From: Thermoplasmata archaeon
Lineage (GTDB): Archaea > Thermoplasmatota > Thermoplasmata > Thermoplasmatales > Thermoplasmataceae
Direction: 5' to 3'
DNA length: 64,000 nt
Assembly (NCBI GenBank): GCA_021794355.1
Contig: JAJYRA010000084.1
Coordinates: forward strand, 59,038 to 123,037
Under the pieces are notes generated by a model that made no database searches, had not been told where the DNA came from, and saw nothing but the letters and a program-made list of their open reading frames with translations. How positions within the stretch are numbered: position 1 is the first letter of the stretch; each line of letters starts with the position of its first letter. Position numbers and translations under genes: made by a program. Shown here one piece after another: positions 1 through 64,000 of this stretch.

Positions 1-106
1 CACCATTGAGCAAATTGCCAATAGTACCCTCTATCCTCCTCTCCTCATTGTATGCAGGTATAACAATGGAAACGCTTTTTTCAACCAATAGGCAAGTATC
101 AAACAA
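1..106 (-). CDS. Family 2 glycosyltransferase, N-terminal fragment (runs off left edge)
   Basis: Minus-strand translation gives ..VEKSVSIVIPAYNEERIEGTIGNLLNG, the typical GT2 N-terminus; start probably TTG at 106 or 88. Confidence 0.75.
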   Translation of the reverse strand, partial: MFDTCLLVEKSVSIVIPAYNEERRIEGTIGNLLNG

Positions 107-145
107 TAGGTTTTAAAGTTTCTTTATACAAAGAGATAACATTCA

Positions 146-478
146 TTAAATTTCCACTTCTATGAAACCCTCATTTTCCCTAACATTGAAGAGTTTTAGA
201 TCAAGTTTACCCATTGGTGCATTTTTAGAGACAAATGGTGGTTCCAACATTTTACCCGTTTTCAGATCAAATACGGCATTATGACAGGGGCATTTTACTT
301 GTTCCTTTTCCAGGTCCGGCTTTCCAAGAACGCATTTGGCGTGACTGCAAATAGCGTTAATGCCAAAAAATTGCTGTTCCTTTTTGATTATAAATATGAT
401 ATCCTATCCCACCTTAACTGATATTGAACCACCTGCGTTGTCCAGTGCCTTTACTCCAACTACTTTATTCCATACCAT
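146..478 (-). pseudogene. Rieske-type [2Fe-2S] ferredoxin with one in-frame TAG
   Basis: Minus frame 478->146: MVWNKVVGVKALDNAGGSISVKVG*DIIFIIKKEQQFFGINAICSHAKCVLGKPDLEKEQVKCPCHNAVFDLKTGKMLEPP...; CxH and CxxH motifs intact; TAG at 404-406; absent from ORF track. Confidence 0.75.
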
Positions 479-671
479 TGTCGTATATCTCTTTGCGACT
501 AATAATATTTAAGTGCCCATAGTCAAAATGTTACCTTCAGTTATTAATGATGCTCAGTAGAACTGGCTAAATTAAGGTTAAATTTTATGTATATGTAATA
601 ACATCTCCACGATTTACAGCATTTTCCAACGGGAGTGCATAATGATCGAAAAAAGGCGTTTAATAAAACAA

Positions 672-1205
672 TTAATTTTTTCTCATATATCTCTTTGGAA
701 TGACAACCAAGCATATCATCAGGAACAAAGTTGAAAAGATAAACACCGTATCTGGAATATTGAGTCCCTTTTCAAGAGTATTCAAAACACTGGGTTCCTG
801 ACCATTTTGTGAAGGACTGATTGGAATGGATAATGGACCATATACGGTTGTATTGAGGTAAATTGGAACATATTCCTTGCTCATAAAGACAAACATAAAT
901 TTGTAATAATTGTCTTTTTGAACCTTTACGTTTAATTTGTAATTATCCCATATGGAGAAGTTAAGTGCCATCTTTCCGTTGATATAAAGAGAACCAGAGC
1001 TGTTTAAAGATGTGTTTATATTCACGAAGGTGAATGTTACGGAAACAGCCTTTCCTATCATAGATCCAATTGAAACGGAACTTTCATAATTGACGGGGCT
1101 TACATGTTTATTATTTCCTTGATGTGATGATGGGATTGATAGTGCAGTTGCAACTAAAAATACCATTAGTACCAAGATTAAAAGTTTCTTTAGCTCAATC
1201 TCCAT
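672..1205 (-). CDS. Predicted secreted/membrane-anchored protein (signal-like N-terminus, C-terminal TM)
   Basis: Hydrophobic N-terminus (LLILVLMVFLVATALS) and C-terminal TM (VFIFSTLFLMICLVVIP). Confidence 0.6.
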   Translation of the reverse strand: MEIELKKLLILVLMVFLVATALSIPSSHQGNNKHVSPVNYESSVSIGSMIGKAVSVTFTFVNINTSLNSSGSLYINGKMALNFSIWDNYKLNVKVQKDNYYKFMFVFMSKEYVPIYLNTTVYGPLSIPISPSQNGQEPSVLNTLEKGLNIPDTVFIFSTLFLMICLVVIPKRYMRKN

Positions 1206-1600
1206 TTGATTATGTAAAATCCTGATAGCTTATTAAATTATTTGTGCTCAATCTATGGCGGAAAAAGATGGTTGATTTAGCTACAACGTTCCACTCGCAT
1301 TACTCAAATTACGCAATAGATAGACTTTATCCCTCCATTATTGTATGTATTCTCGGCCAATGAATTACTGATCTTTGTTTCTATTGCTTTATCAGCCAGA
1401 TTCAAAGTATTCTTTCCCACTTTTGCTCATATGTTTTCTTGCAGTTGTTAGCATAACTGGTAATTACGTAACACGTTTTGATTGCTTCTTAATCCGGTAT
1501 TTTCTGTAAGAAATGATGCAAAACACGATTAGAGTATCAATCGTATATAACCGCAATAGTGCTCAATTTGAATGTTTCTGAACCTTGATTGATTAGAACA

Positions 1601-2128
1601 CTATACCTTATCCAGTTCATCAATAAACCAATAGGCGTCCCATGGGGATGTTATCAGTACATCTCCATTTTCAATACCGGTATGGATCAACTTGCCCAGA
1701 ATACACATTCTTCTGTCCTCGTATAGGATCTCATAATCCTTCGGCATTGCGGCAGAATAAAACATGAAAAAAGCACGGAATAGAGAGATTGTTATTTCAG
1801 AATTAAGGGATTCTATTGAATTCGTATTATTATCGACGTACTTCGCCAATGTTTCCAGACCAAGTTCCAATACTTTTCTCTTGACTTCCAGATCCGTAGA
1901 CTGATTTTTGTCAATTAACTTACCTGTTACCTCACATTCCACTATTTTTAATGGAATGTCTTCAAAGGTTCCCGATAATTTATGAAGCACTTTTTCACTA
2001 TTTCCTTCTAAGGAAATGAAAATTCTCATAGGAGTTCTTCGCCTTACTAAATTGACCAATTCTGAAAGGGATTGACCCTCTTCTTCTACCTTCCTTTGAG
2101 CATATATTAAAACATCCATTTTATCCAT
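1601..2128 (-). CDS. Hypothetical protein upstream-oriented with fttA
   Basis: 175 aa ORF, same strand, 9 bp downstream of the FttA gene. Confidence 0.6.
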   Translation of the reverse strand: MDKMDVLIYAQRKVEEEGQSLSELVNLVRRRTPMRIFISLEGNSEKVLHKLSGTFEDIPLKIVECEVTGKLIDKNQSTDLEVKRKVLELGLETLAKYVDNNTNSIESLNSEITISLFRAFFMFYSAAMPKDYEILYEDRRMCILGKLIHTGIENGDVLITSPWDAYWFIDELDKV

Positions 2129-2137
2129 TTTTAGTAC

Positions 2138-4060
2138 CTAATACAACCTTATTGTTTCAAGATTTCTTAGAGCGTAAGCATCTATACCGAACTTTTGCTT
2201 AAGCAACCTTGCAAAATCCTGAGCGTTTTCACTATCTCCATGATTGACCAAAATTCTCCTTGGTTTTGGCATCATTGTGGCTATATAGGCTATCAGTTGC
2301 TTTTTGTCTGAGTGTCCTGAAAAGCCTTCAGCCGTTTCAACATTCATATTCACATGATATGCTGTCATTTTTCCACCTTCACTCAGATTGACTTCCTTTG
2401 AGCCCCTCTGAAGTCTCTTCCCAAAGGTTCCCTCAGCCTGATATCCCACGAAAACCAGTGAATTCTTCGGAGAATCCGACCACGCCTTGAAGAATTCCAT
2501 TACCGGGCCACCATTCATCATTCCTGAGGTGGCAAGGACTATCTGACTTTCATTTGAATCACATATCTGAAGCCTTTGCTCTCTCGTTTCAACCTTCTTA
2601 AATATGGGACTCATAAAGGGGTTTTCTCTCTGCACCATTATCTGCTCTCGGAGGTTTCTGTTTAAAAATTCCGGATAGGCGGCATGTATAGCAGTTGCTT
2701 CCATTATCATACCGTCTAAGTAAACAGGTACATTCTTGATAGCTCCTGTCCTCATAGCCTCTTCCACCACCATCATAACCTCCTGACTTCTTCCGACTGC
2801 AAACACCGGAATGAGGACGGACCCTCCCCTTTCAAAAGTCCTGTTTATTATGTCAACTAGGATTTCAGAGGCTTCTTTCCTTGTTTTATGATAATCATCC
2901 CTTCCTGAATAGGTACTTTCTGTCATGAAGGTTTCCACTCTTGGGAACTTATTATTAGCCGGGTTAAATAGTAAGGATTTCTCGAATTTAACATCTCCAC
3001 TGAGGACTACGTTGTATAGGCCATCTCCAATGTGAAGGTGTACAGATGCAGAGCCCAGGATGTGTCCAGCATTGTAAAAGGTCAGTCTCACGTCTGGAGT
3101 GATATCTGTCGTTTCGTTATTTTTGAGAACAACTGTTTTCTTCAATTCCTCTCTTATATGCTTTGTTTCATAGGGGGCTTTATAGCCCTCCATGTGTGAA
3201 ACTTTTATGAAATCATTCTGCAACAGAACGGCCAGATCCCGGGTTGGCTGTGTCATATAAATTGGGCCTTCATATCCATACTTATACAACATGGGAGCCA
3301 TCCCTGAATGATCAAGATGTGCGTGTGTCAGTATGACTGCATCTATGGAATTTAAAGGCTGAACTTCTGGTAGATAAAGGTACGGTGAGCCTTCCCATGG
3401 TTTTTCTCCTGCAGTGCTTGTGTTCATCATCCCACAGTCGATTAATATTTTAGAGTTGTTGGTTGATACCAGGGTTGCACTTCTTCCAACTTCCCTGTGT
3501 CCTCCCAGAGCGGTAAGCCTGACCCAGGTTTCACCAATCATAGCAGGTGCATTCAACTTTTGCCCGAGGGAATTGAGAAATTTCTTTCTTTCATCCTTGA
3601 CTTCCCTCATAAACTCCCTGACTTCCTTTACTGTGTGAGAGTGCATGGGTGGTGACCTGATTATCCTTGGCGACCAATTTGTTTCATGCTTTATTTTCCT
3701 TACGTATTCAGAGTCCTTTTGGGATATGATGGAGGGTTCTTCCAGTTCTATAACAACTTCCCCTGTATCCGATTCGAAGTATATATCCTTAAGACCGGCC
3801 GCTTCTGGAATTGTATCTTCCACAATCTTTTTGACCTCATCTTCATCTTTCAAAATAGATGGATCTGGTCTTATGGCAATACGACGCCTAATTTCCTGTG
3901 CTACCTTTATGGCAATGTCATCCCGATTGGCGAATAGATCCTCGTTTTTTGTGTATACAACAATATTTGGACCCTCATATACTACCTCAGTAATTCCGTT
4001 GTCCGGCACAAGCCTTTCGAATATGGACTTTGCATCTCCTATATAATCTCTGAAAACCAT
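2138..4060 (-). CDS. fttA: Archaeal CPSF/beta-CASP ribonuclease with N-terminal KH domains (aCPSF1/FttA)
   Basis: Metallo-beta-lactamase motif LTHAHLDHSGMAP, beta-CASP region (FMTESTYSGRD, SGHSDKKQL), N-terminal KH-like region. Confidence 0.95.
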   Translation of the reverse strand: MVFRDYIGDAKSIFERLVPDNGITEVVYEGPNIVVYTKNEDLFANRDDIAIKVAQEIRRRIAIRPDPSILKDEDEVKKIVEDTIPEAAGLKDIYFESDTGEVVIELEEPSIISQKDSEYVRKIKHETNWSPRIIRSPPMHSHTVKEVREFMREVKDERKKFLNSLGQKLNAPAMIGETWVRLTALGGHREVGRSATLVSTNNSKILIDCGMMNTSTAGEKPWEGSPYLYLPEVQPLNSIDAVILTHAHLDHSGMAPMLYKYGYEGPIYMTQPTRDLAVLLQNDFIKVSHMEGYKAPYETKHIREELKKTVVLKNNETTDITPDVRLTFYNAGHILGSASVHLHIGDGLYNVVLSGDVKFEKSLLFNPANNKFPRVETFMTESTYSGRDDYHKTRKEASEILVDIINRTFERGGSVLIPVFAVGRSQEVMMVVEEAMRTGAIKNVPVYLDGMIMEATAIHAAYPEFLNRNLREQIMVQRENPFMSPIFKKVETREQRLQICDSNESQIVLATSGMMNGGPVMEFFKAWSDSPKNSLVFVGYQAEGTFGKRLQRGSKEVNLSEGGKMTAYHVNMNVETAEGFSGHSDKKQLIAYIATMMPKPRRILVNHGDSENAQDFARLLKQKFGIDAYALRNLETIRLY

Positions 4061-4112
4061 GTTAAGTGACTCCTGAAAAATTTATTTTATGTATATTAAT
4101 TAATAATGTGAT

Positions 4113-4757
4113 TTAAAGGTTTAATTTAAGCTTTTTCATTCTGCTAAGGACGTCTGATTCCTCAAGCTTGACAAAGCCCTTTTCTTTGGTAATGACAGCC
4201 ACATCAATCATTCCACCGGATGCAGAATCTCTTGACTTGGCGGCCGAAATGCCTTTAATAACCAGATCTACCCCTTCATCCACGGACAGTTCCTTGTTGT
4301 ACATTGATTCAAGGACACCATAAACAAAAGGAGAACCTGATCCTGTGCTCACATAAATGTCTTCAACGGATCCGCCTGCTGCATCCACGGAGAAAATGTG
4401 TGGCTTAGTGTCAACTCCTCCTATTAATATTTGCACCATGTACGGATAAAATTTTGTTTGATTCAAGATGTTTGAGAGAAGGGTAGCTGCTGCATTTATT
4501 GGTATGTTGATTTTTCTCTGCATCCTGTAGAGCTCCAATTCTGCTTTCATGTATCTTACCAAAACCTGCGCATCCCCTACGAGTCCTGCTATGGTCATTC
4601 CTGCATATGTGTCTATCTGAAAGAGCTTCTGACCGTCTTTATGAGCGATAAAATGATCCATTGTGACCCGCCTCTCAGTTGCCATTACAACGGCATCTTT
4701 GAGTGTTATCGCAACAGTTGTTGTTCCAGTTTCCATTAATTTTTCCATTAATTCCAC
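4113..4757 (-). CDS. psmB: Proteasome subunit beta
   Basis: Propeptide then [24 protein letters not shown]; classic archaeal beta subunit. Confidence 0.95.
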
Positions 4758-5027
4758 TCCATTCAGTCAATAGCTATGTGTATTAAATACTTTTTAATTT
4801 TTTACAAAAATTGCTATCAGCGATTCAGGGTATCCCCCGTGATATTTAGAGTGAATATAAAGATAAAAGCTTCATTGAATTCTTGATAAAATTTAACCTG
4901 GTTAGAAGAAAAAGAACTATTCCATGGGATTGCATAAATTGTCATCCTTTAAGCTAAGATCTTTAGGTCCTTTCCAACACTAGAATAATCAACATCGTTT
5001 TTAAATACGTAGTAAAAATGACCTGAT

Positions 5028-5450
5028 ATGGTTCTAAACGCCGAAGACATAATGAGTCCTCTTCCACCTGTTCTTTCTGGAGATTTAACAGTTGCAGCAG
5101 CCACAGAGGCAATGGAATTAGAGCATAGAGGCTTTGTTCTGGTAGGTTCAAATCATAATATAGAAGGAATAGTAACAGAATGGGACTTTGTTAGCAAAAT
5201 TCTTGCAGCAAAAAAGGACCCAAACACAACCACCATCAGGGAAATAATGAGTACGGAAATAAAAAGTATTCCTGAAGATACGCCAACGAGAAAGGTAACT
5301 GTGATTATGAGTAGAAATGGGATAAGGAGAATATTGGTTGGGAAAAATGGAAAATATGTAGGTATAATAACTTCCAGAGACATATTGAGAATTTTTGAAG
5401 ATTATGTTGAGAACGTGGAAAATATAGCAGGAAAATATGGATTGTTGTAG
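5028..5450 (+). CDS. CBS domain-containing protein
   Basis: Two CBS motifs (MSPLPPVLSGDLTVAAATEAME.., MSTEIKSIPEDTPTRKVTVIM..). Confidence 0.9.
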   Translation: MVLNAEDIMSPLPPVLSGDLTVAAATEAMELEHRGFVLVGSNHNIEGIVTEWDFVSKILAAKKDPNTTTIREIMSTEIKSIPEDTPTRKVTVIMSRNGIRRILVGKNGKYVGIITSRDILRIFEDYVENVENIAGKYGLL

Positions 5451-5527
5451 TACCTTATTTTACCTTCGGGCTAATTTAGAAAAAATTTGCTTTGCTATTC
5501 ATTAAGTTTTCATCAGTCTTGGTTCTT

Positions 5528-6148
5528 TCACATCAGGATGTACTTATAAAGTTCTATAACATCGTGAACGTCCCCAAGCGAATATTCCCTGAGTCGCTTA
5601 TCGTGATTTTTCCATAGGAACTCAACGGCTTCCGCTGGATTTTTTCCTTCCATCTCCAGGGTCTCTTTCACTCTCATGAGATTAATCCCAGAGTAGAGTT
5701 CGGAATTTACTATCTTTTTGAGACTTTGAATTGCATAATCGCCGGACTTTATTCGCAGATCGAGGGCACAGACATACATCATATCAAGAAGATATGAAGT
5801 CCCAAAAAAATATTTTAAGGAGAACAGCTGCTTGGAGTAGGGAAATTTTACAAGTTTTGTATTTATTAAAGTTATATCATAACTTACGTGATTGAAACCT
5901 ATTATTACTTCTGGTTGATACGAATCCACCAGTTCCTGAAGGTTGTTCAATAGGGCATATTCATCGTAATTATCAGGATCTGCCATTAACACGTCATATT
6001 TCCCCTGCAATGTACCGACTGAAATGACCACAATGTTTTCGTTTTGCAGGAATCCACCCTTAACTAGGGTCTCGAGGTCCAGCGCCATAACCCTTCTGGC
6101 ACCATTTATCCTGCGTTTCACTCTTGATAGCCCTATATCAATATCCAT
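5528..6148 (-). CDS. Predicted DEDDy-type 3'-5' exonuclease (RNase H fold)
   Basis: Motif I MALDLET, motif II IIGFNHVSYDI, motif III YSLGDVHDVIEL. Confidence 0.6.
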   Translation of the reverse strand: MDIDIGLSRVKRRINGARRVMALDLETLVKGGFLQNENIVVISVGTLQGKYDVLMADPDNYDEYALLNNLQELVDSYQPEVIIGFNHVSYDITLINTKLVKFPYSKQLFSLKYFFGTSYLLDMMYVCALDLRIKSGDYAIQSLKKIVNSELYSGINLMRVKETLEMEGKNPAEAVEFLWKNHDKRLREYSLGDVHDVIELYKYILM

Positions 6149-6199
6149 GGAAAGGGATTAGATCAGATAATATTATAACTATTTCTTTATTGCCCAAGT

Positions 6200-6592
6200 A
6201 TGCGATATACTAGTAGAATTTATCTTGACGAATCAGTTGAATTACAGAAACTTGGAAATACTGTAGTGGGCTTTTTCAAGGAAGAGGGATTTTTAACCCA
6301 GATGTTTACCATAGATCATATGAAGGTTATTCAGGCGAAGAAGGGTGGAATTCTAAGAACACTCCTTTCGACAAATAAGGCACTGACCACAGTTATTCGA
6401 GGAGAGCCAAATAAAATTGAAATATTCCTTGGAGTAAGGGAATGGATTGACGAAAAGGATGAAATTTCCTTAAAAGGTTCCATAAAAAATCCAATGAAAT
6501 ATTTCGACCCCGTTCCTGAATCACTATGGGCCTATGAAATAGAACATCATCTGTGGAATCATATTGAGATAAATATCGAAATAGGGTTGTAG
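6200..6592 (+). CDS. Hypothetical protein
   Basis: 130 aa ORF with no recognised motif. Confidence 0.55.
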   Translation: MRYTSRIYLDESVELQKLGNTVVGFFKEEGFLTQMFTIDHMKVIQAKKGGILRTLLSTNKALTTVIRGEPNKIEIFLGVREWIDEKDEISLKGSIKNPMKYFDPVPESLWAYEIEHHLWNHIEINIEIGL

Positions 6593-6618
6593 AAAAAATT
6601 ATAATTTTCAAAAATGAA

Positions 6619-7518
6619 TTAATATCCTCGCCACTTTTCACCTGTGATCCTTTCGAACATTGTTTTGTAAAGATCCGAAGTGGAACTGATAAGATTTTCA
6701 GGCAATGGGTCTATTTCCGGTTCTACGGTTCCAGATTCCCGTGCCTTATACAACCTATCGTGGTAACCATTATCACGATAATATTTTCTTACGCTTTCCT
6801 TTGACAGCTCAACTATCCTGCCTTTTTCGTATTGATCCAGTTCCCAAAATCTATCCTCATCTGCTGTGCCAAAGGTATCCACAATGACTATGTCCCTACC
6901 TTCTCCCATAGCAAATTCCTTCTTCCCATCTGCGTGAATCAGATTTCTTTTAGCGACTTCCTTTTCTATCTTTCGGTCTATTTTCAGGATTGTTTCCTTT
7001 ATTTTGTATATTTCCTCCGTAGTTATTCCGCCTATTTCTGAGGCTTCTTGAAAGTTTAGAGGGCGATCTGTTTTTTCAAATTTCGTTGTCATTTCAAAGA
7101 AAGGCTCATCCAACCGTTCGCCTGGCTGTGGAATCCTATTCATGCCCAAATCCGATTTATCTATCTTTCCACCCTTTATCCTGTCTATAAGGGTACCTGC
7201 GGCATAATGTCTCATTACAAACTCCAGGGGAATGAGGTAGTTTACCCAGAATTTGGATCCACCCAATTCATTTACCCTGAATTTTTTAACTTCCATCTCA
7301 CTGCCATTAATGAGCTTCAAGAAATGTGTTTTAATACCCAGTTCCTTTTCCACGATCTGAAACCAATATGCAGAGGTTCGACAAACCGATTCTCCCTTGT
7401 TTGGTATCATTACAGGTATGATCTTATCAAAAACAGAAATCCGGTCTGAAAACCTAAAAATAAGGGAATTTCCGTTATCATAAACATCCTTGACCTTTCC
7501 TTTTCTGATCAGTTCCAT
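6619..7518 (-). CDS. purC: Phosphoribosylaminoimidazole-succinocarboxamide synthase
   Basis: GKVKDVYDNGNSLIFRFSDRISVFD, LIHADGKKEFAMGEGRDIVIVDTFGTADEDRFW. Confidence 0.93.
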   Translation of the reverse strand: MELIRKGKVKDVYDNGNSLIFRFSDRISVFDKIIPVMIPNKGESVCRTSAYWFQIVEKELGIKTHFLKLINGSEMEVKKFRVNELGGSKFWVNYLIPLEFVMRHYAAGTLIDRIKGGKIDKSDLGMNRIPQPGERLDEPFFEMTTKFEKTDRPLNFQEASEIGGITTEEIYKIKETILKIDRKIEKEVAKRNLIHADGKKEFAMGEGRDIVIVDTFGTADEDRFWELDQYEKGRIVELSKESVRKYYRDNGYHDRLYKARESGTVEPEIDPLPENLISSTSDLYKTMFERITGEKWRGY

Positions 7519-7551
7519 GAGAGGATATGGCGAACCTTTAAATTTAGGTTT

Positions 7552-7851
7552 CTAAATTTCGTTTATCACTTCATGTATTTTTAATATTGGTCTATCAAGA
7601 ATGGCTCCCTGTGGTAGCGGCATATTATGTGCTTCCTTGAACTCCTTGGAGTCTGTCCAGGTCTCAAAAGCCTCCCTGGATTCCCAAATGGTCATTACAA
7701 CATATTCATCATCCTTTCCAGTTGGTTTTAAAACATAATTTTTTACAAAACCTTTAAAATTCTTCAGGTTGGATTGTCTTCGGGAAAATCTTTCTTCAAA
7801 TTCTTTCCTGAACCCTGCTTCTACCCTGATCCTATTCTGTACGATTATCAT
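7552..7851 (-). CDS. Antibiotic biosynthesis monooxygenase (ABM)/HmoA-like protein
   Basis: VQNRIRVEAGFRKEFEERF....FVKNYVLKP...VVMTIWESREAFETWTDSKEFKEAH. Confidence 0.8.
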   Translation of the reverse strand: MIIVQNRIRVEAGFRKEFEERFSRRQSNLKNFKGFVKNYVLKPTGKDDEYVVMTIWESREAFETWTDSKEFKEAHNMPLPQGAILDRPILKIHEVINEI

Positions 7852-8158
7852 AGCTTATTATGGTGAAACATTATATTACTCTTTCTAAATTGGGCTATTT
7901 TTTCAGGAAACCCATGGATTGCTCATTAATGATATTCTGTTATTGATGGGTGTCTATAACCTGTTTTTGTCCAACTAGATCGTGAAATTAATGGATAAAG
8001 GTCTTAAACGACCCATTGCACATTTCATCCAAAAGGTAATTTCGATAGGACGTATCCTTTGATTTACCGGAACGATCTTGGAAACGTTGGATTTTCGCGT
8101 GAATAGATAATTTCCAATCACGTTTTAATACGAAGAATGAATTTCCAGAGGATATCGT

Positions 8159-8614
8159 ATGAAAACAGCTAAATTCCAAACAAGCGCGGGAGACTTTAAG
8201 GTTCAACTGGATGATGAAAACATGCCAATCACGGCAGGAAACTTCATTACCCTTATAAAGAAAGGCTTTTATGACGGCACTATTTTTCACAGAGTGATTG
8301 ATGGTTTTATGATTCAGGGAGGAGATCCTACCGGAACTGGCATGGGAGGCCCGGGATATAAGATAAAGGATGAATTTTCAAAGGATAATCATAACAAAAA
8401 AGGTACAATTTCAATGGCAAATGCAGGTCCAAACACCGGCGGAAGCCAGTTTTTCATTAATCTTGCAGATAATCTCTATCTGGACGGTAAGCACCCGGTC
8501 TTTGGTAAGGTAATAGACGGAATGAACGTGGTTGAAGCCATTGGAAAAACAAAAACTGGCAGGAATGATAAGCCAATAAATGAGATAAAAATTATAAAAT
8601 GTACTATTCTTTAG
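8159..8614 (+). CDS. Peptidyl-prolyl cis-trans isomerase, cyclophilin type
   Basis: [50 protein letters not shown]. Confidence 0.95.
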
Positions 8615-9779
8615 GGCTGTTTAACAATTTTAGTGCCATATTTACACTTCTTTCCCTGATTTCAATCACACTTTCCTTTTTATTGATTCTTTTACCATCT
8701 TGCAGGATCTTTTGAAGCAACCCCCTCATGATTCCATGATCAGGGCAAAGGGGTGTTTCATTAAAAAGTGCAATGGTTGTTCTTCCGCATGATTCGCATT
8801 GAAATACATTCTTCATACCGGAGAGTTTGCCCTTCTTTGTGATGGCCCTGCCACCTATCTCAACAATATCCATTGCAAAGTCTATAACCTTTCCAGAAGC
8901 TATGGTTGTTCCCACACCAAAGCTATCAACGCCAGCTTCCCTGAGTTCTGCGATCTGTTCCTTCTTCAAACCTCCAGAAACCATTATCTTGACTCTTTTG
9001 AAACCTCTTATGTCAAGTTCCCACCGAACTTCCCTTATGATCTGAGGGAAGTTCCCCCTCCTTGATGAAGGAGTGTCAAGACGGATATAGTCTATGTCTG
9101 GAAACTTTTCTGCAGCCTCTATGGCCTTAAACTTCTCATCTCCAAAGGTATCTATAAGAATTGTTCTTGAACCGGGTGGCGAATTCTTCATCACATAATC
9201 CCATGCCCGATCTTCTCCCATAATGAGGGCAGCGGAATGGGGCATGGTCCCTGAGGGTGTGATGCCTATAAGTTCAGCTCCGAGTATTCCTGATACACCA
9301 GAAGCCCCTCCTATGTAGGCAGCCCTATCTATCATTGGAGAAATTCCAGGATGCATCCTCCTTATGCCGAAGGACATGAAGGGCTTTGGATAACATTCCA
9401 TAAAAACCCTTGTTGACTCACTGCTGATACCGGAAGACTGACATATAAAACCAAGGATGGATGTTTCCAATTCTATTATGTGGGAATAGTTTCCCTTTAA
9501 AACAATAAACGGTATGGATCTGCCTGCTGTATCTCTTGTTCCCAAAAGAGTACCTTCCGGTATGGCCCACATCTGTATATTCCTGCCCTCAAGAAGATTG
9601 GTTACCTCCTCAAGCCCTGTAAAATTTATCCATTTTTCCTGCATGGATGATGTTATCTCAGCAACAACATCATCACCCTCGGATAGAACCAGATCCTTTG
9701 TCCTGCTAAAGTAAACATCACTGGCCTTACCTTCTTCAATTTCTCTTTCAGTTGCAATGAAGAATTTCCTATTTTCCAT
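8604..9779 (-). CDS. Nicotinate phosphoribosyltransferase (archaeal type)
   Basis: NAPRTase/QPRTase core ([31 protein letters not shown]), C-terminal zinc-ribbon-like [21 protein letters not shown]. Confidence 0.88.
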
Positions 9780-10331
9780 TTAATTCACCAGATTCCATGA
9801 GTTAACTACAGTTATCCCGTACAGCCTTTTCATCTGTTCCATAGCCCTGTTATGATCCTCTTTTCTAATGGAAGCACATAGGTCCTCAATGACATTTATC
9901 TTGAAATACCTGAAGAAGGCTCCTGCTACCGTATGCAATACGCATATGTCCGTACTGATACCAAAGATGAAGAGTTCCAAAACTCCCCTTGCATTTAAGA
10001 AACCTTCCAGATCACTCTGGTAAAAGGCGTCATAATATCTTTTATGAATGTGGTATGCACATAAGGAATCAAACCCTGGATAAAGTTCTGCCCCCTCTGT
10101 TCCACGGAGACAGTGCTCACCCCATATGGCAAATTCTGGATCATTTTCCATGTGAGAATCGAGTGTCAGAATTATCATCTCCTTTGAATTTATCCTTCTC
10201 AAAAATTCGAGACTTCCTTCAGCAACCTTAATGGAATTCTCCGAACCAAATTTACCATTTATAAAATCTCTGACAAGGTCCACTCCAATAAAGGCTCTCT
10301 CAGTTTTCATAATGCCATCCTGATTTTCCAT
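9780..10331 (-). CDS. Nicotinamidase/isochorismatase-family hydrolase
   Basis: FIGVDLVRDFINGKFG, GTEGAELYPGF, FIFGISTDICVLHTVAGAF; abuts the nicotinate PRTase. Confidence 0.87.
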   Translation of the reverse strand: MENQDGIMKTERAFIGVDLVRDFINGKFGSENSIKVAEGSLEFLRRINSKEMIILTLDSHMENDPEFAIWGEHCLRGTEGAELYPGFDSLCAYHIHKRYYDAFYQSDLEGFLNARGVLELFIFGISTDICVLHTVAGAFFRYFKINVIEDLCASIRKEDHNRAMEQMKRLYGITVVNSWNLVN

Positions 10332-11667
10332 GATTGTCCTCTATTACAATGCCGGATTCCTTCAGAGCTCCTCTAATAATGTCAGATTCATCATACAGTT
10401 TATCCTTTCTCAGTTTATCCCTCAGATCAATTAGTTTTTCAATGGTGTTTGTACTGAATTCCTTCTCCTTAATATTGATTATTCCCAGATAGGAATTGAT
10501 CTTATCAATTTCAGAGATCAGGTATTTTGCGTCATCTTCATCAATATTATCTTTGGTCTTATATATCATGGAACATACTTCAATGAGACCTGCGATGGCA
10601 TTCCTGGTATTGATATCATTATCCATCTCCTTTTCAATTATTTGAAATAAATTTCTCACAGCAATTTTACTGCCTTTCCCAGATGCAGAATGAAGAATCT
10701 GGTATGCCTTCGAAATGTAATCAACATTCTTCCTAGCTTCTTCAAGAAGTGAATCCGAAAAATCTGTCTCTGACCCATAATTGTTTGACAGAAAACACAT
10801 CCTTATGGTTTCCGGGGAATATTTATCAGTAAGATAGGACACGGGAATGAAATTATTTTCGGATTTGGACATTTTCTCGCCTTTTATCTTGAGAATTCCT
10901 GAATAAATCCATATGTCAACAACATGTGTGTTTCCTTTCAGAGAAGACATTATGGAAAGCTCAGACTCATGGTGTGGAAATATAAGATCCTTTCCTGCTC
11001 CATGCAAGTCATAATGATTTCCGAAATATTTGCTTGCTATGGCTGTATCTTCTATATGCCATCCCGGACGTCCCTCTCCCCACGGGCTGCTCCATGAAGG
11101 TTCCGAATCCTTTTTCTTGAACTTCCATAATACAAAGTCCCTTGGATCTTCCTTCATATCCGATACGCTGGCTCTCTTTCCGCTTATTAGTTTTTCAGCT
11201 TTTTGGCCCGATAACACCCCATAATTACTATCCATCCAAACGCGATAATATACCCCGTCCGGGAGCCTGTATGTAAAATTTCTTCCCTCCAGAACTCTTA
11301 TTTGCCTGATTATTTCCCTGATATGATCCGTTGCAGGCGCGTAAAAGTTAACCGAGTCTATTTTTGCATATTTCATTGCATTCATGTATTTCCTAAGAAA
11401 TATTTTTGAGAGGTCCAGAGCATTCACGCCTATTTCCTCGGCACGGTTTATTATTTTATCATCAATATCGGTTATATTTTGAAGATAAAAAACGGTGTAG
11501 CCTTTTTGCCTCAAATACTTGGCAAGAACGTCAAAAGTGATGTATGTCTTAATATGCCCCAAGTGCGGTTCGTCGTAAACGGTTGGACCACATACATACA
11601 TCTTTATCACCTTTCCCCTAGCATTTACTTTTTTGTTACTTCTGGAAAGTTGATCATAGATCATCAT
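10300..11667 (-). CDS. cysS: Cysteinyl-tRNA synthetase
   Basis: KMYVCGPTVYDEPHLGHIKTYITFD, KMSKSENNF. Confidence 0.96.
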   Translation of the reverse strand: MMIYDQLSRSNKKVNARGKVIKMYVCGPTVYDEPHLGHIKTYITFDVLAKYLRQKGYTVFYLQNITDIDDKIINRAEEIGVNALDLSKIFLRKYMNAMKYAKIDSVNFYAPATDHIREIIRQIRVLEGRNFTYRLPDGVYYRVWMDSNYGVLSGQKAEKLISGKRASVSDMKEDPRDFVLWKFKKKDSEPSWSSPWGEGRPGWHIEDTAIASKYFGNHYDLHGAGKDLIFPHHESELSIMSSLKGNTHVVDIWIYSGILKIKGEKMSKSENNFIPVSYLTDKYSPETIRMCFLSNNYGSETDFSDSLLEEARKNVDYISKAYQILHSASGKGSKIAVRNLFQIIEKEMDNDINTRNAIAGLIEVCSMIYKTKDNIDEDDAKYLISEIDKINSYLGIINIKEKEFSTNTIEKLIDLRDKLRKDKLYDESDIIRGALKESGIVIEDNHGKSGWHYEN

Positions 11668-11801
11668 AATCAGGGTTATGATCTTTGGGCTTATATATTG
11701 TTTTCATCTTTATTTGCACATCATTAACTACCACATTCAGTCACCAATTCTTTCGTAAAGGATGCAACCTTGTTGAAAGATAAATTAAGGTTTATATAGA
11801 G

Positions 11802-12368
11802 TTGAAGGCATACGTAAGTCATATGGACAATCAGTCTGATCCCAATGATATAAGAGTGGCAGTTGATAAAAATAAATCCTTACTCAAGAAGATACAACTT
11901 GTAATTCCAGGGTTTTCAGGATACAGGGAAAAGGAGGATGTAAGGGTTGCTGATGAACTATTGAGGAGTCAGATAGGTATCGTTTTGAACAGAGCTATCA
12001 ATTCACTAACCAATGCAAGACAGAATGCAATCAATTTCAATAAATTTGGTGCCCTCGCCTTTCTGGGAAATGCCATATCCACCGTTGAAACTCTTCAAGG
12101 TGATATTGTACATGGCCAACAGGGATATTCTGGTATTGCACCTGCAATTAAGGTGACTACAACAACATTGGACAGATTGTATGAATATGACTATGCCTTT
12201 GTTTCTAAGTGCAAAGAAATTGTGGATATGTGCTCAGGTCTTGAAAACATTTCAACAATGCAGGACGGCGATATCCTTACTAATCTGAACAGGATAACTG
12301 AAACTGTCAACGATGCAAGAAGTACATGGACACAGAGAATGGAGACCGTTGAAGGAATTAAGGAGTGA
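11802..12368 (+). CDS. Helical hypothetical protein of the SPFH/zinc-ribbon module
   Basis: Predicted all-helical; end overlaps start of the SPFH gene. The track start is a TTG; ATG at MDNQSDPND is the likelier start. Confidence 0.7.
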   Translation: MKAYVSHMDNQSDPNDIRVAVDKNKSLLKKIQLVIPGFSGYREKEDVRVADELLRSQIGIVLNRAINSLTNARQNAINFNKFGALAFLGNAISTVETLQGDIVHGQQGYSGIAPAIKVTTTTLDRLYEYDYAFVSKCKEIVDMCSGLENISTMQDGDILTNLNRITETVNDARSTWTQRMETVEGIKE

Positions 12369-13480
12369 TTAGGATGTTTGGCAAGAAATCTAACGATATC
12401 CCCTATAAGGGTGGAAGTGTGTTTGGTTCCATTACCATTGCCTGGGAAACCCAGTTCAAGGAAGGTAATGCCATGTGGAAAGTTCCAAGGCTCATAAGAT
12501 TAAATGATAATATTGTTGTGAGGGAGGATGAAACCGCTGTCTTTTACAGGGATGGCAAGGTTCTGACCTACTTCGATAAACCAGGGAGATATGCTCTCAC
12601 AGATTTTAACGCTCCCGTGGTGGGAGAGTTACTGAAACATTTTTCCGGAGTCCAACAACAGGCTGAAGTTTATTATATTCAGAGAAGGGTGATGGATGGA
12701 AAATACGGAAGTAGCACCCCTTACCAGTTTATGGACCCTGCCTTTGGAATTGTAAATCTCAGGGCCTTTGGTGAATACAGATGGAAGATTTCAGATCCAG
12801 CTCTTTTTATAAACCAATTTGTGGGTACATTCAATGTGGACTCGTCTTCCGATGTTGAATCTAGATTAAAGGACCAGATTGTACTCCTGCTATACAATGC
12901 TCTGGGAAAGATGAAGGACACGGGAATGAAGGTAACGGATATACCTGCCAATCTGGGAACCATAGAACAGGCCGTCCTTGGAATGGCTCCGTCTAATTTT
13001 CAGCAGTATGGAGTGGAAATAGATAAATTGCAAGGAATAAACATTTCTCTTCCGGATGAGGTCCAGAAGGCAGTGGATACGCGTTCAGAAATGTCTGTCC
13101 TTGGTGTGAATTATATTCAATACCAGGCAGGTCAGGCCATGGTTGATGCCTCAAAGAACCCAAATGGTTTTGCAGGACTTGGGGCAGGAATGGGCGTGGG
13201 AATGGGTGCAGGTGCCGGAGTGGGATACGCCATGTCAGGACCAATGATGAGTAATATGCAGAACGCAAATAACCAGAATGCAGGTGCTGCTCAGCAGGCC
13301 CAAACCAGGAATTGCCCAAAATGTGGAACCGCTGTTCCGGCAACAAGTAACTTCTGTCCTAACTGTGGTTATGATATGAGGGTACAGCAACAGTCCATGA
13401 TTAAGTGCCCAAAATGCGGCGTTGAAATACCGGCTAACTCAAAGTTCTGCCCAGATTGTGGACAGAAAATAACGGGGTGA
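12365..13480 (+). CDS. SPFH-domain protein (YdjI/virion-core-like) with two C-terminal zinc ribbons
   Basis: SPFH-like core (GSITIAWETQFKEGNAMWKVPRLIRLNDNIVVREDETAVFYRDGKVL), Gly/Met-rich linker, NCPKCGTAVPATSNFCPNCG and KCPKCGVEIPANSKFCPDCG. Confidence 0.85.
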   Translation: MIRMFGKKSNDIPYKGGSVFGSITIAWETQFKEGNAMWKVPRLIRLNDNIVVREDETAVFYRDGKVLTYFDKPGRYALTDFNAPVVGELLKHFSGVQQQAEVYYIQRRVMDGKYGSSTPYQFMDPAFGIVNLRAFGEYRWKISDPALFINQFVGTFNVDSSSDVESRLKDQIVLLLYNALGKMKDTGMKVTDIPANLGTIEQAVLGMAPSNFQQYGVEIDKLQGINISLPDEVQKAVDTRSEMSVLGVNYIQYQAGQAMVDASKNPNGFAGLGAGMGVGMGAGAGVGYAMSGPMMSNMQNANNQNAGAAQQAQTRNCPKCGTAVPATSNFCPNCGYDMRVQQQSMIKCPKCGVEIPANSKFCPDCGQKITG

Positions 13481-13486
13481 AAAAAA

Positions 13487-14518
13487 GTGTTTTGTACAAA
13501 GTGTGGAGCGCAACTCCCAGATGATGCTGTTTTCTGCTCAAAATGCGGAAACAAGGTTGGAAATGCCAGTTCGAATACTCAGAATAGAGTGGGAAATGGA
13601 AGTACTCCCAATGGCGGTGCAAGAACAGTGGTAGCTGCCAGTGGTGTTACTGAATTGAAATGTCCAGGATGTGGGGCACCCATAAAGCCAGTCCAGGGGG
13701 AAGCAGTTATTACATGTGAATACTGTGGAACGAGCGTAACGCTGGGAAATACCGGATGGACAAATGTGTCCAGACATACGATGCTCAATCTTACAGTGCA
13801 GGATACAGATCTGCTACGACAGATAATAAAGAAACATCTGGATAAGGGTATCCTTGAGAGACATACCTTTGAGGAGTCGAAAGAGGAAGAATTGACTCTT
13901 ACATATGTTCCTTACTGGATAGTACCAACCGGTGCCAATTCAAGTTTCAAATACCTGAACGTTGCCGCTGAAGTGGGTACACTAGCAATGGATGCAGCAG
14001 TTATGGGTGTCGCTGACGAGGCCATGGGAGGCCGTGGCGGTGGAATGGGGGGCGGCATGATTGATGGAATGATGATTGGAGGAATGATAGGCGGAGGCAT
14101 GGGAGGAAACAACGCAATTCGCGGTGGAACTTTTTCCCAGAACTATGAGTTTCCAGTTCTTGCCATAAAGGATAAACCCCATCTTCAGCCCGATTCATAT
14201 CACTTCAAATTGGACCAGAGAATAGATTTTGATCAAACAAAAATAATGAAGAGCTTAAAAGTCCTGAATGGTGATGTTGATGAGGATACTTCCAAGGAGA
14301 TGGCTAAAACACTGGTCTCTCAACTTCAGGAAACAATCATCAGGCAGAAGCACCACCACCTTGAAGCTCTACAAACTCAGTGTGACGTTGGAACCCCAGA
14401 ACTTCTCCACGTTCCCATTTGGCAGGGAAAGTATTCCCATAAAAAGAAGGAATTCTATGTCATTGTGGATGGCTCAGATGGTCAGGTTATGAAAACGGAT
14501 TTAGAGAAAGTGAAATAA
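13487..14518 (+). CDS. Zinc-ribbon protein with Gly/Met-rich low-complexity insert
   Basis: FCTKCGAQLPDDAVFCSKCGNK, KCPGCGAPI...TCEYCGT, then GGRGGGMGGGMIDGMMIGGMIGGGMGG; GTG start. Confidence 0.85.
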   Translation: MFCTKCGAQLPDDAVFCSKCGNKVGNASSNTQNRVGNGSTPNGGARTVVAASGVTELKCPGCGAPIKPVQGEAVITCEYCGTSVTLGNTGWTNVSRHTMLNLTVQDTDLLRQIIKKHLDKGILERHTFEESKEEELTLTYVPYWIVPTGANSSFKYLNVAAEVGTLAMDAAVMGVADEAMGGRGGGMGGGMIDGMMIGGMIGGGMGGNNAIRGGTFSQNYEFPVLAIKDKPHLQPDSYHFKLDQRIDFDQTKIMKSLKVLNGDVDEDTSKEMAKTLVSQLQETIIRQKHHHLEALQTQCDVGTPELLHVPIWQGKYSHKKKEFYVIVDGSDGQVMKTDLEKVK

Positions 14519-14520
14519 TA

Positions 14521-15159
14521 TTATTTTTTCAAAAATTTATCTACAATTTTGAAAAATTCTTCTGGCTGATCAAGATATGCTGGATGACCAGCTTTCTTAA
14601 CTATTTCATAAGAAAAATTAGTTTTTCTGCCAATGTCTTTAATTAATTCATCATAGGGAACAACATTATCGTTTTCTCCCCAGATAAATAAGGTTTTCAT
14701 TTCCAGTTTCATAAGCATACTTGAGTTAACCCATGCTGGACCTACCAGGATCATTTCCTCTACGGATTCAGGGAAATTAAGAGCACCGAGTACGGCCATT
14801 CCACCTCCCATAGAAGCCCCAAGAATACTGTATTTTTTAATATTGTGAAACTCCATGAACGTTTGGGCAAAAAGCCTGGCATTTTCAAGTTCCCCCCGTT
14901 CTACACTGAAATTTTCGTTCTTTTCACTCTTCCCAAATCCTGGATAGTCTGGAGCATAGACATTATATCCAAGATCTGCGAAATGATTCATGGCCTTGAT
15001 TCTTTCCCAATCACCAGAAGTGAATGAAAATCCATGCAGAAACAGGATATTTTTTGAATTTTCGGCCCTTGACAAATATCTGTAAAAGAGGTTCTTTCCA
15101 TTGAATTTTACATTTTTTTCCTCTGTCATATATATCCTATGGCTTAATGCTTCAAGCAT
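14521..15159 (-). CDS. Alpha/beta hydrolase
   Basis: ILFLHGFSFTSGDW, LGASMGGGMAVLGAL, GENDNVVPYDE, AGHPAYLDQPEEF. Confidence 0.9.
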   Translation of the reverse strand: MLEALSHRIYMTEEKNVKFNGKNLFYRYLSRAENSKNILFLHGFSFTSGDWERIKAMNHFADLGYNVYAPDYPGFGKSEKNENFSVERGELENARLFAQTFMEFHNIKKYSILGASMGGGMAVLGALNFPESVEEMILVGPAWVNSSMLMKLEMKTLFIWGENDNVVPYDELIKDIGRKTNFSYEIVKKAGHPAYLDQPEEFFKIVDKFLKK

Positions 15160-15237
15160 TATACCTTTTTTTGATTTTTACATGGATGATTCACAACTTT
15201 TGGATGTGTACTTGGGAAGCAGGCAATTTTAAAATAG

Positions 15238-16563
15238 TTGAACCAATTGCTAAATATGAAAATAGTAGTAATTGGTGGAGGTGCAGCCGGGATGTCCGCT
15301 GCATCTAAGGCTAAAAGAATAAGCCCGGATGATGATGTCGAAGTGATTGAAGGTGGGAGTTTTGTTTCTTATGCAGAATGTGGTATTCCCTATTACCTTG
15401 CCGGTAAATTTGATGATTACAAAAAATTGATACACTATCCAATAGATGAGTTTACAAAAAAAAGGAATATAAATGTCAGGATAAAAACCAAAGTCATGTC
15501 CATTGACCTTCAGAATAGGGTAATAACCACCTTGGATGGAGATAATATTCAATTTGACAAGCTGGTAATCTGTACAGGGGCTTCAGCGAGAAAAAGTAAA
15601 TTTTCCAATTTTCCCAATGTGTTCAGTGTGAGGAATTTAGACGATGCCATAAGGATTAAGGGTGAGAATGGGGGAAAAGACATACTGGTAATTGGAGATG
15701 GAATCCTTGGAATGGAACTGGCTTCAGAATTTGCAATGAATGAGAAAAATGTCACACTCATGTCAAAGCACAGCTATCTATTCCCAAAGCTTGATCAGAA
15801 TGTGGTCCAGGAAATGATTGCTGATTTCAATTCCCGCGTAAAGGTGATATTAAATTCAGAAGTAAAGGAGATTACCTCTGCAAATAGTAAATTACAGGTT
15901 CAATCAGATAATTACACAGTGAATGTAGATTCAGTCTTTTTTACCGCAGGTATCACACCCAATACGGATTTCCTGAAGAACAGTGGGATCAGAATTGATA
16001 AAAATGGATTGATTGAGGTAAATTCAAGGATGGAAACCAATGTTGATGGTGTTTATGCTGCAGGTGACTGTGCAACTTCACTGAATAGAATCACGGGCAG
16101 AAGCGAGTGGCAACCCCTGGCCCAAATAGCAAACAAAATGGGAAGGGTTGCTGGATCCAATGCTTCCGGAAAGATCATGGAATTTAAGGGAGGTCTTGAT
16201 ACTACGCTCCTTAAGATATTTGATTACGAAGTTGGACTGTGCGGATTCAATGAAAAACAGGCAGAGGAGAATGGGTTTTCACCGGAATGGAAGATAGTAT
16301 CAGGAAAAAGCAGGGCAAATTACTATGACGGAGGCAGTAAACTTATGGTAAAGATAGTTTATGATAAAAACACATTGAAATTGCTTGGGGGTCAGATATG
16401 CTCAAAGGATAACGGAGCCTGGAGACTGAACACTCTGGAAACGGCGATCTTTGCCGGGATGACCACGGAGGATCTATTTTATAATGATCTGGGGTACACG
16501 CCTCCCTTTGGTCCTGTGTGGGATCCCATAATCATAGCTGCGAGCCTGACCATGAGGGATTAA
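15238..16563 (+). CDS. FAD-dependent pyridine nucleotide-disulfide oxidoreductase (NADH oxidase/CoA-disulfide reductase family)
   Basis: KIVVIGGGAAGMSAASKAKRISP, YAECGIPYYLAGK, VYAAGDCA. Confidence 0.92.
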   Translation: MNQLLNMKIVVIGGGAAGMSAASKAKRISPDDDVEVIEGGSFVSYAECGIPYYLAGKFDDYKKLIHYPIDEFTKKRNINVRIKTKVMSIDLQNRVITTLDGDNIQFDKLVICTGASARKSKFSNFPNVFSVRNLDDAIRIKGENGGKDILVIGDGILGMELASEFAMNEKNVTLMSKHSYLFPKLDQNVVQEMIADFNSRVKVILNSEVKEITSANSKLQVQSDNYTVNVDSVFFTAGITPNTDFLKNSGIRIDKNGLIEVNSRMETNVDGVYAAGDCATSLNRITGRSEWQPLAQIANKMGRVAGSNASGKIMEFKGGLDTTLLKIFDYEVGLCGFNEKQAEENGFSPEWKIVSGKSRANYYDGGSKLMVKIVYDKNTLKLLGGQICSKDNGAWRLNTLETAIFAGMTTEDLFYNDLGYTPPFGPVWDPIIIAASLTMRD

Positions 16564-17185
16564 TTTCTGAAAACCAGCCTTCCCGCATGTTGCAGGAATA
16601 GAATGGATAAAAGGAGTTTTCACTAAACCTCAGCCCCAAAAGGGCGCAGTTTAAAAAAGTTCTGGGTTTTGGCTTCATCTGGAAATTCCGCGATACTATG
16701 GACCATAACACTCCCCCGTGGGTTACAATCAATATCCTCTTAGCTCCAGATGATTCAAGGATCAAACTGTTCATGCATTCCTCAATACGGTTGTGGAACC
16801 TCCTACTGTTTTCAACATCCTGAACGAAGTCAATGTGATCTGTAATTGGGGAATCCATTGTAACCCCGAACATGCTATTGATTCCTTCCGTATTTAATCC
16901 TTCCACACCTCTAAATCCCCTTTCCCCGAGGCATTTCTTAATTGTGGGTTTAATCGCCGGTAAGTCCTTAAGAACAATTTTTGCAGTATCCATACACCTC
17001 TGAAAGGGACTGCTAAAAACCATATCTGGTCTTATAACGTTAATCATTTCCCTGATTTTTTCAGCCTGTTTTATACCTTCTTCATTTATGTGGGACTCCT
17101 CAGGACAGTACCATAAACCCAATTTATTGCATTGAGTCTCTCCATGCCTGAGGAGGAATATTTCTAAATTGTTTGAATGACTCAT
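16532..17185 (-). CDS. Histidine phosphatase family protein
   Basis: EIFLLRHGETQCNKLGLW, VFSSPFQRCMDTA, ILIVTHGGVLW; 3' end overlaps the preceding gene. Confidence 0.9.
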   Translation of the reverse strand: MSHSNNLEIFLLRHGETQCNKLGLWYCPEESHINEEGIKQAEKIREMINVIRPDMVFSSPFQRCMDTAKIVLKDLPAIKPTIKKCLGERGFRGVEGLNTEGINSMFGVTMDSPITDHIDFVQDVENSRRFHNRIEECMNSLILESSGAKRILIVTHGGVLWSIVSRNFQMKPKPRTFLNCALLGLRFSENSFYPFYSCNMREGWFSEINPSWSGSQL

Positions 17186-17241
17186 AATCGTGGTTTAGTT
17201 TTTAATACAGATAAATTTTACTCTATGATTTATTTATTCTT

Positions 17242-18387
17242 TTATTCCTTGAACCATGAATATTTCCAGTAAAGAAGGATATCATATAACCCTTTTATTC
17301 CTCCGGCAACAAACAAAAGGGAAGTTGGAAGAAACTCAATTGCGAGGCCCCCCATGACTGGCCCGGGTATCTGGGAGGCTGAACGGGCACTGGTAAATAC
17401 GGAGTTTGCCCCAATTCTACTCTCCTTGGGAATGAACGTGTTGATGAAGCTATCCCTTGCTGGAACATCCATCTGACTGGTAGTTTGCCTCAGATAAAGA
17501 AAACCTTCACTCCAGATTAGGCTGTGGAGCACAGGCATCAGAATTAGAAATCCGTTGCTAATGATGTGAGTGAACACCATGGTTTTGATCAGACCGATGC
17601 TATTTTGAATTCTAGATGAAATGAGTATGGAAACTGCTGTCAATATGTTTACAATAAGAAAGATGAATCCAGCCGTGCTAAGATCAATGTTGTATACCAC
17701 CTTGAACCAGAGAGTGAGCATGGAAGTTGTGACTAGACCTCCACCTAAGGAATCCATGGAGAAAAGAAGAGTTAAATTTCTTATGTGACCCTTCATATCC
17801 TTAGATATTTCCCCGTTTACTTTCTTTTTTTCATAATATGGAAATGTTACTGAAAGGTATATTACCATCTGCACCACTGCAAGTAAAAGGTCTATTATGA
17901 ACAATTCATGAAAGGAAAGGGAGGTGTATGTGTAAAGAAGAAGTGAACCTATGGATGCTGCTCCATAGGACCCAAAATTATAGATTGAGAATGCCATGTT
18001 TTTGGATCTCTGCTCTGTTTCATAATGGCTGATAGTGTATTGTTCAATGGGCTGGTAGGCGGATAGGTCTCTGCCGCTGAGAGAGATTGCGCCAATGATT
18101 ATACCCATTACATAAAAAATAGGATTGTTGAGGATTATGAGTATCAAAAATCCCACTATGAGTAAGGCGGATAGAATCACAGATCTTATCTTCAGTGTGG
18201 AATTAATTCTGGAATATAGAAATACAAATATGGATGAGGATAAAAGGCTCAAAAATAATACAAATCCTATCTCAATGGCACTATAATGAAAGGAACTTAG
18301 ATAGTACGGTGAAGTAATGGCCATTGTCATGAAAATAAATGACCTTGTGGAATGGGTGAACGTTAGAAGTGTAGACTGAATACGCAT
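17242..18387 (-). CDS. MFS transporter
   Basis: 381 aa, about 12 hydrophobic helices with MFS-like organisation. Confidence 0.8.
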   Translation of the reverse strand: MRIQSTLLTFTHSTRSFIFMTMAITSPYYLSSFHYSAIEIGFVLFLSLLSSSIFVFLYSRINSTLKIRSVILSALLIVGFLILIILNNPIFYVMGIIIGAISLSGRDLSAYQPIEQYTISHYETEQRSKNMAFSIYNFGSYGAASIGSLLLYTYTSLSFHELFIIDLLLAVVQMVIYLSVTFPYYEKKKVNGEISKDMKGHIRNLTLLFSMDSLGGGLVTTSMLTLWFKVVYNIDLSTAGFIFLIVNILTAVSILISSRIQNSIGLIKTMVFTHIISNGFLILMPVLHSLIWSEGFLYLRQTTSQMDVPARDSFINTFIPKESRIGANSVFTSARSASQIPGPVMGGLAIEFLPTSLLFVAGGIKGLYDILLYWKYSWFKE

Positions 18388-18434
18388 TATTCCGCATTAC
18401 TTTATTTATTTAAAATGCGATTATGATTTTTAGA

Positions 18435-18779
18435 TTAATTTATCATTTGGTTATCTTTACCCCTGAAGAATGAGAATAGTGCCTCTACCGGTAGAATGCA
18501 CAGACTGACTAATAATACTGCCCTTATACCGCCAAAAAAGGATGATGTTACAGATGCACTAACACCTCTATTGAGTTCACCGGTACTGGCAAATCCTTCG
18601 TATGCCACATATCATGTCACGCTAAGAATTGCAATGGATGCGGAAATAATAAAACTCCCAGGCACCACTATGTTGGACGTGGTTCCCAAAAATCCCAATG
18701 ATAGTCCTTATGGGTCCCTTGGAAGAATTTGCCATAAATGCACCATTATAAGCAGGATCAGTTTGCTCTCCTTCTGCAT
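18435..18779 (-). pseudogene. Decayed membrane protein with two in-frame stops
   Basis: One frame 18779->18435: MQKESKLILLIMVHLWQILPRDP*GLSLGFLGTTSNIVVPGSFIISASIAILSVT*YVAYEGFASTGELNRGVSASVTSSFFGGIRAVLLVSLCILPVEALFSFFRGKDNQMIN*; TAA at 18708-18710, TGA at 18612-18614. Confidence 0.5.
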
Positions 18780-18971
18780 GGCTCCACATTTTAGAATCCA
18801 TATTTAACTTAATCAAGAATAAAAATAACTCATTTCTTTTGTATACAGCTCAGTGAATTTTCATATGGAAAGTGAGAAGTTTTTTCCCCGTGTGGAATAA
18901 AGCTTTTCCCTTTTTGTTTTATCGGAGAACTATGCCGGAAATTGTCCGGTAGATTTTAATGGAATATAATT

Positions 18972-19211
18972 TCACCCGGTGGTCAAATTTGGCAATATGT
19001 TCGCTTTATTCATCATTTCATCATCGTATGCGTTATCAGACAATGAATCATTGAGAATTATCTCTATTGCCCTATCCACCAGTTTCATGATCTTGTTCTT
19101 TGCCATTCCCGGTTTCTTGAACAGTTTCCTGTATTTTGAAAATATTGATATAATATCCCGTTTTCTAAATACGACCCCAACATATTTTGGATTGGCCATG
19201 TTGTGAAACAT
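18972..19211 (-). CDS. Small hypothetical protein
   Basis: 79 aa ORF preceded by a perfect inverted repeat at 19250-19269. Confidence 0.4.
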   Translation of the reverse strand: MFHNMANPKYVGVVFRKRDIISIFSKYRKLFKKPGMAKNKIMKLVDRAIEIILNDSLSDNAYDDEMMNKANILPNLTTG

Positions 19212-19249
19212 TGCCAGTGTTATCTCACTCTTTGCGAATATCTTCTATG

Positions 19250-19269
19250 TAGTACCTATCTAGGTACTA
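19250..19269. promoter_or_regulatory. Perfect 9-bp inverted repeat (candidate operator)
   Basis: TAGTACCTA-TC-TAGGTACTA, 39 bp upstream of the 19211 start on the minus strand. Confidence 0.45.
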
Positions 19270-19406
19270 TACTAAAAAACCTTTCAATACACTGTGTTTT
19301 CCTCAAGAAATGATACAAAAATTGATAGTTTTCACGATGTTAGATCATCCCCGTAGCCAGAGAAGAAATGTTTAATTATGTGTAAAGCAATATATTTTGG
19401 GTTGAG

Positions 19407-20003
19407 ATGGCAATTAAATTAAGGAAAAGTGAGGATGACAAACAGTTTGAGACGAGGAGTAAAATCAGAAATTATAAGTCGCAATTGGATAGAGGCTTAA
19501 AAAAACAGCAGCAGCTAATGGCACAAGCAATTAATAATATTAAAAAGGCAGCAGCAATAAAGGATAAAAAGGGCATGTTAAACGCAGCTCAAAATGCAGT
19601 AAGAATTAAAAGTTCTGTTGAATATCTTAAAAGTTTCTTACTCTATCTTGACAATCTTGAAATAACCTTTGAGTTTGTATATAACGAGAGAAGGAACAGC
19701 GAAATCCTTATGGGTGCCAATAAGGAACTGAATAAAAGAATGCTTTCGGAAGAACAGGCAAGGCAGATCGAAAACAACATTCAGGCCATAAACCAGAAAA
19801 CGGAGGATCTGGAAAGAAGATTGGAAGATCAATTCGGAAATATCAATCAGAGCCTGGATGAGTTTGCCGCCAGGGGTGGAGAAAATGTGGATGAAGTCCT
19901 AGGAAGTGTGGTCGGCAACAAAAGCGAATCAAATTCCGAACAATCAAACAGTGAAATTGAGAATCTCATAAGTAAGATAATGGGTGAAGACACAAAGTCA
20001 TGA
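19407..20003 (+). CDS. ESCRT-III/Snf7-like (CdvB-like) protein
   Basis: 198 aa, basic helical N-terminus, long hairpin (AQAINNIKKAAAIKDKKGMLNAAQNAVRIKSSVEYLKSFLLYLDNLEITFEFVYNERRNSEILMGANKELNKRM), acidic C-terminus ending in a MIM1-like amphipathic helix SEIENLISKIMGE. Confidence 0.6.
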   Translation: MAIKLRKSEDDKQFETRSKIRNYKSQLDRGLKKQQQLMAQAINNIKKAAAIKDKKGMLNAAQNAVRIKSSVEYLKSFLLYLDNLEITFEFVYNERRNSEILMGANKELNKRMLSEEQARQIENNIQAINQKTEDLERRLEDQFGNINQSLDEFAARGGENVDEVLGSVVGNKSESNSEQSNSEIENLISKIMGEDTKS

Positions 20004-20006
20004 TTT

Positions 20007-22403
20007 TTAAAGTGTCAGTAGCCATCCAAAAAATATTTTAAAAGCTCTGTTTATTTCAGGTTCAAATGGAATCCTTAATATTCCTTCAATTTCTTGTGTT
20101 TCTGGCTTAATCTCATTTGATTTTGTCGTTTTTATCTTTATGATTGGTCGTATAAATATTGTACCAGAACTTAGATGAGAACTGATTATTTTCCTAGTTT
20201 CAGGCAAAATCATTACTGCATCCTTCGGGTTCTGACCTTCTAGATCAATGGAGCTATAGGGAAAATTGAACAAAACAAAGCAAAATTTTGGTTCTGGTAA
20301 ACCTTTCTTCCTGTTGTTCAGAATATTCTGGAGTATTCTTGCCACGTTGGCATCATATTCAGGAATGTTGGAGTATAAACTGTGATCTATGAAAACTGCA
20401 TAAGCCTTGCCGTTGCTCAGTTGTGTTCTTTTATACTCCCCCTCACCATGGAGCTTTTTTCCAGGCCAGTCTATAATTCTAAGATTACTGAACATGTTAC
20501 CATTTTTCTGTTTCATTTCTATAGAAATTACATTATTCTTGTCTTTTATTGATTTTTCAGGAAATTCTCCCATTACAACTATACTATGCATTAAATTTTC
20601 CATCGTTTCTATGCCTTCCCTAATATCCCATGTGTAATTGGTCTGTTCAGTTATGGAATCCAGAAAATTGAGAAAGAAAGAAAGAAATGTGGTTTTTCCG
20701 GAATTTTCAGGACCAACTAAATTGAGAGTGCTGAAGTTTTGGCTATCCACAAGATATTCCTCCCCATATTGATTTGTGCCTCTTGAAATCATTCTTTCTT
20801 CATAGCGCTTGTATGCAACCGTGGATTGCTCGTTCATAATATCAATCCTGATGGGGGTGGCAATCAGTGAGGCTACAAGTGATAGGATCAATATAGAAAA
20901 TAGGCTCATATAAAAATCCAGGGAATTTGTGTTCAGGATATTTCTATCCCTAAGGATCATATAACCTGTTAGAAACAGTGCTATAAATCCAGTCATCATT
21001 CCGCCTTTCCTTGTTCCAGGAGAGATAAAACCAGAAATGACGTACGAAACGACTAATAAAAATGTTAACAGAACAATGAAGATTAGAACGGAAATGAGGT
21101 TAATGTTCAAGGAGTTGCTGAAAACCAGTGTATCGCGGATAAAAACATTTCCAATCAGGGGAACTTTTCCATTTATGAAGATGAATAGTAAAATCACCAG
21201 GAACGATAAAAGTCCGGCTGATAGGAAGTTTAGAACTTCGTTCTTGATCTTTGAAAGCAACCCCTTTGAAAATACATAAGTGGTGGATACGTATAAAATA
21301 ATTATGGAACCCATTAGAATAAACTGCCTTAGTATTAGCAGGAAAAGTAAGTAATAAATGAGGTAGGGGAGTGAAAAAATAATACCCTGAATCCCAACAT
21401 TTAAAAAATTGAAGTTGTAAATGGAATAGATGACTGTAACAATTACGATAAGAATGGAAAAACCATTCAGGAATTTTTTACTTCCAGTGGCAGCGGTGTG
21501 CATTCCGAACTTTGAAGTTAAACCAATAATCAACGTAAGAAGTGGGATCAATAAAAGGAGATCAATGATGAATGATGAAAAACTTGTAAAGGATATGAGA
21601 TGGAAATTCCCCTCCTCTGATAGTGCAATTGATAAAATTATCATAACTGCTGCCGGACCTGAAGCATTTATCAGGAATGTGGGGTCTTTTTCTCTTACCT
21701 TGAATCGAAGTTGGTATCCCAGAGAAAGAAATAACAGCATTGAGACTGGAATCAGAACATAAAAGATTGAAGTGTATGAATAGGGAAGAACAGAATAGAA
21801 AATTTGAGATGAAAGGGTTATGAAAATTATTGACACATAAAATACTGCCGCGTATGGAACACGTATCCTTTTGTCCAAATCTATGAACTTACCCTGCAAA
21901 AATGAAAGAAATATGGAATTACTCATTCCATAATAGGCTAGTGCCATAAGGATAAGAAAGAATAAAAATGTGGTGCCCTGTGAAGTGGAGTGTCCGGACA
22001 AACTATTTGATAAAACAAGGAATATCTTCAGGAAAAGGAATATAAAAATAATTATGGCGGGCCTGATCGCTGATCTGTATAGTATCTGGGAGCTTTCATC
22101 TTTTCCTTTTCTAAAATCCGTTTCCCTAATTCTGGAATATAATCTGGATTTTAAGAAAGTGATAATAAATAGGAAGAAAAAAACCTTGGAGTATGAAGGA
22201 ATGCCAATGTGCGAATCGATTCCAAATAGGGTTTCAATGGAACCTAAGGAGGAGAAGTTAAGGCTTACACCCTTAGAGTTGATGAACAGAAGAGATGTTA
22301 GAAAAAACAAAAGGAAAAATATGGGAAAAAGAACCGTGTTTAAAATAAATAGGGCGTTGAAATTCGTTTTTTGTATCCTTGAATCCGCCCCTGGATTGAT
22401 CAA
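20007..22403 (-). CDS. Polytopic membrane protein with C-terminal P-loop GTPase-like domain
   Basis: About 14 hydrophobic segments, then NLVGPENSGKTTFLSFFLNFLDS (Walker A) and IIDWPGKKL (DxPG). Confidence 0.75.
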   Translation of the reverse strand: MINPGADSRIQKTNFNALFILNTVLFPIFFLLFFLTSLLFINSKGVSLNFSSLGSIETLFGIDSHIGIPSYSKVFFFLFIITFLKSRLYSRIRETDFRKGKDESSQILYRSAIRPAIIIFIFLFLKIFLVLSNSLSGHSTSQGTTFLFFLILMALAYYGMSNSIFLSFLQGKFIDLDKRIRVPYAAVFYVSIIFITLSSQIFYSVLPYSYTSIFYVLIPVSMLLFLSLGYQLRFKVREKDPTFLINASGPAAVMIILSIALSEEGNFHLISFTSFSSFIIDLLLLIPLLTLIIGLTSKFGMHTAATGSKKFLNGFSILIVIVTVIYSIYNFNFLNVGIQGIIFSLPYLIYYLLFLLILRQFILMGSIIILYVSTTYVFSKGLLSKIKNEVLNFLSAGLLSFLVILLFIFINGKVPLIGNVFIRDTLVFSNSLNINLISVLIFIVLLTFLLVVSYVISGFISPGTRKGGMMTGFIALFLTGYMILRDRNILNTNSLDFYMSLFSILILSLVASLIATPIRIDIMNEQSTVAYKRYEERMISRGTNQYGEEYLVDSQNFSTLNLVGPENSGKTTFLSFFLNFLDSITEQTNYTWDIREGIETMENLMHSIVVMGEFPEKSIKDKNNVISIEMKQKNGNMFSNLRIIDWPGKKLHGEGEYKRTQLSNGKAYAVFIDHSLYSNIPEYDANVARILQNILNNRKKGLPEPKFCFVLFNFPYSSIDLEGQNPKDAVMILPETRKIISSHLSSGTIFIRPIIKIKTTKSNEIKPETQEIEGILRIPFEPEINRAFKIFFGWLLTL

Positions 22404-22404
22404 A

Positions 22405-23838
22405 TTATAACCTGTGTTTTATGTTTTCAGCTATTTCAATAACCGATTCCATTTCCACCTTAGTTATTTTTTCCGTACCCTTGAGAGAGAAATTTACGGA
22501 GAGTGCAGATAAGCGATTTTCCATATTCTCATCCCCCTTCACGTAATTTTTTAACTCTTCCAGTGCATTGACCACCTTTCTGACATCCATTGTCTGTATG
22601 TCCTTAATAAGCATATCCACATTGTTTTCTCTTCTGCTTGACCCCAAATTCTTATCTTCAACCTTTGGTGTTTCACCTGTTGTGTTATTGGATTGCACCG
22701 AGGGTGGAGCTGCTTCTACTTTACTAAACTTTCGTTCAAACATTCCATCCACCTGCAACTCACCCCTCCACTGATCGGAGGCTTCAAGCAGAACTGTTCC
22801 TCTTAAGTGTCCGCTCCCTTCGGGTATTAATCGGGTCTCCATTTCCTGATAATCATTAATTTTTAGGTTGGATAGGGAAATTATGGGTTGACCAATAAGA
22901 TCAAAGGCACCCATCAGACCGTTCAGGTTAATTCTTAAGGTACTCATATCAACTATGGGTCTTATCTTGAATATGATGGAAAATTCCTCACCTTCCCTCA
23001 TTGTTCCCGAGAGAGAATATGATACGGACCTCGTTACGTAATTAGAAGGTTCCTTTGTTGAATCAATTATGGAGAATATGGTATCCCTCACCATATCATT
23101 TAGATATGCAAAATTCCCGTTGTGCTTGAACTTTATCATATAATCAGGAACTTCCAGCTCAGAAAGGTTAATTTTTTCTTCATTGTTTGCGTATTTAATC
23201 AGGTCATTTATTACATTTAAATCCTTCACCCTGGAACACATCAATACCACAAGTCCCTTTATTTGTGAATTAGATGAAGATAGAAGCTCCAATAATTGCT
23301 TTTCATATTTCTTAAATATGGACTTTCTATAAACGCAGGATTCCAGAAGAAATATACCGGATGTTACAGATAGATCTGATGAAGCAGATCCCATGTTATT
23401 AACTGCTTCCTCAGCGTACATTTCAAGGTCATCCTTCCAGTTTTTCTTGATATATCGACTCAGTTCCAGAAATCCTTTAGATTTATCCTGTTCATTTTCA
23501 GAATTCAGGAGTAATTTAATGGATTCCAGCTTCTGATCTCTCTTTTTTTCATCGGCCTCATTCTCAAATTTTTTAAGTGTATTTTCAAAGTACGTTAGAT
23601 TCTTCTTATCGACTTTCTTTGTTTCCAACACCCCTCTCATGGAGATTATGAGATTTGAGAGTAAATTATCCTGATATGGATTCAAGAGGGTCGATTCGAC
23701 AAGTGTTCTTATGTATTTTATACTGTTCTTTTCAACGGGAGTAATATCACTTCTTTTTTCAATTCTTTTGCACTCTTTAAACAGCTTTTTAGCAACTTCT
23801 ATTTTTGACTTTATATTGTTATCCTTCAACATCCACAT
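22405..23838 (-). CDS. HEAT-like helical repeat + beta-rich domain protein
   Basis: Helical repeats, then beta-rich segment and C-terminal helical region; packed between GTPase-locus genes. Confidence 0.5.
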   Translation of the reverse strand: MWMLKDNNIKSKIEVAKKLFKECKRIEKRSDITPVEKNSIKYIRTLVESTLLNPYQDNLLSNLIISMRGVLETKKVDKKNLTYFENTLKKFENEADEKKRDQKLESIKLLLNSENEQDKSKGFLELSRYIKKNWKDDLEMYAEEAVNNMGSASSDLSVTSGIFLLESCVYRKSIFKKYEKQLLELLSSSNSQIKGLVVLMCSRVKDLNVINDLIKYANNEEKINLSELEVPDYMIKFKHNGNFAYLNDMVRDTIFSIIDSTKEPSNYVTRSVSYSLSGTMREGEEFSIIFKIRPIVDMSTLRINLNGLMGAFDLIGQPIISLSNLKINDYQEMETRLIPEGSGHLRGTVLLEASDQWRGELQVDGMFERKFSKVEAAPPSVQSNNTTGETPKVEDKNLGSSRRENNVDMLIKDIQTMDVRKVVNALEELKNYVKGDENMENRLSALSVNFSLKGTEKITKVEMESVIEIAENIKHRL

Positions 23839-25509
23839 TCACCTCAGATGGAATCTTTTCCTGGAATTTGCTTCATCTTCATCCGGGCCTATCAACTTAT
23901 TGAGTATATCATCCAGGTCTGGTGGTAGCAGAATTTTCTTTTTCTTGATTCTTTTCTGAACCTGCATCAAAAGATAATACATTTTTTTCTGATCGAAAGC
24001 TTCATTATTTTCACCTATGAGGTGCAGAATGTTTTTTAATGAATCCAGATCATCGAATTTGTTCTCCGTAAGTGCTATGTCGAACATATCGAAAAGGTCC
24101 TTCCTTGCAAGTTCAAAGTCCTTTAGGATAGCCAGGCTACGAGAAAGTTTAATATAATCTGGATTTGTGGTCATGATAACTTTTGCCCAGGCTTTATAAA
24201 TGGAGGGAATAGCTGTGAAGATGCTTTTCCCCATATTTATGTTAGAATCTTCTTTCAAGAGTTCCCTGACAATTATATCATTAATCTTAACGGGATTTAC
24301 CGAACTGGCAGATTTGAGAAATTGAATCAGATTTCTTCCCCCGACCGAATGGGGATCAGATTTAATTAAAACAGGAATTAATCTCATCAACCTTTCATCA
24401 GAATCAGACCTACCTCTCAAGTCATCCAGATCCTTTTCCATGTAGTCGATCGCCGTATCTATGAGATCATCCCGGTATCCACTCTTCACAACGATGTCAT
24501 CTATAATATTATAATACTCGTCCCTTGTTCCGTAAGTGCCCATCTCTGCAACTTTAAATGCAGTGCTTATTGCCTGTGAAGGCTCGGCGTTCTTACATAT
24601 GGATTTAATTATTTTTGATATAAGGTAGTTTGATATCTTGGATCTATTTCCCATTGAAGGTACATCATATGCATTGCTGAACTCGTAGATTTTACCCGTT
24701 TCTATAAGCCTTAAATATTCATTTGAAACGGTTCTGATCAAGCTGTCTTCTCCGGGCAATATCACTTTTTTCAAAATGGGGTTGATCAATACCTGAGAGT
24801 TATTTTCAACTTTTGGCATGGTTCCCACCATATCAAAAATTAATTCATCTGATGGAGGAGTATAATCATAAGTTGAATATGTGAATACAATCCATGGTGG
24901 GAAAAGACTTTCGAGCGTGGAAATCTGTTTGAACATGGATATAAAATCTGGTGAAATAACTCCAACCTTGATCTCGTTCTGGAAGATGTTCAAGAATAAC
25001 CCATAAACTACATCCCGAGAGTATTCCTTGTTTGCCTGCGCCAGTAAATCTTCCCCATAGGATTCATCCTTAACATCGATTTCTATGTTAACAGTGGGTA
25101 AATCCATAAAATTTCCATTGGGTAACTTTAACTTGTCCAGATCCTTAACTGACGTTATTCCTTTCAGATGGTGCCTGTCCAGTTCTTCCAGATTTTTTCT
25201 TGCTCCAACGAAGTTGTTTTGGTCCAGTATAAGAAAGTGGCTATATAAAGCACCTTCTCTGCCATGAACATCCTTTCCTATATTTTTTACAAAATTCATT
25301 GCTACTTTCCCGGATGGTAAAAGCATAAGTCGCCTTCCTTCCTTAAACTTCAGGTTGTCCATCCCAAAGGGAAGGCTGTGCTTTTCAAGAAATCTAAAAT
25401 CATCCTCCACAAGGGCTGAACTACTGGAGATAAATTGAAAACCAGATTTTCCCCTGTTTTCTGCCCACCCGTAGAGGACCTGGTCAGCCGATACACTGTT
25501 TACGGTCAC
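23839..25509 (-). CDS. GTPase-associated protein 1 (GAP1-N like)
   Basis: N-terminus ADQVLYGWAENRGKSGFQFISSSSAL...DVHGREGALYSHFLILDQNNF resembles GAP1-N; 4-bp overlap with the GTPase gene. Confidence 0.6.
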   Translation of the reverse strand: MTVNSVSADQVLYGWAENRGKSGFQFISSSSALVEDDFRFLEKHSLPFGMDNLKFKEGRRLMLLPSGKVAMNFVKNIGKDVHGREGALYSHFLILDQNNFVGARKNLEELDRHHLKGITSVKDLDKLKLPNGNFMDLPTVNIEIDVKDESYGEDLLAQANKEYSRDVVYGLFLNIFQNEIKVGVISPDFISMFKQISTLESLFPPWIVFTYSTYDYTPPSDELIFDMVGTMPKVENNSQVLINPILKKVILPGEDSLIRTVSNEYLRLIETGKIYEFSNAYDVPSMGNRSKISNYLISKIIKSICKNAEPSQAISTAFKVAEMGTYGTRDEYYNIIDDIVVKSGYRDDLIDTAIDYMEKDLDDLRGRSDSDERLMRLIPVLIKSDPHSVGGRNLIQFLKSASSVNPVKINDIIVRELLKEDSNINMGKSIFTAIPSIYKAWAKVIMTTNPDYIKLSRSLAILKDFELARKDLFDMFDIALTENKFDDLDSLKNILHLIGENNEAFDQKKMYYLLMQVQKRIKKKKILLPPDLDDILNKLIGPDEDEANSRKRFHLR

Positions 25510-27170
25510 AGTTCTCCAACCTCCCCGATCCAGTTTGCAATAAATATAAATCCTGAATTTACCTCTGGGTCAAATCTGATTTCATACATACCACCTACAC
25601 CCACATCCAACTTCGGTACAATTTCTCCGGTCTGGTCTCTTTCCGTTTTAATATATATTTTAAAGGCGGATGGATTCTTTATATTTTTTGAAACGTATGC
25701 GTAAGTATTCCTGAGTAACTTTAGGAGGTCTATGGCAGAATATTTAAAAACGGCATCTGGCAGTGTGTCGGTTTTTGTGAATAGAAAAGCTATATTTGGT
25801 TTTGATTTTCTATCAAACCTGGCATTCAGTATGGTTTCTATTATCCTTCTATATTGTAAATCTCTGGTTGCCCACTCCCTATAACTGGAGCAATCAATCA
25901 TCACCAGATATCCCTTGGCTTTCAAAAGATACTCAAACCTTGTATTCGTCAACATTCTTCTAACATTTTCTGGTCCACCCTGAAGACTGTTAAAGGTTTC
26001 CCCTGCTATATCGTTAATTCTCAGAAATATTTTATTTGAACCGAACCTTTTTCTTTTTGTGAATTGAAATATGACCTCACCGACCCTGTCCTTTGCCGTC
26101 AACTCCGGAAACTTGTGTTCTGTGAATATCCTGTTAATGTATTCTTCCATCAGCTCTATTCCGTTAACCACATCTGCTTCAACATTTATGGCCTCCTCGA
26201 TATCCCTCAGGAAATGGAAGAAATAAGCCAGAAAGGTTGTTTTACCCGCAGCTGGAGGGCCGATTATGGCTATGGCATCCCTTTGATCATATTTGGTTTC
26301 AACCTTTAGATTTTGCCTGTAAACTGGTGCATTGTTCTGGTTTTCCTGCGGTGCCTTTACCTCATTGCCTGAGGGTTTCTCACTCTTCTTGAATTCTGGT
26401 TTATATCCCTCGTTGTCCGATGAAACAGCCGTCATAACTGGCCCTTCTTGCTGAGGAATATTGCCTATACCTTTGTTATTTTTTACGAAATTCATTCTTC
26501 TTTCCCTCGATGAATAATAATTTACTATAAACAGGAGGGCTATTAAAATTTCTGTAAATCCGATTAATAATATAAAATTATTCGTTGAAAAATTATCTGG
26601 AATGAGTAACATTTCTATAAACGCTAATAGTGAGAATGTCCCTATTATTCCTGCGCTTACTATTATTTTTGGTGTTGATATGGAAACAAGAGTGGCGATT
26701 TCTAGGGTGAAGTAGATCGGATACCAAAATAGCTTCATATCATTAATATAAAAAAAGGAGGTGGGAAAGGCATTTTTTGGAAATATTGCTATGGACATTA
26801 ATGTGCTGATAAACATCCCCAGACCTGTAAGACTACTGATTACAATAAACCTTCTGGAAGGCTTTGAAAGGCCATAATTTATTGCATCTGTTACCCTTTT
26901 TAGTTTTCCTACCTCGGAGGCACTCATAAACATAAAAATAAATCCGATATAGGGTATTATGGATAAAATAATATAAAGCCCAGTTTTAAGCGTACCTGAG
27001 GAGAGGTTCCTGTAATAAATTTCTGACGAGACGACAATCCTCTGATTGGACTCAATAGCACTCTTTCTGTTTCCCGTGTACCAGATTAGAAGAATAAATG
27101 ATGATACTAGAGTCATGAAAAATATTGATGTCTCGGCCCCAATGCCGTTGAAAGGAGGACTGAATATCAT
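25506..27170 (-). CDS. Membrane-anchored GTPase (DO-GTPase-like)
   Basis: 6-7 N-terminal TM segments, then AIIGPPAAGKTTFLAYFFHFLRD (G1), INDIAGETF (G3), FLFTKTDTLPD (G4). Confidence 0.75.
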   Translation of the reverse strand: MIFSPPFNGIGAETSIFFMTLVSSFILLIWYTGNRKSAIESNQRIVVSSEIYYRNLSSGTLKTGLYIILSIIPYIGFIFMFMSASEVGKLKRVTDAINYGLSKPSRRFIVISSLTGLGMFISTLMSIAIFPKNAFPTSFFYINDMKLFWYPIYFTLEIATLVSISTPKIIVSAGIIGTFSLLAFIEMLLIPDNFSTNNFILLIGFTEILIALLFIVNYYSSRERRMNFVKNNKGIGNIPQQEGPVMTAVSSDNEGYKPEFKKSEKPSGNEVKAPQENQNNAPVYRQNLKVETKYDQRDAIAIIGPPAAGKTTFLAYFFHFLRDIEEAINVEADVVNGIELMEEYINRIFTEHKFPELTAKDRVGEVIFQFTKRKRFGSNKIFLRINDIAGETFNSLQGGPENVRRMLTNTRFEYLLKAKGYLVMIDCSSYREWATRDLQYRRIIETILNARFDRKSKPNIAFLFTKTDTLPDAVFKYSAIDLLKLLRNTYAYVSKNIKNPSAFKIYIKTERDQTGEIVPKLDVGVGGMYEIRFDPEVNSGFIFIANWIGEVGEL

Positions 27171-27275
27171 TCTATACCCTTTATTTCAATTTCACGATTT
27201 AATACCATGCCAAACTAACCCTATTTTATTTATTTACATATATCCTCAATGATTATAAGATTTGAATGAACCGAT

Positions 27276-29138
27276 CTATTTTTTCTTGAATACTTCCTCA
27301 TCCTGGATCTTTGACTGAATTCCTGAATTTTCCTTCTCCATTATTTTCCATACATAAATGACATCCTTGAGGCTGCAGTCAGTAATTCTTGATATGGACT
27401 TTAATCTGGCAACACCCGAAATCTTAAGTTCATCCAAGGTTTCCTTCCTTATCTTTTCAATTTTGTCTTTGCTGGGGGCCTGGTCTTTTGCCATGAGTAT
27501 ATCCCTTATTTCAGTGGCCTGGGCATTGTTTTCATCCCAATAAACGGTCCCATCCCTCATGTCTCTCAAAATAATAAGAAAATTTTTGCTTTCAATACCT
27601 GAATTAGAAATATTTCTGATCTGGTTTATTACACTTTCTTCAAACCCGTTGGGTGACCCGATGACCCCTATGACAAAAGAACCTTCATTGTTTGAGTTCT
27701 CGATTAATATTCCTAAAATTCTAGCGAGATCCTCGTTGTTAAAAGGGTGTTGATCAATACCCAGTTTTATATTTTTATCAGATCTAAAAAGGGCCGATTC
27801 ATGGATATTGAAAATGAAAGCAAGACTTATCCTAACGTCACTTCTAAGAAATCTCTTTTTAATATATCTGTAAACAACACCACGACTTCTCAATGGGAAA
27901 TTATCAGATGTCACAAATTCTGGCATCTCAGTAACATAATATTTGTTCATGATATCCTTAATCTTCACCTTTCCTTCAAAATCCATTCTTGGATTTGATA
28001 ATTTTATGGACTTTTCATCGTTTAACAATGAATCTGCCGATTCAAAAAACGAAACCTCCCTGATTCTGGCCTCCTCCTCTGTGCATGAAAAAGAGGGATC
28101 CACGATTCCTGTTCCTCCCCTACTGGATTGGACTATTAACTGCTTCATTGTGTTGATGGTGGTTATCTGTGACTCTATTTCCTCTTCCAGTTTGGAATTA
28201 GCCTCCCGTATGAGATTATCGATTCTCTTGCTTTCAATTTGTTTTAGTTCCGGGTTGCCGCTTATGTCTGGGTCTGAATTTAACCTTCCTTTTTCATTTT
28301 CAAGCTCCATTATTTTATTTTTCATTTTGGACTGAAAATCCTTCAGCTCTCTAAGAGGGGAATCTATATCTACCGCACTTAATCTTTTAAGATCCTTGTT
28401 CCTCAACAATGTGATTGCTTCTGATACTCTGTTGTAAATATCAGTCATTTCATTGCCTGAAATCAGATCTCCCAGTTCCTTCTCTATCTTTCCCCTTCTA
28501 TTTTCAAGGTCCAGAGCCATTTTCATAACTCTTTCATAATTGTTAAATAACTTCTTAATTTGACCCGGATCGATTTGGATGAATGAAATAACTCCCTCCG
28601 TGATTTTTTGAAATCTTGTCCTGTACTTTTCCTCCATTGCTTGGGATATCTCACCTCTCACATTCTTACCTGAGAGGATATCAATTGTATTGAGAAAATT
28701 ATCCATATTTTCATTATACCATTCCTTGATTAATCTATATATCTGATCGTCCCTATTTATCAAAAGCGTTCTTATGGAATCACTATTCATTGAATCTATT
28801 CTTGAAAAATGTTCCAATTTCTCTACGGACTCATATTCATCCTCTGAAAATTTTCTGATGAATTGCTCGATCTCCTGGTCGTTAAAACTTTTACTCTCCA
28901 TATCTTTCTTAAATGATAGTGAAATTTTCAATTGTGCCAGTTTTATGTTAGCAAGCGCACTTTTTGCCATTTCCATTCCGATCTTTTCAGCACATCGGGT
29001 GCTTATGGTACTGTAATAAGAATCTAAATCCCTCATTAATCTCTTCCTGCTGCTTGAGTCCATCGTTGTTATATCCCTGTAATCCTTTCCAGCTTCCTGA
29101 AGGGCTCTCCTGAAAATTGTAATGCATTCACTTTCCAT
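27276..29138 (-). CDS. Large coiled-coil protein with C-terminal alpha/beta domain
   Basis: 620 aa, long heptad-rich region, then alpha/beta region (FVIGVIGSPNGFEESVINQIRNISNSGIESKNFLIILRDMRDG). Confidence 0.55.
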   Translation of the reverse strand: MESECITIFRRALQEAGKDYRDITTMDSSSRKRLMRDLDSYYSTISTRCAEKIGMEMAKSALANIKLAQLKISLSFKKDMESKSFNDQEIEQFIRKFSEDEYESVEKLEHFSRIDSMNSDSIRTLLINRDDQIYRLIKEWYNENMDNFLNTIDILSGKNVRGEISQAMEEKYRTRFQKITEGVISFIQIDPGQIKKLFNNYERVMKMALDLENRRGKIEKELGDLISGNEMTDIYNRVSEAITLLRNKDLKRLSAVDIDSPLRELKDFQSKMKNKIMELENEKGRLNSDPDISGNPELKQIESKRIDNLIREANSKLEEEIESQITTINTMKQLIVQSSRGGTGIVDPSFSCTEEEARIREVSFFESADSLLNDEKSIKLSNPRMDFEGKVKIKDIMNKYYVTEMPEFVTSDNFPLRSRGVVYRYIKKRFLRSDVRISLAFIFNIHESALFRSDKNIKLGIDQHPFNNEDLARILGILIENSNNEGSFVIGVIGSPNGFEESVINQIRNISNSGIESKNFLIILRDMRDGTVYWDENNAQATEIRDILMAKDQAPSKDKIEKIRKETLDELKISGVARLKSISRITDCSLKDVIYVWKIMEKENSGIQSKIQDEEVFKKK

Positions 29139-29242
29139 ACCAATACCAATAATTGAATGCTTACCCCCTTATATGAGTTTCTACTTTCATTGTAGAATAC
29201 ATTTATTTAATGGACAAAGTATTAACATAGGGAGAAAAGAAA

Positions 29243-30091
29243 ATGAGTCTTGAGATATTGAGTAAAATTGAAGGTGTGGAAAGAAGGTCTGATCTTGGTG
29301 TTACCTATATTGTATCTCATTTAAGAGGACAATCCATTATTGATGATGATGCGGTTGAAACTCTTTTTTCATATTTAAGATCTGTTCTGAACCATTATGG
29401 GTCGACAAATGGTAACCACAGAGATGATTTACTAATTCTTAAGGGAAAGTGGCCCTTCTCTTCGTACTTCCTGGATTGTTGTGTGGACTTAAAAAGCCAT
29501 TGTGAATATAATACCGCCTCCTTTGGTACCATTGGAGGTTCCTTTTCCCTACTGTATTTAAGCGGTCAAAAAAGATATGTCTCAACAAATTCTCTTCTTT
29601 TGTCCATCACTCTTCCAGAATTGCTAAGGGATTTTAATTCCACGATTATATCCAGAACCCTGGGTTTTATTCCTGAAATTAATGACCCTCAAACCACTCC
29701 AATTCGTGATATACTGAAGAATTATGCTTCTGATAAGGTTCTGGATTTTAAATTGATAAATATGCTTAATACTGACAGGATATACAGGGCCTACCTGGAA
29801 ACAAATTTTGTAAAAATATCTAAGTTAGCCGGTCGAGATCTCAGGATGGATAAAGTGATGGATATAAATTCCAATTATCCATATTATAAGCTCCAGGATA
29901 GCCCTGCGTTGGAAAAAAATATTGAGGATTCAATCAAGGAGATAAATTCACTTATGGACCAGGAATATTTAAGACAGAGAATTTCTGAAAATAATTACAG
30001 TAATAATTCAGTATCCATATTTTCAAGCAGGAATGAGTTTGCCATGACCATTGATGAAGAAGGGCATGTTGATAAAATCACAATGGGATGA
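29243..30091 (+). CDS. Divergent ClpP/SDH-class (crotonase-fold) protein, probably catalytically degenerate
   Basis: IIDDDAVETLFSYLR...DDLLILKGKWPFSSYFLDCCVDLKSHCEYNTASFGTIGGSFSLLYLSGQKRYVSTNSLLLSITLP follows the ClpP/SDH layout. Confidence 0.45.
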   Translation: MSLEILSKIEGVERRSDLGVTYIVSHLRGQSIIDDDAVETLFSYLRSVLNHYGSTNGNHRDDLLILKGKWPFSSYFLDCCVDLKSHCEYNTASFGTIGGSFSLLYLSGQKRYVSTNSLLLSITLPELLRDFNSTIISRTLGFIPEINDPQTTPIRDILKNYASDKVLDFKLINMLNTDRIYRAYLETNFVKISKLAGRDLRMDKVMDINSNYPYYKLQDSPALEKNIEDSIKEINSLMDQEYLRQRISENNYSNNSVSIFSSRNEFAMTIDEEGHVDKITMG

Positions 30092-30105
30092 AAAGAGTGA
30101 TCTAA

Positions 30106-31200
30106 TTGGAACAGAATGAGTTAAAAAAAATACTTGAAGCTGGGCTTAAAGCAGAGTATAATGGGAATAAAAAGGAAGCCAGAATGCTATACGGGAAGGC
30201 AATTGAAATATTGAAAAACGAGTTATATACAGACAATATGATAAAAAAGGAAAAGATTCAAAGACAGATAAATTCTCTGAGTAACGCAATGGAAAGGCTT
30301 ATGGATACCCATAAGGAAAATGAGGATGGGAATTCGGCTATAGAAATATTAGAAGAAATGGGACTTTCCCTTGAAAATGGAACAGGTCCATCCATGGATG
30401 ATGTTGCTGGCATGAAGGAGGTGAAGGAGGAGATGTATACACAGATTATTTACCCCCTTAAGTTCCCTGATCTTGCTGAGGAATTTAACATTAAATTTGG
30501 TGGGGGGATTCTCCTATATGGTCCCCCAGGTAACGGAAAGACCTTTCTTGTGCGGGCTCTTGCAAGGGAAGCAAGAATGAATTTTATTTATGTGAATCCT
30601 TCGAGCTTATTCAGTCAATGGTTTGGAAATTTTGAGAAGAACATTTCTAAACTTTTCAAAGCTTCTAAATCCCTATCCCCTTGTATAATCTTTTTTGATG
30701 AACTTGATAGTCTATTCCCATCAAGAGATCAGGTGAACAGTGATGCTGCAAAAAGAGGAGTCTCGCAATTTCTAAATGAAATAGGGGGGTTTTCATCTGG
30801 GGGTTCCATTCATCCTGTGGTAATTCTTGGGGCAACAAATGTGCCATGGCAGCTTGATCCCGCAGTCACAAGACCGGGAAGGTTCGACAGGATGATCTAT
30901 ATTCCTCCGCCAGATCTGGAGGCCAGAAAGTTGATCATTAAGCATTATCTGGATAAAATAAAAAGAAAGAGCGAGATTGATATTGACAAAATAGCAATTT
31001 TAACAGATAGATATAGCGCAGCAGACCTAGAGTATTTGTGTAAATTTACAACCCAAAAGGCATTTTTAAGGGCTGTGGAAGGGAGAAAGGATGAATTGAT
31101 ATCCAATGATTCTTTTTCAGAAGCCCTTAAGGAAATAAAGCCCTCCGTTAATAAGAAAGTCCTGGAAAGGTATGAAAAATACAAGCTTGGTAAAGAATAA
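30106..31200 (+). CDS. MIT-domain AAA ATPase (Vps4/CdvC-like)
   Basis: N-terminal three-helix MIT-like segment (ILEAGLKAEYNGNKKEARMLYGKAIEILKNEL...), DVAGMKEVKEEMYTQIIYPLKFPDL, GPPGNGKTFLVRALA, CIIFFDELDSLFPSR, RPGRFDRMIYIPPPD. Confidence 0.85.
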   Translation: MEQNELKKILEAGLKAEYNGNKKEARMLYGKAIEILKNELYTDNMIKKEKIQRQINSLSNAMERLMDTHKENEDGNSAIEILEEMGLSLENGTGPSMDDVAGMKEVKEEMYTQIIYPLKFPDLAEEFNIKFGGGILLYGPPGNGKTFLVRALAREARMNFIYVNPSSLFSQWFGNFEKNISKLFKASKSLSPCIIFFDELDSLFPSRDQVNSDAAKRGVSQFLNEIGGFSSGGSIHPVVILGATNVPWQLDPAVTRPGRFDRMIYIPPPDLEARKLIIKHYLDKIKRKSEIDIDKIAILTDRYSAADLEYLCKFTTQKAFLRAVEGRKDELISNDSFSEALKEIKPSVNKKVLERYEKYKLGKE

Positions 31201-31221
31201 AACTTAAAAAAACAATAAGGG

Positions 31222-31249
31222 TCTTCCCTGACAGTCTTTCTAGGGAAGA
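31222..31249. terminator. Candidate stem-loop downstream of the Vps4-like gene
   Basis: 8-bp arms TCTTCCCT/AGGGAAGA with 12-nt loop. Confidence 0.3.
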
Positions 31250-31516
31250 ACTAGCTGTGCTTTCTTCAGACCACGCAAGTCTTTTTGTGCGCATTATTTA
31301 CCCCTGATCTGATAAACCAAATTTTGCTTAATACATCGGAAATCTCTTATCCAAATTTGAAACCCATTACACCAGCGTCTGCATTATTATTTCACCTTTT
31401 CTTAAATTGTTTGATCTTTGCTTCTACACGTTTAAATCTGATTTTTTATTGATTATAATGAAAAAATAGCTTAATTTTAGAAAAATATTTAATTTAAACG
31501 TTTCATCAGGAGTTCG

Positions 31517-32113
31517 ATGGAAAATATTGATCAGGTAATTGAGAAGGTTAAGAAAGAGGAGATTCTACTTCTGGATATGAGGGATTTTGAGAGTTACATG
31601 AGAGGACATATAGCCAATTCCGTTTTTGCCCCATATGTTGAGGGGAGATGGGCTCCTGAAATATCGAATTTCCTAGGCTCGAGAAACGTCAAAGCCATCG
31701 TATTATACCAGAATAAAGAGGAAATGGAAATTGCTTCAAGAGAATTGAAAACGGAAGGACACAGTCTTGCTTTTTTTCCCTATGAAGAATTTAAAGAATG
31801 GGGAAAATTTCAGGAAGCCCACGCTAAAAATATGAGTTCTTCAGAATTTGGGGAAAAGATGGAAGAATATTCCGTTATTGATGTAAGGGAACCATATGAG
31901 TGGAATTCTGGACATATAGAGAATGCTCAATTGATACCGCTCAACGATCTCTTTGTTGAATATGAAAAACTTGAAAAGAATAGGAAATATGCCGTAGTAT
32001 GTGCCCATGGAAATAGGAGCCTCTATGCAGCCATATTTCTTGCAGATAGGGGATTTGATGTTGTAAATGTTAGTGATGGAATGGAGGGCCTTAAGAGAAG
32101 TGGATATTTTTAA
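31517..32113 (+). CDS. Tandem rhodanese-domain protein
   Basis: Two rhodanese repeats; second has VVCAHGNRSLYAAIFLADRGFDVVNVSDGMEGL; first lacks the active-site Cys. Confidence 0.85.
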   Translation: MENIDQVIEKVKKEEILLLDMRDFESYMRGHIANSVFAPYVEGRWAPEISNFLGSRNVKAIVLYQNKEEMEIASRELKTEGHSLAFFPYEEFKEWGKFQEAHAKNMSSSEFGEKMEEYSVIDVREPYEWNSGHIENAQLIPLNDLFVEYEKLEKNRKYAVVCAHGNRSLYAAIFLADRGFDVVNVSDGMEGLKRSGYF

Positions 32114-32535
32114 GGTATTTCAAGATACTCCAGATCTTTCATAACATCAGATATCTCCTTCTCCTGCGATCTACTTCCCTTTTCTCTTTTGATATTTGGC
32201 AGGTCGTTCTTGGTGAGAATGACAAAGAGCCATGTGACTATACCCATAATGGCTGTAAATAATGTCACAAGGGAAACAGAAATCATTGGCGAATCCGATG
32301 GATTACTGATCTGGAAATATATTATAGATAAAATGAAAGGAGCAAAAAAAATAGATACGTAAGCACCCATTTTGGTTAAAAATGATCCGACAACATATAT
32401 AGTTAAAATTATTGATATTAAGAGAACCGTTGTTATCCCCAGCTCTAAACCGATGGAATGAATGACAAAAAATAGAGTGATGAGACTTATGAAGATTGAC
32501 AAAAGTGCACTCCATTTAGTATTTTCTTTTGCCAT
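32110..32535 (-). CDS. Membrane protein downstream of J-domain gene
   Basis: 4 hydrophobic helices; adjoins the J-domain gene. Confidence 0.6.
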   Translation of the reverse strand: MAKENTKWSALLSIFISLITLFFVIHSIGLELGITTVLLISIILTIYVVGSFLTKMGAYVSIFFAPFILSIIYFQISNPSDSPMISVSLVTLFTAIMGIVTWLFVILTKNDLPNIKREKGSRSQEKEISDVMKDLEYLEIP

Positions 32536-33384
32536 TCAAACCTCCATCTTAACCAATTCACGAGCATTTTCCCATTCTGTTTTTGTAACAGATAGGTGGC
32601 TTATGCCTATAAAAAAATCATCAGGCCTTTTTGAAAGGAAATTATGAAATTTCACAAATTTATAGATCGTGTTTATTTCACCCTCCGTCAATTTTTTCTT
32701 ACTGTACATACCTGATCTCGCTTTCAGGAAAATCTGCATTATTATCTCCTGCCGAGATATTAACTGAAAAGCCACTTCTATATCCTCTTCTGTTTTCGCA
32801 GATTCAAGTATTTTCTGAATTTTCTTGGCATTAAAATAGCTTGTTGATAAACCTAGGTTTGATTTCTGTTGTTGCAGTGTGCAATATATTACAAAGGCAT
32901 CTTTTAATGTTAAGTTTCCTGCAAGGACCTTTAATCGCATTTTTTCTGAAAGATTCTCAAAAACATTACCTGCCCAACCATGGTCCGCCATATATTTTGA
33001 AACAATGGTCATCCATTTATCAATTCTCTCCTTCTCTTTTTTAATTTTATTTTTCTTTGCCGTCTCTTCCTTATCGTCAAAAGCCGGTCCTTTTACGGTG
33101 GTTTCTGTGTTTACATTAGATTTGTCCGGATTTTTTGCGTAATTTATCCATTTTTCTCTCTCCTTTATGGATTTTTCAAGGGAAAAGTCATACTTTCTTC
33201 TCTTTTGTGCATCGATCAGGACTTCATATGCTTCATTTAATTGCCTTGTCATAAGTTCTGCCAGCGTCGTGTCACCCCTAAACGTATCAGGATGCCACTT
33301 TTTAATCATGGATTTATAAGCACTTCTTACTTCCTCTGTAGAGGATTCCTTGGAGATACTCAACAGCGAATAGTAATCAAGCAT
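32536..33384 (-). CDS. J-domain (DnaJ-like) protein, no zinc/CTD modules
   Basis: LDYYSLLSISKESSTEEVRSAYKSMIKKWHPDTFRGD...; HPD motif present. Confidence 0.88.
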   Translation of the reverse strand: MLDYYSLLSISKESSTEEVRSAYKSMIKKWHPDTFRGDTTLAELMTRQLNEAYEVLIDAQKRRKYDFSLEKSIKEREKWINYAKNPDKSNVNTETTVKGPAFDDKEETAKKNKIKKEKERIDKWMTIVSKYMADHGWAGNVFENLSEKMRLKVLAGNLTLKDAFVIYCTLQQQKSNLGLSTSYFNAKKIQKILESAKTEEDIEVAFQLISRQEIIMQIFLKARSGMYSKKKLTEGEINTIYKFVKFHNFLSKRPDDFFIGISHLSVTKTEWENARELVKMEV

Positions 33385-33648
33385 TAAAAGCGTAATCGTT
33401 TATCTAAATAAATTACTTTTCGCAAAATGCATAGAATATCATTATGAACGTGGGAGATATTTATGGAAATTGACAATAAATTCCCCAATATTTTCAGGAT
33501 TTCGTATTCCATCCTTATAACTTAAATTGTTGACTGAATCGGAAATGTAGTTCATTGAATGAAAATATTCTGATAAAGGAAGAACCATCCTGAGAAAAGC
33601 TAGGGTTAAAATAGAAAAGATTTATAATGAAGAACATATTTACTTCAG

Positions 33649-34185
33649 ATGACCTATCAGTCCGAGCAGATGAAAATTCTTAATAAACCAATAGAATATT
33701 CCATAGAAAATGCAAAGAGAAGGAATTCAATGAAAAAGGTTTCAGTAAAGATACAGGATGATCAGATTGACGAACTGAAAAAGAAGAATGAACACCTTTT
33801 GAGAAACTTAGCTGATCTGCAGAACTATTTAAAAATTTCACAGAGGGACTTTGACGCTCAGAGGAAGACGATGGGAATGGATATAATGAAAGGAATTCTG
33901 CCATTTCTTGATACTCTTGATGCAGGAATCTCATCAGGAAAGGATAATGAATTGTTATCTTCCCTCAGAGACAATCTATTGAAAACACTGGAAAAATACG
34001 GACTTAGACCCATTGATACAGATAACCAATCAGTGAATCTTAGATATCACGAAGTTGTGGGGATCGTGGATGGAAAAGAAGATAATAAAATAGCCCATGA
34101 AATTCAGAGGGGATACCTTTTGAATGATGAAGTTATAAGGACTTCAAAGGTCATTGTACAAAAGAAAGGTGAAAATAATGAGTAA
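33649..34185 (+). CDS. grpE: GrpE nucleotide exchange factor
   Basis: [18 protein letters not shown]...[34 protein letters not shown]. Confidence 0.93.
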
Positions 34186-36028
34186 AATAATTGGTATTGA
34201 TCTAGGAACAAGTAATTCAGCTGCAGCGGCAGTCATATCGGGGAAGCCCACTATTATCCCAAGTGCAGAAGGTGTTTCTGTGGGTGGAAAATCATTTCCC
34301 AGCTACGTAGCATTTACGAAAGATGGGGAACTCCTCGTAGGAGAGCCCGCAAGGAGACAAGCACTTCTTAATCCTGAGGGGACAATATACGCTGCTAAAA
34401 GAAAGATGGGAACAGACTTCAAGTTTAAGGTGTATGGAAAGGAATATACTCCACAGCAAATATCTTCCTACATCCTTCAAAAAATTAAGAGGGACGCTGA
34501 GGCATACCTTGGTGAAACGGTTTCTGAAGCAGTTATAACTGTTCCAGCTTATTTTGATGACAATCAAAGGCAGGCAACAAAGGATGCTGGAACCATTGCG
34601 GGATTAAATGTTAAGAGAATCATAAATGAGCCCACTGCTGCGTCCCTTGCCTATGGAATTGATAAGGTAAATCAATCCATGAAGATTCTTGTTTTCGATT
34701 TGGGGGGCGGTACACTGGATGTCACCGTAATGGATTTTGGAGATGGTGTATTTGAAGTGGATTCCACATCTGGTGATACAAAGCTTGGTGGAACAGACAT
34801 GGATGATGCCATCATAAAATACCTCATAGACGATTTCAAGAAGAAGGAAAATGTGGACCTTAGCAAAGATGAAAAAGCAAAGATAAGGTTAAAAGATGCG
34901 GCAGAAAAGGCGAAAATTGAACTTTCAACAACTCTGGAAACAGAAATAAACCTTCCATATCTTACAATATCAAATAACGAGCCAAAGAATATGCTCGTTA
35001 AATTGACAAGATCAAAACTTGAAGATCTCATTGCGCCCATCGTAGCCAGATCCAAGACTCCCCTTGAAAAAGCCCTTAAGGAAGCTAACATTACGAAGGA
35101 TAAGATTGATAAAATAATCCTAGTGGGAGGACCAACAAGAATTCCATATGTAAAGAAATTTGTGGAGGACTTTTTCGGAAAGAAAGCAGAAGGTGGAGTG
35201 GATCCTATGGAATGTGTTGCCATGGGAGCAGCAATTCAGGGTGCAGTATTAACTGGAGACATAAAGGATATAGTTTTGCTTGATGTGACACCTTTAACCC
35301 TTGGTATCGAGACATTGGGCGGTGTTTCAACACCTATAATTCCGGCAAACACAACAATACCAACTCAAAAATCCCAGATATTCTCAACGGCTGCAGATGG
35401 TCAGACAGAGGTTACAATACACGTAGTTCAGGGTGACAGGGCAATGGCTAAGGATAACGTTTCCCTCGGAATGTTTAATTTACAGGGAATACCACCAGCA
35501 CCAAGAGGGATTCCACAGATAGAGGTTTCCTTTGATATTGATGCAAATGGAATCCTGACTGTTACTGCAAAGGATAAGGCGACAAACAAACAGCAGAGAA
35601 TCTCCATTGAAGCAAAGAATAAATTAAGCAAGGACGAAATAGAGAAAATGAAAAAAGAAGCTGAACAATTTGCCGATGCCGATAAAAAGAAAAAGGAGGA
35701 AATTGAAAAGGCTAACCTTGCAGAAACTCTCGCTTACACCACGGAAAAAACCATAAATGAGAACAAAGACAAAATTGATCAAAAGGATCAGGACGAGGCA
35801 AACGAACTGATCAAGCAGCTCAGGGAAGCACTGAAGGAGAATAATTCAGAAAAAATAGAGTCACTTTCAGAAGAACTCTCAAAGAAGGCTCAGGCTATTG
35901 GAATGTCCATGTATTCCAAAGCTCAACAAAGTGCCGGGCCTCAAGAAGGGGAGCAGGCTGAAGAGAACCCTTCGCCTGACCAACAGGAAAGCCAAAACAA
36001 CCAGGAACAGGAATCTGAGAAAGAATAA
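34178..36028 (+). CDS. dnaK: Molecular chaperone DnaK
   Basis: [19 protein letters not shown]; start corrected to 34178 (overlaps grpE stop) from ORF-track 34154. Confidence 0.97.
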
Positions 36029-36038
36029 GTGAGAGATC

Positions 36039-37136
36039 TTGGCTAAGGATTACTATAAGACCCTGGGTGTTGAGAAAACCGCTTCGCCAGAAGAGATCAA
36101 GAAGGCTTTCAGGCAGTTGGCAAGGAAATGGCATCCTGATGCCAATCCTGATAACAAAAGTGAGGCTGAACGGAGATTCAAGGAAATAAGTGAAGCCTAT
36201 GAGGTACTGTCAGATGAAAACAAGAGAAAGGTTTATGACCAAACAGGTCAGGTAAACTTTGGCTCAAATGGTAGCGAAGGATTTAGGTGGCAGGACTTCT
36301 CCCACTTCAGTGATTTTTCAGATATTTTTGATGATATATTCAGGAATTTTAATTCTGGCGGGTCTTTCCGATCTGGTTTCGGTGGAAGGGATACCAGGCA
36401 ACTTGATTTGAGCCTTAGCCTTTCTATTTCAATGGCTGAATCCTATAGAGGGGCAAAGAAAGAAATTCGATATAAGAGAACAGTAGAATGCTCCAACTGT
36501 CATGGGAAGGGATTTGAGGGAAATGATGTTAGAACATGCCCAACCTGTAATGGGACTGGACAGGAACGAGTTGTCCAACAATCTGGAATTTTTAGGATGA
36601 TGAATATGATAACTTGCAGGACTTGTACTGGCAGAGGATATATTGGGAGCACAAAATGCCATGTGTGTCACGGTTCAGGAAAAAAGTCAGAAGTTGAAAC
36701 GCGTACCATAGACATACCTGCAGGCATTAGTGATAACACCCAATTTGTTATGAGGGGTCTTGGGGACGATGAAAATGGACAAACTGGAGACCTCTATATT
36801 CTTGTAAATGTTAGAAATGAGGTAGGTTATACGAGATCTAACTTTGATCTCATTACAAATAAGGAGATAGGGTTTCCTGAGGCAGCCCTGGGAGCAGATG
36901 CTACCGTAGATATATTTGGGGAAGAGTTAAAATTCAAAATTCCAGCGGGAACTCAACCGGGTGAGGCCATAAGAATTAGGAATATGGGTTTTCCCCATAC
37001 AAGGGGAACTGGAAGAGGCGATCTTTTAATCAGAATTAAAGTTGTGATTCCTAAAAAACTCAATTCAACCCAGAAAGAACTGGTTGAGAAATTATCTGAG
37101 GAACTTAGCAGTAAACGTTCCTGGTTTGGAAAGTGA
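36039..37136 (+). CDS. dnaJ: Chaperone DnaJ
   Basis: J domain, CxxCxGxG zinc-finger repeats ([38 protein letters not shown]); TTG start. Confidence 0.96.
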
Positions 37137-37300
37137 ATTTTGATATCATGCATGATAAATCGTCTCATTGCTGAAAGCAATGCTAAAAATTTATCTATCA
37201 GTTAGAAATCACGGAAAATCACACCTCGTGGATATATTCTTGACACAGATTGTTCACAGGTAAACCTTTTAGGAGCAATAGTTAACAGAAATGTTAATAT

Positions 37301-37765
37301 ATGAACAGTGGCTTTATCCTTAAAATGAAAGTGTTGGTAGCCTTCGATAACTCACCCAGTGGTAGGAAAGCTCTGAACTTTACAAAAAAGTTTGATAAGA
37401 TTTGTGACCTCTTGGTAGTGCTATATGTGAACCCTGGAATGGTGAGGGTGGCCTCGAATGTTGACACCATTGTTCCTGAGGCCGTTTTCAATGATCAGGA
37501 TAAATTCGTCGAAGAAATAAAGAAAGCAACTGAAGAACTCTTAGGGGACAGAGGTTTAAAATATGAATTTGTTAAGGTGGAAGCAACTGGTGATGAAGTC
37601 GCCAAAAAGATTTATGAAACGGCCACTGCAAGAGAAGTTGACTTTATTGTTACAGGAACGAGAAAGCTTACGGGACTGAGCAAATTTATCCTTGGGTCAG
37701 TGAGCTCAGAGCTTATTAAAATATCCCAGATTCCCGTAATGGTTGTATCACCGGATGATATCTGA
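37301..37765 (+). CDS. Universal stress protein
   Basis: KVLVAFDNSPSGRKALNF...VDFIVTGTRKLTGLSKFILGSVSSELIKISQIPVMVV. Confidence 0.9.
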   Translation: MNSGFILKMKVLVAFDNSPSGRKALNFTKKFDKICDLLVVLYVNPGMVRVASNVDTIVPEAVFNDQDKFVEEIKKATEELLGDRGLKYEFVKVEATGDEVAKKIYETATAREVDFIVTGTRKLTGLSKFILGSVSSELIKISQIPVMVVSPDDI

Positions 37766-37787
37766 TTTCATTTTCCCCTTACCTCTT

Positions 37788-39656
37788 TTAAACAACAACC
37801 ATAATTAGAACTACGAAAAGGGCAATGATGATATACTGAACATATCTATTGATATTCCCATTCATTACAAATCTTCCGAATCTTGAGGAAAATCTCGAGT
37901 AAAGTCTTGTAAGATCTATGATAAGGATCCAGAAGATATCGAATGTTCTTTCGTGATATCTTGAACCTTCCCTTTCCTCCTTTGAAAAGTATACCTTTTT
38001 CAGGATTATTCTCAGGGTGTTGGCGTATGCGAAGGAGTTCAATTGCTCTCCCTGTTCAATACCACCATTCCATATGGGTATCTTTCTTTCCTTGCCCCTG
38101 GCAATAAATGAAACCACTATTGCGGTGACTCCAATGAAAAGAATGTCAAACGGTGGTGATAAGAATCCAAAGAACCCTGACTTAGCCGGTGAAAAAATAA
38201 GGAAAGGAAATATTATTCCCTTTAAATTGGAGAGAAAAATGGTGTGTGTTGCAAATAGAGGTATATTACCTATAAAATAAGAATACATATATATAAATGC
38301 AGGGGCCAGAACTGTTATGCCCAGTATGATTGTACCGGAAATGCTGATTGGTATTCCTATTTTAAATCCGTCGTTGGAGCCATTTCCCTTCCTTGATGTG
38401 AAATTAAAGTATTTCGTGAAGGTCGGAATGGCAATTCCTGCACCTAGAGCGGCAATGCTTCCGGTCACTATTGCTACCACCGCAAAGATAAGGTTGGCAG
38501 AAATCGAGGATATGAAAAGCGATTCAAGAAGTAGCCATTCCCCGATACCGCCTCCTAAAGGAGCCAATCCCATCAGGGAAATCGCAGATATACCTGCAGA
38601 GAAACGGGCATATGAGCTCAATCCACTGGTGTTAATGCTGTTCATATCATGACTTTCAGATATACCGGAGAGAATGAATATGGAGGATTTTGCCCATGCA
38701 TGAGCTGTTGCGTAAACCAGTATCCCAAGAAGTACAAATGCCATCATTGTGGGATCATTCATTCCTTTCCAGACAATCAAAAGACCGACCAGAATGATCA
38801 TTGCTCCGGAATTTTCAACTGTGCTATATGCGGGTAACATTTTACTATTTTCAGACGAAAGAGCAAATATGGACCCAAAGACCAATGAGAATGCACCAAC
38901 AAGCATGAGAATTAGTCCAAGTGCAAAGCTTGATGCAGATGAAACAACAAATTGAACTATTCCGTAAAGAGCCAGAGTGGTCATGGCTGCACTGAATAAA
39001 ATGGAACCGGACGTTGGTGAATTTCCGTGAGCAATGGGGAGCCATTCCACCATCTGCAATGGTACAATACCCATCTTAAAGGTAAAACCCAGTATTATTA
39101 TGAGTAAAATATATGGATTATTTAAGACTCCTCCCAGAAGAAGGGAGCCTGTGGATACATAGTAGGCTGCGAAACCAATTATGAGAAAGATAGTACTCAG
39201 CTCTCCAAAGGAAATAAAGACGAAGGGTGGATAGGCTTTGGTCTCCTTTTTATAACCTATCAACAGGTAACCGCTTATGGTCATGGATTCCCAGAACATC
39301 AGGAACAGGATTATATTTCCTGAAAGAAGGACCGAATCTATGGATGAAACTGTGAGACCCACAAAAAAAGCAAGCCTTCTATCATCCGGTATATAGAAGA
39401 GAGAGAATATGTATACCATCAGCTCCACCACTAGGATGATAAAAAGAAATGGTACAGCAACTCCTGTTAGTATGAGGTTAAATTTGCCCGCTGTGAATGC
39501 TGGAATTGAATAGATATTGGCCATTAAAAGGATCATAAGAGCTGCTTCTGATATGGTAAAAACTATTCCAAAGTAGTATGATGATTTCCCTGAAACCAGA
39601 GAAAGTGGTAGTGTGATGAATGGTATTATAAACAACAAAATCAGTGTGAAAATCAT
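37788..39656 (-). CDS. Hydrogenase-4/NuoL-like proton-conducting subunit
   Basis: Polytopic antiporter-like subunit (FWESMTISGYLLIGYKKETKAYPPFVFISFGELSTIF). Confidence 0.85.
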   Translation of the reverse strand: MIFTLILLFIIPFITLPLSLVSGKSSYYFGIVFTISEAALMILLMANIYSIPAFTAGKFNLILTGVAVPFLFIILVVELMVYIFSLFYIPDDRRLAFFVGLTVSSIDSVLLSGNIILFLMFWESMTISGYLLIGYKKETKAYPPFVFISFGELSTIFLIIGFAAYYVSTGSLLLGGVLNNPYILLIIILGFTFKMGIVPLQMVEWLPIAHGNSPTSGSILFSAAMTTLALYGIVQFVVSSASSFALGLILMLVGAFSLVFGSIFALSSENSKMLPAYSTVENSGAMIILVGLLIVWKGMNDPTMMAFVLLGILVYATAHAWAKSSIFILSGISESHDMNSINTSGLSSYARFSAGISAISLMGLAPLGGGIGEWLLLESLFISSISANLIFAVVAIVTGSIAALGAGIAIPTFTKYFNFTSRKGNGSNDGFKIGIPISISGTIILGITVLAPAFIYMYSYFIGNIPLFATHTIFLSNLKGIIFPFLIFSPAKSGFFGFLSPPFDILFIGVTAIVVSFIARGKERKIPIWNGGIEQGEQLNSFAYANTLRIILKKVYFSKEEREGSRYHERTFDIFWILIIDLTRLYSRFSSRFGRFVMNGNINRYVQYIIIALFVVLIMVVV

Positions 39657-40282
39657 AACTTACCCCTCACCTTTTCCAATGCTTCTATGATCACGAAGGG
39701 ATCTGGAGGACAACCACCGATGATAAGATCAGGATCTACCATGGCTTCAATCCCTTTCCCAAGAATGTTCCCTGAGAGTGGGCATGCACCAAGAAGTATA
39801 ACCACTGATGGTTTTGACATAGCTTCAATGGCAGCCTTTATAACAGGTTCCATTTTTTCATTGTAAATACCCATGATAACAATGGCATCTGCCTGCTTTG
39901 GCGTATTTGTAAAGAAAATACCCAAACGTGATACATCATATAGAGGATTTGCTATGGCCATCAATTCTGTATTACACGCTCCACAGGAACCGGAATCTAC
40001 AGTAAATATCTTGAAGGATTTCCTGAGGCGTGGCTCCTGTCGTTGTAAGATGTAATTGTCAGTACGGAGTGATGGTTCATAAGATTTGCTGCAGAGCCCA
40101 CAGGAAATACATTTTTTAAGATTCACCCCCTCGGGAGATATGGCGTCGGCCGGACAGTACACATCCTCCTGGCCAAATTTTTCAGGTATAGTACTCCAGG
40201 GAGATATGGTTTCATTCTTCCTTTTTGGGAATCCCGTGGTTAAAATTCCATTCTTGATTGAATCAAGTGGCCAGATTCTCAT
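39653..40282 (-). CDS. NuoB/HyfI-like small subunit with N-terminal partial ferredoxin motif
   Basis: CISCGLCSKS, DSGSCGACNTELMAI, LLGACPLSG, GGCPPDP. Confidence 0.88.
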   Translation of the reverse strand: MRIWPLDSIKNGILTTGFPKRKNETISPWSTIPEKFGQEDVYCPADAISPEGVNLKKCISCGLCSKSYEPSLRTDNYILQRQEPRLRKSFKIFTVDSGSCGACNTELMAIANPLYDVSRLGIFFTNTPKQADAIVIMGIYNEKMEPVIKAAIEAMSKPSVVILLGACPLSGNILGKGIEAMVDPDLIIGGCPPDPFVIIEALEKVRGKL

Positions 40283-41475
40283 ACTACATCACCCATTTCA
40301 CAGATCCATATTCCAAAACTCTCGAAGGCAAATGGGATGTCAGTCTTCACATTTCCACTGATTCCCCTTGCAAAGGCCTCCATGTTGAGCATGGATGGTG
40401 TTCTTATATGGATCGCTGATATGCTGTCCTTATGAATTTCAAGCACAATTCTGGCATCTCCAGATGGAGTTTCTATACCACCTGAACCATTTTCCACAGA
40501 ACCTAACTCAGAAATTTCAAATGAATCTGAATTTGAGAACTGATTTAATATATTCACGGATTGGGATACCTCAGATGAAAAAACCAAAAACCTTGCAAGA
40601 GAGTCCTTTCCATCTTCAGTCACCACTTCGAAATTTAATTTTCCATAGTAAGGATCCATCATACGATAGTCATAGGGAATTCCAGTAGCCCTTAAAGTTG
40701 GTCCACGACAAAATTCTTCCCCAACAATGCAAGTATTCTCGATCCTATCTATGAAAATCCTGGAAACAAACAAACCATCAAGGATCTTTTGATATTGCAT
40801 ATTTATGGAATTTACAGATTCTATCACCTTCCTGTAATCAAAGGTTCTCCTCAAACCACCTACCCTGTTTACTCCGAACATGTATCTATGTCCTGTAAGT
40901 GTAGCGACGGTTCTCATGAGCTCTTCTCTGAGAGAGAACAGCCAGTGAGCTGCAACATTCTGCGATGCTGATTCACAGAGCCTTGCAGTTTTGAAAATGT
41001 GTGAAATGATTCTTTCCGTTTCCAGAAGGGTTATCCTTGCCTTTATAACTTCAGCATCAACATTTATTCCCAGCTTAGCTTCAATTTCCCTGACCATCAA
41101 AGTGCTGTATGAAAAACTGTGAAATCCGTTGAATCTTTCAATCTTCAGTATGGCTTCATCAAATTTAGAACCGGAAACCTGAATCTTTCTTTTTTTGAAC
41201 TCCGGAAGAATATCCACGGAAAGAATCCTTTCTCCATATGTATAAATCTTAAAATCAACGGTCTCAACCATTCCTCCGGTACTAGGCCCATAATTAAAGG
41301 GGAAAACATTCTCCCCAGTAACCTTGTGCTGGTAGATTCCCATAATAGGATTATAGATCTCCAACTTCTCAACGAACTCCCTGCTTGATTCCTCATAACT
41401 GTGAGAATCATCCTTAATGACATAGTATTTTCCCTCCTTTTCGAAAAATCCGTTGACTCCATTCCCACCTGACAT
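40279..41475 (-). CDS. Hydrogenase large subunit/NuoD-like protein lacking NiFe-ligand cysteines
   Basis: NuoD/HyfG-like; start reset to ATG 41475 (TAATG overlap with upstream stop). IERFNGFHSFSY replaces ERICGICSFSH; C-terminus FESFGIWICEMGDVV lacks DPCxxC. Confidence 0.85.
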   Translation of the reverse strand: MSGGNGVNGFFEKEGKYYVIKDDSHSYEESSREFVEKLEIYNPIMGIYQHKVTGENVFPFNYGPSTGGMVETVDFKIYTYGERILSVDILPEFKKRKIQVSGSKFDEAILKIERFNGFHSFSYSTLMVREIEAKLGINVDAEVIKARITLLETERIISHIFKTARLCESASQNVAAHWLFSLREELMRTVATLTGHRYMFGVNRVGGLRRTFDYRKVIESVNSINMQYQKILDGLFVSRIFIDRIENTCIVGEEFCRGPTLRATGIPYDYRMMDPYYGKLNFEVVTEDGKDSLARFLVFSSEVSQSVNILNQFSNSDSFEISELGSVENGSGGIETPSGDARIVLEIHKDSISAIHIRTPSMLNMEAFARGISGNVKTDIPFAFESFGIWICEMGDVV

Positions 41476-42830
41476 TATAACAATCCTCCGAGGTATACAA
41501 ATATAATTGAGAACGCAAAAATGAGGGATAAACCAGCCACATATTTCTGAGTTCTTTCCAGCTTCAATTGGGGTGTGTTTTCCATATTCCCATCGAAAAT
41601 CATGACTGACACTTTCTGTAGCACCGATACGGATATTATAAACAGGCACACTACAATAATGAAAACGGGTGCAATATTTCCATTCTTTATTAGCTGATAA
41701 ATTATAAGAAATTCGCCAACAAAGGTTGTAAAGGGTGGTGCTCCTGTTACAACCAGAGATGACCCAAAAAGGGAGATAGCAGTTGATGGAAGTCTATCCC
41801 TGAGACCCCTAATTTTGTTCATATCCTTAGTACCGTAAGTATTCAAAATATTCCCTGATGAATAGAAGGCAGCAGATTTACCGAAGGCGTGAGTCAGGAT
41901 TATCAGTAAGGCACCCACAAATGCCAGTCCCCCAGTTATGAGACCCAGTGTTATAAGAGCCATATTTTCCATAGTGGAGTAGGCAAACATTCTCTTGATG
42001 TTCTTCTGGGATGGCATAATGAGAGCCACAAATATGAGCGTAGCCATTATGAAAATAAGAAATATCTCCTCCACCCTACCGGAAAAAGTCGCCAGGAAAA
42101 ATCTGTATAATACATAAGCAGCCACAGGAAGGAGTATACCAGAAAACATTGCACTTACTTCGGATGGAGCTTCACCATGGGCATCGGGTAACCATGAATG
42201 CATGGGAAAAAGTCCTATCTTGGTGCCAAATCCAACCATTGCCGTTACACCGGCTATGGTAAGTATTAAGGAGGGGCTATGACCGGCACTGATAATAGAA
42301 ACTGAGTTCAGGGTGTGATAATAAAGATAGATAAGAATGACGGATATCAGGGCAAGTGTGAGACCTGTGGAAACAATCAATACGTATCTCCAGGCAGCTT
42401 CAATCTGGTTTCTTTCCCTCTCTATGATCAGGAGTAGGGCACTTGAGGCTGTTGTAGCTTCTATACCTATCCACATAAGCCCAAAATCATTGATTATGAG
42501 AGTGAACATCATGGTAAAAACAAACAGATGCATGAGAGAGTAATGTAATTTCAGGTGTCTTGGTTCCTTAATTCCCTTATGATATGTGGATGCAAAAAAA
42601 ACGGAAAATGCATAAACGATGGACACTGATATTATAAGTATCCTGTTCACAGAATTTATATTGAATGAGGAATAAACCCCCATGGGAACTTCAAGAATAA
42701 CAAATGAAATTGCAACCTCTATTAAACTTCCAAGTTTGGCTATTTCCTGAGAAAGGTTTCCAAAGTATGAAAATGATATGATTACCGGAACTATGAGTAA
42801 CAAGTACAAGAAAATGAGATCTGTGTTCAT
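41475..42830 (-). CDS. Hydrogenase-4 HyfF/NuoN-like proton-conducting subunit
   Basis: GFGTKIGLFPMHSWLPDAHGEAPSEVSAMFSGILLP. Confidence 0.9.
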   Translation of the reverse strand: MNTDLIFLYLLLIVPVIISFSYFGNLSQEIAKLGSLIEVAISFVILEVPMGVYSSFNINSVNRILIISVSIVYAFSVFFASTYHKGIKEPRHLKLHYSLMHLFVFTMMFTLIINDFGLMWIGIEATTASSALLLIIERERNQIEAAWRYVLIVSTGLTLALISVILIYLYYHTLNSVSIISAGHSPSLILTIAGVTAMVGFGTKIGLFPMHSWLPDAHGEAPSEVSAMFSGILLPVAAYVLYRFFLATFSGRVEEIFLIFIMATLIFVALIMPSQKNIKRMFAYSTMENMALITLGLITGGLAFVGALLIILTHAFGKSAAFYSSGNILNTYGTKDMNKIRGLRDRLPSTAISLFGSSLVVTGAPPFTTFVGEFLIIYQLIKNGNIAPVFIIVVCLFIISVSVLQKVSVMIFDGNMENTPQLKLERTQKYVAGLSLIFAFSIIFVYLGGLL

Positions 42831-43450
42831 CCTATCAACTCCTCCATATGTTCTGAAGTCATTTTTCCGGAGAGAAGAACCGCGGCTACAATGACCAGAG
42901 CCAGTACGTCAAGTAAAACGCTGATCTCTACGATCAATGGTAATGGGAAAATACCAAGACTCAGCAAAATCATGGCATTTTCCTCCTCTATATATCCAGT
43001 AAACTGTGTCACTTTGTTTTTCCTGGTTCCTATGAGCAAGAGACCCTGTATGGCTATAACAAATCCTATTGCCGTGATAGGGCTGGGAGCGAATTGAAAG
43101 ATCGTAAGCCTGTATATGATTAATGTGGCTATGAGAACAATTATGCTCACAATTAAAATTGAAGGCACTGTGGTGGATTTTTCCCTCACCAACTGCCTTT
43201 TCTGTGGGAATTTTTTCAGGAGAATGAATGCCGTCAGAATCCCCCTGAGAAATATGATCAAAAAGGCCAGTATTATGAGGTCATAGTTCACCGTCGTAAC
43301 CCCACTGAGGAAAGCGTATATGGACAGGAGTGACGTCTGAATTACGATGACCTCAATTTTTGTAATGACATAGCTACCAATCTGAGCCCATATGGCCACG
43401 AATAACATTAAAGTTGCAATGAAATCATAGGCCTCCTGCAGGGGAATCAT
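42827..43450 (-). CDS. HyfE-like membrane subunit
   Basis: Small polytopic HyfE-like protein within the cluster. Confidence 0.8.
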   Translation of the reverse strand: MIPLQEAYDFIATLMLFVAIWAQIGSYVITKIEVIVIQTSLLSIYAFLSGVTTVNYDLIILAFLIIFLRGILTAFILLKKFPQKRQLVREKSTTVPSILIVSIIVLIATLIIYRLTIFQFAPSPITAIGFVIAIQGLLLIGTRKNKVTQFTGYIEEENAMILLSLGIFPLPLIVEISVLLDVLALVIVAAVLLSGKMTSEHMEELIG

Positions 43451-44397
43451 ATTATGGTACCTCCCAGCTTAAAGAGTATTAGAGCCAGTATGGCGAGGAT
43501 GAATGAGATTGCAAGAAAATCTGCAATCTTGAATAACCTGACCTTGGCAAGAATCTGCTCTATAAACACAATAATTACAATAAGAACCAGCCACTTTCCC
43601 AACATAATGGGTATATCCAGGATGGAGCCAGTAATACCGGTCTGCATGAACCATGGAAAAATGAAGATATTTAGCAAAACAGAACCCAGGAGGAATTGCT
43701 TGATCCAGGATGCATACTTCAGGAAAAATAGATTCCTTCCTCCATACTCATATATTCTTCCTTCATCGATCATCCCCATCTCTGAGAGACCTGAACTCTC
43801 AACGGGCAGCTTACCGGTTTCAAAGATAAAAATCATAAAAAAAGCAACACTGGAAAGAATATGCGTCAGTGAAAGGTAAAGTGGGGCATTCAGGGAAACA
43901 AGGGAGGCGGTTATATATGGATTATTTGTCCCCGATTCAATGGCAACTGAAAAAAGAACAAGGATCAATGTGGGCTCCGCAAGTGCAGAAAAAGATGCGG
44001 ATCTGGAGGCACCCATGGATGCCAGATTACTTCTTGAATCCAGTGCTCCAAGAATGAGTATGACAGATGCAAGGGAGAATAGCATAGCTCCACCCAGAAA
44101 ATCAACCATGGGAGCGAATGGGGTTGGTACGGGTATTATAACAGGTATAACAAATGAGATTGAAAACAAAATGCCAAATACAATCAATGGACTCCAACTG
44201 TATAATAACCTAGTATTCTCTGTGGATGTTTTCTCCTTTTTCAGATATTTTGCAAGATCATAATAGGGCTGGAAAATACTTGGACCTTTTCTAAACTCTG
44301 TTTTTGCTTTGACATTTTCATATATTCCAGCAACTAGAGGGGCCAAAAGAAGAACCCCAAATACCTGTATGATTGTCTCTCCCAACTGAATGTACAT
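43447..44397 (-). CDS. HyfC/NuoH-like membrane subunit
   Basis: FRKGPSIFQPYYDLAKYLKKE, FIFETGKLPVESSGLSEMGMIDEGRIYEYGGRNLFFLKYA. Confidence 0.9.
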   Translation of the reverse strand: MYIQLGETIIQVFGVLLLAPLVAGIYENVKAKTEFRKGPSIFQPYYDLAKYLKKEKTSTENTRLLYSWSPLIVFGILFSISFVIPVIIPVPTPFAPMVDFLGGAMLFSLASVILILGALDSRSNLASMGASRSASFSALAEPTLILVLFSVAIESGTNNPYITASLVSLNAPLYLSLTHILSSVAFFMIFIFETGKLPVESSGLSEMGMIDEGRIYEYGGRNLFFLKYASWIKQFLLGSVLLNIFIFPWFMQTGITGSILDIPIMLGKWLVLIVIIVFIEQILAKVRLFKIADFLAISFILAILALILFKLGGTII

Positions 44398-44475
44398 CTT
44401 TCTTCAATTCCTTTATGAAATCAGACGTTATCAGCCGGGGGGCGTTTAAAGGCTAACGTCATAGCCCTTTTTTAC

Positions 44476-44709
44476 TCACTCTACAGTTTCTCCAGTAAAT
44501 TCTGCTTCTTTTTCTGTTCTGTGTCTCTTCTTAATAACATATCTGGTGGCGTACCCAGTAATCTCATTGAAATCTTTCTTGGATGCCCCCTGTATGACAG
44601 TCTTCAATAGTTCGCTGTTCTTGTGAAAGTTTTCTGTAAATAGGTCTGGACTGGAATTTACTAGATCTACGGCTATTTTTTTAACGTATTGCGGTCTTAT
44701 GCTCCCCAT
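44476..44709 (-). CDS. rps17e: 30S ribosomal protein S17e
   Basis: MGSIRPQYVKKIAVDLVNSSPDLFTENFHKNSELLKTVIQGASKKDFNEITGYATRYV. Confidence 0.9.
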   Translation of the reverse strand: MGSIRPQYVKKIAVDLVNSSPDLFTENFHKNSELLKTVIQGASKKDFNEITGYATRYVIKKRHRTEKEAEFTGETVE

Positions 44710-45063
44710 ACTAAGGGGGATATGGCAATGGGTTTAAAAATATTTTTAAATTAAAACCCTGAAAATGTTATGTTATAATTCAGGTTACTCAAGGAAACAA
44801 CGATATTTGAAAATTGTCATTCCAATGAATTCCTAAATGGTAGTAATTCGTGACTACACCCCCATATCCTTTATTATGTGGAAAAAATCATATATTTTAT
44901 CTCTTATTATGTTGTTTATAGCATTGAAATCCCCGTTCATTGTTCTCTTTTTTTGAGTGCATCATTATTGAATAGTAACGCAACTGGGATATTGTATTTT
45001 CGTTGTTAAGCTTTGCATTGCGATTTTTTTATATCAAGACAATCTCCGTACTGAATTACTTTA

Positions 45064-45135
45064 AACTTTTCATAAATCACTTTATAAGATTCACAACCGT
45101 TTCCAGTTCACTTTTTTTGTGATACTATCCTATCT
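45064..45135. repeat. Imperfect direct repeat copy A
   Basis: aaacttttcataaatcactttataagattcacaaccgtttccagttcactttttt matches 46689-46758 with substitutions/small indels. Confidence 0.5.
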
Positions 45136-45179
45136 TAAGGGGCTCATATTTGTCAATGACAAAATGATTATAATCCACG

Positions 45180-46010
45180 ATGTCAATCCACAAAGTGAGT
45201 GACAGAATCGAGTCGCAAAAATGATATCGAGAAAATGAAAGCAAAAGACCTGCGATCAATCAAAGACAATCTCAGGCCCATATATCTGATATAGATACAG
45301 GAATCGACGAATGGCCTTCCAAAAAAAGTAACAAGTACTCAGAAGATACTGTTAATGGTGCCAGAAATAGGCTAGCCCTTTCTTACTGATCCAATGCTTA
45401 TGGCCTTATGAATGAATATGGAGGCGCCAACGATGAAGATTGTGTGGAAACAGCAGACAGGATCGAAAACCTTCAGGATCTTATTAAACTCAGACTGGAA
45501 AATGATACGAGATCGGAAATATTTGAAGAAGCGTTTGAACAATACAGTTATTCTAACTTCGGATTTGATGATAGCCTGAAAGATCTGATGATGGCCCTGT
45601 ACTTGAATAAAAAGGAGTGAAAACTATTTGCAGACAAATTACTACGCACTGGATCTCGCTATGATAAGGAAACTGTTATGCACATAATGACTCTGCTTAC
45701 CTTGAAATGGGGTGATCCAACCTTAGTTTGTGCTGATTATTTCGATCTCCCAATGTATTATAGGAAGAGAAGGGAGAACGTGATAAAGACAGCGGAAGAA
45801 TGGATTGCCAAAGGTGAAGGCAAGCTGGATGACTTTTTCGACCTCCTCTTTGATCGATTCATGAAAATGATAGATAGGTCTTCAGGGGTCGGTTCATCTT
45901 TATTTCCCATACCCTTATCAGCTGGTTGTACCCTAAATCTTAATGGATACGGGAGAATGGATACGAGAGAAGGACCTTATTTTATATTTAACAATGTAAC
46001 CTTAAGTTGA
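45180..46010 (+). pseudogene. Single 277-codon frame interrupted by three TGA codons (ORF-track 45408-45620 and 45678-46010 are parts of it)
   Basis: All in frame from ATG 45180: TGA at 45222-45224, 45387-45389, 45618-45620, terminal TGA 46008-46010. Confidence 0.6.
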
Positions 46011-46128
46011 TCCCTCATAATTTGATTTAAGCAATCATTTCAAGATTTTTCCATAAAATTTGCTGACACTTATTCTTAAGGTCTCAAAAGTTTTTCTTAT
46101 AAATATTACATTGGGATTTTTAACCTAC

Positions 46129-46347
46129 TCAAAGAAGTTTCAAGAATTCTTCCATAGTGAAACCTGCCTGTTTAATTATTGCTCTTAAAATTCCGGGACC
46201 TAGTTCCTTATGGTTTGGCACTGTAATTTTCTTACCAGATCGATTTACAAGCGTGATGTGACTCCCAGCTTGATGATCGAAAACATAATCTCTCTTGGAA
46301 AGAATTTTAATGATGTCTTTCCCCGATAGTACTGGAAGCTTAGGCAT
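46129..46347 (-). CDS. hicA: HicA-family mRNA interferase toxin
   Basis: LPVLSGKDIIKILSKRDYVFDHQAGSHITLVNRSGKKITVPNHKELGPGILRAIIKQAG. Confidence 0.9.
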   Translation of the reverse strand: MPKLPVLSGKDIIKILSKRDYVFDHQAGSHITLVNRSGKKITVPNHKELGPGILRAIIKQAGFTMEEFLKLL

Positions 46348-46549
46348 CCAGCATTACTTCCTCACCTACATCTTCTGGAATGGGCTCTTTGTGCTTTTTT
46401 AGAGAACCTATATATGATTCTATAGCTTCTTTGGCATTCTCAAGAGCTTCCTCTCTTGTTTTACCCTGAGTAAAGCATCCTGGTAATGCAGGGACATTTA
46501 CAACATAGAACCCTGCTTCATCTTTTTCAAGTATTACTGTATATTTCAC
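46340..46549 (-). CDS. hicB: HicB-family antitoxin
   Basis: YTVILEKDEAGFYVVNVPALPGCFTQGKTREEALENAKEAIESYI; overlaps hicA start. Confidence 0.9.
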   Translation of the reverse strand: MKYTVILEKDEAGFYVVNVPALPGCFTQGKTREEALENAKEAIESYIGSLKKHKEPIPEDVGEEVMLDA

Positions 46550-46688
46550 TAATATATCATGTCAAACAAACCTATAAGGTTTTTTCCTGCAAGTCTATAA
46601 CAGAAATTGATTTCCTTGTCTTTTCTAACATCGTCAATTATTGATTTATCTTTTGAGAAACGCTATATTGGTACCACAAACATGAAAA

Positions 46689-46758
46689 GACTTTTCATAT
46701 CACCCCATAAGTTTCACAACTATTTCCAATTCACTTTTTTATAATATCACTCTCTCTT
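46689..46758. repeat. Imperfect direct repeat copy B
   Basis: agacttttcatatcaccccataagtttcacaactatttccaattcactttttt; pairs with 45064-45135. Confidence 0.5.
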
Positions 46759-46763
46759 GAAGA

Positions 46764-46896
46764 AGACGATTTCTTAAAACATCGACTTCTTGGAAAACCC
46801 TACTTAGTAAGATTCCCTCAACGCAGACGGATAAGCCTTTTCCATCAAGAGTCAATGAATTGACAAAATCCGTTTATGCAGTTATTAGAAATCCTC
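46764..46896. repeat. Duplicated element, copy 1
   Basis: 73-bp core 46824-46896 aligns gaplessly to 47143-47215, 63/73 identical by eye; upstream flank from AGACGATTTCT also similar. Confidence 0.7.
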
Positions 46897-47080
46897 AGAA
46901 GTCAAATTTGTCGGAATATAAAGAATTTACATAATGGTTATATTTTTAGTATACCAATAAAAAAAGTCGGGAAAAAAATGAATTCATGTATATGGATTGC
47001 AATACCCTTGCAGTGAATAGTCTGAAGATACAGGGAAAGATGGATTGGAATATGAAAAAACAGTGAAAAAGGAAGACATT

Positions 47081-47215
47081 AGACGATTTCTAAAAACCCC
47101 AGTATCCAGAAGAACCCTAACTTGATAGGTTTCCCCCCAGCACAGACTGATACGCCTTCTCCATCAAGAGTCAATGAATTGAAAGACTCCATTTTTGCGG
47201 TTACTAGAAATCCTC
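47081..47215. repeat. Duplicated element, copy 2
   Basis: See copy 1; both keep an open plus frame (..QTD[KT]P[FS]PSRVNEL..). Confidence 0.7.
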
Positions 47216-47370
47216 ATTGGAAGTAAATATAGAACTTGACGATGCCGTTTAGCATACATCTGCATTAAAGCGTATGTTATGACAGTTATCTGCTTTGTTG
47301 AAGCATATTCAAGAATATATCAAGAATAGCCAAACATAAAACTTAACTGAATCCTCTCAATGGGGTCTCT

Positions 47371-48429
47371 ATGATTAACAGAGATCTGGCAAGAGAGGTA
47401 AAAAGCCTTATGCCATCCCGCGAGAGGGATACAGATAGGAATTCCCCTGTATCCATGTGGAACGAGATGGATAGGTTAAGAGGTACACCAGAAGAGACAA
47501 CTGTGGTGATTCTTAGAACCAGAGGGTGCTCCTGGTACGATTTTTCATCTTGTTCCATGTGTGGGTATTTTAATGATGTGAACACAAATATTAGTGTGGA
47601 TAACCTCAAAGTTCAGATAGATAGGGCATACGACTTCATGGAGAGGACCAGAATCCTGAAGATTTTCACTTCGGGTAGCTTTCTTGACCAGAGGGAGGTT
47701 CCAGAAGAAGCGTTCAACTATTTCATGAAAAAGATGTCGGATAAGGTTGAGAAATTATTGGTAGAATCGAGAACTGAATACGTAACTGACAAGATTATGA
47801 AGAAAGTTAAATCCTATGGCGTTGATACAAGAATTGCCATAGGTGTGGAAAGTTCCAACGATTACGTGATAAAAAACATGGTCAATAAGGGAACTACCTT
47901 TTCAAAGTTTATCAACGCTGCAAAGATTCTGAAAAACAACAAAATGGAATTGAGATCATACCTACTACTGAAGCCGCCATATATGTCTGAAGAGGGAGGG
48001 GTGCAGGATGCTATTCAATCCGTCAAAGATTGCGCTCCCTATTCGGATGATATATCTGTAAACCCAATGAATATCCAGAAAAACACACTGGTGGAAAAAC
48101 TGTGGAAAAAAGGTGAATACAGACCACCGTGGCTATGGAGTGTTGTGAGAGTTCTTCTTGAAACTCAAAATGTAAAATCAGATGTAATTTCATACCCAAC
48201 TGGTGGAGATCGGGAGAGGGGGGCACACAATGATGACAGGAACCAAGAGGTTGTGAAATTAATATTCAATGCATCTCTAAATCAGGATTTTAGGGATCTT
48301 GAAGACTACTATAACAGGGCTGACAAGAGAAAATATATGGCACACCTGAAGAATGAAGAATGTTTGCCAATTCAATATGATCTGGATTCGTTCATAAGGA
48401 AGATAAGTGCCGGATCGGTGAAGATTTAA
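47371..48429 (+). CDS. Radical SAM protein, archaeosine synthase beta-type (RaSEA-like, TIGR01210-like)
   Basis: TRGCSWYDFSSCSMCGYFND cluster motif, LVESRTEYVTDKIM, AIGVESSNDYVIKNMVNKGTTFSKF. Confidence 0.8.
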   Translation: MINRDLAREVKSLMPSRERDTDRNSPVSMWNEMDRLRGTPEETTVVILRTRGCSWYDFSSCSMCGYFNDVNTNISVDNLKVQIDRAYDFMERTRILKIFTSGSFLDQREVPEEAFNYFMKKMSDKVEKLLVESRTEYVTDKIMKKVKSYGVDTRIAIGVESSNDYVIKNMVNKGTTFSKFINAAKILKNNKMELRSYLLLKPPYMSEEGGVQDAIQSVKDCAPYSDDISVNPMNIQKNTLVEKLWKKGEYRPPWLWSVVRVLLETQNVKSDVISYPTGGDRERGAHNDDRNQEVVKLIFNASLNQDFRDLEDYYNRADKRKYMAHLKNEECLPIQYDLDSFIRKISAGSVKI

Positions 48430-49395
48430 ATGAAGCTTGAAAATGTCGGGGAAAGAAATATTATAAATAGAATCTTTTCAAATGGAAACATCACACAGAG
48501 TCCGGACGATTGCTCCCTTATGGATGCAGGGGATAGTTATCTCCTTCTTACAACAGACTCAATCAGCGAGAAAGGACATATACCCCAGTATGCCACTCCA
48601 TTTGAAGCAGGTAGATTTTTTGGATCTATTAATCTGAGTGATATTGCGGCAATGGCCGGTAAACCCGAAACATTCATGGCTAGCTTTAATCTTAAGAATG
48701 AACTGGAAATGGATTACATTGAAGAATTTTCCAGAGGTCTGTCCAGTGTTCTTTCAGAATATTCCGTCCAGTATATCGGAGGAGATACCAAGGAATCCGA
48801 TGAAAATATTTTCGTCGGCTTCTGTGTTGGATCCCAGAAGAAAAATCTTGTGAGAAAAAGATCAGACATAGATTCAGACCAGATATTATGCCTCACTGGA
48901 CCCCTGGGAAAAGTTGGTGCAGCCTACGTTGCATATAACAATGGGATAGACGTGAGAGAGTCATCCAGAAGAATGCTTGATATAAAACCAAGGCTGGACG
49001 TGGCGGAAATCATCAGTAAAGAGGGGGCAAAGTTCATGATGGATCTGTCCGATGGTCTCTTTGGATGCATTTCTCAGATGAAAGAAGATTATGGTTTTGG
49101 TTTCAGAGTAGTCGAAAACGAAATAAAAATGGACAGCGATGTTTCAAAGATATCCAACATAACTGGAGTCTCCAGAAGAGATATGGCCATGAATATAGGG
49201 GGGGACTACGAACTCCTATTTACCATAGAGAATGATAATTTTGGAAAATTCTCAAGGGAAATGGAAAGGCAAAACATTGAAGTGAGTTACATAGGAAATA
49301 CATGGGATGGAGAAAATATGATCTTCAATGGAGAAAATTGGGAAAAAATAAAAGGTAAAGGGTGGGAGCATTTCCAGAAAATGAATAATATCTGA
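48430..49395 (+). CDS. thiL: Thiamine-monophosphate kinase
   Basis: LLLTTDSISEKGHIP, INLSDIAAMAGKPE, GGDTKESDENIFVGFCVG, MDLSDGLFGCISQM, GGDYELLFTI. Confidence 0.9.
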   Translation: MKLENVGERNIINRIFSNGNITQSPDDCSLMDAGDSYLLLTTDSISEKGHIPQYATPFEAGRFFGSINLSDIAAMAGKPETFMASFNLKNELEMDYIEEFSRGLSSVLSEYSVQYIGGDTKESDENIFVGFCVGSQKKNLVRKRSDIDSDQILCLTGPLGKVGAAYVAYNNGIDVRESSRRMLDIKPRLDVAEIISKEGAKFMMDLSDGLFGCISQMKEDYGFGFRVVENEIKMDSDVSKISNITGVSRRDMAMNIGGDYELLFTIENDNFGKFSREMERQNIEVSYIGNTWDGENMIFNGENWEKIKGKGWEHFQKMNNI

Positions 49396-49452
49396 AAAAT
49401 GATTGGGGGAATAATTTAAAAAAATTGGTTTCCTTTTTGAATTTTCCTGAGC

Positions 49453-52400
49453 CTATTCAATTTTAGTTATGAATATTTTAAGTTCCCTTCCATCTATATC
49501 CCAGGTCTGTTCCAGTGAATTTTCTCCCTTTATATTCTTTCCAGATTCTTCCAATAGCATTGAATCACAAAGAGTTTCAGAATTGATGGATTTCCCCATT
49601 TTTTTAACGGTTTCATTTATCAGCTCATCACCATTGAGAATTACCCGGATATGTTGATCATATGGGAGGTTCATTTCTTTTCTCATGACCTGTATCCTTC
49701 TTATGATCTCCCTGGCCATGCCCTGTATTTCAAGCTCATGATCCACTTCCGTATTAATATACAGGTTATATGCGTCCTCGCATACCATTGTATAATTGGG
49801 AGAAACCTCATCAAGCACCTCAACTGATCCGTCTGGTAGTTCCTGACCTTCGAAAGAAATTCCCGTGCTTCCTGAAAATGATGCGGCCCTACCGGATTGG
49901 TTGATTTCATCCAGAAATTGGTTAAAGGACTTGAGTTTCTCTTTCAGCAAAGGTGCAACCTTTCCCAGAACTGGTCTCAGGAACTTTTTAACGGGTTTCT
50001 CGTTTTCGCTGATGAACCTTATACTTTTGCAGTTTATTTCATCCCTCACAGGCTCCACTATTTTATCTGTAAACCCTTTTCCTTCCACCAGTATTTCCTT
50101 TAGTGGTTGCCTTCCCTTTATTCCAGCTGCCTGTCTTCCACGCCTTACGGATTCCAGAAGATTGCGGGACAATGCCATCTCCCTTTCCAATTCAGTGTCA
50201 ATGAGTCTTAATTCTGGCTCAGGAAACGTCTCTGCATGGATACTGAGCGATTCTGGATGTAATCTCCTGTATATGGATTCCGTGGTGAATGGGGCAATGG
50301 GTGCAAGAAGTTTACATATGTTCTCAAGTGTGTAAAATAAAGTACTGTATGCAGCATTTTTTTCTCTTTCTTCATTATCTTCCCAGAACCTTCTCCGTGA
50401 AAGCCTGAGGTAGAAATTTGATGTGTCATCTATGAGATCCAATATTCTTGACTGGGCCTGACTGAAATCGTAGGAATCCATGGATAAGCCGACCTCTTTT
50501 ACGATGGAGTTCACCCTGGAAGCCAACCATTTATCAAGATTGTTTGATGATTCCTTCAATCCACCGTATTCATAGTGATCTAGATTTGCGTTGGAGGCAA
50601 AGAATGTATATATATTCAGGAGAGTACCTAGAATCTTTGTTTCCGTTTCCCTGACAGTTTTTTCAACCAGAGGCTTTGGTTTCCATGGAACAGTGGTGTA
50701 AAAGAATAATCTTGAGGCGTCAGGGCCGAACTTTTCAAGCATATCCCGTGCAAGAACTCCATTTCCCTTGCTCTTGCTCATTTTTCTACCCTGAGAATCC
50801 AGTATGAACTCAGCGCAAAATACGTTATCATAGGCATTGGTTCCGAAAAGCATGGTTGATATTACGTGAAGAGTGTAGAACCATCCCCTTGTCTGGTCAA
50901 TGGCTTCAGTGATAAAAGAAACAGGCACCAGCGGTGTTCGTGATCCCGTGAAAGGATAATGCATTGCGGCGTAGGTTGCCGAGCCTGAATCAAACCATGT
51001 ATCAATCACGTAGGGTTCCCTCCTCATCTCCTTTCCACATTCATTGCATTTGAATTTTATTTCATCCACGTAGGGTCTGTGCAGGTCTTCAGGCAGATCA
51101 TGAACGCCCAGCTCCTTCAACTCCTTTACTGAACCCACAGCTTTCATATGACCATTTTCACATACCCAAACTGGTAAAGGTGTGCCCCAATACCTGTTTC
51201 GTGAGAGATTCCAGTCCTTGGCATCTTCTATAAAATTTCCAAATCTTCCGTTCTTTATATACGCAGGTACCCAGTTTACCTTTTCATTATTTTTCACAAG
51301 TTCATTCCTGAATTCTGATACCCTGAGAAACCAGGCTTCGATGGGATAATAGAGAAGGGGTGTACCACACCTGTAACAGAATGGGTAAGAGTGCTCATAT
51401 TTCTCACTTTTCAGAGCCAGGTTATTCTCCTTCAGGTACTTTACGATTTCAAGATCTGCATCCTTCACGAACATACCGGTCCATGGTAAGGATGGATGAT
51501 CAAACTTCCCCTGGAGATTCACTGGGTTGATTAACTTAACCTTTCTCTCCTTACCTATTTCAAAGTCCTCTGACCCAAAGGCAGGAGCAGTATGAACTAT
51601 TCCCGTACCCTCATCAAGGGTAACGTGATTTCCGTGAACTATAACACATACATCTTCCGGTAATTTTATGAAATCGATTGGCCTTTTATATTTAAGTCCC
51701 AAAAGTTCTCTTCCCAGGAATGATCTTTTAATGCGGTAATTATCCTTGAATATTGGTTTGGCAAGATTTTCCGCGACAATATATGCCTGCCCCTGGAACT
51801 CAACTTCTGCATACATTATATTTTCATTTAAGGCAAGGAACATATTCGACGGCAGTGTCCATGGTGTGGTTGTCCATGCAAGTACGAACCTTCCATCTTC
51901 CAGTTTAAACTTTGCATAAACTGACAGATCCTTTGTATCTTCATAACCCTGTGCAAGTTCGTGGGAACTCAGGGTTGTTCCACATCTCGGGCAGTAGGGT
52001 GAGATCCTGTAGTCCCTGTACAGGGTTCCTTCCTCAAAAAGTTTTTTTAATGCCCACCACTCACTTTCTATATAGTCCATTCTCATGGTAACGTAGGCAT
52101 TGTCATGATCTATCCAGAACCCCAATCTGTCGTCTACATCAAGCCATTCCTCCACATACTTGAAAACGCTGTTTTTACAGTACTCATTAAACTTATCCAC
52201 CCCAAACTTTTCAATGTCTGCCTTATTTTTAAAGCCAAAAACTTTTTCTGCTTCAAGTTCAACTGGAAGACCGTGACAGTCCCATCCGGCATCCCTCCTC
52301 CTTATGTTATAACCTTTCATTGTTTTATAACGCAGAACCGTGTCCTTTATGGTTCTGGTCAATGCGTGCCCCACATGAGGGTTTCCATTGGCAGTGGGCG

Positions 52401-52566
52401 GCCCCTCCAGAAATGTGTAGTCTTCCCCTTTTTTTCTGAGATCAGAGATGGTCTTGTAAATTTTTTTCTCGTTCCAGTACTCAAGAACTTCCCTGCTAAG
52501 ATCCTTTGGTTTGGTACCCGATTCAATTTGTAAAAATACCATAATATAACAATAAAGCGTATGCAC
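49453..52566 (-). CDS. ileS: Isoleucyl-tRNA synthetase
   Basis: [49 protein letters not shown]. Confidence 0.96.
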   Translation of the reverse strand: [1037 protein letters not shown]

Positions 52567-52676
52567 AATTAGTTAAAAATTTAACCCTTGGCCCATGGAA
52601 CTGTGAAAGATTGTGAATGCAAAAATTTAAATTTCCATTTTAAGTCCGTTCCGTTCATTCAACTTAATAAAGCCGT

Positions 52677-53309
52677 ATGAGATACTTATTCATGGACATA
52701 GATGATTACGAAGAAATGCTTTCAAAAGCTTCGGATGTGCTTGCAAAGGCAACCGTTAATCAGGAGAGACTGAAAATACCAAAAGCTGTCATTATGGAGG
52801 AGGGAAAGGTCACCGTTGTGAGGAACTTCATTGACATAGTTGAGTTGATAAACAGGGACCCGAAGGAGGTGGCTAAATTTTTCACCAAAGAGTTTGGGAT
52901 TGGGGCAACCATTGAGGGAAGAAGATTGATCATTAACAGGAAGGTAACTGAGGAAGATTTTAACAATAAAATGGAACAGTACATGAATGTTTATGTGAGA
53001 TGCTATGAATGTAACTCTCCGGATACCGAAATAGTTAAGGAGGCAAGGGTGAGCCTCATTTCCTGTAAGGCTTGCGGAGCACAACACCCCATAAACATGT
53101 CGAGAGAAATAATGATTGACCGGGATGAAATCAGGGAGAATAAGAAGTACACGGTTACCATTGAATCCATAGGTAAGTCAGGCGAGGGAAGAACGAAACT
53201 ATACGGAACAAGTATTATAGTACCCGGGGTCAAGAAAGGCCAGACCGTGAAGGTTATAGTGAAGAAAATAAGGGACAATACGGCAATTGCGGAGGTCGTG
53301 AAAGATTAA
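52677..53309 (+). CDS. Translation initiation factor aIF2 beta with C-terminal TRAM domain
   Basis: VRCYECNSPDTEIVKEARVSLISCKACGAQHPI zinc ribbon; C-terminal VTIESIGKSGEGRTKLYGTSIIVPGVKKGQTVKVIVKKIRDNTAIAEVV. Confidence 0.92.
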   Translation: MRYLFMDIDDYEEMLSKASDVLAKATVNQERLKIPKAVIMEEGKVTVVRNFIDIVELINRDPKEVAKFFTKEFGIGATIEGRRLIINRKVTEEDFNNKMEQYMNVYVRCYECNSPDTEIVKEARVSLISCKACGAQHPINMSREIMIDRDEIRENKKYTVTIESIGKSGEGRTKLYGTSIIVPGVKKGQTVKVIVKKIRDNTAIAEVVKD

Positions 53310-53658
53310 AATTCTTCTGGACACCAACGTGATCATATATTCTGTAAAACAGAAGATCGATATTATTGCAGAATTGAGACTTTTTAACGGCGATTTTCTG
53401 CCCTGTGTTGGTGATTGTATTATGAGGGAATTAAGAGGACTTTCTGGTAGCAATGTGAATGCATCGGTCGCTCTTACATTGTTCAATGGACTTCCGTCAC
53501 TATCCGGGGAGGGAAAAGGAGATGAGTGTATACTGGATATATGCAAGAGGGAATCAGCAGGTTTATTATCAAACGACAGAAATCTGCTTGAAAGGGCAAA
53601 GGAATTGAACATCAAAACACTGACCCTAAGGGATAAGAGGAGAATTATATGGTATTAG
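53305..53658 (+). CDS. PIN-domain protein, likely starting at ATT 53305
   Basis: Reading from ATT: (M)KILLDTNVIIYSVKQKIDIIAELRLFNGDFLPCVGDCIMREL...GDECILDICKRESAGLLSNDRNLLERAKEL; GGAGGT at 53291-53296. Confidence 0.75.
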   Translation: MKILLDTNVIIYSVKQKIDIIAELRLFNGDFLPCVGDCIMRELRGLSGSNVNASVALTLFNGLPSLSGEGKGDECILDICKRESAGLLSNDRNLLERAKELNIKTLTLRDKRRIIWY

Positions 53659-54338
53659 GAAGAACAGAAGAAAATATTGGTTTTAGCGAATATGAAGCTT
53701 TAAAGATTCTGGCGACGGTGAGAAAAAACAGGGGAAGCATAAGAATCAGCTCATCTGAACTGGGAAAAATGCTCTCTGCAAGTCAACAGACAGCATCAAG
53801 ATTGATTATCATGCTCGAGGAGAGAGGTTTCATCAAGAGAGAGATTGCAGGAAAGAGGCAGAATATAACCCTACTGGATAAGGGTATTTCCACACTGTAT
53901 GAGGAAATGGTCCAACTTTCAAACCTCCTGGGGGTGATTGAAAAATTCTCCATTGAAGGAACCGTCAAATCCGGTCTTGGCGAGGGAAGATACTATGTAT
54001 CAAAGAAACCCTATGTATTACAGTTTTCTGAAAAACTGAATATTATCCCCTATCCGGGAACACTGAATATTTCCATCCACCCGGAGGAGGAGCCAAAGTT
54101 GAGGATGTTGAGGGCCAATGAAGGAATTCTTATAGATGGATTCCAGTCTGATGACCGAACCTATGGAGATGTTAAGGCATTCAAATGCCATATAAATGGG
54201 TTAGATTGTGCAGCCATTTTTCCATATAGATCCGTTTACAAAGACGTCATAGAAATAATCAGCAACGAATATCTTAGAGAGAAACTTGATCTAACTGATG
54301 GGGACACCCTCAAGATCGATTTTAACCTCAAAAACTGA
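53649..54338 (+). CDS. ribK: HTH-fused CTP-dependent riboflavin kinase
   Basis: N-terminal winged helix; GTVKSGLGEGRYYVSKKPYVLQF...PYPGTLNISIH. Confidence 0.9.
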   Translation: MVLGRTEENIGFSEYEALKILATVRKNRGSIRISSSELGKMLSASQQTASRLIIMLEERGFIKREIAGKRQNITLLDKGISTLYEEMVQLSNLLGVIEKFSIEGTVKSGLGEGRYYVSKKPYVLQFSEKLNIIPYPGTLNISIHPEEEPKLRMLRANEGILIDGFQSDDRTYGDVKAFKCHINGLDCAAIFPYRSVYKDVIEIISNEYLREKLDLTDGDTLKIDFNLKN

Positions 54339-54621
54339 TATCAATAGTACCCTTTTCTATTTCCTCACATACCTTATTAAATCGTGCATTGAATTTTATC
54401 TCATCTAAACCGCATTCCAGAAGTTCTGAATACAGTTCAAAGAACTCTTCAGATATGGCCTTACCCTGATATACGGAAATGGAGCCACAACTTCTCGATG
54501 CGTCAAAGTTGTACCTGTAAGTTCCCATCACCGTTGCATTTCTTTTTTCAATATATTTCGATATTTTTTCAAAATCCTTCATACTTATCATCAGATTATA
54601 TTTTCCATTCCCCTTTCCCAA
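54328..54621 (-). CDS. Hypothetical protein
   Basis: 97 aa; N-terminal part of track ORF overlaps purL, true start probably MISMKDF. Confidence 0.5.
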   Translation of the reverse strand: MGKGNGKYNLMISMKDFEKISKYIEKRNATVMGTYRYNFDASRSCGSISVYQGKAISEEFFELYSELLECGLDEIKFNARFNKVCEEIEKGTIDISF

Positions 54622-56900
54622 ATCTCCCTCAGGGATCTTATATTCCTGTTCATGATTGTTTGGGAATCGTTTACAATTACTGCATCCTCTCCCCCAACCT
54701 GGCCTATTTTCTTTATAAGAACACCCTTGAAAGCCTCCTCAAAGTCTTCTTCTCGTCCATTCTTAACTTCCATAATAAACCTGTTACCTGATTCTGAGAA
54801 AAGCTTGTTCAGAACCCTGACATGGGATATGAAAGAGATATCTACTACAAAACCCAATTGGGATCCAAAACTCATTTCTAGAAGTGCTACCAACAATCCG
54901 CCGGTTGAAATATCGTGTATGGAATTTATCATGTTTGAATCCCTGTATTTTAGTATGAGTTTTCTAAATCTTGAAAGCTCTTCCAGATCAATGTTTTCCA
55001 GGAAACCCGCCTCCTTTCCCCTGGATCTGGAATACTGGCTTCCTGCAAGACTGTACCCGCTTGATCCCAGCAGATAAATGGTCGAACCTTCCTCCTTAAA
55101 ATCCGGAGTAATGGAATTGTTATAGTTATCAATGACACCAATTATGAGTATATTTGGTGTTGGAGGAATATTATTCTTTCCGATGTGGTTGTAAAGACTT
55201 ACATTTCCTGCCACCACAGGAAGTGAAAAGTACCTGCAGAATTCCCCAATGGCTTCCAGACTCCTGACAAATTGCCTCATTACACCCATATGATTAGGAT
55301 TTCCGAAGTTCAGGGCATCCACAACTGAATGGGGATCGGCCCCAGAACATAAGACATTCCTGAATGCCCTTGCCATTGTCCAGAGGGTTCCTGTGTAGGG
55401 GTTTATTTCCATCGCGTTTACTGAGCATCCTGAAGAAAGAGCCACGCCGTATGTTGAATCGTTGTCCAGTCTTATAACTGGAGAATCCGTATGTGTTTCC
55501 ATGTTTGGATTCCCGGCAAAGGGTTTCACAACAGTATTACCCCTTACAGTGTGATCGTATTGACGAATAATGGGAAATTTCCCGCTGTTGTTTAGGTCCC
55601 TTATGACATCCATAATTTCTTCTTCCAAATTTTTAGGATCCATCAGATATACCATAAAATTTCTTCTGGAATTCCTCTGGTAATAGGGCTTAGAATAAAT
55701 GGGGCCGGATGTGAGAAAATTTAGGGATAAATCCATCACCAGATCCTTTCTATAAAATAATTTCATCCTCTTCCCAGGTACCGCTTTTCCTATAATGCTG
55801 AAGGGGATACCCCACACCTCAAATATTCCGGAGATTGTTTCCACATTCTCCTCCTTTACTGCAAGAAGCATTCTCTCCTGACTTTCACTTATCCAGATTT
55901 CCCAGGGTTTCATCCCTTCCTCCTTGAGAAGTACCCTATCCAGATAAATTTCCCCTCCAGACCCACCTGCCAGACACAATTCTCCGGCTGCACTGGAAAG
56001 TCCACCGCCACCTAGATCCTTCATCCCGGCTATCAGTCCACGGCTATTTGCCTCGAGAATTGCCTTGATCAGAGGTTCCTTGATTATGGGGTTTCCCAGT
56101 TGGACCGCTTTCTTGCTTTCCTTATCGTCCTTTTCAAGATCTCTTGATGCAAAATTCACCCCATGTATTCCATCCCTTCCAGTCTTTCCTCCTGCCAGTA
56201 TGAGAATATCACTGGTTGAACTTACTCTGCTCCTGCTAATATCCTTGCTTCTAATGACACCAACGCACCCAACGTTTACCAGAGGAATACCCTCAAAATT
56301 TTGATCAAAGTGGAGGGAACCTGCAACCGTTGGTATGCCAACTCTGTTCCCGTAATCCCTTATTCCCGCGACGATATGGCTATTCGTAAAATGTGTGTTG
56401 AGATATCCTTCGGGAACCTCTCCCCTACCATTTCCCAGATAAAGGGAGTCTATAACAGATATGGGTTGAGAGCCCATGCACAGTATATCTCTCAGAATTC
56501 CCCCCACACCTGTTGCGGCTCCCCCATAGGGTTCAACGGCACTTGGATGATTGTGACTTTCCATTTTTACAACATAATCTAGATCTCCAGTCACATTTAC
56601 TACTCCGGCATCGTCCTCCATTGCCAGTACCGTATAAGGTGTCTTAAGGTTAGAAAGATATTTTTTAAGGTATATTTTGGATGATTTATAACAACAGTGT
56701 TCACTCCATGCCTGACCCATCGCCTGAAGTTCTGTTTCTGTTGGTTCCCTTCCCATGGAACTGAAATAGTTTCTTAATCTTATCATTTCATCAATGTCCA
56801 GACCAAGACCCATATCCCTGCTCAGGTTCATTAATTTGGTTTGATCAGAATTTCTTATGGGTATAGAACCAGAAAAGGTAGGGGTTCTTCCGTTATCCAA
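54591..56900 (-). CDS. purL: Phosphoribosylformylglycinamidine synthase II
   Basis: QAWSEHCCYKSSK, VVKMESHNHPSAVEPYGGAATGVGGILRD, KDLGGGGLSSAAGE. Confidence 0.95.
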   Translation of the reverse strand: MDNGRTPTFSGSIPIRNSDQTKLMNLSRDMGLGLDIDEMIRLRNYFSSMGREPTETELQAMGQAWSEHCCYKSSKIYLKKYLSNLKTPYTVLAMEDDAGVVNVTGDLDYVVKMESHNHPSAVEPYGGAATGVGGILRDILCMGSQPISVIDSLYLGNGRGEVPEGYLNTHFTNSHIVAGIRDYGNRVGIPTVAGSLHFDQNFEGIPLVNVGCVGVIRSKDISRSRVSSTSDILILAGGKTGRDGIHGVNFASRDLEKDDKESKKAVQLGNPIIKEPLIKAILEANSRGLIAGMKDLGGGGLSSAAGELCLAGGSGGEIYLDRVLLKEEGMKPWEIWISESQERMLLAVKEENVETISGIFEVWGIPFSIIGKAVPGKRMKLFYRKDLVMDLSLNFLTSGPIYSKPYYQRNSRRNFMVYLMDPKNLEEEIMDVIRDLNNSGKFPIIRQYDHTVRGNTVVKPFAGNPNMETHTDSPVIRLDNDSTYGVALSSGCSVNAMEINPYTGTLWTMARAFRNVLCSGADPHSVVDALNFGNPNHMGVMRQFVRSLEAIGEFCRYFSLPVVAGNVSLYNHIGKNNIPPTPNILIIGVIDNYNNSITPDFKEEGSTIYLLGSSGYSLAGSQYSRSRGKEAGFLENIDLEELSRFRKLILKYRDSNMINSIHDISTGGLLVALLEMSFGSQLGFVVDISFISHVRVLNKLFSESGNRFIMEVKNGREEDFEEAFKGVLIKKIGQVGGEDAVIVNDSQTIMNRNIRSLREIWERGMENII

Positions 56901-56902
56901 TA

Positions 56903-57166
56903 CTATTCACCTAAAACAATAAGCTTATAACTATTTATCACTGGATTTATGAGAATGCTTTCTGCAACAATTTTTGCCATGGATTTGGCTGTTTCCTCGT
57001 CTTCCGAAAATTCCATTTCATAAACCTTAAGCATGGATACACTTTCTATGCTGTAATAACCAAGAATTCCTAAATTGTGATGAAGCGTTGTTGCCTCAGG
57101 GTCCTCTACTCCCGGGAGATAACTTATTTCTAATCTGATCTTGACCATCTGATTACCATATGTCAT
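56903..57166 (-). CDS. purS: Phosphoribosylformylglycinamidine synthase subunit PurS
   Basis: Position next to purL; VKIRLEISYLPGVEDPEATTLHHNLGILGYYSIESVSMLKVYEMEF. Confidence 0.9.
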   Translation of the reverse strand: MTYGNQMVKIRLEISYLPGVEDPEATTLHHNLGILGYYSIESVSMLKVYEMEFSEDEETAKSMAKIVAESILINPVINSYKLIVLGE

Positions 57167-57212
57167 TATGATTAAATTATTTTACATTTCCTATCAGTTA
57201 TAGACTACGAAA

Positions 57213-57947
57213 TTATTTTATGGCGTCAATTATAGGCTTTAGGGATTTATAGACATCCACAGATTGCTCTGCAATGGTTCCGGTAACAATAATGCTAGCA
57301 CCTGATTGACCCATAGATCTGGCCACACTAGGAGTTCTGATTCCCCCACCAACAATTACAGGTATGGAAATATACTTCCTCACCTCCCTTATTACCTCTG
57401 TGCTAATAGGCTGTGAAGCGCCGCTTCCCGCCTCCATATATACAAGCTTCATGCCCAGAAGTTCTGCAGCCAACGCATAATTTACTGCCAGATGAGAGTC
57501 AGTCCTTCCTATCAATTGAGCCTTTCCCACTCTTCCCACGGTCATACCCGGCTCAAAGATCAAATATCCCATGGGAATCGATTCCATTCCACTTGCCTTA
57601 ACTATTCTTGCCGCCTTGACCTGATGATCCATTATGAATTCCCTGTCCCTTGAATTGAGAAGGGACATGAAGAAAATGGCATCTGCATAGGTTGTAAACA
57701 TGTCAGAAGACCCTGGAAATATAATAACAGGAATTTCGGTTCCTTCCTTAATTGCCTGGGCTGATTGATCCATTTCCTTAATGGTGAGGTGTGTGCTCCC
57801 TCCAATGAGTATAAAATCCGTCCCAGCCCTTTCAGCCTCTCTGGCTATTCTTGCGCTTCCTTCCATACCGGATGTCGCGGGATCAATTAGGGTCATGTGT
57901 ACTGTTCCTTTTTCACTCTTTTTAATTATTTTTTCATATACATTCAA
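57213..57947 (-). CDS. Geranylgeranylglyceryl phosphate synthase
   Basis: HMTLIDPATSG, DFILIGGSTHLT, VYMEAGSGASQPIS, VIVGGGIRTP. Confidence 0.92.
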   Translation of the reverse strand: MNVYEKIIKKSEKGTVHMTLIDPATSGMEGSARIAREAERAGTDFILIGGSTHLTIKEMDQSAQAIKEGTEIPVIIFPGSSDMFTTYADAIFFMSLLNSRDREFIMDHQVKAARIVKASGMESIPMGYLIFEPGMTVGRVGKAQLIGRTDSHLAVNYALAAELLGMKLVYMEAGSGASQPISTEVIREVRKYISIPVIVGGGIRTPSVARSMGQSGASIIVTGTIAEQSVDVYKSLKPIIDAIK

Positions 57948-58762
57948 GTCAGACCACCAACCGTGAAGGATAATAAACCAAGAATCATGGATAATTTTGA
58001 AAATTGTTGACCCTTTTCAGCACTTTTGTACTGTGTGAACATTGTAATCAAAAAGAATAAATCGCAAACAGCCACTGCAAAAAGATAGTAAATCCCAAAA
58101 ATATGCTCCGTGTAGGGGAGAATGGAAAATATTAGAGTTACTATGATAAAAAAGGTTGAAAGGTTTAGGGCAGCCTTCTTTCCATGAACCCTAGGATAAG
58201 TTTTCCTGTCCACATCTCCTTCATAATCCTGCACATCCTTGATCAGTTCTCTGGAGGAATTTGAAAATGTTGCAAGGAAGAACAGAAGAATGGTTTTTTG
58301 CGGATCGTTGAATAAAACACCCCCATATAAAAAAATAAGGCCAATTAGTGCGCTCACCGTTAAATTACCTGGAAGCCCCATATATTTTCCTTTGATTTCA
58401 TAAAAAACTAGGAGTGAGATGGCCAGTATTACTATGATTAAAGCATAAAATGGTAAAAATATTAGGGAAAGTATTACACCCAGTGAATAGGAAATTATAT
58501 ACAGGTATGTGGCTGATTTCTCCGATACCTTACCGGAAGGAATCGGTCTTTCCGGGTGGTTAATTTTATCTCCCTCCGCATCGAGAACGTCATTCATCAC
58601 GTTCCCACCTGTAAGAACTAAAAAGACAACAAAAGAGCCTATACCAATTGTAAGAACATGAAACTGAATGCCGTATCCTATGGCAACAAGCGACGAGATC
58701 ACCGTTCCCAATACCGCCATAAGGGCATTCACTGGTCGAAAGAGTCTGACAATTGGATTCAC
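57944..58762 (-). CDS. UbiA-type prenyltransferase (digeranylgeranylglyceryl phosphate synthase)
   Basis: GGNVMNDVLDAEGDKINHPERPIPSGKVS; overlaps GGGP synthase gene. Confidence 0.9.
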   Translation of the reverse strand: MNPIVRLFRPVNALMAVLGTVISSLVAIGYGIQFHVLTIGIGSFVVFLVLTGGNVMNDVLDAEGDKINHPERPIPSGKVSEKSATYLYIISYSLGVILSLIFLPFYALIIVILAISLLVFYEIKGKYMGLPGNLTVSALIGLIFLYGGVLFNDPQKTILLFFLATFSNSSRELIKDVQDYEGDVDRKTYPRVHGKKAALNLSTFFIIVTLIFSILPYTEHIFGIYYLFAVAVCDLFFLITMFTQYKSAEKGQQFSKLSMILGLLSFTVGGLT

Positions 58763-58796
58763 TAAGGGTGTAATATGTTTCTTTATAAAATGTTTC

Positions 58797-59015
58797 TTAA
58801 ACGTTTCCTGTGACCGTTTCCCATAGATTTCCTAAGTAGATTATATTTTTAAAGCTGCTTCTGGAAATTTCATGGACTTGATTTTCCATAATCAGAAGGC
58901 GCTTTGCTTCCCCTCTATAGATATCTGAATTTAGGGATTCATCTACCTTAAAAACAACACACCTTTCAAATGCTTTTCCTTCTTTCTTTCGGCTTGTTAA
59001 TGGGAATTCCTGCAT
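58797..59015 (-). CDS. Small hypothetical protein
   Basis: 72 aa ORF in strand-consistent gap. Confidence 0.4.
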   Translation of the reverse strand: MQEFPLTSRKKEGKAFERCVVFKVDESLNSDIYRGEAKRLLIMENQVHEISRSSFKNIIYLGNLWETVTGNV

Positions 59016-59051
59016 GCAAGTGCTGCGAAATTCATTAATGGTTCTAACCTC

Positions 59052-60113
59052 TTAACTATGTTCCAAAGATGCTGATTCTAAAATTAGGCGCAGTAATTCA
59101 CGGGGGTCATCGGACTTAAATCCTGTGGGTGAAAAATGAGTTCTTTGCATCCCTATTGAGTTTTTTTCCGCAACTTCCTTGATTTTTTCCATTGAAGGAA
59201 GGTTAATTTTCCTCCTGGAAAAGCTTTCGCTGAGATCGGTGAAAAGAAACTCCATATCCTCATATCGAAGAGAATCGAGAATAGTTACTGTTTCCTTATT
59301 GATTGATTGCGGATATACAAAAGAATTTTCAGATAAAAAGGGGCACAGGTTCCCCAACCATAAGAGACCAATCTTCTGATCCGGATAAATGATATCCTTC
59401 AACTCAAATAGATTTACTTTTCCCACATTACTTATGGATTCACTGGCTGCTTCAACACTCTTTATAATTTTTACAATTATACGATAATAATGCCCCTTCC
59501 ATAAACTCACCACTGGATACATTCCACAATCCAGAACAGAGGCCCTTCTGGCTATGAACCCGAGGAGATTTCTTATACCCAATTCATGTCGCAGGTGATT
59601 GTTTGGAATTTGAGTTTCGTACCTTCTCAAATTCTTTTCTGCTATGGATCCTGTAAGAACACTGAGATCTGTGGCTGTGAAGCCAATGTAACCTTTATTT
59701 TTAATGTGATTGAGCGCTATATCAACATAGGGAACCACTGATCCGTAGGGATCCACATCTATGAAATCAAAATGATATCTGGACACAATGGATTCAAAGG
59801 ATTCGTTATAACATTCCGCATCCACATTGTTTATTTCTACGTTTTTCTTAAGAAGTTGAAAAGACCTGAAACTTCTCTCACTAACCACAGACTTTGTTCC
59901 AGTTTCTCGTATGGCCCTGATGGCCCTGATTCCAGTCGCACCAAATCCATCTAAATAGAGCCTTGGCTTTAATGTGTTTAAAAGGGATACTGTGAGATCC
60001 CGATTTAATTGCTGTGATTTATTGAGAAATCCAGGCGATATCTTCCCTGGACCAATGGAGTCTGGTAATGCGGATAATTCAATCTCTGCTAATCCTTCTT
60101 TATATATGGTTAT
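59052..60113 (-). CDS. trm1: tRNA (guanine26-N2)-dimethyltransferase, extended to ATA start at 60113
   Basis: Upstream in-frame extension supplies ITIYKEGLAEIELSALPDSIGPGKISPGFLNKSQQLNRDLTVSLLNTLKPRLYLDGFGATGIRAIRAI, including the SAM motif missing from the ORF-track version. Confidence 0.85.
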   Translation of the reverse strand: MTIYKEGLAEIELSALPDSIGPGKISPGFLNKSQQLNRDLTVSLLNTLKPRLYLDGFGATGIRAIRAIRETGTKSVVSERSFRSFQLLKKNVEINNVDAECYNESFESIVSRYHFDFIDVDPYGSVVPYVDIALNHIKNKGYIGFTATDLSVLTGSIAEKNLRRYETQIPNNHLRHELGIRNLLGFIARRASVLDCGMYPVVSLWKGHYYRIIVKIIKSVEAASESISNVGKVNLFELKDIIYPDQKIGLLWLGNLCPFLSENSFVYPQSINKETVTILDSLRYEDMEFLFTDLSESFSRRKINLPSMEKIKEVAEKNSIGMQRTHFSPTGFKSDDPRELLRLILESASLEHS

Positions 60114-60652
60114 GTTGCTTCCTCTCCATTCAACACTTTCATAACCCTGTATGGTAACAGGCTCCTGTTTATTGGTGTTATGTCAAAAACTCTTACACCC
60201 TCCAGAGCCCTGATTTCTTGAAGTACAGGGTTTCTTGACTTCTTATGAACAGTAACAATCATTGGTTTTGTGTAATTTAGGGTATCGTTAATTTCTTTCT
60301 GCACATTCTTGGTGGTTAATTCTAATTTTCCAATTTCATCTATTACTATAACATCTGCCGCTTCTCTTGCTCGTACAAGGCTGGGAATCAATATCTCTTC
60401 CAGTAATCTTGTGTCAACTCCTATTTTGTCTATTTTTACCCTTGAAACAAGACCTATTTCTGCAAAGACAACTTTTTTCTTTGAATAGATGTCAAAAATG
60501 GTGTATCCAGTTAACCGGTTTTGATTATAAACTTCACCCACTAGAACACCCTGAACTTCCTTTCCCTGATTTCTGATCATTTCCATTATCTTTGCCAGAG
60601 CTTCTGCCTTAATTGACCCTACTGGACCAGTTATACCAATTTTTACAGCCAT
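60110..60652 (-). CDS. THEP1-family nucleoside-triphosphatase-like protein with degenerate P-loop
   Basis: KIGITGPVGSIKAEALAKIMEMIRNQG, VIVIDEIGKLEL. Confidence 0.8.
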   Translation of the reverse strand: MAVKIGITGPVGSIKAEALAKIMEMIRNQGKEVQGVLVGEVYNQNRLTGYTIFDIYSKKKVVFAEIGLVSRVKIDKIGVDTRLLEEILIPSLVRAREAADVIVIDEIGKLELTTKNVQKEINDTLNYTKPMIVTVHKKSRNPVLQEIRALEGVRVFDITPINRSLLPYRVMKVLNGEEAT

Positions 60653-60656
60653 TTTT

Positions 60657-61019
60657 TTATTCCTCCAGATACATCAAGGGATAATCCAAGCTTTCAATGT
60701 ATCTCATCTTGGCCCTAACCTCCTCTTCATTGTATTTTATTGTAATTGAAACGTCCAGCATCTCACCCTTCAGAGTAACGTATTTGTAATGCCCGGTTGA
60801 TTTTTTTACCATTGCCCTATTTATGGAAACCTTTGCATCTATTACAAATGGTTGAACCCTGACGCTTTGAGTTATGGCAGTTTCTATGGCACTTATATTG
60901 GACAGATTCATTGGAACACCCACATATTGATGGTATATGGAACCTAACTTAATGCCAGCCTCAAATATTGCCCTTTCCTTATCTGTACAATGAAAATAGG
61001 AGGCAGCCTCATCAACCAT
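60657..61019 (-). CDS. Archaeal dihydroneopterin aldolase (MptD-like)
   Basis: FHCTDKERAIFEAGIKLGSIYHQYVGVPMN. Confidence 0.75.
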   Translation of the reverse strand: MVDEAASYFHCTDKERAIFEAGIKLGSIYHQYVGVPMNLSNISAIETAITQSVRVQPFVIDAKVSINRAMVKKSTGHYKYVTLKGEMLDVSITIKYNEEEVRAKMRYIESLDYPLMYLEE

Positions 61020-61285
61020 CTGCCAGTGATTAAAAGATTTATAATAAAAGTTTTGAATTTTTTATGCGTTTATATACAAAACTGGACATTGTCAACTTTT
61101 AGTTGATTTTCTCTTCTTGCAGATCTCACTAACTTTTTGAGCATTCGGTTGAACTGGAAAATAGTGTGGTTTTTGCTCAAAGTAACTGTTGCAGAGTGTT
61201 TTCAATTTTCAAATTATCAACGAAGATTTGACAACGCCTAGAAACCGTAAATTTATAATAGAAATTACCATATGCGATCGTTCAA

Positions 61286-61525
61286 ATGGAAAAGAGAAGT
61301 ACTTTGTTGGGAGGTATTCGTAGGGCACCGCAATACCTGAATTATAAAAACGCCCTACTTGCGATCAGCTTTATATTCCTGCTCATAGGAATTTTATTCT
61401 ACTTTTCCTGGTCTATCCTGTATGGAACCTGGGGTGACCCTGGTCTTTATTCATTCTGCCTTCCCATGATTGTTTTTGGTGCTCTCGGAGTGGCGTTCGT
61501 AAAAACAGGTGCTTTTGAGCAATAG
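61286..61525 (+). CDS. Small two-TM membrane protein
   Basis: 79 aa, two hydrophobic helices. Confidence 0.6.
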   Translation: MEKRSTLLGGIRRAPQYLNYKNALLAISFIFLLIGILFYFSWSILYGTWGDPGLYSFCLPMIVFGALGVAFVKTGAFEQ

Positions 61526-61610
61526 TTAAAGATCTTTTATTTTTAAAAATTTAGGGACCTAAAATGTTACGGCTTGGTTCTTACTCCTATGGGGAGGTAA
61601 TATTCTCAAT

Positions 61611-63497
61611 CTATGAAAGATTGGCTAATTCCCATTCTGAAGCCTCAATTTTGAGTTTCTTCATAATGTTCTGGGAATAGAACAGAGCGTTTGAAAATGG
61701 ATTATTTTTTCCACCCAAAAGAGAAATTTGAGAGGTATTAAATCCATAATCCTCCGGATTGATACCAAATTTATGGAGGTTAGACATTAATTTGTTCCTG
61801 AATATGAAAAGTGACATGGTGTTGTTTAGGATTTTCTTCCCATTTTCTGTGGTGAAGTCATTCGTGTCCTGAGAAATTATGAGGATTGAAGTTAGGAAAT
61901 GCCTTGATACTTTTATCATTTCTACCAATAATTCGCTGCACTGTTTGTCCCTTAGAAATGTGTGCCCCTCTTCAATCAGTATCAGGGATGGCTTTTCCTT
62001 GTTGGAACCCATGAATTCCCATGCAATCTGCAACTTTTCATACAGGTTCTCTGAACTACACTTTAATATTTTAAATTCTATATCTTCTGGCTTAGGGGAT
62101 TCCCTTAAAACACAGTTGTTCCACACATCCTCCACATACTCATTTAGCACGTCAAGAATCAAAATTCTACTGATCCTATTGAATGAGATTAATCTACTTA
62201 TAAGGATCTTGGAAAAAAAACTTTTTCCTGAACCTGTCTCTCCCAAAACAAGAACATTGTAACTGCTCATGGAAAATGGATCAAAGGCAAATGGTATTCC
62301 GGTTTGATCCTCTGTTCCCAGAATTACTCCAGGGGTACTCTTTTCATATAGTATGGGGAAAAAAGAAACGATCTTCCCTTTGGTCTGCGGAAATTCTACT
62401 ATTCTCTTTGATTTACTTAATAAATTAAACTCAGAATTCCTGTGGTCCGGAATCTTTAAATTTACGCCCCACAATCTAGAATAATTCTCCAGTGAGGAAA
62501 GGGATCTGGTTAAATCGTATGATTTATCAGCTCTTATGGAAAATAGTGCTTCAACATTGAAATAATATTTTTCAATATCCCTTCTCAGCTCCTTTGCAGC
62601 TTCCTCTCTGCTCTTTAACATACTGCCAACTGATCTATTACTTTCCCTAACTATCCTGTATCTTGTCAACACCTTGGAAATGGTTCTTTTAAAATTTGGG
62701 GTTTCCTTGGATATATTCTGAAACCTCACCACGGTGGTCAGAGGTAAATTTGAAGCCATAACAAAGCGAGAGATCTGAAAAAGGATTCCACCCTTCAGCT
62801 GGGTGAGTATGAGGTTGGTCGATTTTTCCCTTCCATAATAAAAATTCTTAAAATTTACACTTCCAGAGGTATTCCATATTTCTTTTTCCAGAATCTCTCT
62901 TTTCCTTTCTCCAGAAATTAAAATTGCTTCAACTCCATGCTTACCCAGTGATGATATGAGATTACTTACCGCATCTTTCCCACCTGAAATCCTTTCCATA
63001 TAGATGTAGGAACGGTATGCGAAAACCTCAGGACGGGATTTCCATATGTTATTGAGAGACGCAGTAATGGGACCCCTATTTTCAAGATTTATTTTCACTC
63101 TCTCTGTCATTGAAAACATTGTAAACTCAGTTCCCAAATATTCAGAAATACTCCCTAGAACATTAATCCGATTCCTGATGTTTTGAATACTTGAGTCCCA
63201 GGAGAAATCTGTTCTCAATTCCATAAGTATGGCTTCATCGGGTATTCCATGTTTTAAATTGTCCCTATGGCTTTTCTTTCTTTTTTTAACTGCTAATATG
63301 AACAGTACAGTAATACCGGATAATACGCAAAGAACCCCAATTTGTGTTGTTGGGCCAAAAATATAACCCATGGAAAGGAGTGATGTAATAAGTACAATTT
63401 CAGCTATTATACCTGGTCCTCGGCCATTTTCAATGGAAAATATATTTACCAGTGGCGTTAAATCTTCAAATCTTCCCTCATTCATAGAAATCCTCAT
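61611..63497 (-). CDS. Membrane-anchored VirB4/HerA-family ATPase (CedB-like)
   Basis: Two N-terminal TM segments; YNVLVLGETGSGKSFFSKILI, RILILDVLNEY, PSLILIEEGHTFL, ILIISQDTNDF. Start reset from 63614 because of overlap with upstream gene. Confidence 0.8.
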   Translation of the reverse strand: MRISMNEGRFEDLTPLVNIFSIENGRGPGIIAEIVLITSLLSMGYIFGPTTQIGVLCVLSGITVLFILAVKKRKKSHRDNLKHGIPDEAILMELRTDFSWDSSIQNIRNRINVLGSISEYLGTEFTMFSMTERVKINLENRGPITASLNNIWKSRPEVFAYRSYIYMERISGGKDAVSNLISSLGKHGVEAILISGERKREILEKEIWNTSGSVNFKNFYYGREKSTNLILTQLKGGILFQISRFVMASNLPLTTVVRFQNISKETPNFKRTISKVLTRYRIVRESNRSVGSMLKSREEAAKELRRDIEKYYFNVEALFSIRADKSYDLTRSLSSLENYSRLWGVNLKIPDHRNSEFNLLSKSKRIVEFPQTKGKIVSFFPILYEKSTPGVILGTEDQTGIPFAFDPFSMSSYNVLVLGETGSGKSFFSKILISRLISFNRISRILILDVLNEYVEDVWNNCVLRESPKPEDIEFKILKCSSENLYEKLQIAWEFMGSNKEKPSLILIEEGHTFLRDKQCSELLVEMIKVSRHFLTSILIISQDTNDFTTENGKKILNNTMSLFIFRNKLMSNLHKFGINPEDYGFNTSQISLLGGKNNPFSNALFYSQNIMKKLKIEASEWELANLS

Positions 63498-64000
63498 CTC
63501 TTTCTCTCTTCTGTAGAAGATTTGGCATGAATAATTCGGGGTGTTGCCTCCTTGAGCTCTCTTTTCTCTCCCTGATCTTTTCCTTACCGAATTCCATGGA
63601 TCTGCTGGCACCAAAACTCAATAGACTATACCCCGATAGGAAATAGAAACCTGAGAATAGTCCAGCCTTTGATTGGTTTAACCTGTAAGCAGAATAAATA
63701 AATGAGGATGGCAGGATTGTAAGTAGGGACAAAAACCCCAATTGAATGAAAAAATACCCGGTAAAATTCATATAAAAATAGATAATAAAAAGTATTATTA
63801 GTGGCGACAAAAGCAATTGAAAATATAAAATCCATAGTTTTATTATAATGCTCCTTAAAAAATCTATACCTATCAATGTGGAAAATACTGGTAGGAGAAT
63901 GTAAAGAGATATGAGTATGGCAATTCTGAGCATAAGAAAGCTCGCCATGGCGAATGCAGAAGTGAGGTATATCCCATCGAAAGCTATTTCCAGAACTATG
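63478..64000 (-). CDS. Polytopic membrane protein, VirB6/CedA-like (runs off right edge)
   Basis: Frame stays open past 63948: ..IVLEIAFDGIYLTSAFAMASFLMLRIAILISLYILLPVFSTLIGIDFLRSIIIKLWILYFQLLLSPLIILFIIYFYM. Confidence 0.55.
   Translation of the reverse strand, partial: IVLEIAFDGIYLTSAFAMASFLMLRIAILISLYILLPVFSTLIGIDFLRSIIIKLWILYFQLLLSPLIILFIIYFYMNFTGYFFIQLGFLSLLTILPSSFIYSAYRLNQSKAGLFSGFYFLSGYSLLSFGASRSMEFGKEKIRERKESSRRQHPELFMPNLLQKRERDEDFYE

Follow-up and report, generated by a model that had tools for sequence, protein, structure and literature searches.

A putative G-protein-switched ESCRT locus in Thermoplasmata archaea

An eight-gene block in the window (the whole 64,000-nucleotide stretch of Thermoplasmata archaeon DNA that was analysed) probably encodes an ESCRT system that remodels membranes under the control of a G-protein switch of its own, a reading that we base on sequence comparison and to which we give a probability of about 0.6. 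The tools used support the assignment of the ESCRT-III, Vps4, GTPase, GAP1-N and HEAT families, the motifs and hydrophobic segments of the GTPase, and the conserved linkage of the genes. The ESCRT genes travel together with a membrane-anchored GTPase, its partner and two scaffold proteins, a hint that ESCRT may be G-protein-switched here. A GTPase-coupled variant of archaeal ESCRT was not found described in the literature searched. The first-pass annotation had proposed a single membrane-remodelling or defence machine. Conserved association of ESCRT-III and Vps4 with a DO-GTPase and GAP1 stands, as seen from linkage, five gene arrangements and co-occurrence; the defence role, a ClpP fold and a second working GTPase found no support.

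Gene order and the ESCRT pair

The eight open reading frames occupy positions 19407-31200 of the window, and the ORF listing agrees with the block and coordinates described earlier. The tight packing claimed for it was also found: the GAP1 and GTPase genes overlap by 4 bp (25506-25509), 3 bp (20004-20006) separate the Snf7 gene from the convergent ORF at 20007, and the divergent intergenic gap is 104 bp long (29139-29242). In addition, the HEAT and GAP1 ORFs abut with 0 bp between them, the HEAT ORF lies 1 bp from the ORF at 20007, and 14 bp separate the 29243 ORF from the Vps4 ORF. Since the Snf7 gene and the GTPase operon run towards each other, they do not form one transcript. When the window was aligned with two relatives, two AT-rich boxes conserved in the three genomes were seen in the divergent region (29139..29242) that separates the GTPase operon from the Vps4 operon, and this region is a candidate shared promoter region of both.

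The gene at 19407..20003 (+) encodes an ESCRT-III protein of the Snf7/CdvB type (198 aa). The Snf7 family PF03357 matches the single protein weakly (E 0.044) and is found in 17 of the 24 members of its family (best 1.2e-11). In a PDB profile search the family matches Vps24 (3.7e-7) and CHMP3 (2.8e-5) over nearly the full length, and CdvB structures weakly. The Snf7-like identity proposed earlier is therefore weak for the protein alone and solid for the family. The conserved C-terminal LxxK[I] helix of this protein resembles the MIM1 motif. At 30106..31200 (+) lies the gene for a 364-aa AAA ATPase of the Vps4/CdvC type with an MIT domain. It matches the NCBIfam CdvC model NF041006 (6.4e-68, residues 7-359), PF00004 (2.3e-38) and, as Vps4_C, PF09336 (0.0012); the MIT domain PF04212 is sub-threshold in this protein (0.011) and above the cut-off in one relative. 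These matches bear out its description as a Vps4-like MIT-AAA protein. The block thus encodes, close to each other, the Snf7 protein and the Vps4 AAA ATPase with MIT domain by which archaeal ESCRT is defined. A scan with the MIT family across the phylum was too unspecific for mapping Vps4. Second ESCRT operons occur nearby, and profile comparison gave no link to Snf7 for their components a and b.

The GTPase, its partner and the accessory proteins

Two membrane GTPases had been predicted in the block, and one of them is confirmed. The protein encoded at 25506..27170 (−) is a membrane DO-GTPase of 554 aa, with five N-terminal hydrophobic segments followed by the GTPase domain. DO-GTPase2 (PF19993) matches it at 1.6e-11, above the gathering cut-off, and matches 13/13 homologues; hydrophobic segments are present in every ESCRT-linked copy. 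The domain carries GPPxxGKT, NDxxGE and TKxD, and the invariant D387, G390 and E391 mark it as a TRAFAC domain with a Walker B glutamate (DxxGE). The other protein (20007..22403, −; 798 aa), judged by motif loss and its place in the tree, is a degenerate DO-GTPase paralogue, GTP2. It has about 14 hydrophobic segments and retains the P-loop; the G3 glutamate and the G4 TKxD are lost, and it fails the DO-GTPase criterion of a conserved Walker B glutamate (DxxGE). This paralogue is present in three close genomes only. Weak 'GTPase' matches that a first pass gave beside some ESCRT loci turned out, when read, to be ABC transporters and were discarded.

The neighbouring gene at 23839..25509 (−) encodes a GAP1-like protein (556 aa) with a GAP1-N2 domain at its N-terminus. 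PF20013 matches the protein alone at 0.03 and is found in 12/12 homologues (best 2.3e-7), which upholds the earlier GAP1-like assignment; GAP1-M and GAP1-C gave no match at E up to 0.5. The 477-aa protein encoded at 22405..23838 (−) was rightly called HEAT-like: HEAT_2 is found in 9 of 11 homologues (best 1.4e-5) and alphaRep matches at 2.3e-7. Crude secondary-structure propensity gives this protein a beta-rich middle region and a helical tail, and a profile of the beta region had no significant match in the PDB.

The protein encoded at 27276..29138 (−; 620 aa), hereafter CC, is a coiled-coil scaffold according to an AlphaFold2 model of low-to-medium confidence, which agrees with the earlier prediction, and to its co-occurrence with GAP1 and the GTPase. 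This model, at that confidence, contains an N-terminal helical domain, a long coiled coil, an alpha/beta domain and a helical, winged-helix-like C-terminal tail. Fold search with the model yielded no match below 0.001, profiles of CC and of its C-terminus gave nothing significant against the PDB, and matches of the C-terminus to HTH were weak and scattered. Directly upstream of Vps4, a fast-evolving protein of 282 aa is encoded at 29243..30091 (+). It is 30% identical to same-genus copies, and proteins of 275-277 aa are its homologues by position (hhalign 1.3e-4). The ClpP/SDH fold suggested for it could not be confirmed: there was no Pfam or PDB match, the structure model has a pLDDT of 36, and hhalign to two SDH-like proteins was not significant.

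Linkage across Thermoplasmatota genomes

In a survey of 297-394 Thermoplasmatota genomes, a single family carries the GTPase, GAP1 and CC genes, and there they stand together at the ESCRT genes. The bearers are acid-loving archaea, the genus Cuniculiplasma and its relatives. Whole-genome profile searches of 297 genomes detected GAP1 in 5 of them and CC in the same 5. The GTPase turned up exclusively at the family's ESCRT loci, the exceptions being the degenerate in-block paralogue and one TFB fusion; the scan of the whole collection with the GTPase alignment gave at least 2 loci. None of the sampled genomes has the module away from ESCRT. The five core genes (GTPase, GAP1, CC, Snf7 and Vps4) are clustered within 20 kb or less in 11 genomes, and a further two genomes (G078, G091) have them on contig fragments compatible with such a cluster. 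Loci were retrieved around ESCRT and GTPase matches, so that Snf7, Vps4 and GTPase are ascertained in these counts and GAP1, CC and HEAT are not.

Failure of the neighbours to co-occur in related genomes had been set beforehand as an outcome that would refute a single machine, and the linkage survived this test despite lost flanking synteny. It is kept across five arrangements (window-like, L056, L059, L069 and L070). L057 and L059 match 7/8 block ORFs and 0/46 other window ORFs, and in L056, L069 and L070 0-1 of the 46 non-block ORFs are matched. In G065 and G073 quick trees place the module beside a different Snf7/Vps4 paralogue pair. It is very unlikely that unrelated ESCRT and GTPase/GAP1 operons are coincidental neighbours held together by shared descent only. 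Restriction to one archaeal family, the convergent and divergent orientations and the occurrence of ESCRT alone elsewhere fit such a coincidence, and because all the genomes come from one family the linkage could partly reflect inheritance. Against it stand persistence through five arrangements with near-complete loss of flanking synteny, the association with two different ESCRT paralogue pairs, the module never being away from ESCRT among the sampled genomes, and the divergent region conserved in three genomes.

An ESCRT pair consistently found without the GTPase genes had also been named as evidence against one machine. Pairs without the GTPase do occur in other family members; genomes with the GTPase keep the module at ESCRT. 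Because the pair exists without the GTPase in sister lineages, the module is lineage-specific and not a universal ESCRT partner. In these ESCRT-only lineages a small protein of about 150 aa adjoins Vps4; a profile search of chosen genomes found it in 12/12 minimal-ESCRT and 0/13 GTPase-bearing genomes. Judged by position and size, it is probably the published arCOG07400 barrel.

Possible function and comparison with known systems

If the block is an ESCRT system under G-protein control, the membrane-anchored DO-GTPase (25506) and its GAP1-N2 partner (23839) would respond to a cue from the membrane or from a protein by a change of nucleotide state. CC (27276) and HEAT (22405) may act as adaptors that carry this state to the ESCRT-III filament (19407), which would deform or seal the membrane. 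The MIT-AAA ATPase (30106) would then disassemble the filament via the conserved helix at the C-terminus of ESCRT-III. We infer all physical interactions, which part controls which, and the task in the cell, which may lie in forming vesicles, in sorting or in repairing the membrane rather than in main cell division. A more tentative idea is that a dedicated G-protein switch in the membrane gates the assembly of ESCRT, with HEAT plus its beta domain as an adaptin-like adaptor, as an independent archaeal analogue of small-GTPase-controlled coat/ESCRT recruitment in eukaryotes. Counting against a G-protein switch, ESCRT works without the module in sister lineages, neither the M nor the C domain of GAP1 was detected, and the convergent Snf7 gene does not share a transcript with the GTPase operon.

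Thermoplasmata minimal ESCRT consists of Vps4, ESCRT-III and the arCOG07400 beta-barrel, and Cuniculiplasma is listed among genomes that have it (PMC10936438). The window comes from the same order and encodes homologous Vps4 and ESCRT-III, and its group lies near the minimal-type clade in the Vps4 tree. Unlike the minimal system, it adds the DO-GTPase, GAP1, CC and HEAT, and by profile the small protein beside Vps4 (probably arCOG07400) is missing from the window genome and all 13 GTPase-bearing genomes. A conserved GTPase/GAP1 partner would show that Thermoplasmata ESCRT is not solely the published minimal version, with an elaborate one in Cuniculiplasma. Main-clade euryarchaeal ESCRT includes the coiled-coil/wH protein arCOG09748, arCOG08177 and a membrane kinase and phosphatase (PMC10936438). 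The predicted architecture of CC (helical, coiled coil, globular, C-terminal wH-like) resembles the published description of arCOG09748, and both loci contain a putative membrane-anchored signalling switch, which is a GTPase/GAP1 pair in the window and a kinase/phosphatase in the main clade.

A division apparatus resembling CdvABC, as has been suggested for the minimal ESCRT of FtsZ-less species (PMC10936438), is an improbable role for the block. The window does encode CdvB-like and CdvC-like proteins as in Thermoproteota, with Vps4 matching CdvC best and the Snf7 family weakly matching CdvB structures. However, FtsZ is present in every GTPase-bearing genome, usually in two or three copies, and the FtsZ-less ESCRT members tested (G010, G031, G034, G061) have the minimal system and no GTPase. 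We consider it equally doubtful that the block is an anti-viral or conflict system in which DO-GTPase/GAP1 is sensor and switch, a role proposed in bacterial GAP1-N2 systems (PMC7159879), and ESCRT the membrane effector for killing or sealing. Predicted conflict systems are the setting in which both families were defined, and the archaea listed there as having systems of the kinds described include Cuniculiplasma (PMC7159879). The DO-GTPase2-type domain, N-terminal membrane segments, the adjoining GAP1-N2 gene and, sometimes, two GTPase paralogues are common to those systems and the window, and two block proteins evolve fast (same-genus identity 30% for 29243 and about 47% for GTP2, vs 87% for Snf7). 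Unlike those systems, the window has ESCRT-III, Vps4, CC and HEAT, and neither GAP1-M/C nor SLATT, peptidase or nuclease effectors nor the FNIII protein was detected in the eight proteins. The core is also constant across genomes, PADLOC gives generic AAA matches only (IetA 7.6e-37, weaker than CdvC), and plasmids and phages yielded no relative of the GTPase; the defence part of the earlier proposal was not borne out.

If the ESCRT system with a G-protein switch is real, its conserved GTPase/GAP1 partner would be a concrete, testable switch for archaeal ESCRT recruitment and timing, and a pair so far mainly predicted for conflict systems would be placed in membrane remodelling. DO-GTPase genes occur in some pspFABC operons (PMC11237479), and PspA belongs to the ESCRT-III superfamily (PMC8281802). 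Those operons are gammaproteobacterial, with PspA instead of Snf7 and no Vps4 described with them. As in the window, a DO-GTPase gene there adjoins a gene of the ESCRT-III superfamily, in a membrane-stress context, a parallel that hints at a wider GTPase/ESCRT-III partnership.

Organisation of the block and identity of its proteins

The window belongs to a 2.05-Mb Thermoplasmatales assembly (G000), and an ORF check of the window reproduced exactly the eight open reading frames (19407-31200), the overlap and the gaps listed in the first-pass annotation. Five genes follow each other on the minus strand in the order coiled-coil protein CC (27276), DO-GTPase (25506), GAP1 (23839), HEAT (22405) and degenerate GTPase (20007). 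The ESCRT-III gene (19407, +) is convergent on the far end of this run, and the genes for a 282-aa protein (29243, +) and Vps4 (30106, +) form an operon divergent from its start. In the window and two relatives the divergent intergenic region (29139-29242) shows strong conservation, with two AT-rich boxes, while the adjoining 282-aa protein diverges fast.

The Snf7-like identity proposed for the 19407 protein holds at the level of the family. On the single window protein PF03357 gives 0.044, but among 24 relatives it finds 17 (best 1.2e-11). The family profile also aligns with Vps24 (3.7e-7) and CHMP3 (2.8e-5) over nearly the whole length of each structure, so that the ESCRT-III assignment is supported by the family and not by the lone window sequence. 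The C-terminus carries a conserved LxxK[I] helix, which we take to be MIM1-like and which is a plausible candidate for the MIT ligand. The AAA protein is Vps4/CdvC-like across residues 7-359 (6.4e-68), as had been suggested, with weak matches to both MIT and Vps4_C.

Two membrane GTPases had been expected in the block, and one of them stands. This is the product of 25506, a DO-GTPase (1.6e-11; the same family in 13/13 relatives) with conserved G1, NDxxGE and TKxD-type positions, and hydrophobic segments precede the GTPase domain in every ESCRT-linked copy. The other, 20007, is its paralogue, evolves fast and is seen in three closely related genomes. All three copies keep the P-loop but are without G3 glutamate and G4 motif, so that this protein probably does not work as a GTPase. 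The GAP1-like and HEAT-like proteins proved to be what they were called, with GAP1-N2 matched in 12/12 relatives (best 2.3e-7) and HEAT repeats found in 9/11. For the 29243 protein the pattern seen by eye would allow a ClpP/SDH fold, but profile, PDB and structure tests gave it no support. Other relatives have a homologous protein of 275-277 aa at the same position (hhalign 1.3e-4), and no part of the block is less conserved (30% identity to same-genus copies).

Linkage of the GTPase module to ESCRT

The GTPase is present in 13 of 101 order-level genomes; a weak match in G068 was on reading an ABC transporter and is left out of this number. All 13 have a Snf7-type gene, detected in G065 and G073 by iterated profile only, and 11 have Vps4 at the locus, the loci of G078 and G091 being cut by contig ends. 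Five core genes (GTPase, GAP1, CC, Snf7 and Vps4) lie together within a stretch of ≤20 kb in eleven genomes, in five arrangements. Five loci from relatives (L056, L057, L059, L069 and L070) match 4-7 of the eight block ORFs, a count one too high as both GTPase paralogues match the same gene, versus at most one of the 46 other window ORFs. It is important to note that the loci had been collected by their Snf7, Vps4 and GTPase matches, and therefore only GAP1, CC and HEAT are unbiased witnesses of linkage. Most of this bias disappears when GAP1 and CC are sought across whole genomes: in profile searches of 297 Thermoplasmatota genomes both are confined to the same five genomes (an additional GAP1 match, 5.8e-4, short and C-terminal, was not counted). 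A search over 394 genomes found the GTPase in six, all among the 13 ESCRT-linked ones. In quick trees with several open forks, the module-adjacent Snf7 and Vps4 of G065 and G073 group with a paralogous pair that adjoins the module elsewhere, and the module thus seems to accompany two ESCRT pairs.

The ESCRT pair also occurs without GTPase genes; the first-pass annotation had named consistent occurrence of this kind as an outcome against a single machine, and it holds here in part. Twelve other members of the archaeal family have Vps4 and ESCRT-III with a small protein of ~140-155 aa adjoining Vps4. Judging from where it lies and how large it is, this small protein is probably the barrel protein arCOG07400 (PMC10936438). 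It was not found in any GTPase-bearing genome, in a comparison of genomes that were chosen, not random, and that share ancestry. Genomes of one genus (g13) differ in which of the two systems they carry. The picture is one of two mutually exclusive versions rather than of loose association.

A proposed G-protein-gated ESCRT

Our best reading is a G-protein-gated ESCRT, where the membrane GTPase and GAP1 would form the switch, CC and HEAT would act as adaptors, and an ESCRT-III polymer would be disassembled by Vps4 as the motor. In the CC model (mean pLDDT 58) a helical domain at the N-terminus is followed by a long coiled coil, then an alpha/beta domain, then a helical tail at the C-terminus, and this predicted architecture agrees, compared by description, with that published for arCOG09748 from main-clade archaeal ESCRT. 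Main-clade loci with arCOG09748 often have a membrane kinase and phosphatase, and it is tempting to suppose that the GTPase/GAP1 pair stands in for that switch. The distribution of FtsZ speaks against the block as the main divisome: all GTPase-bearing genomes encode it, and four minimal-ESCRT genomes that were tested lack it. A role in defence is possible, since the DO-GTPase/GAP1 pair is known from predicted conflict systems, described in a paper that names Cuniculiplasma (PMC7159879), but nothing else in the analysis points there.

The individual parts of such a gated ESCRT are already known; their combination is probably new, judged on the literature searched. Thermoplasmata ESCRT has been described as minimal (PMC10936438), and in the main text of that paper a term search found no GAP1 and two mentions of GTPase, at least one of them concerning FtsZ. 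The word ESCRT is absent from PMC7159879. Some pspFABC operons carry DO-GTPase genes (PMC11237479).

Further genes at related loci

On contig C67 of G065, which also bears the ESCRT-GTPase block, one 572-aa ORF (L088:9610-11328, minus strand) joins a full TFB (zinc ribbon plus TFIIB repeats; PF00382, 3.7e-22) and a soluble DO-GTPase domain into a transcription factor/GTPase fusion. Directly adjoining the block at L054:295-4729 and L055:82-4535 is a second ESCRT-III/Vps4 pair, after which come an ABC-transporter ATPase and two membrane proteins. Another second ESCRT operon (L056:5064-9291, L057:11153-14156, L083, L085) has a further Vps4 paralogue and extra coiled-coil-like proteins of ~198 and ~220 aa; the 198-aa family has further relatives in L059, L069 and L070. 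Between the CC and ESCRT-III genes of the latter two loci (L069:15280-15777, L070:6234-6749) lies a protein of 165-171 aa that no Pfam family matched and that might correspond to the published arCOG08177. Near minimal ESCRT loci, a further AAA ATPase of 411-419 aa (L076:5420-6655, L077:4042-5301) sits apart on a long branch of the Vps4 tree.
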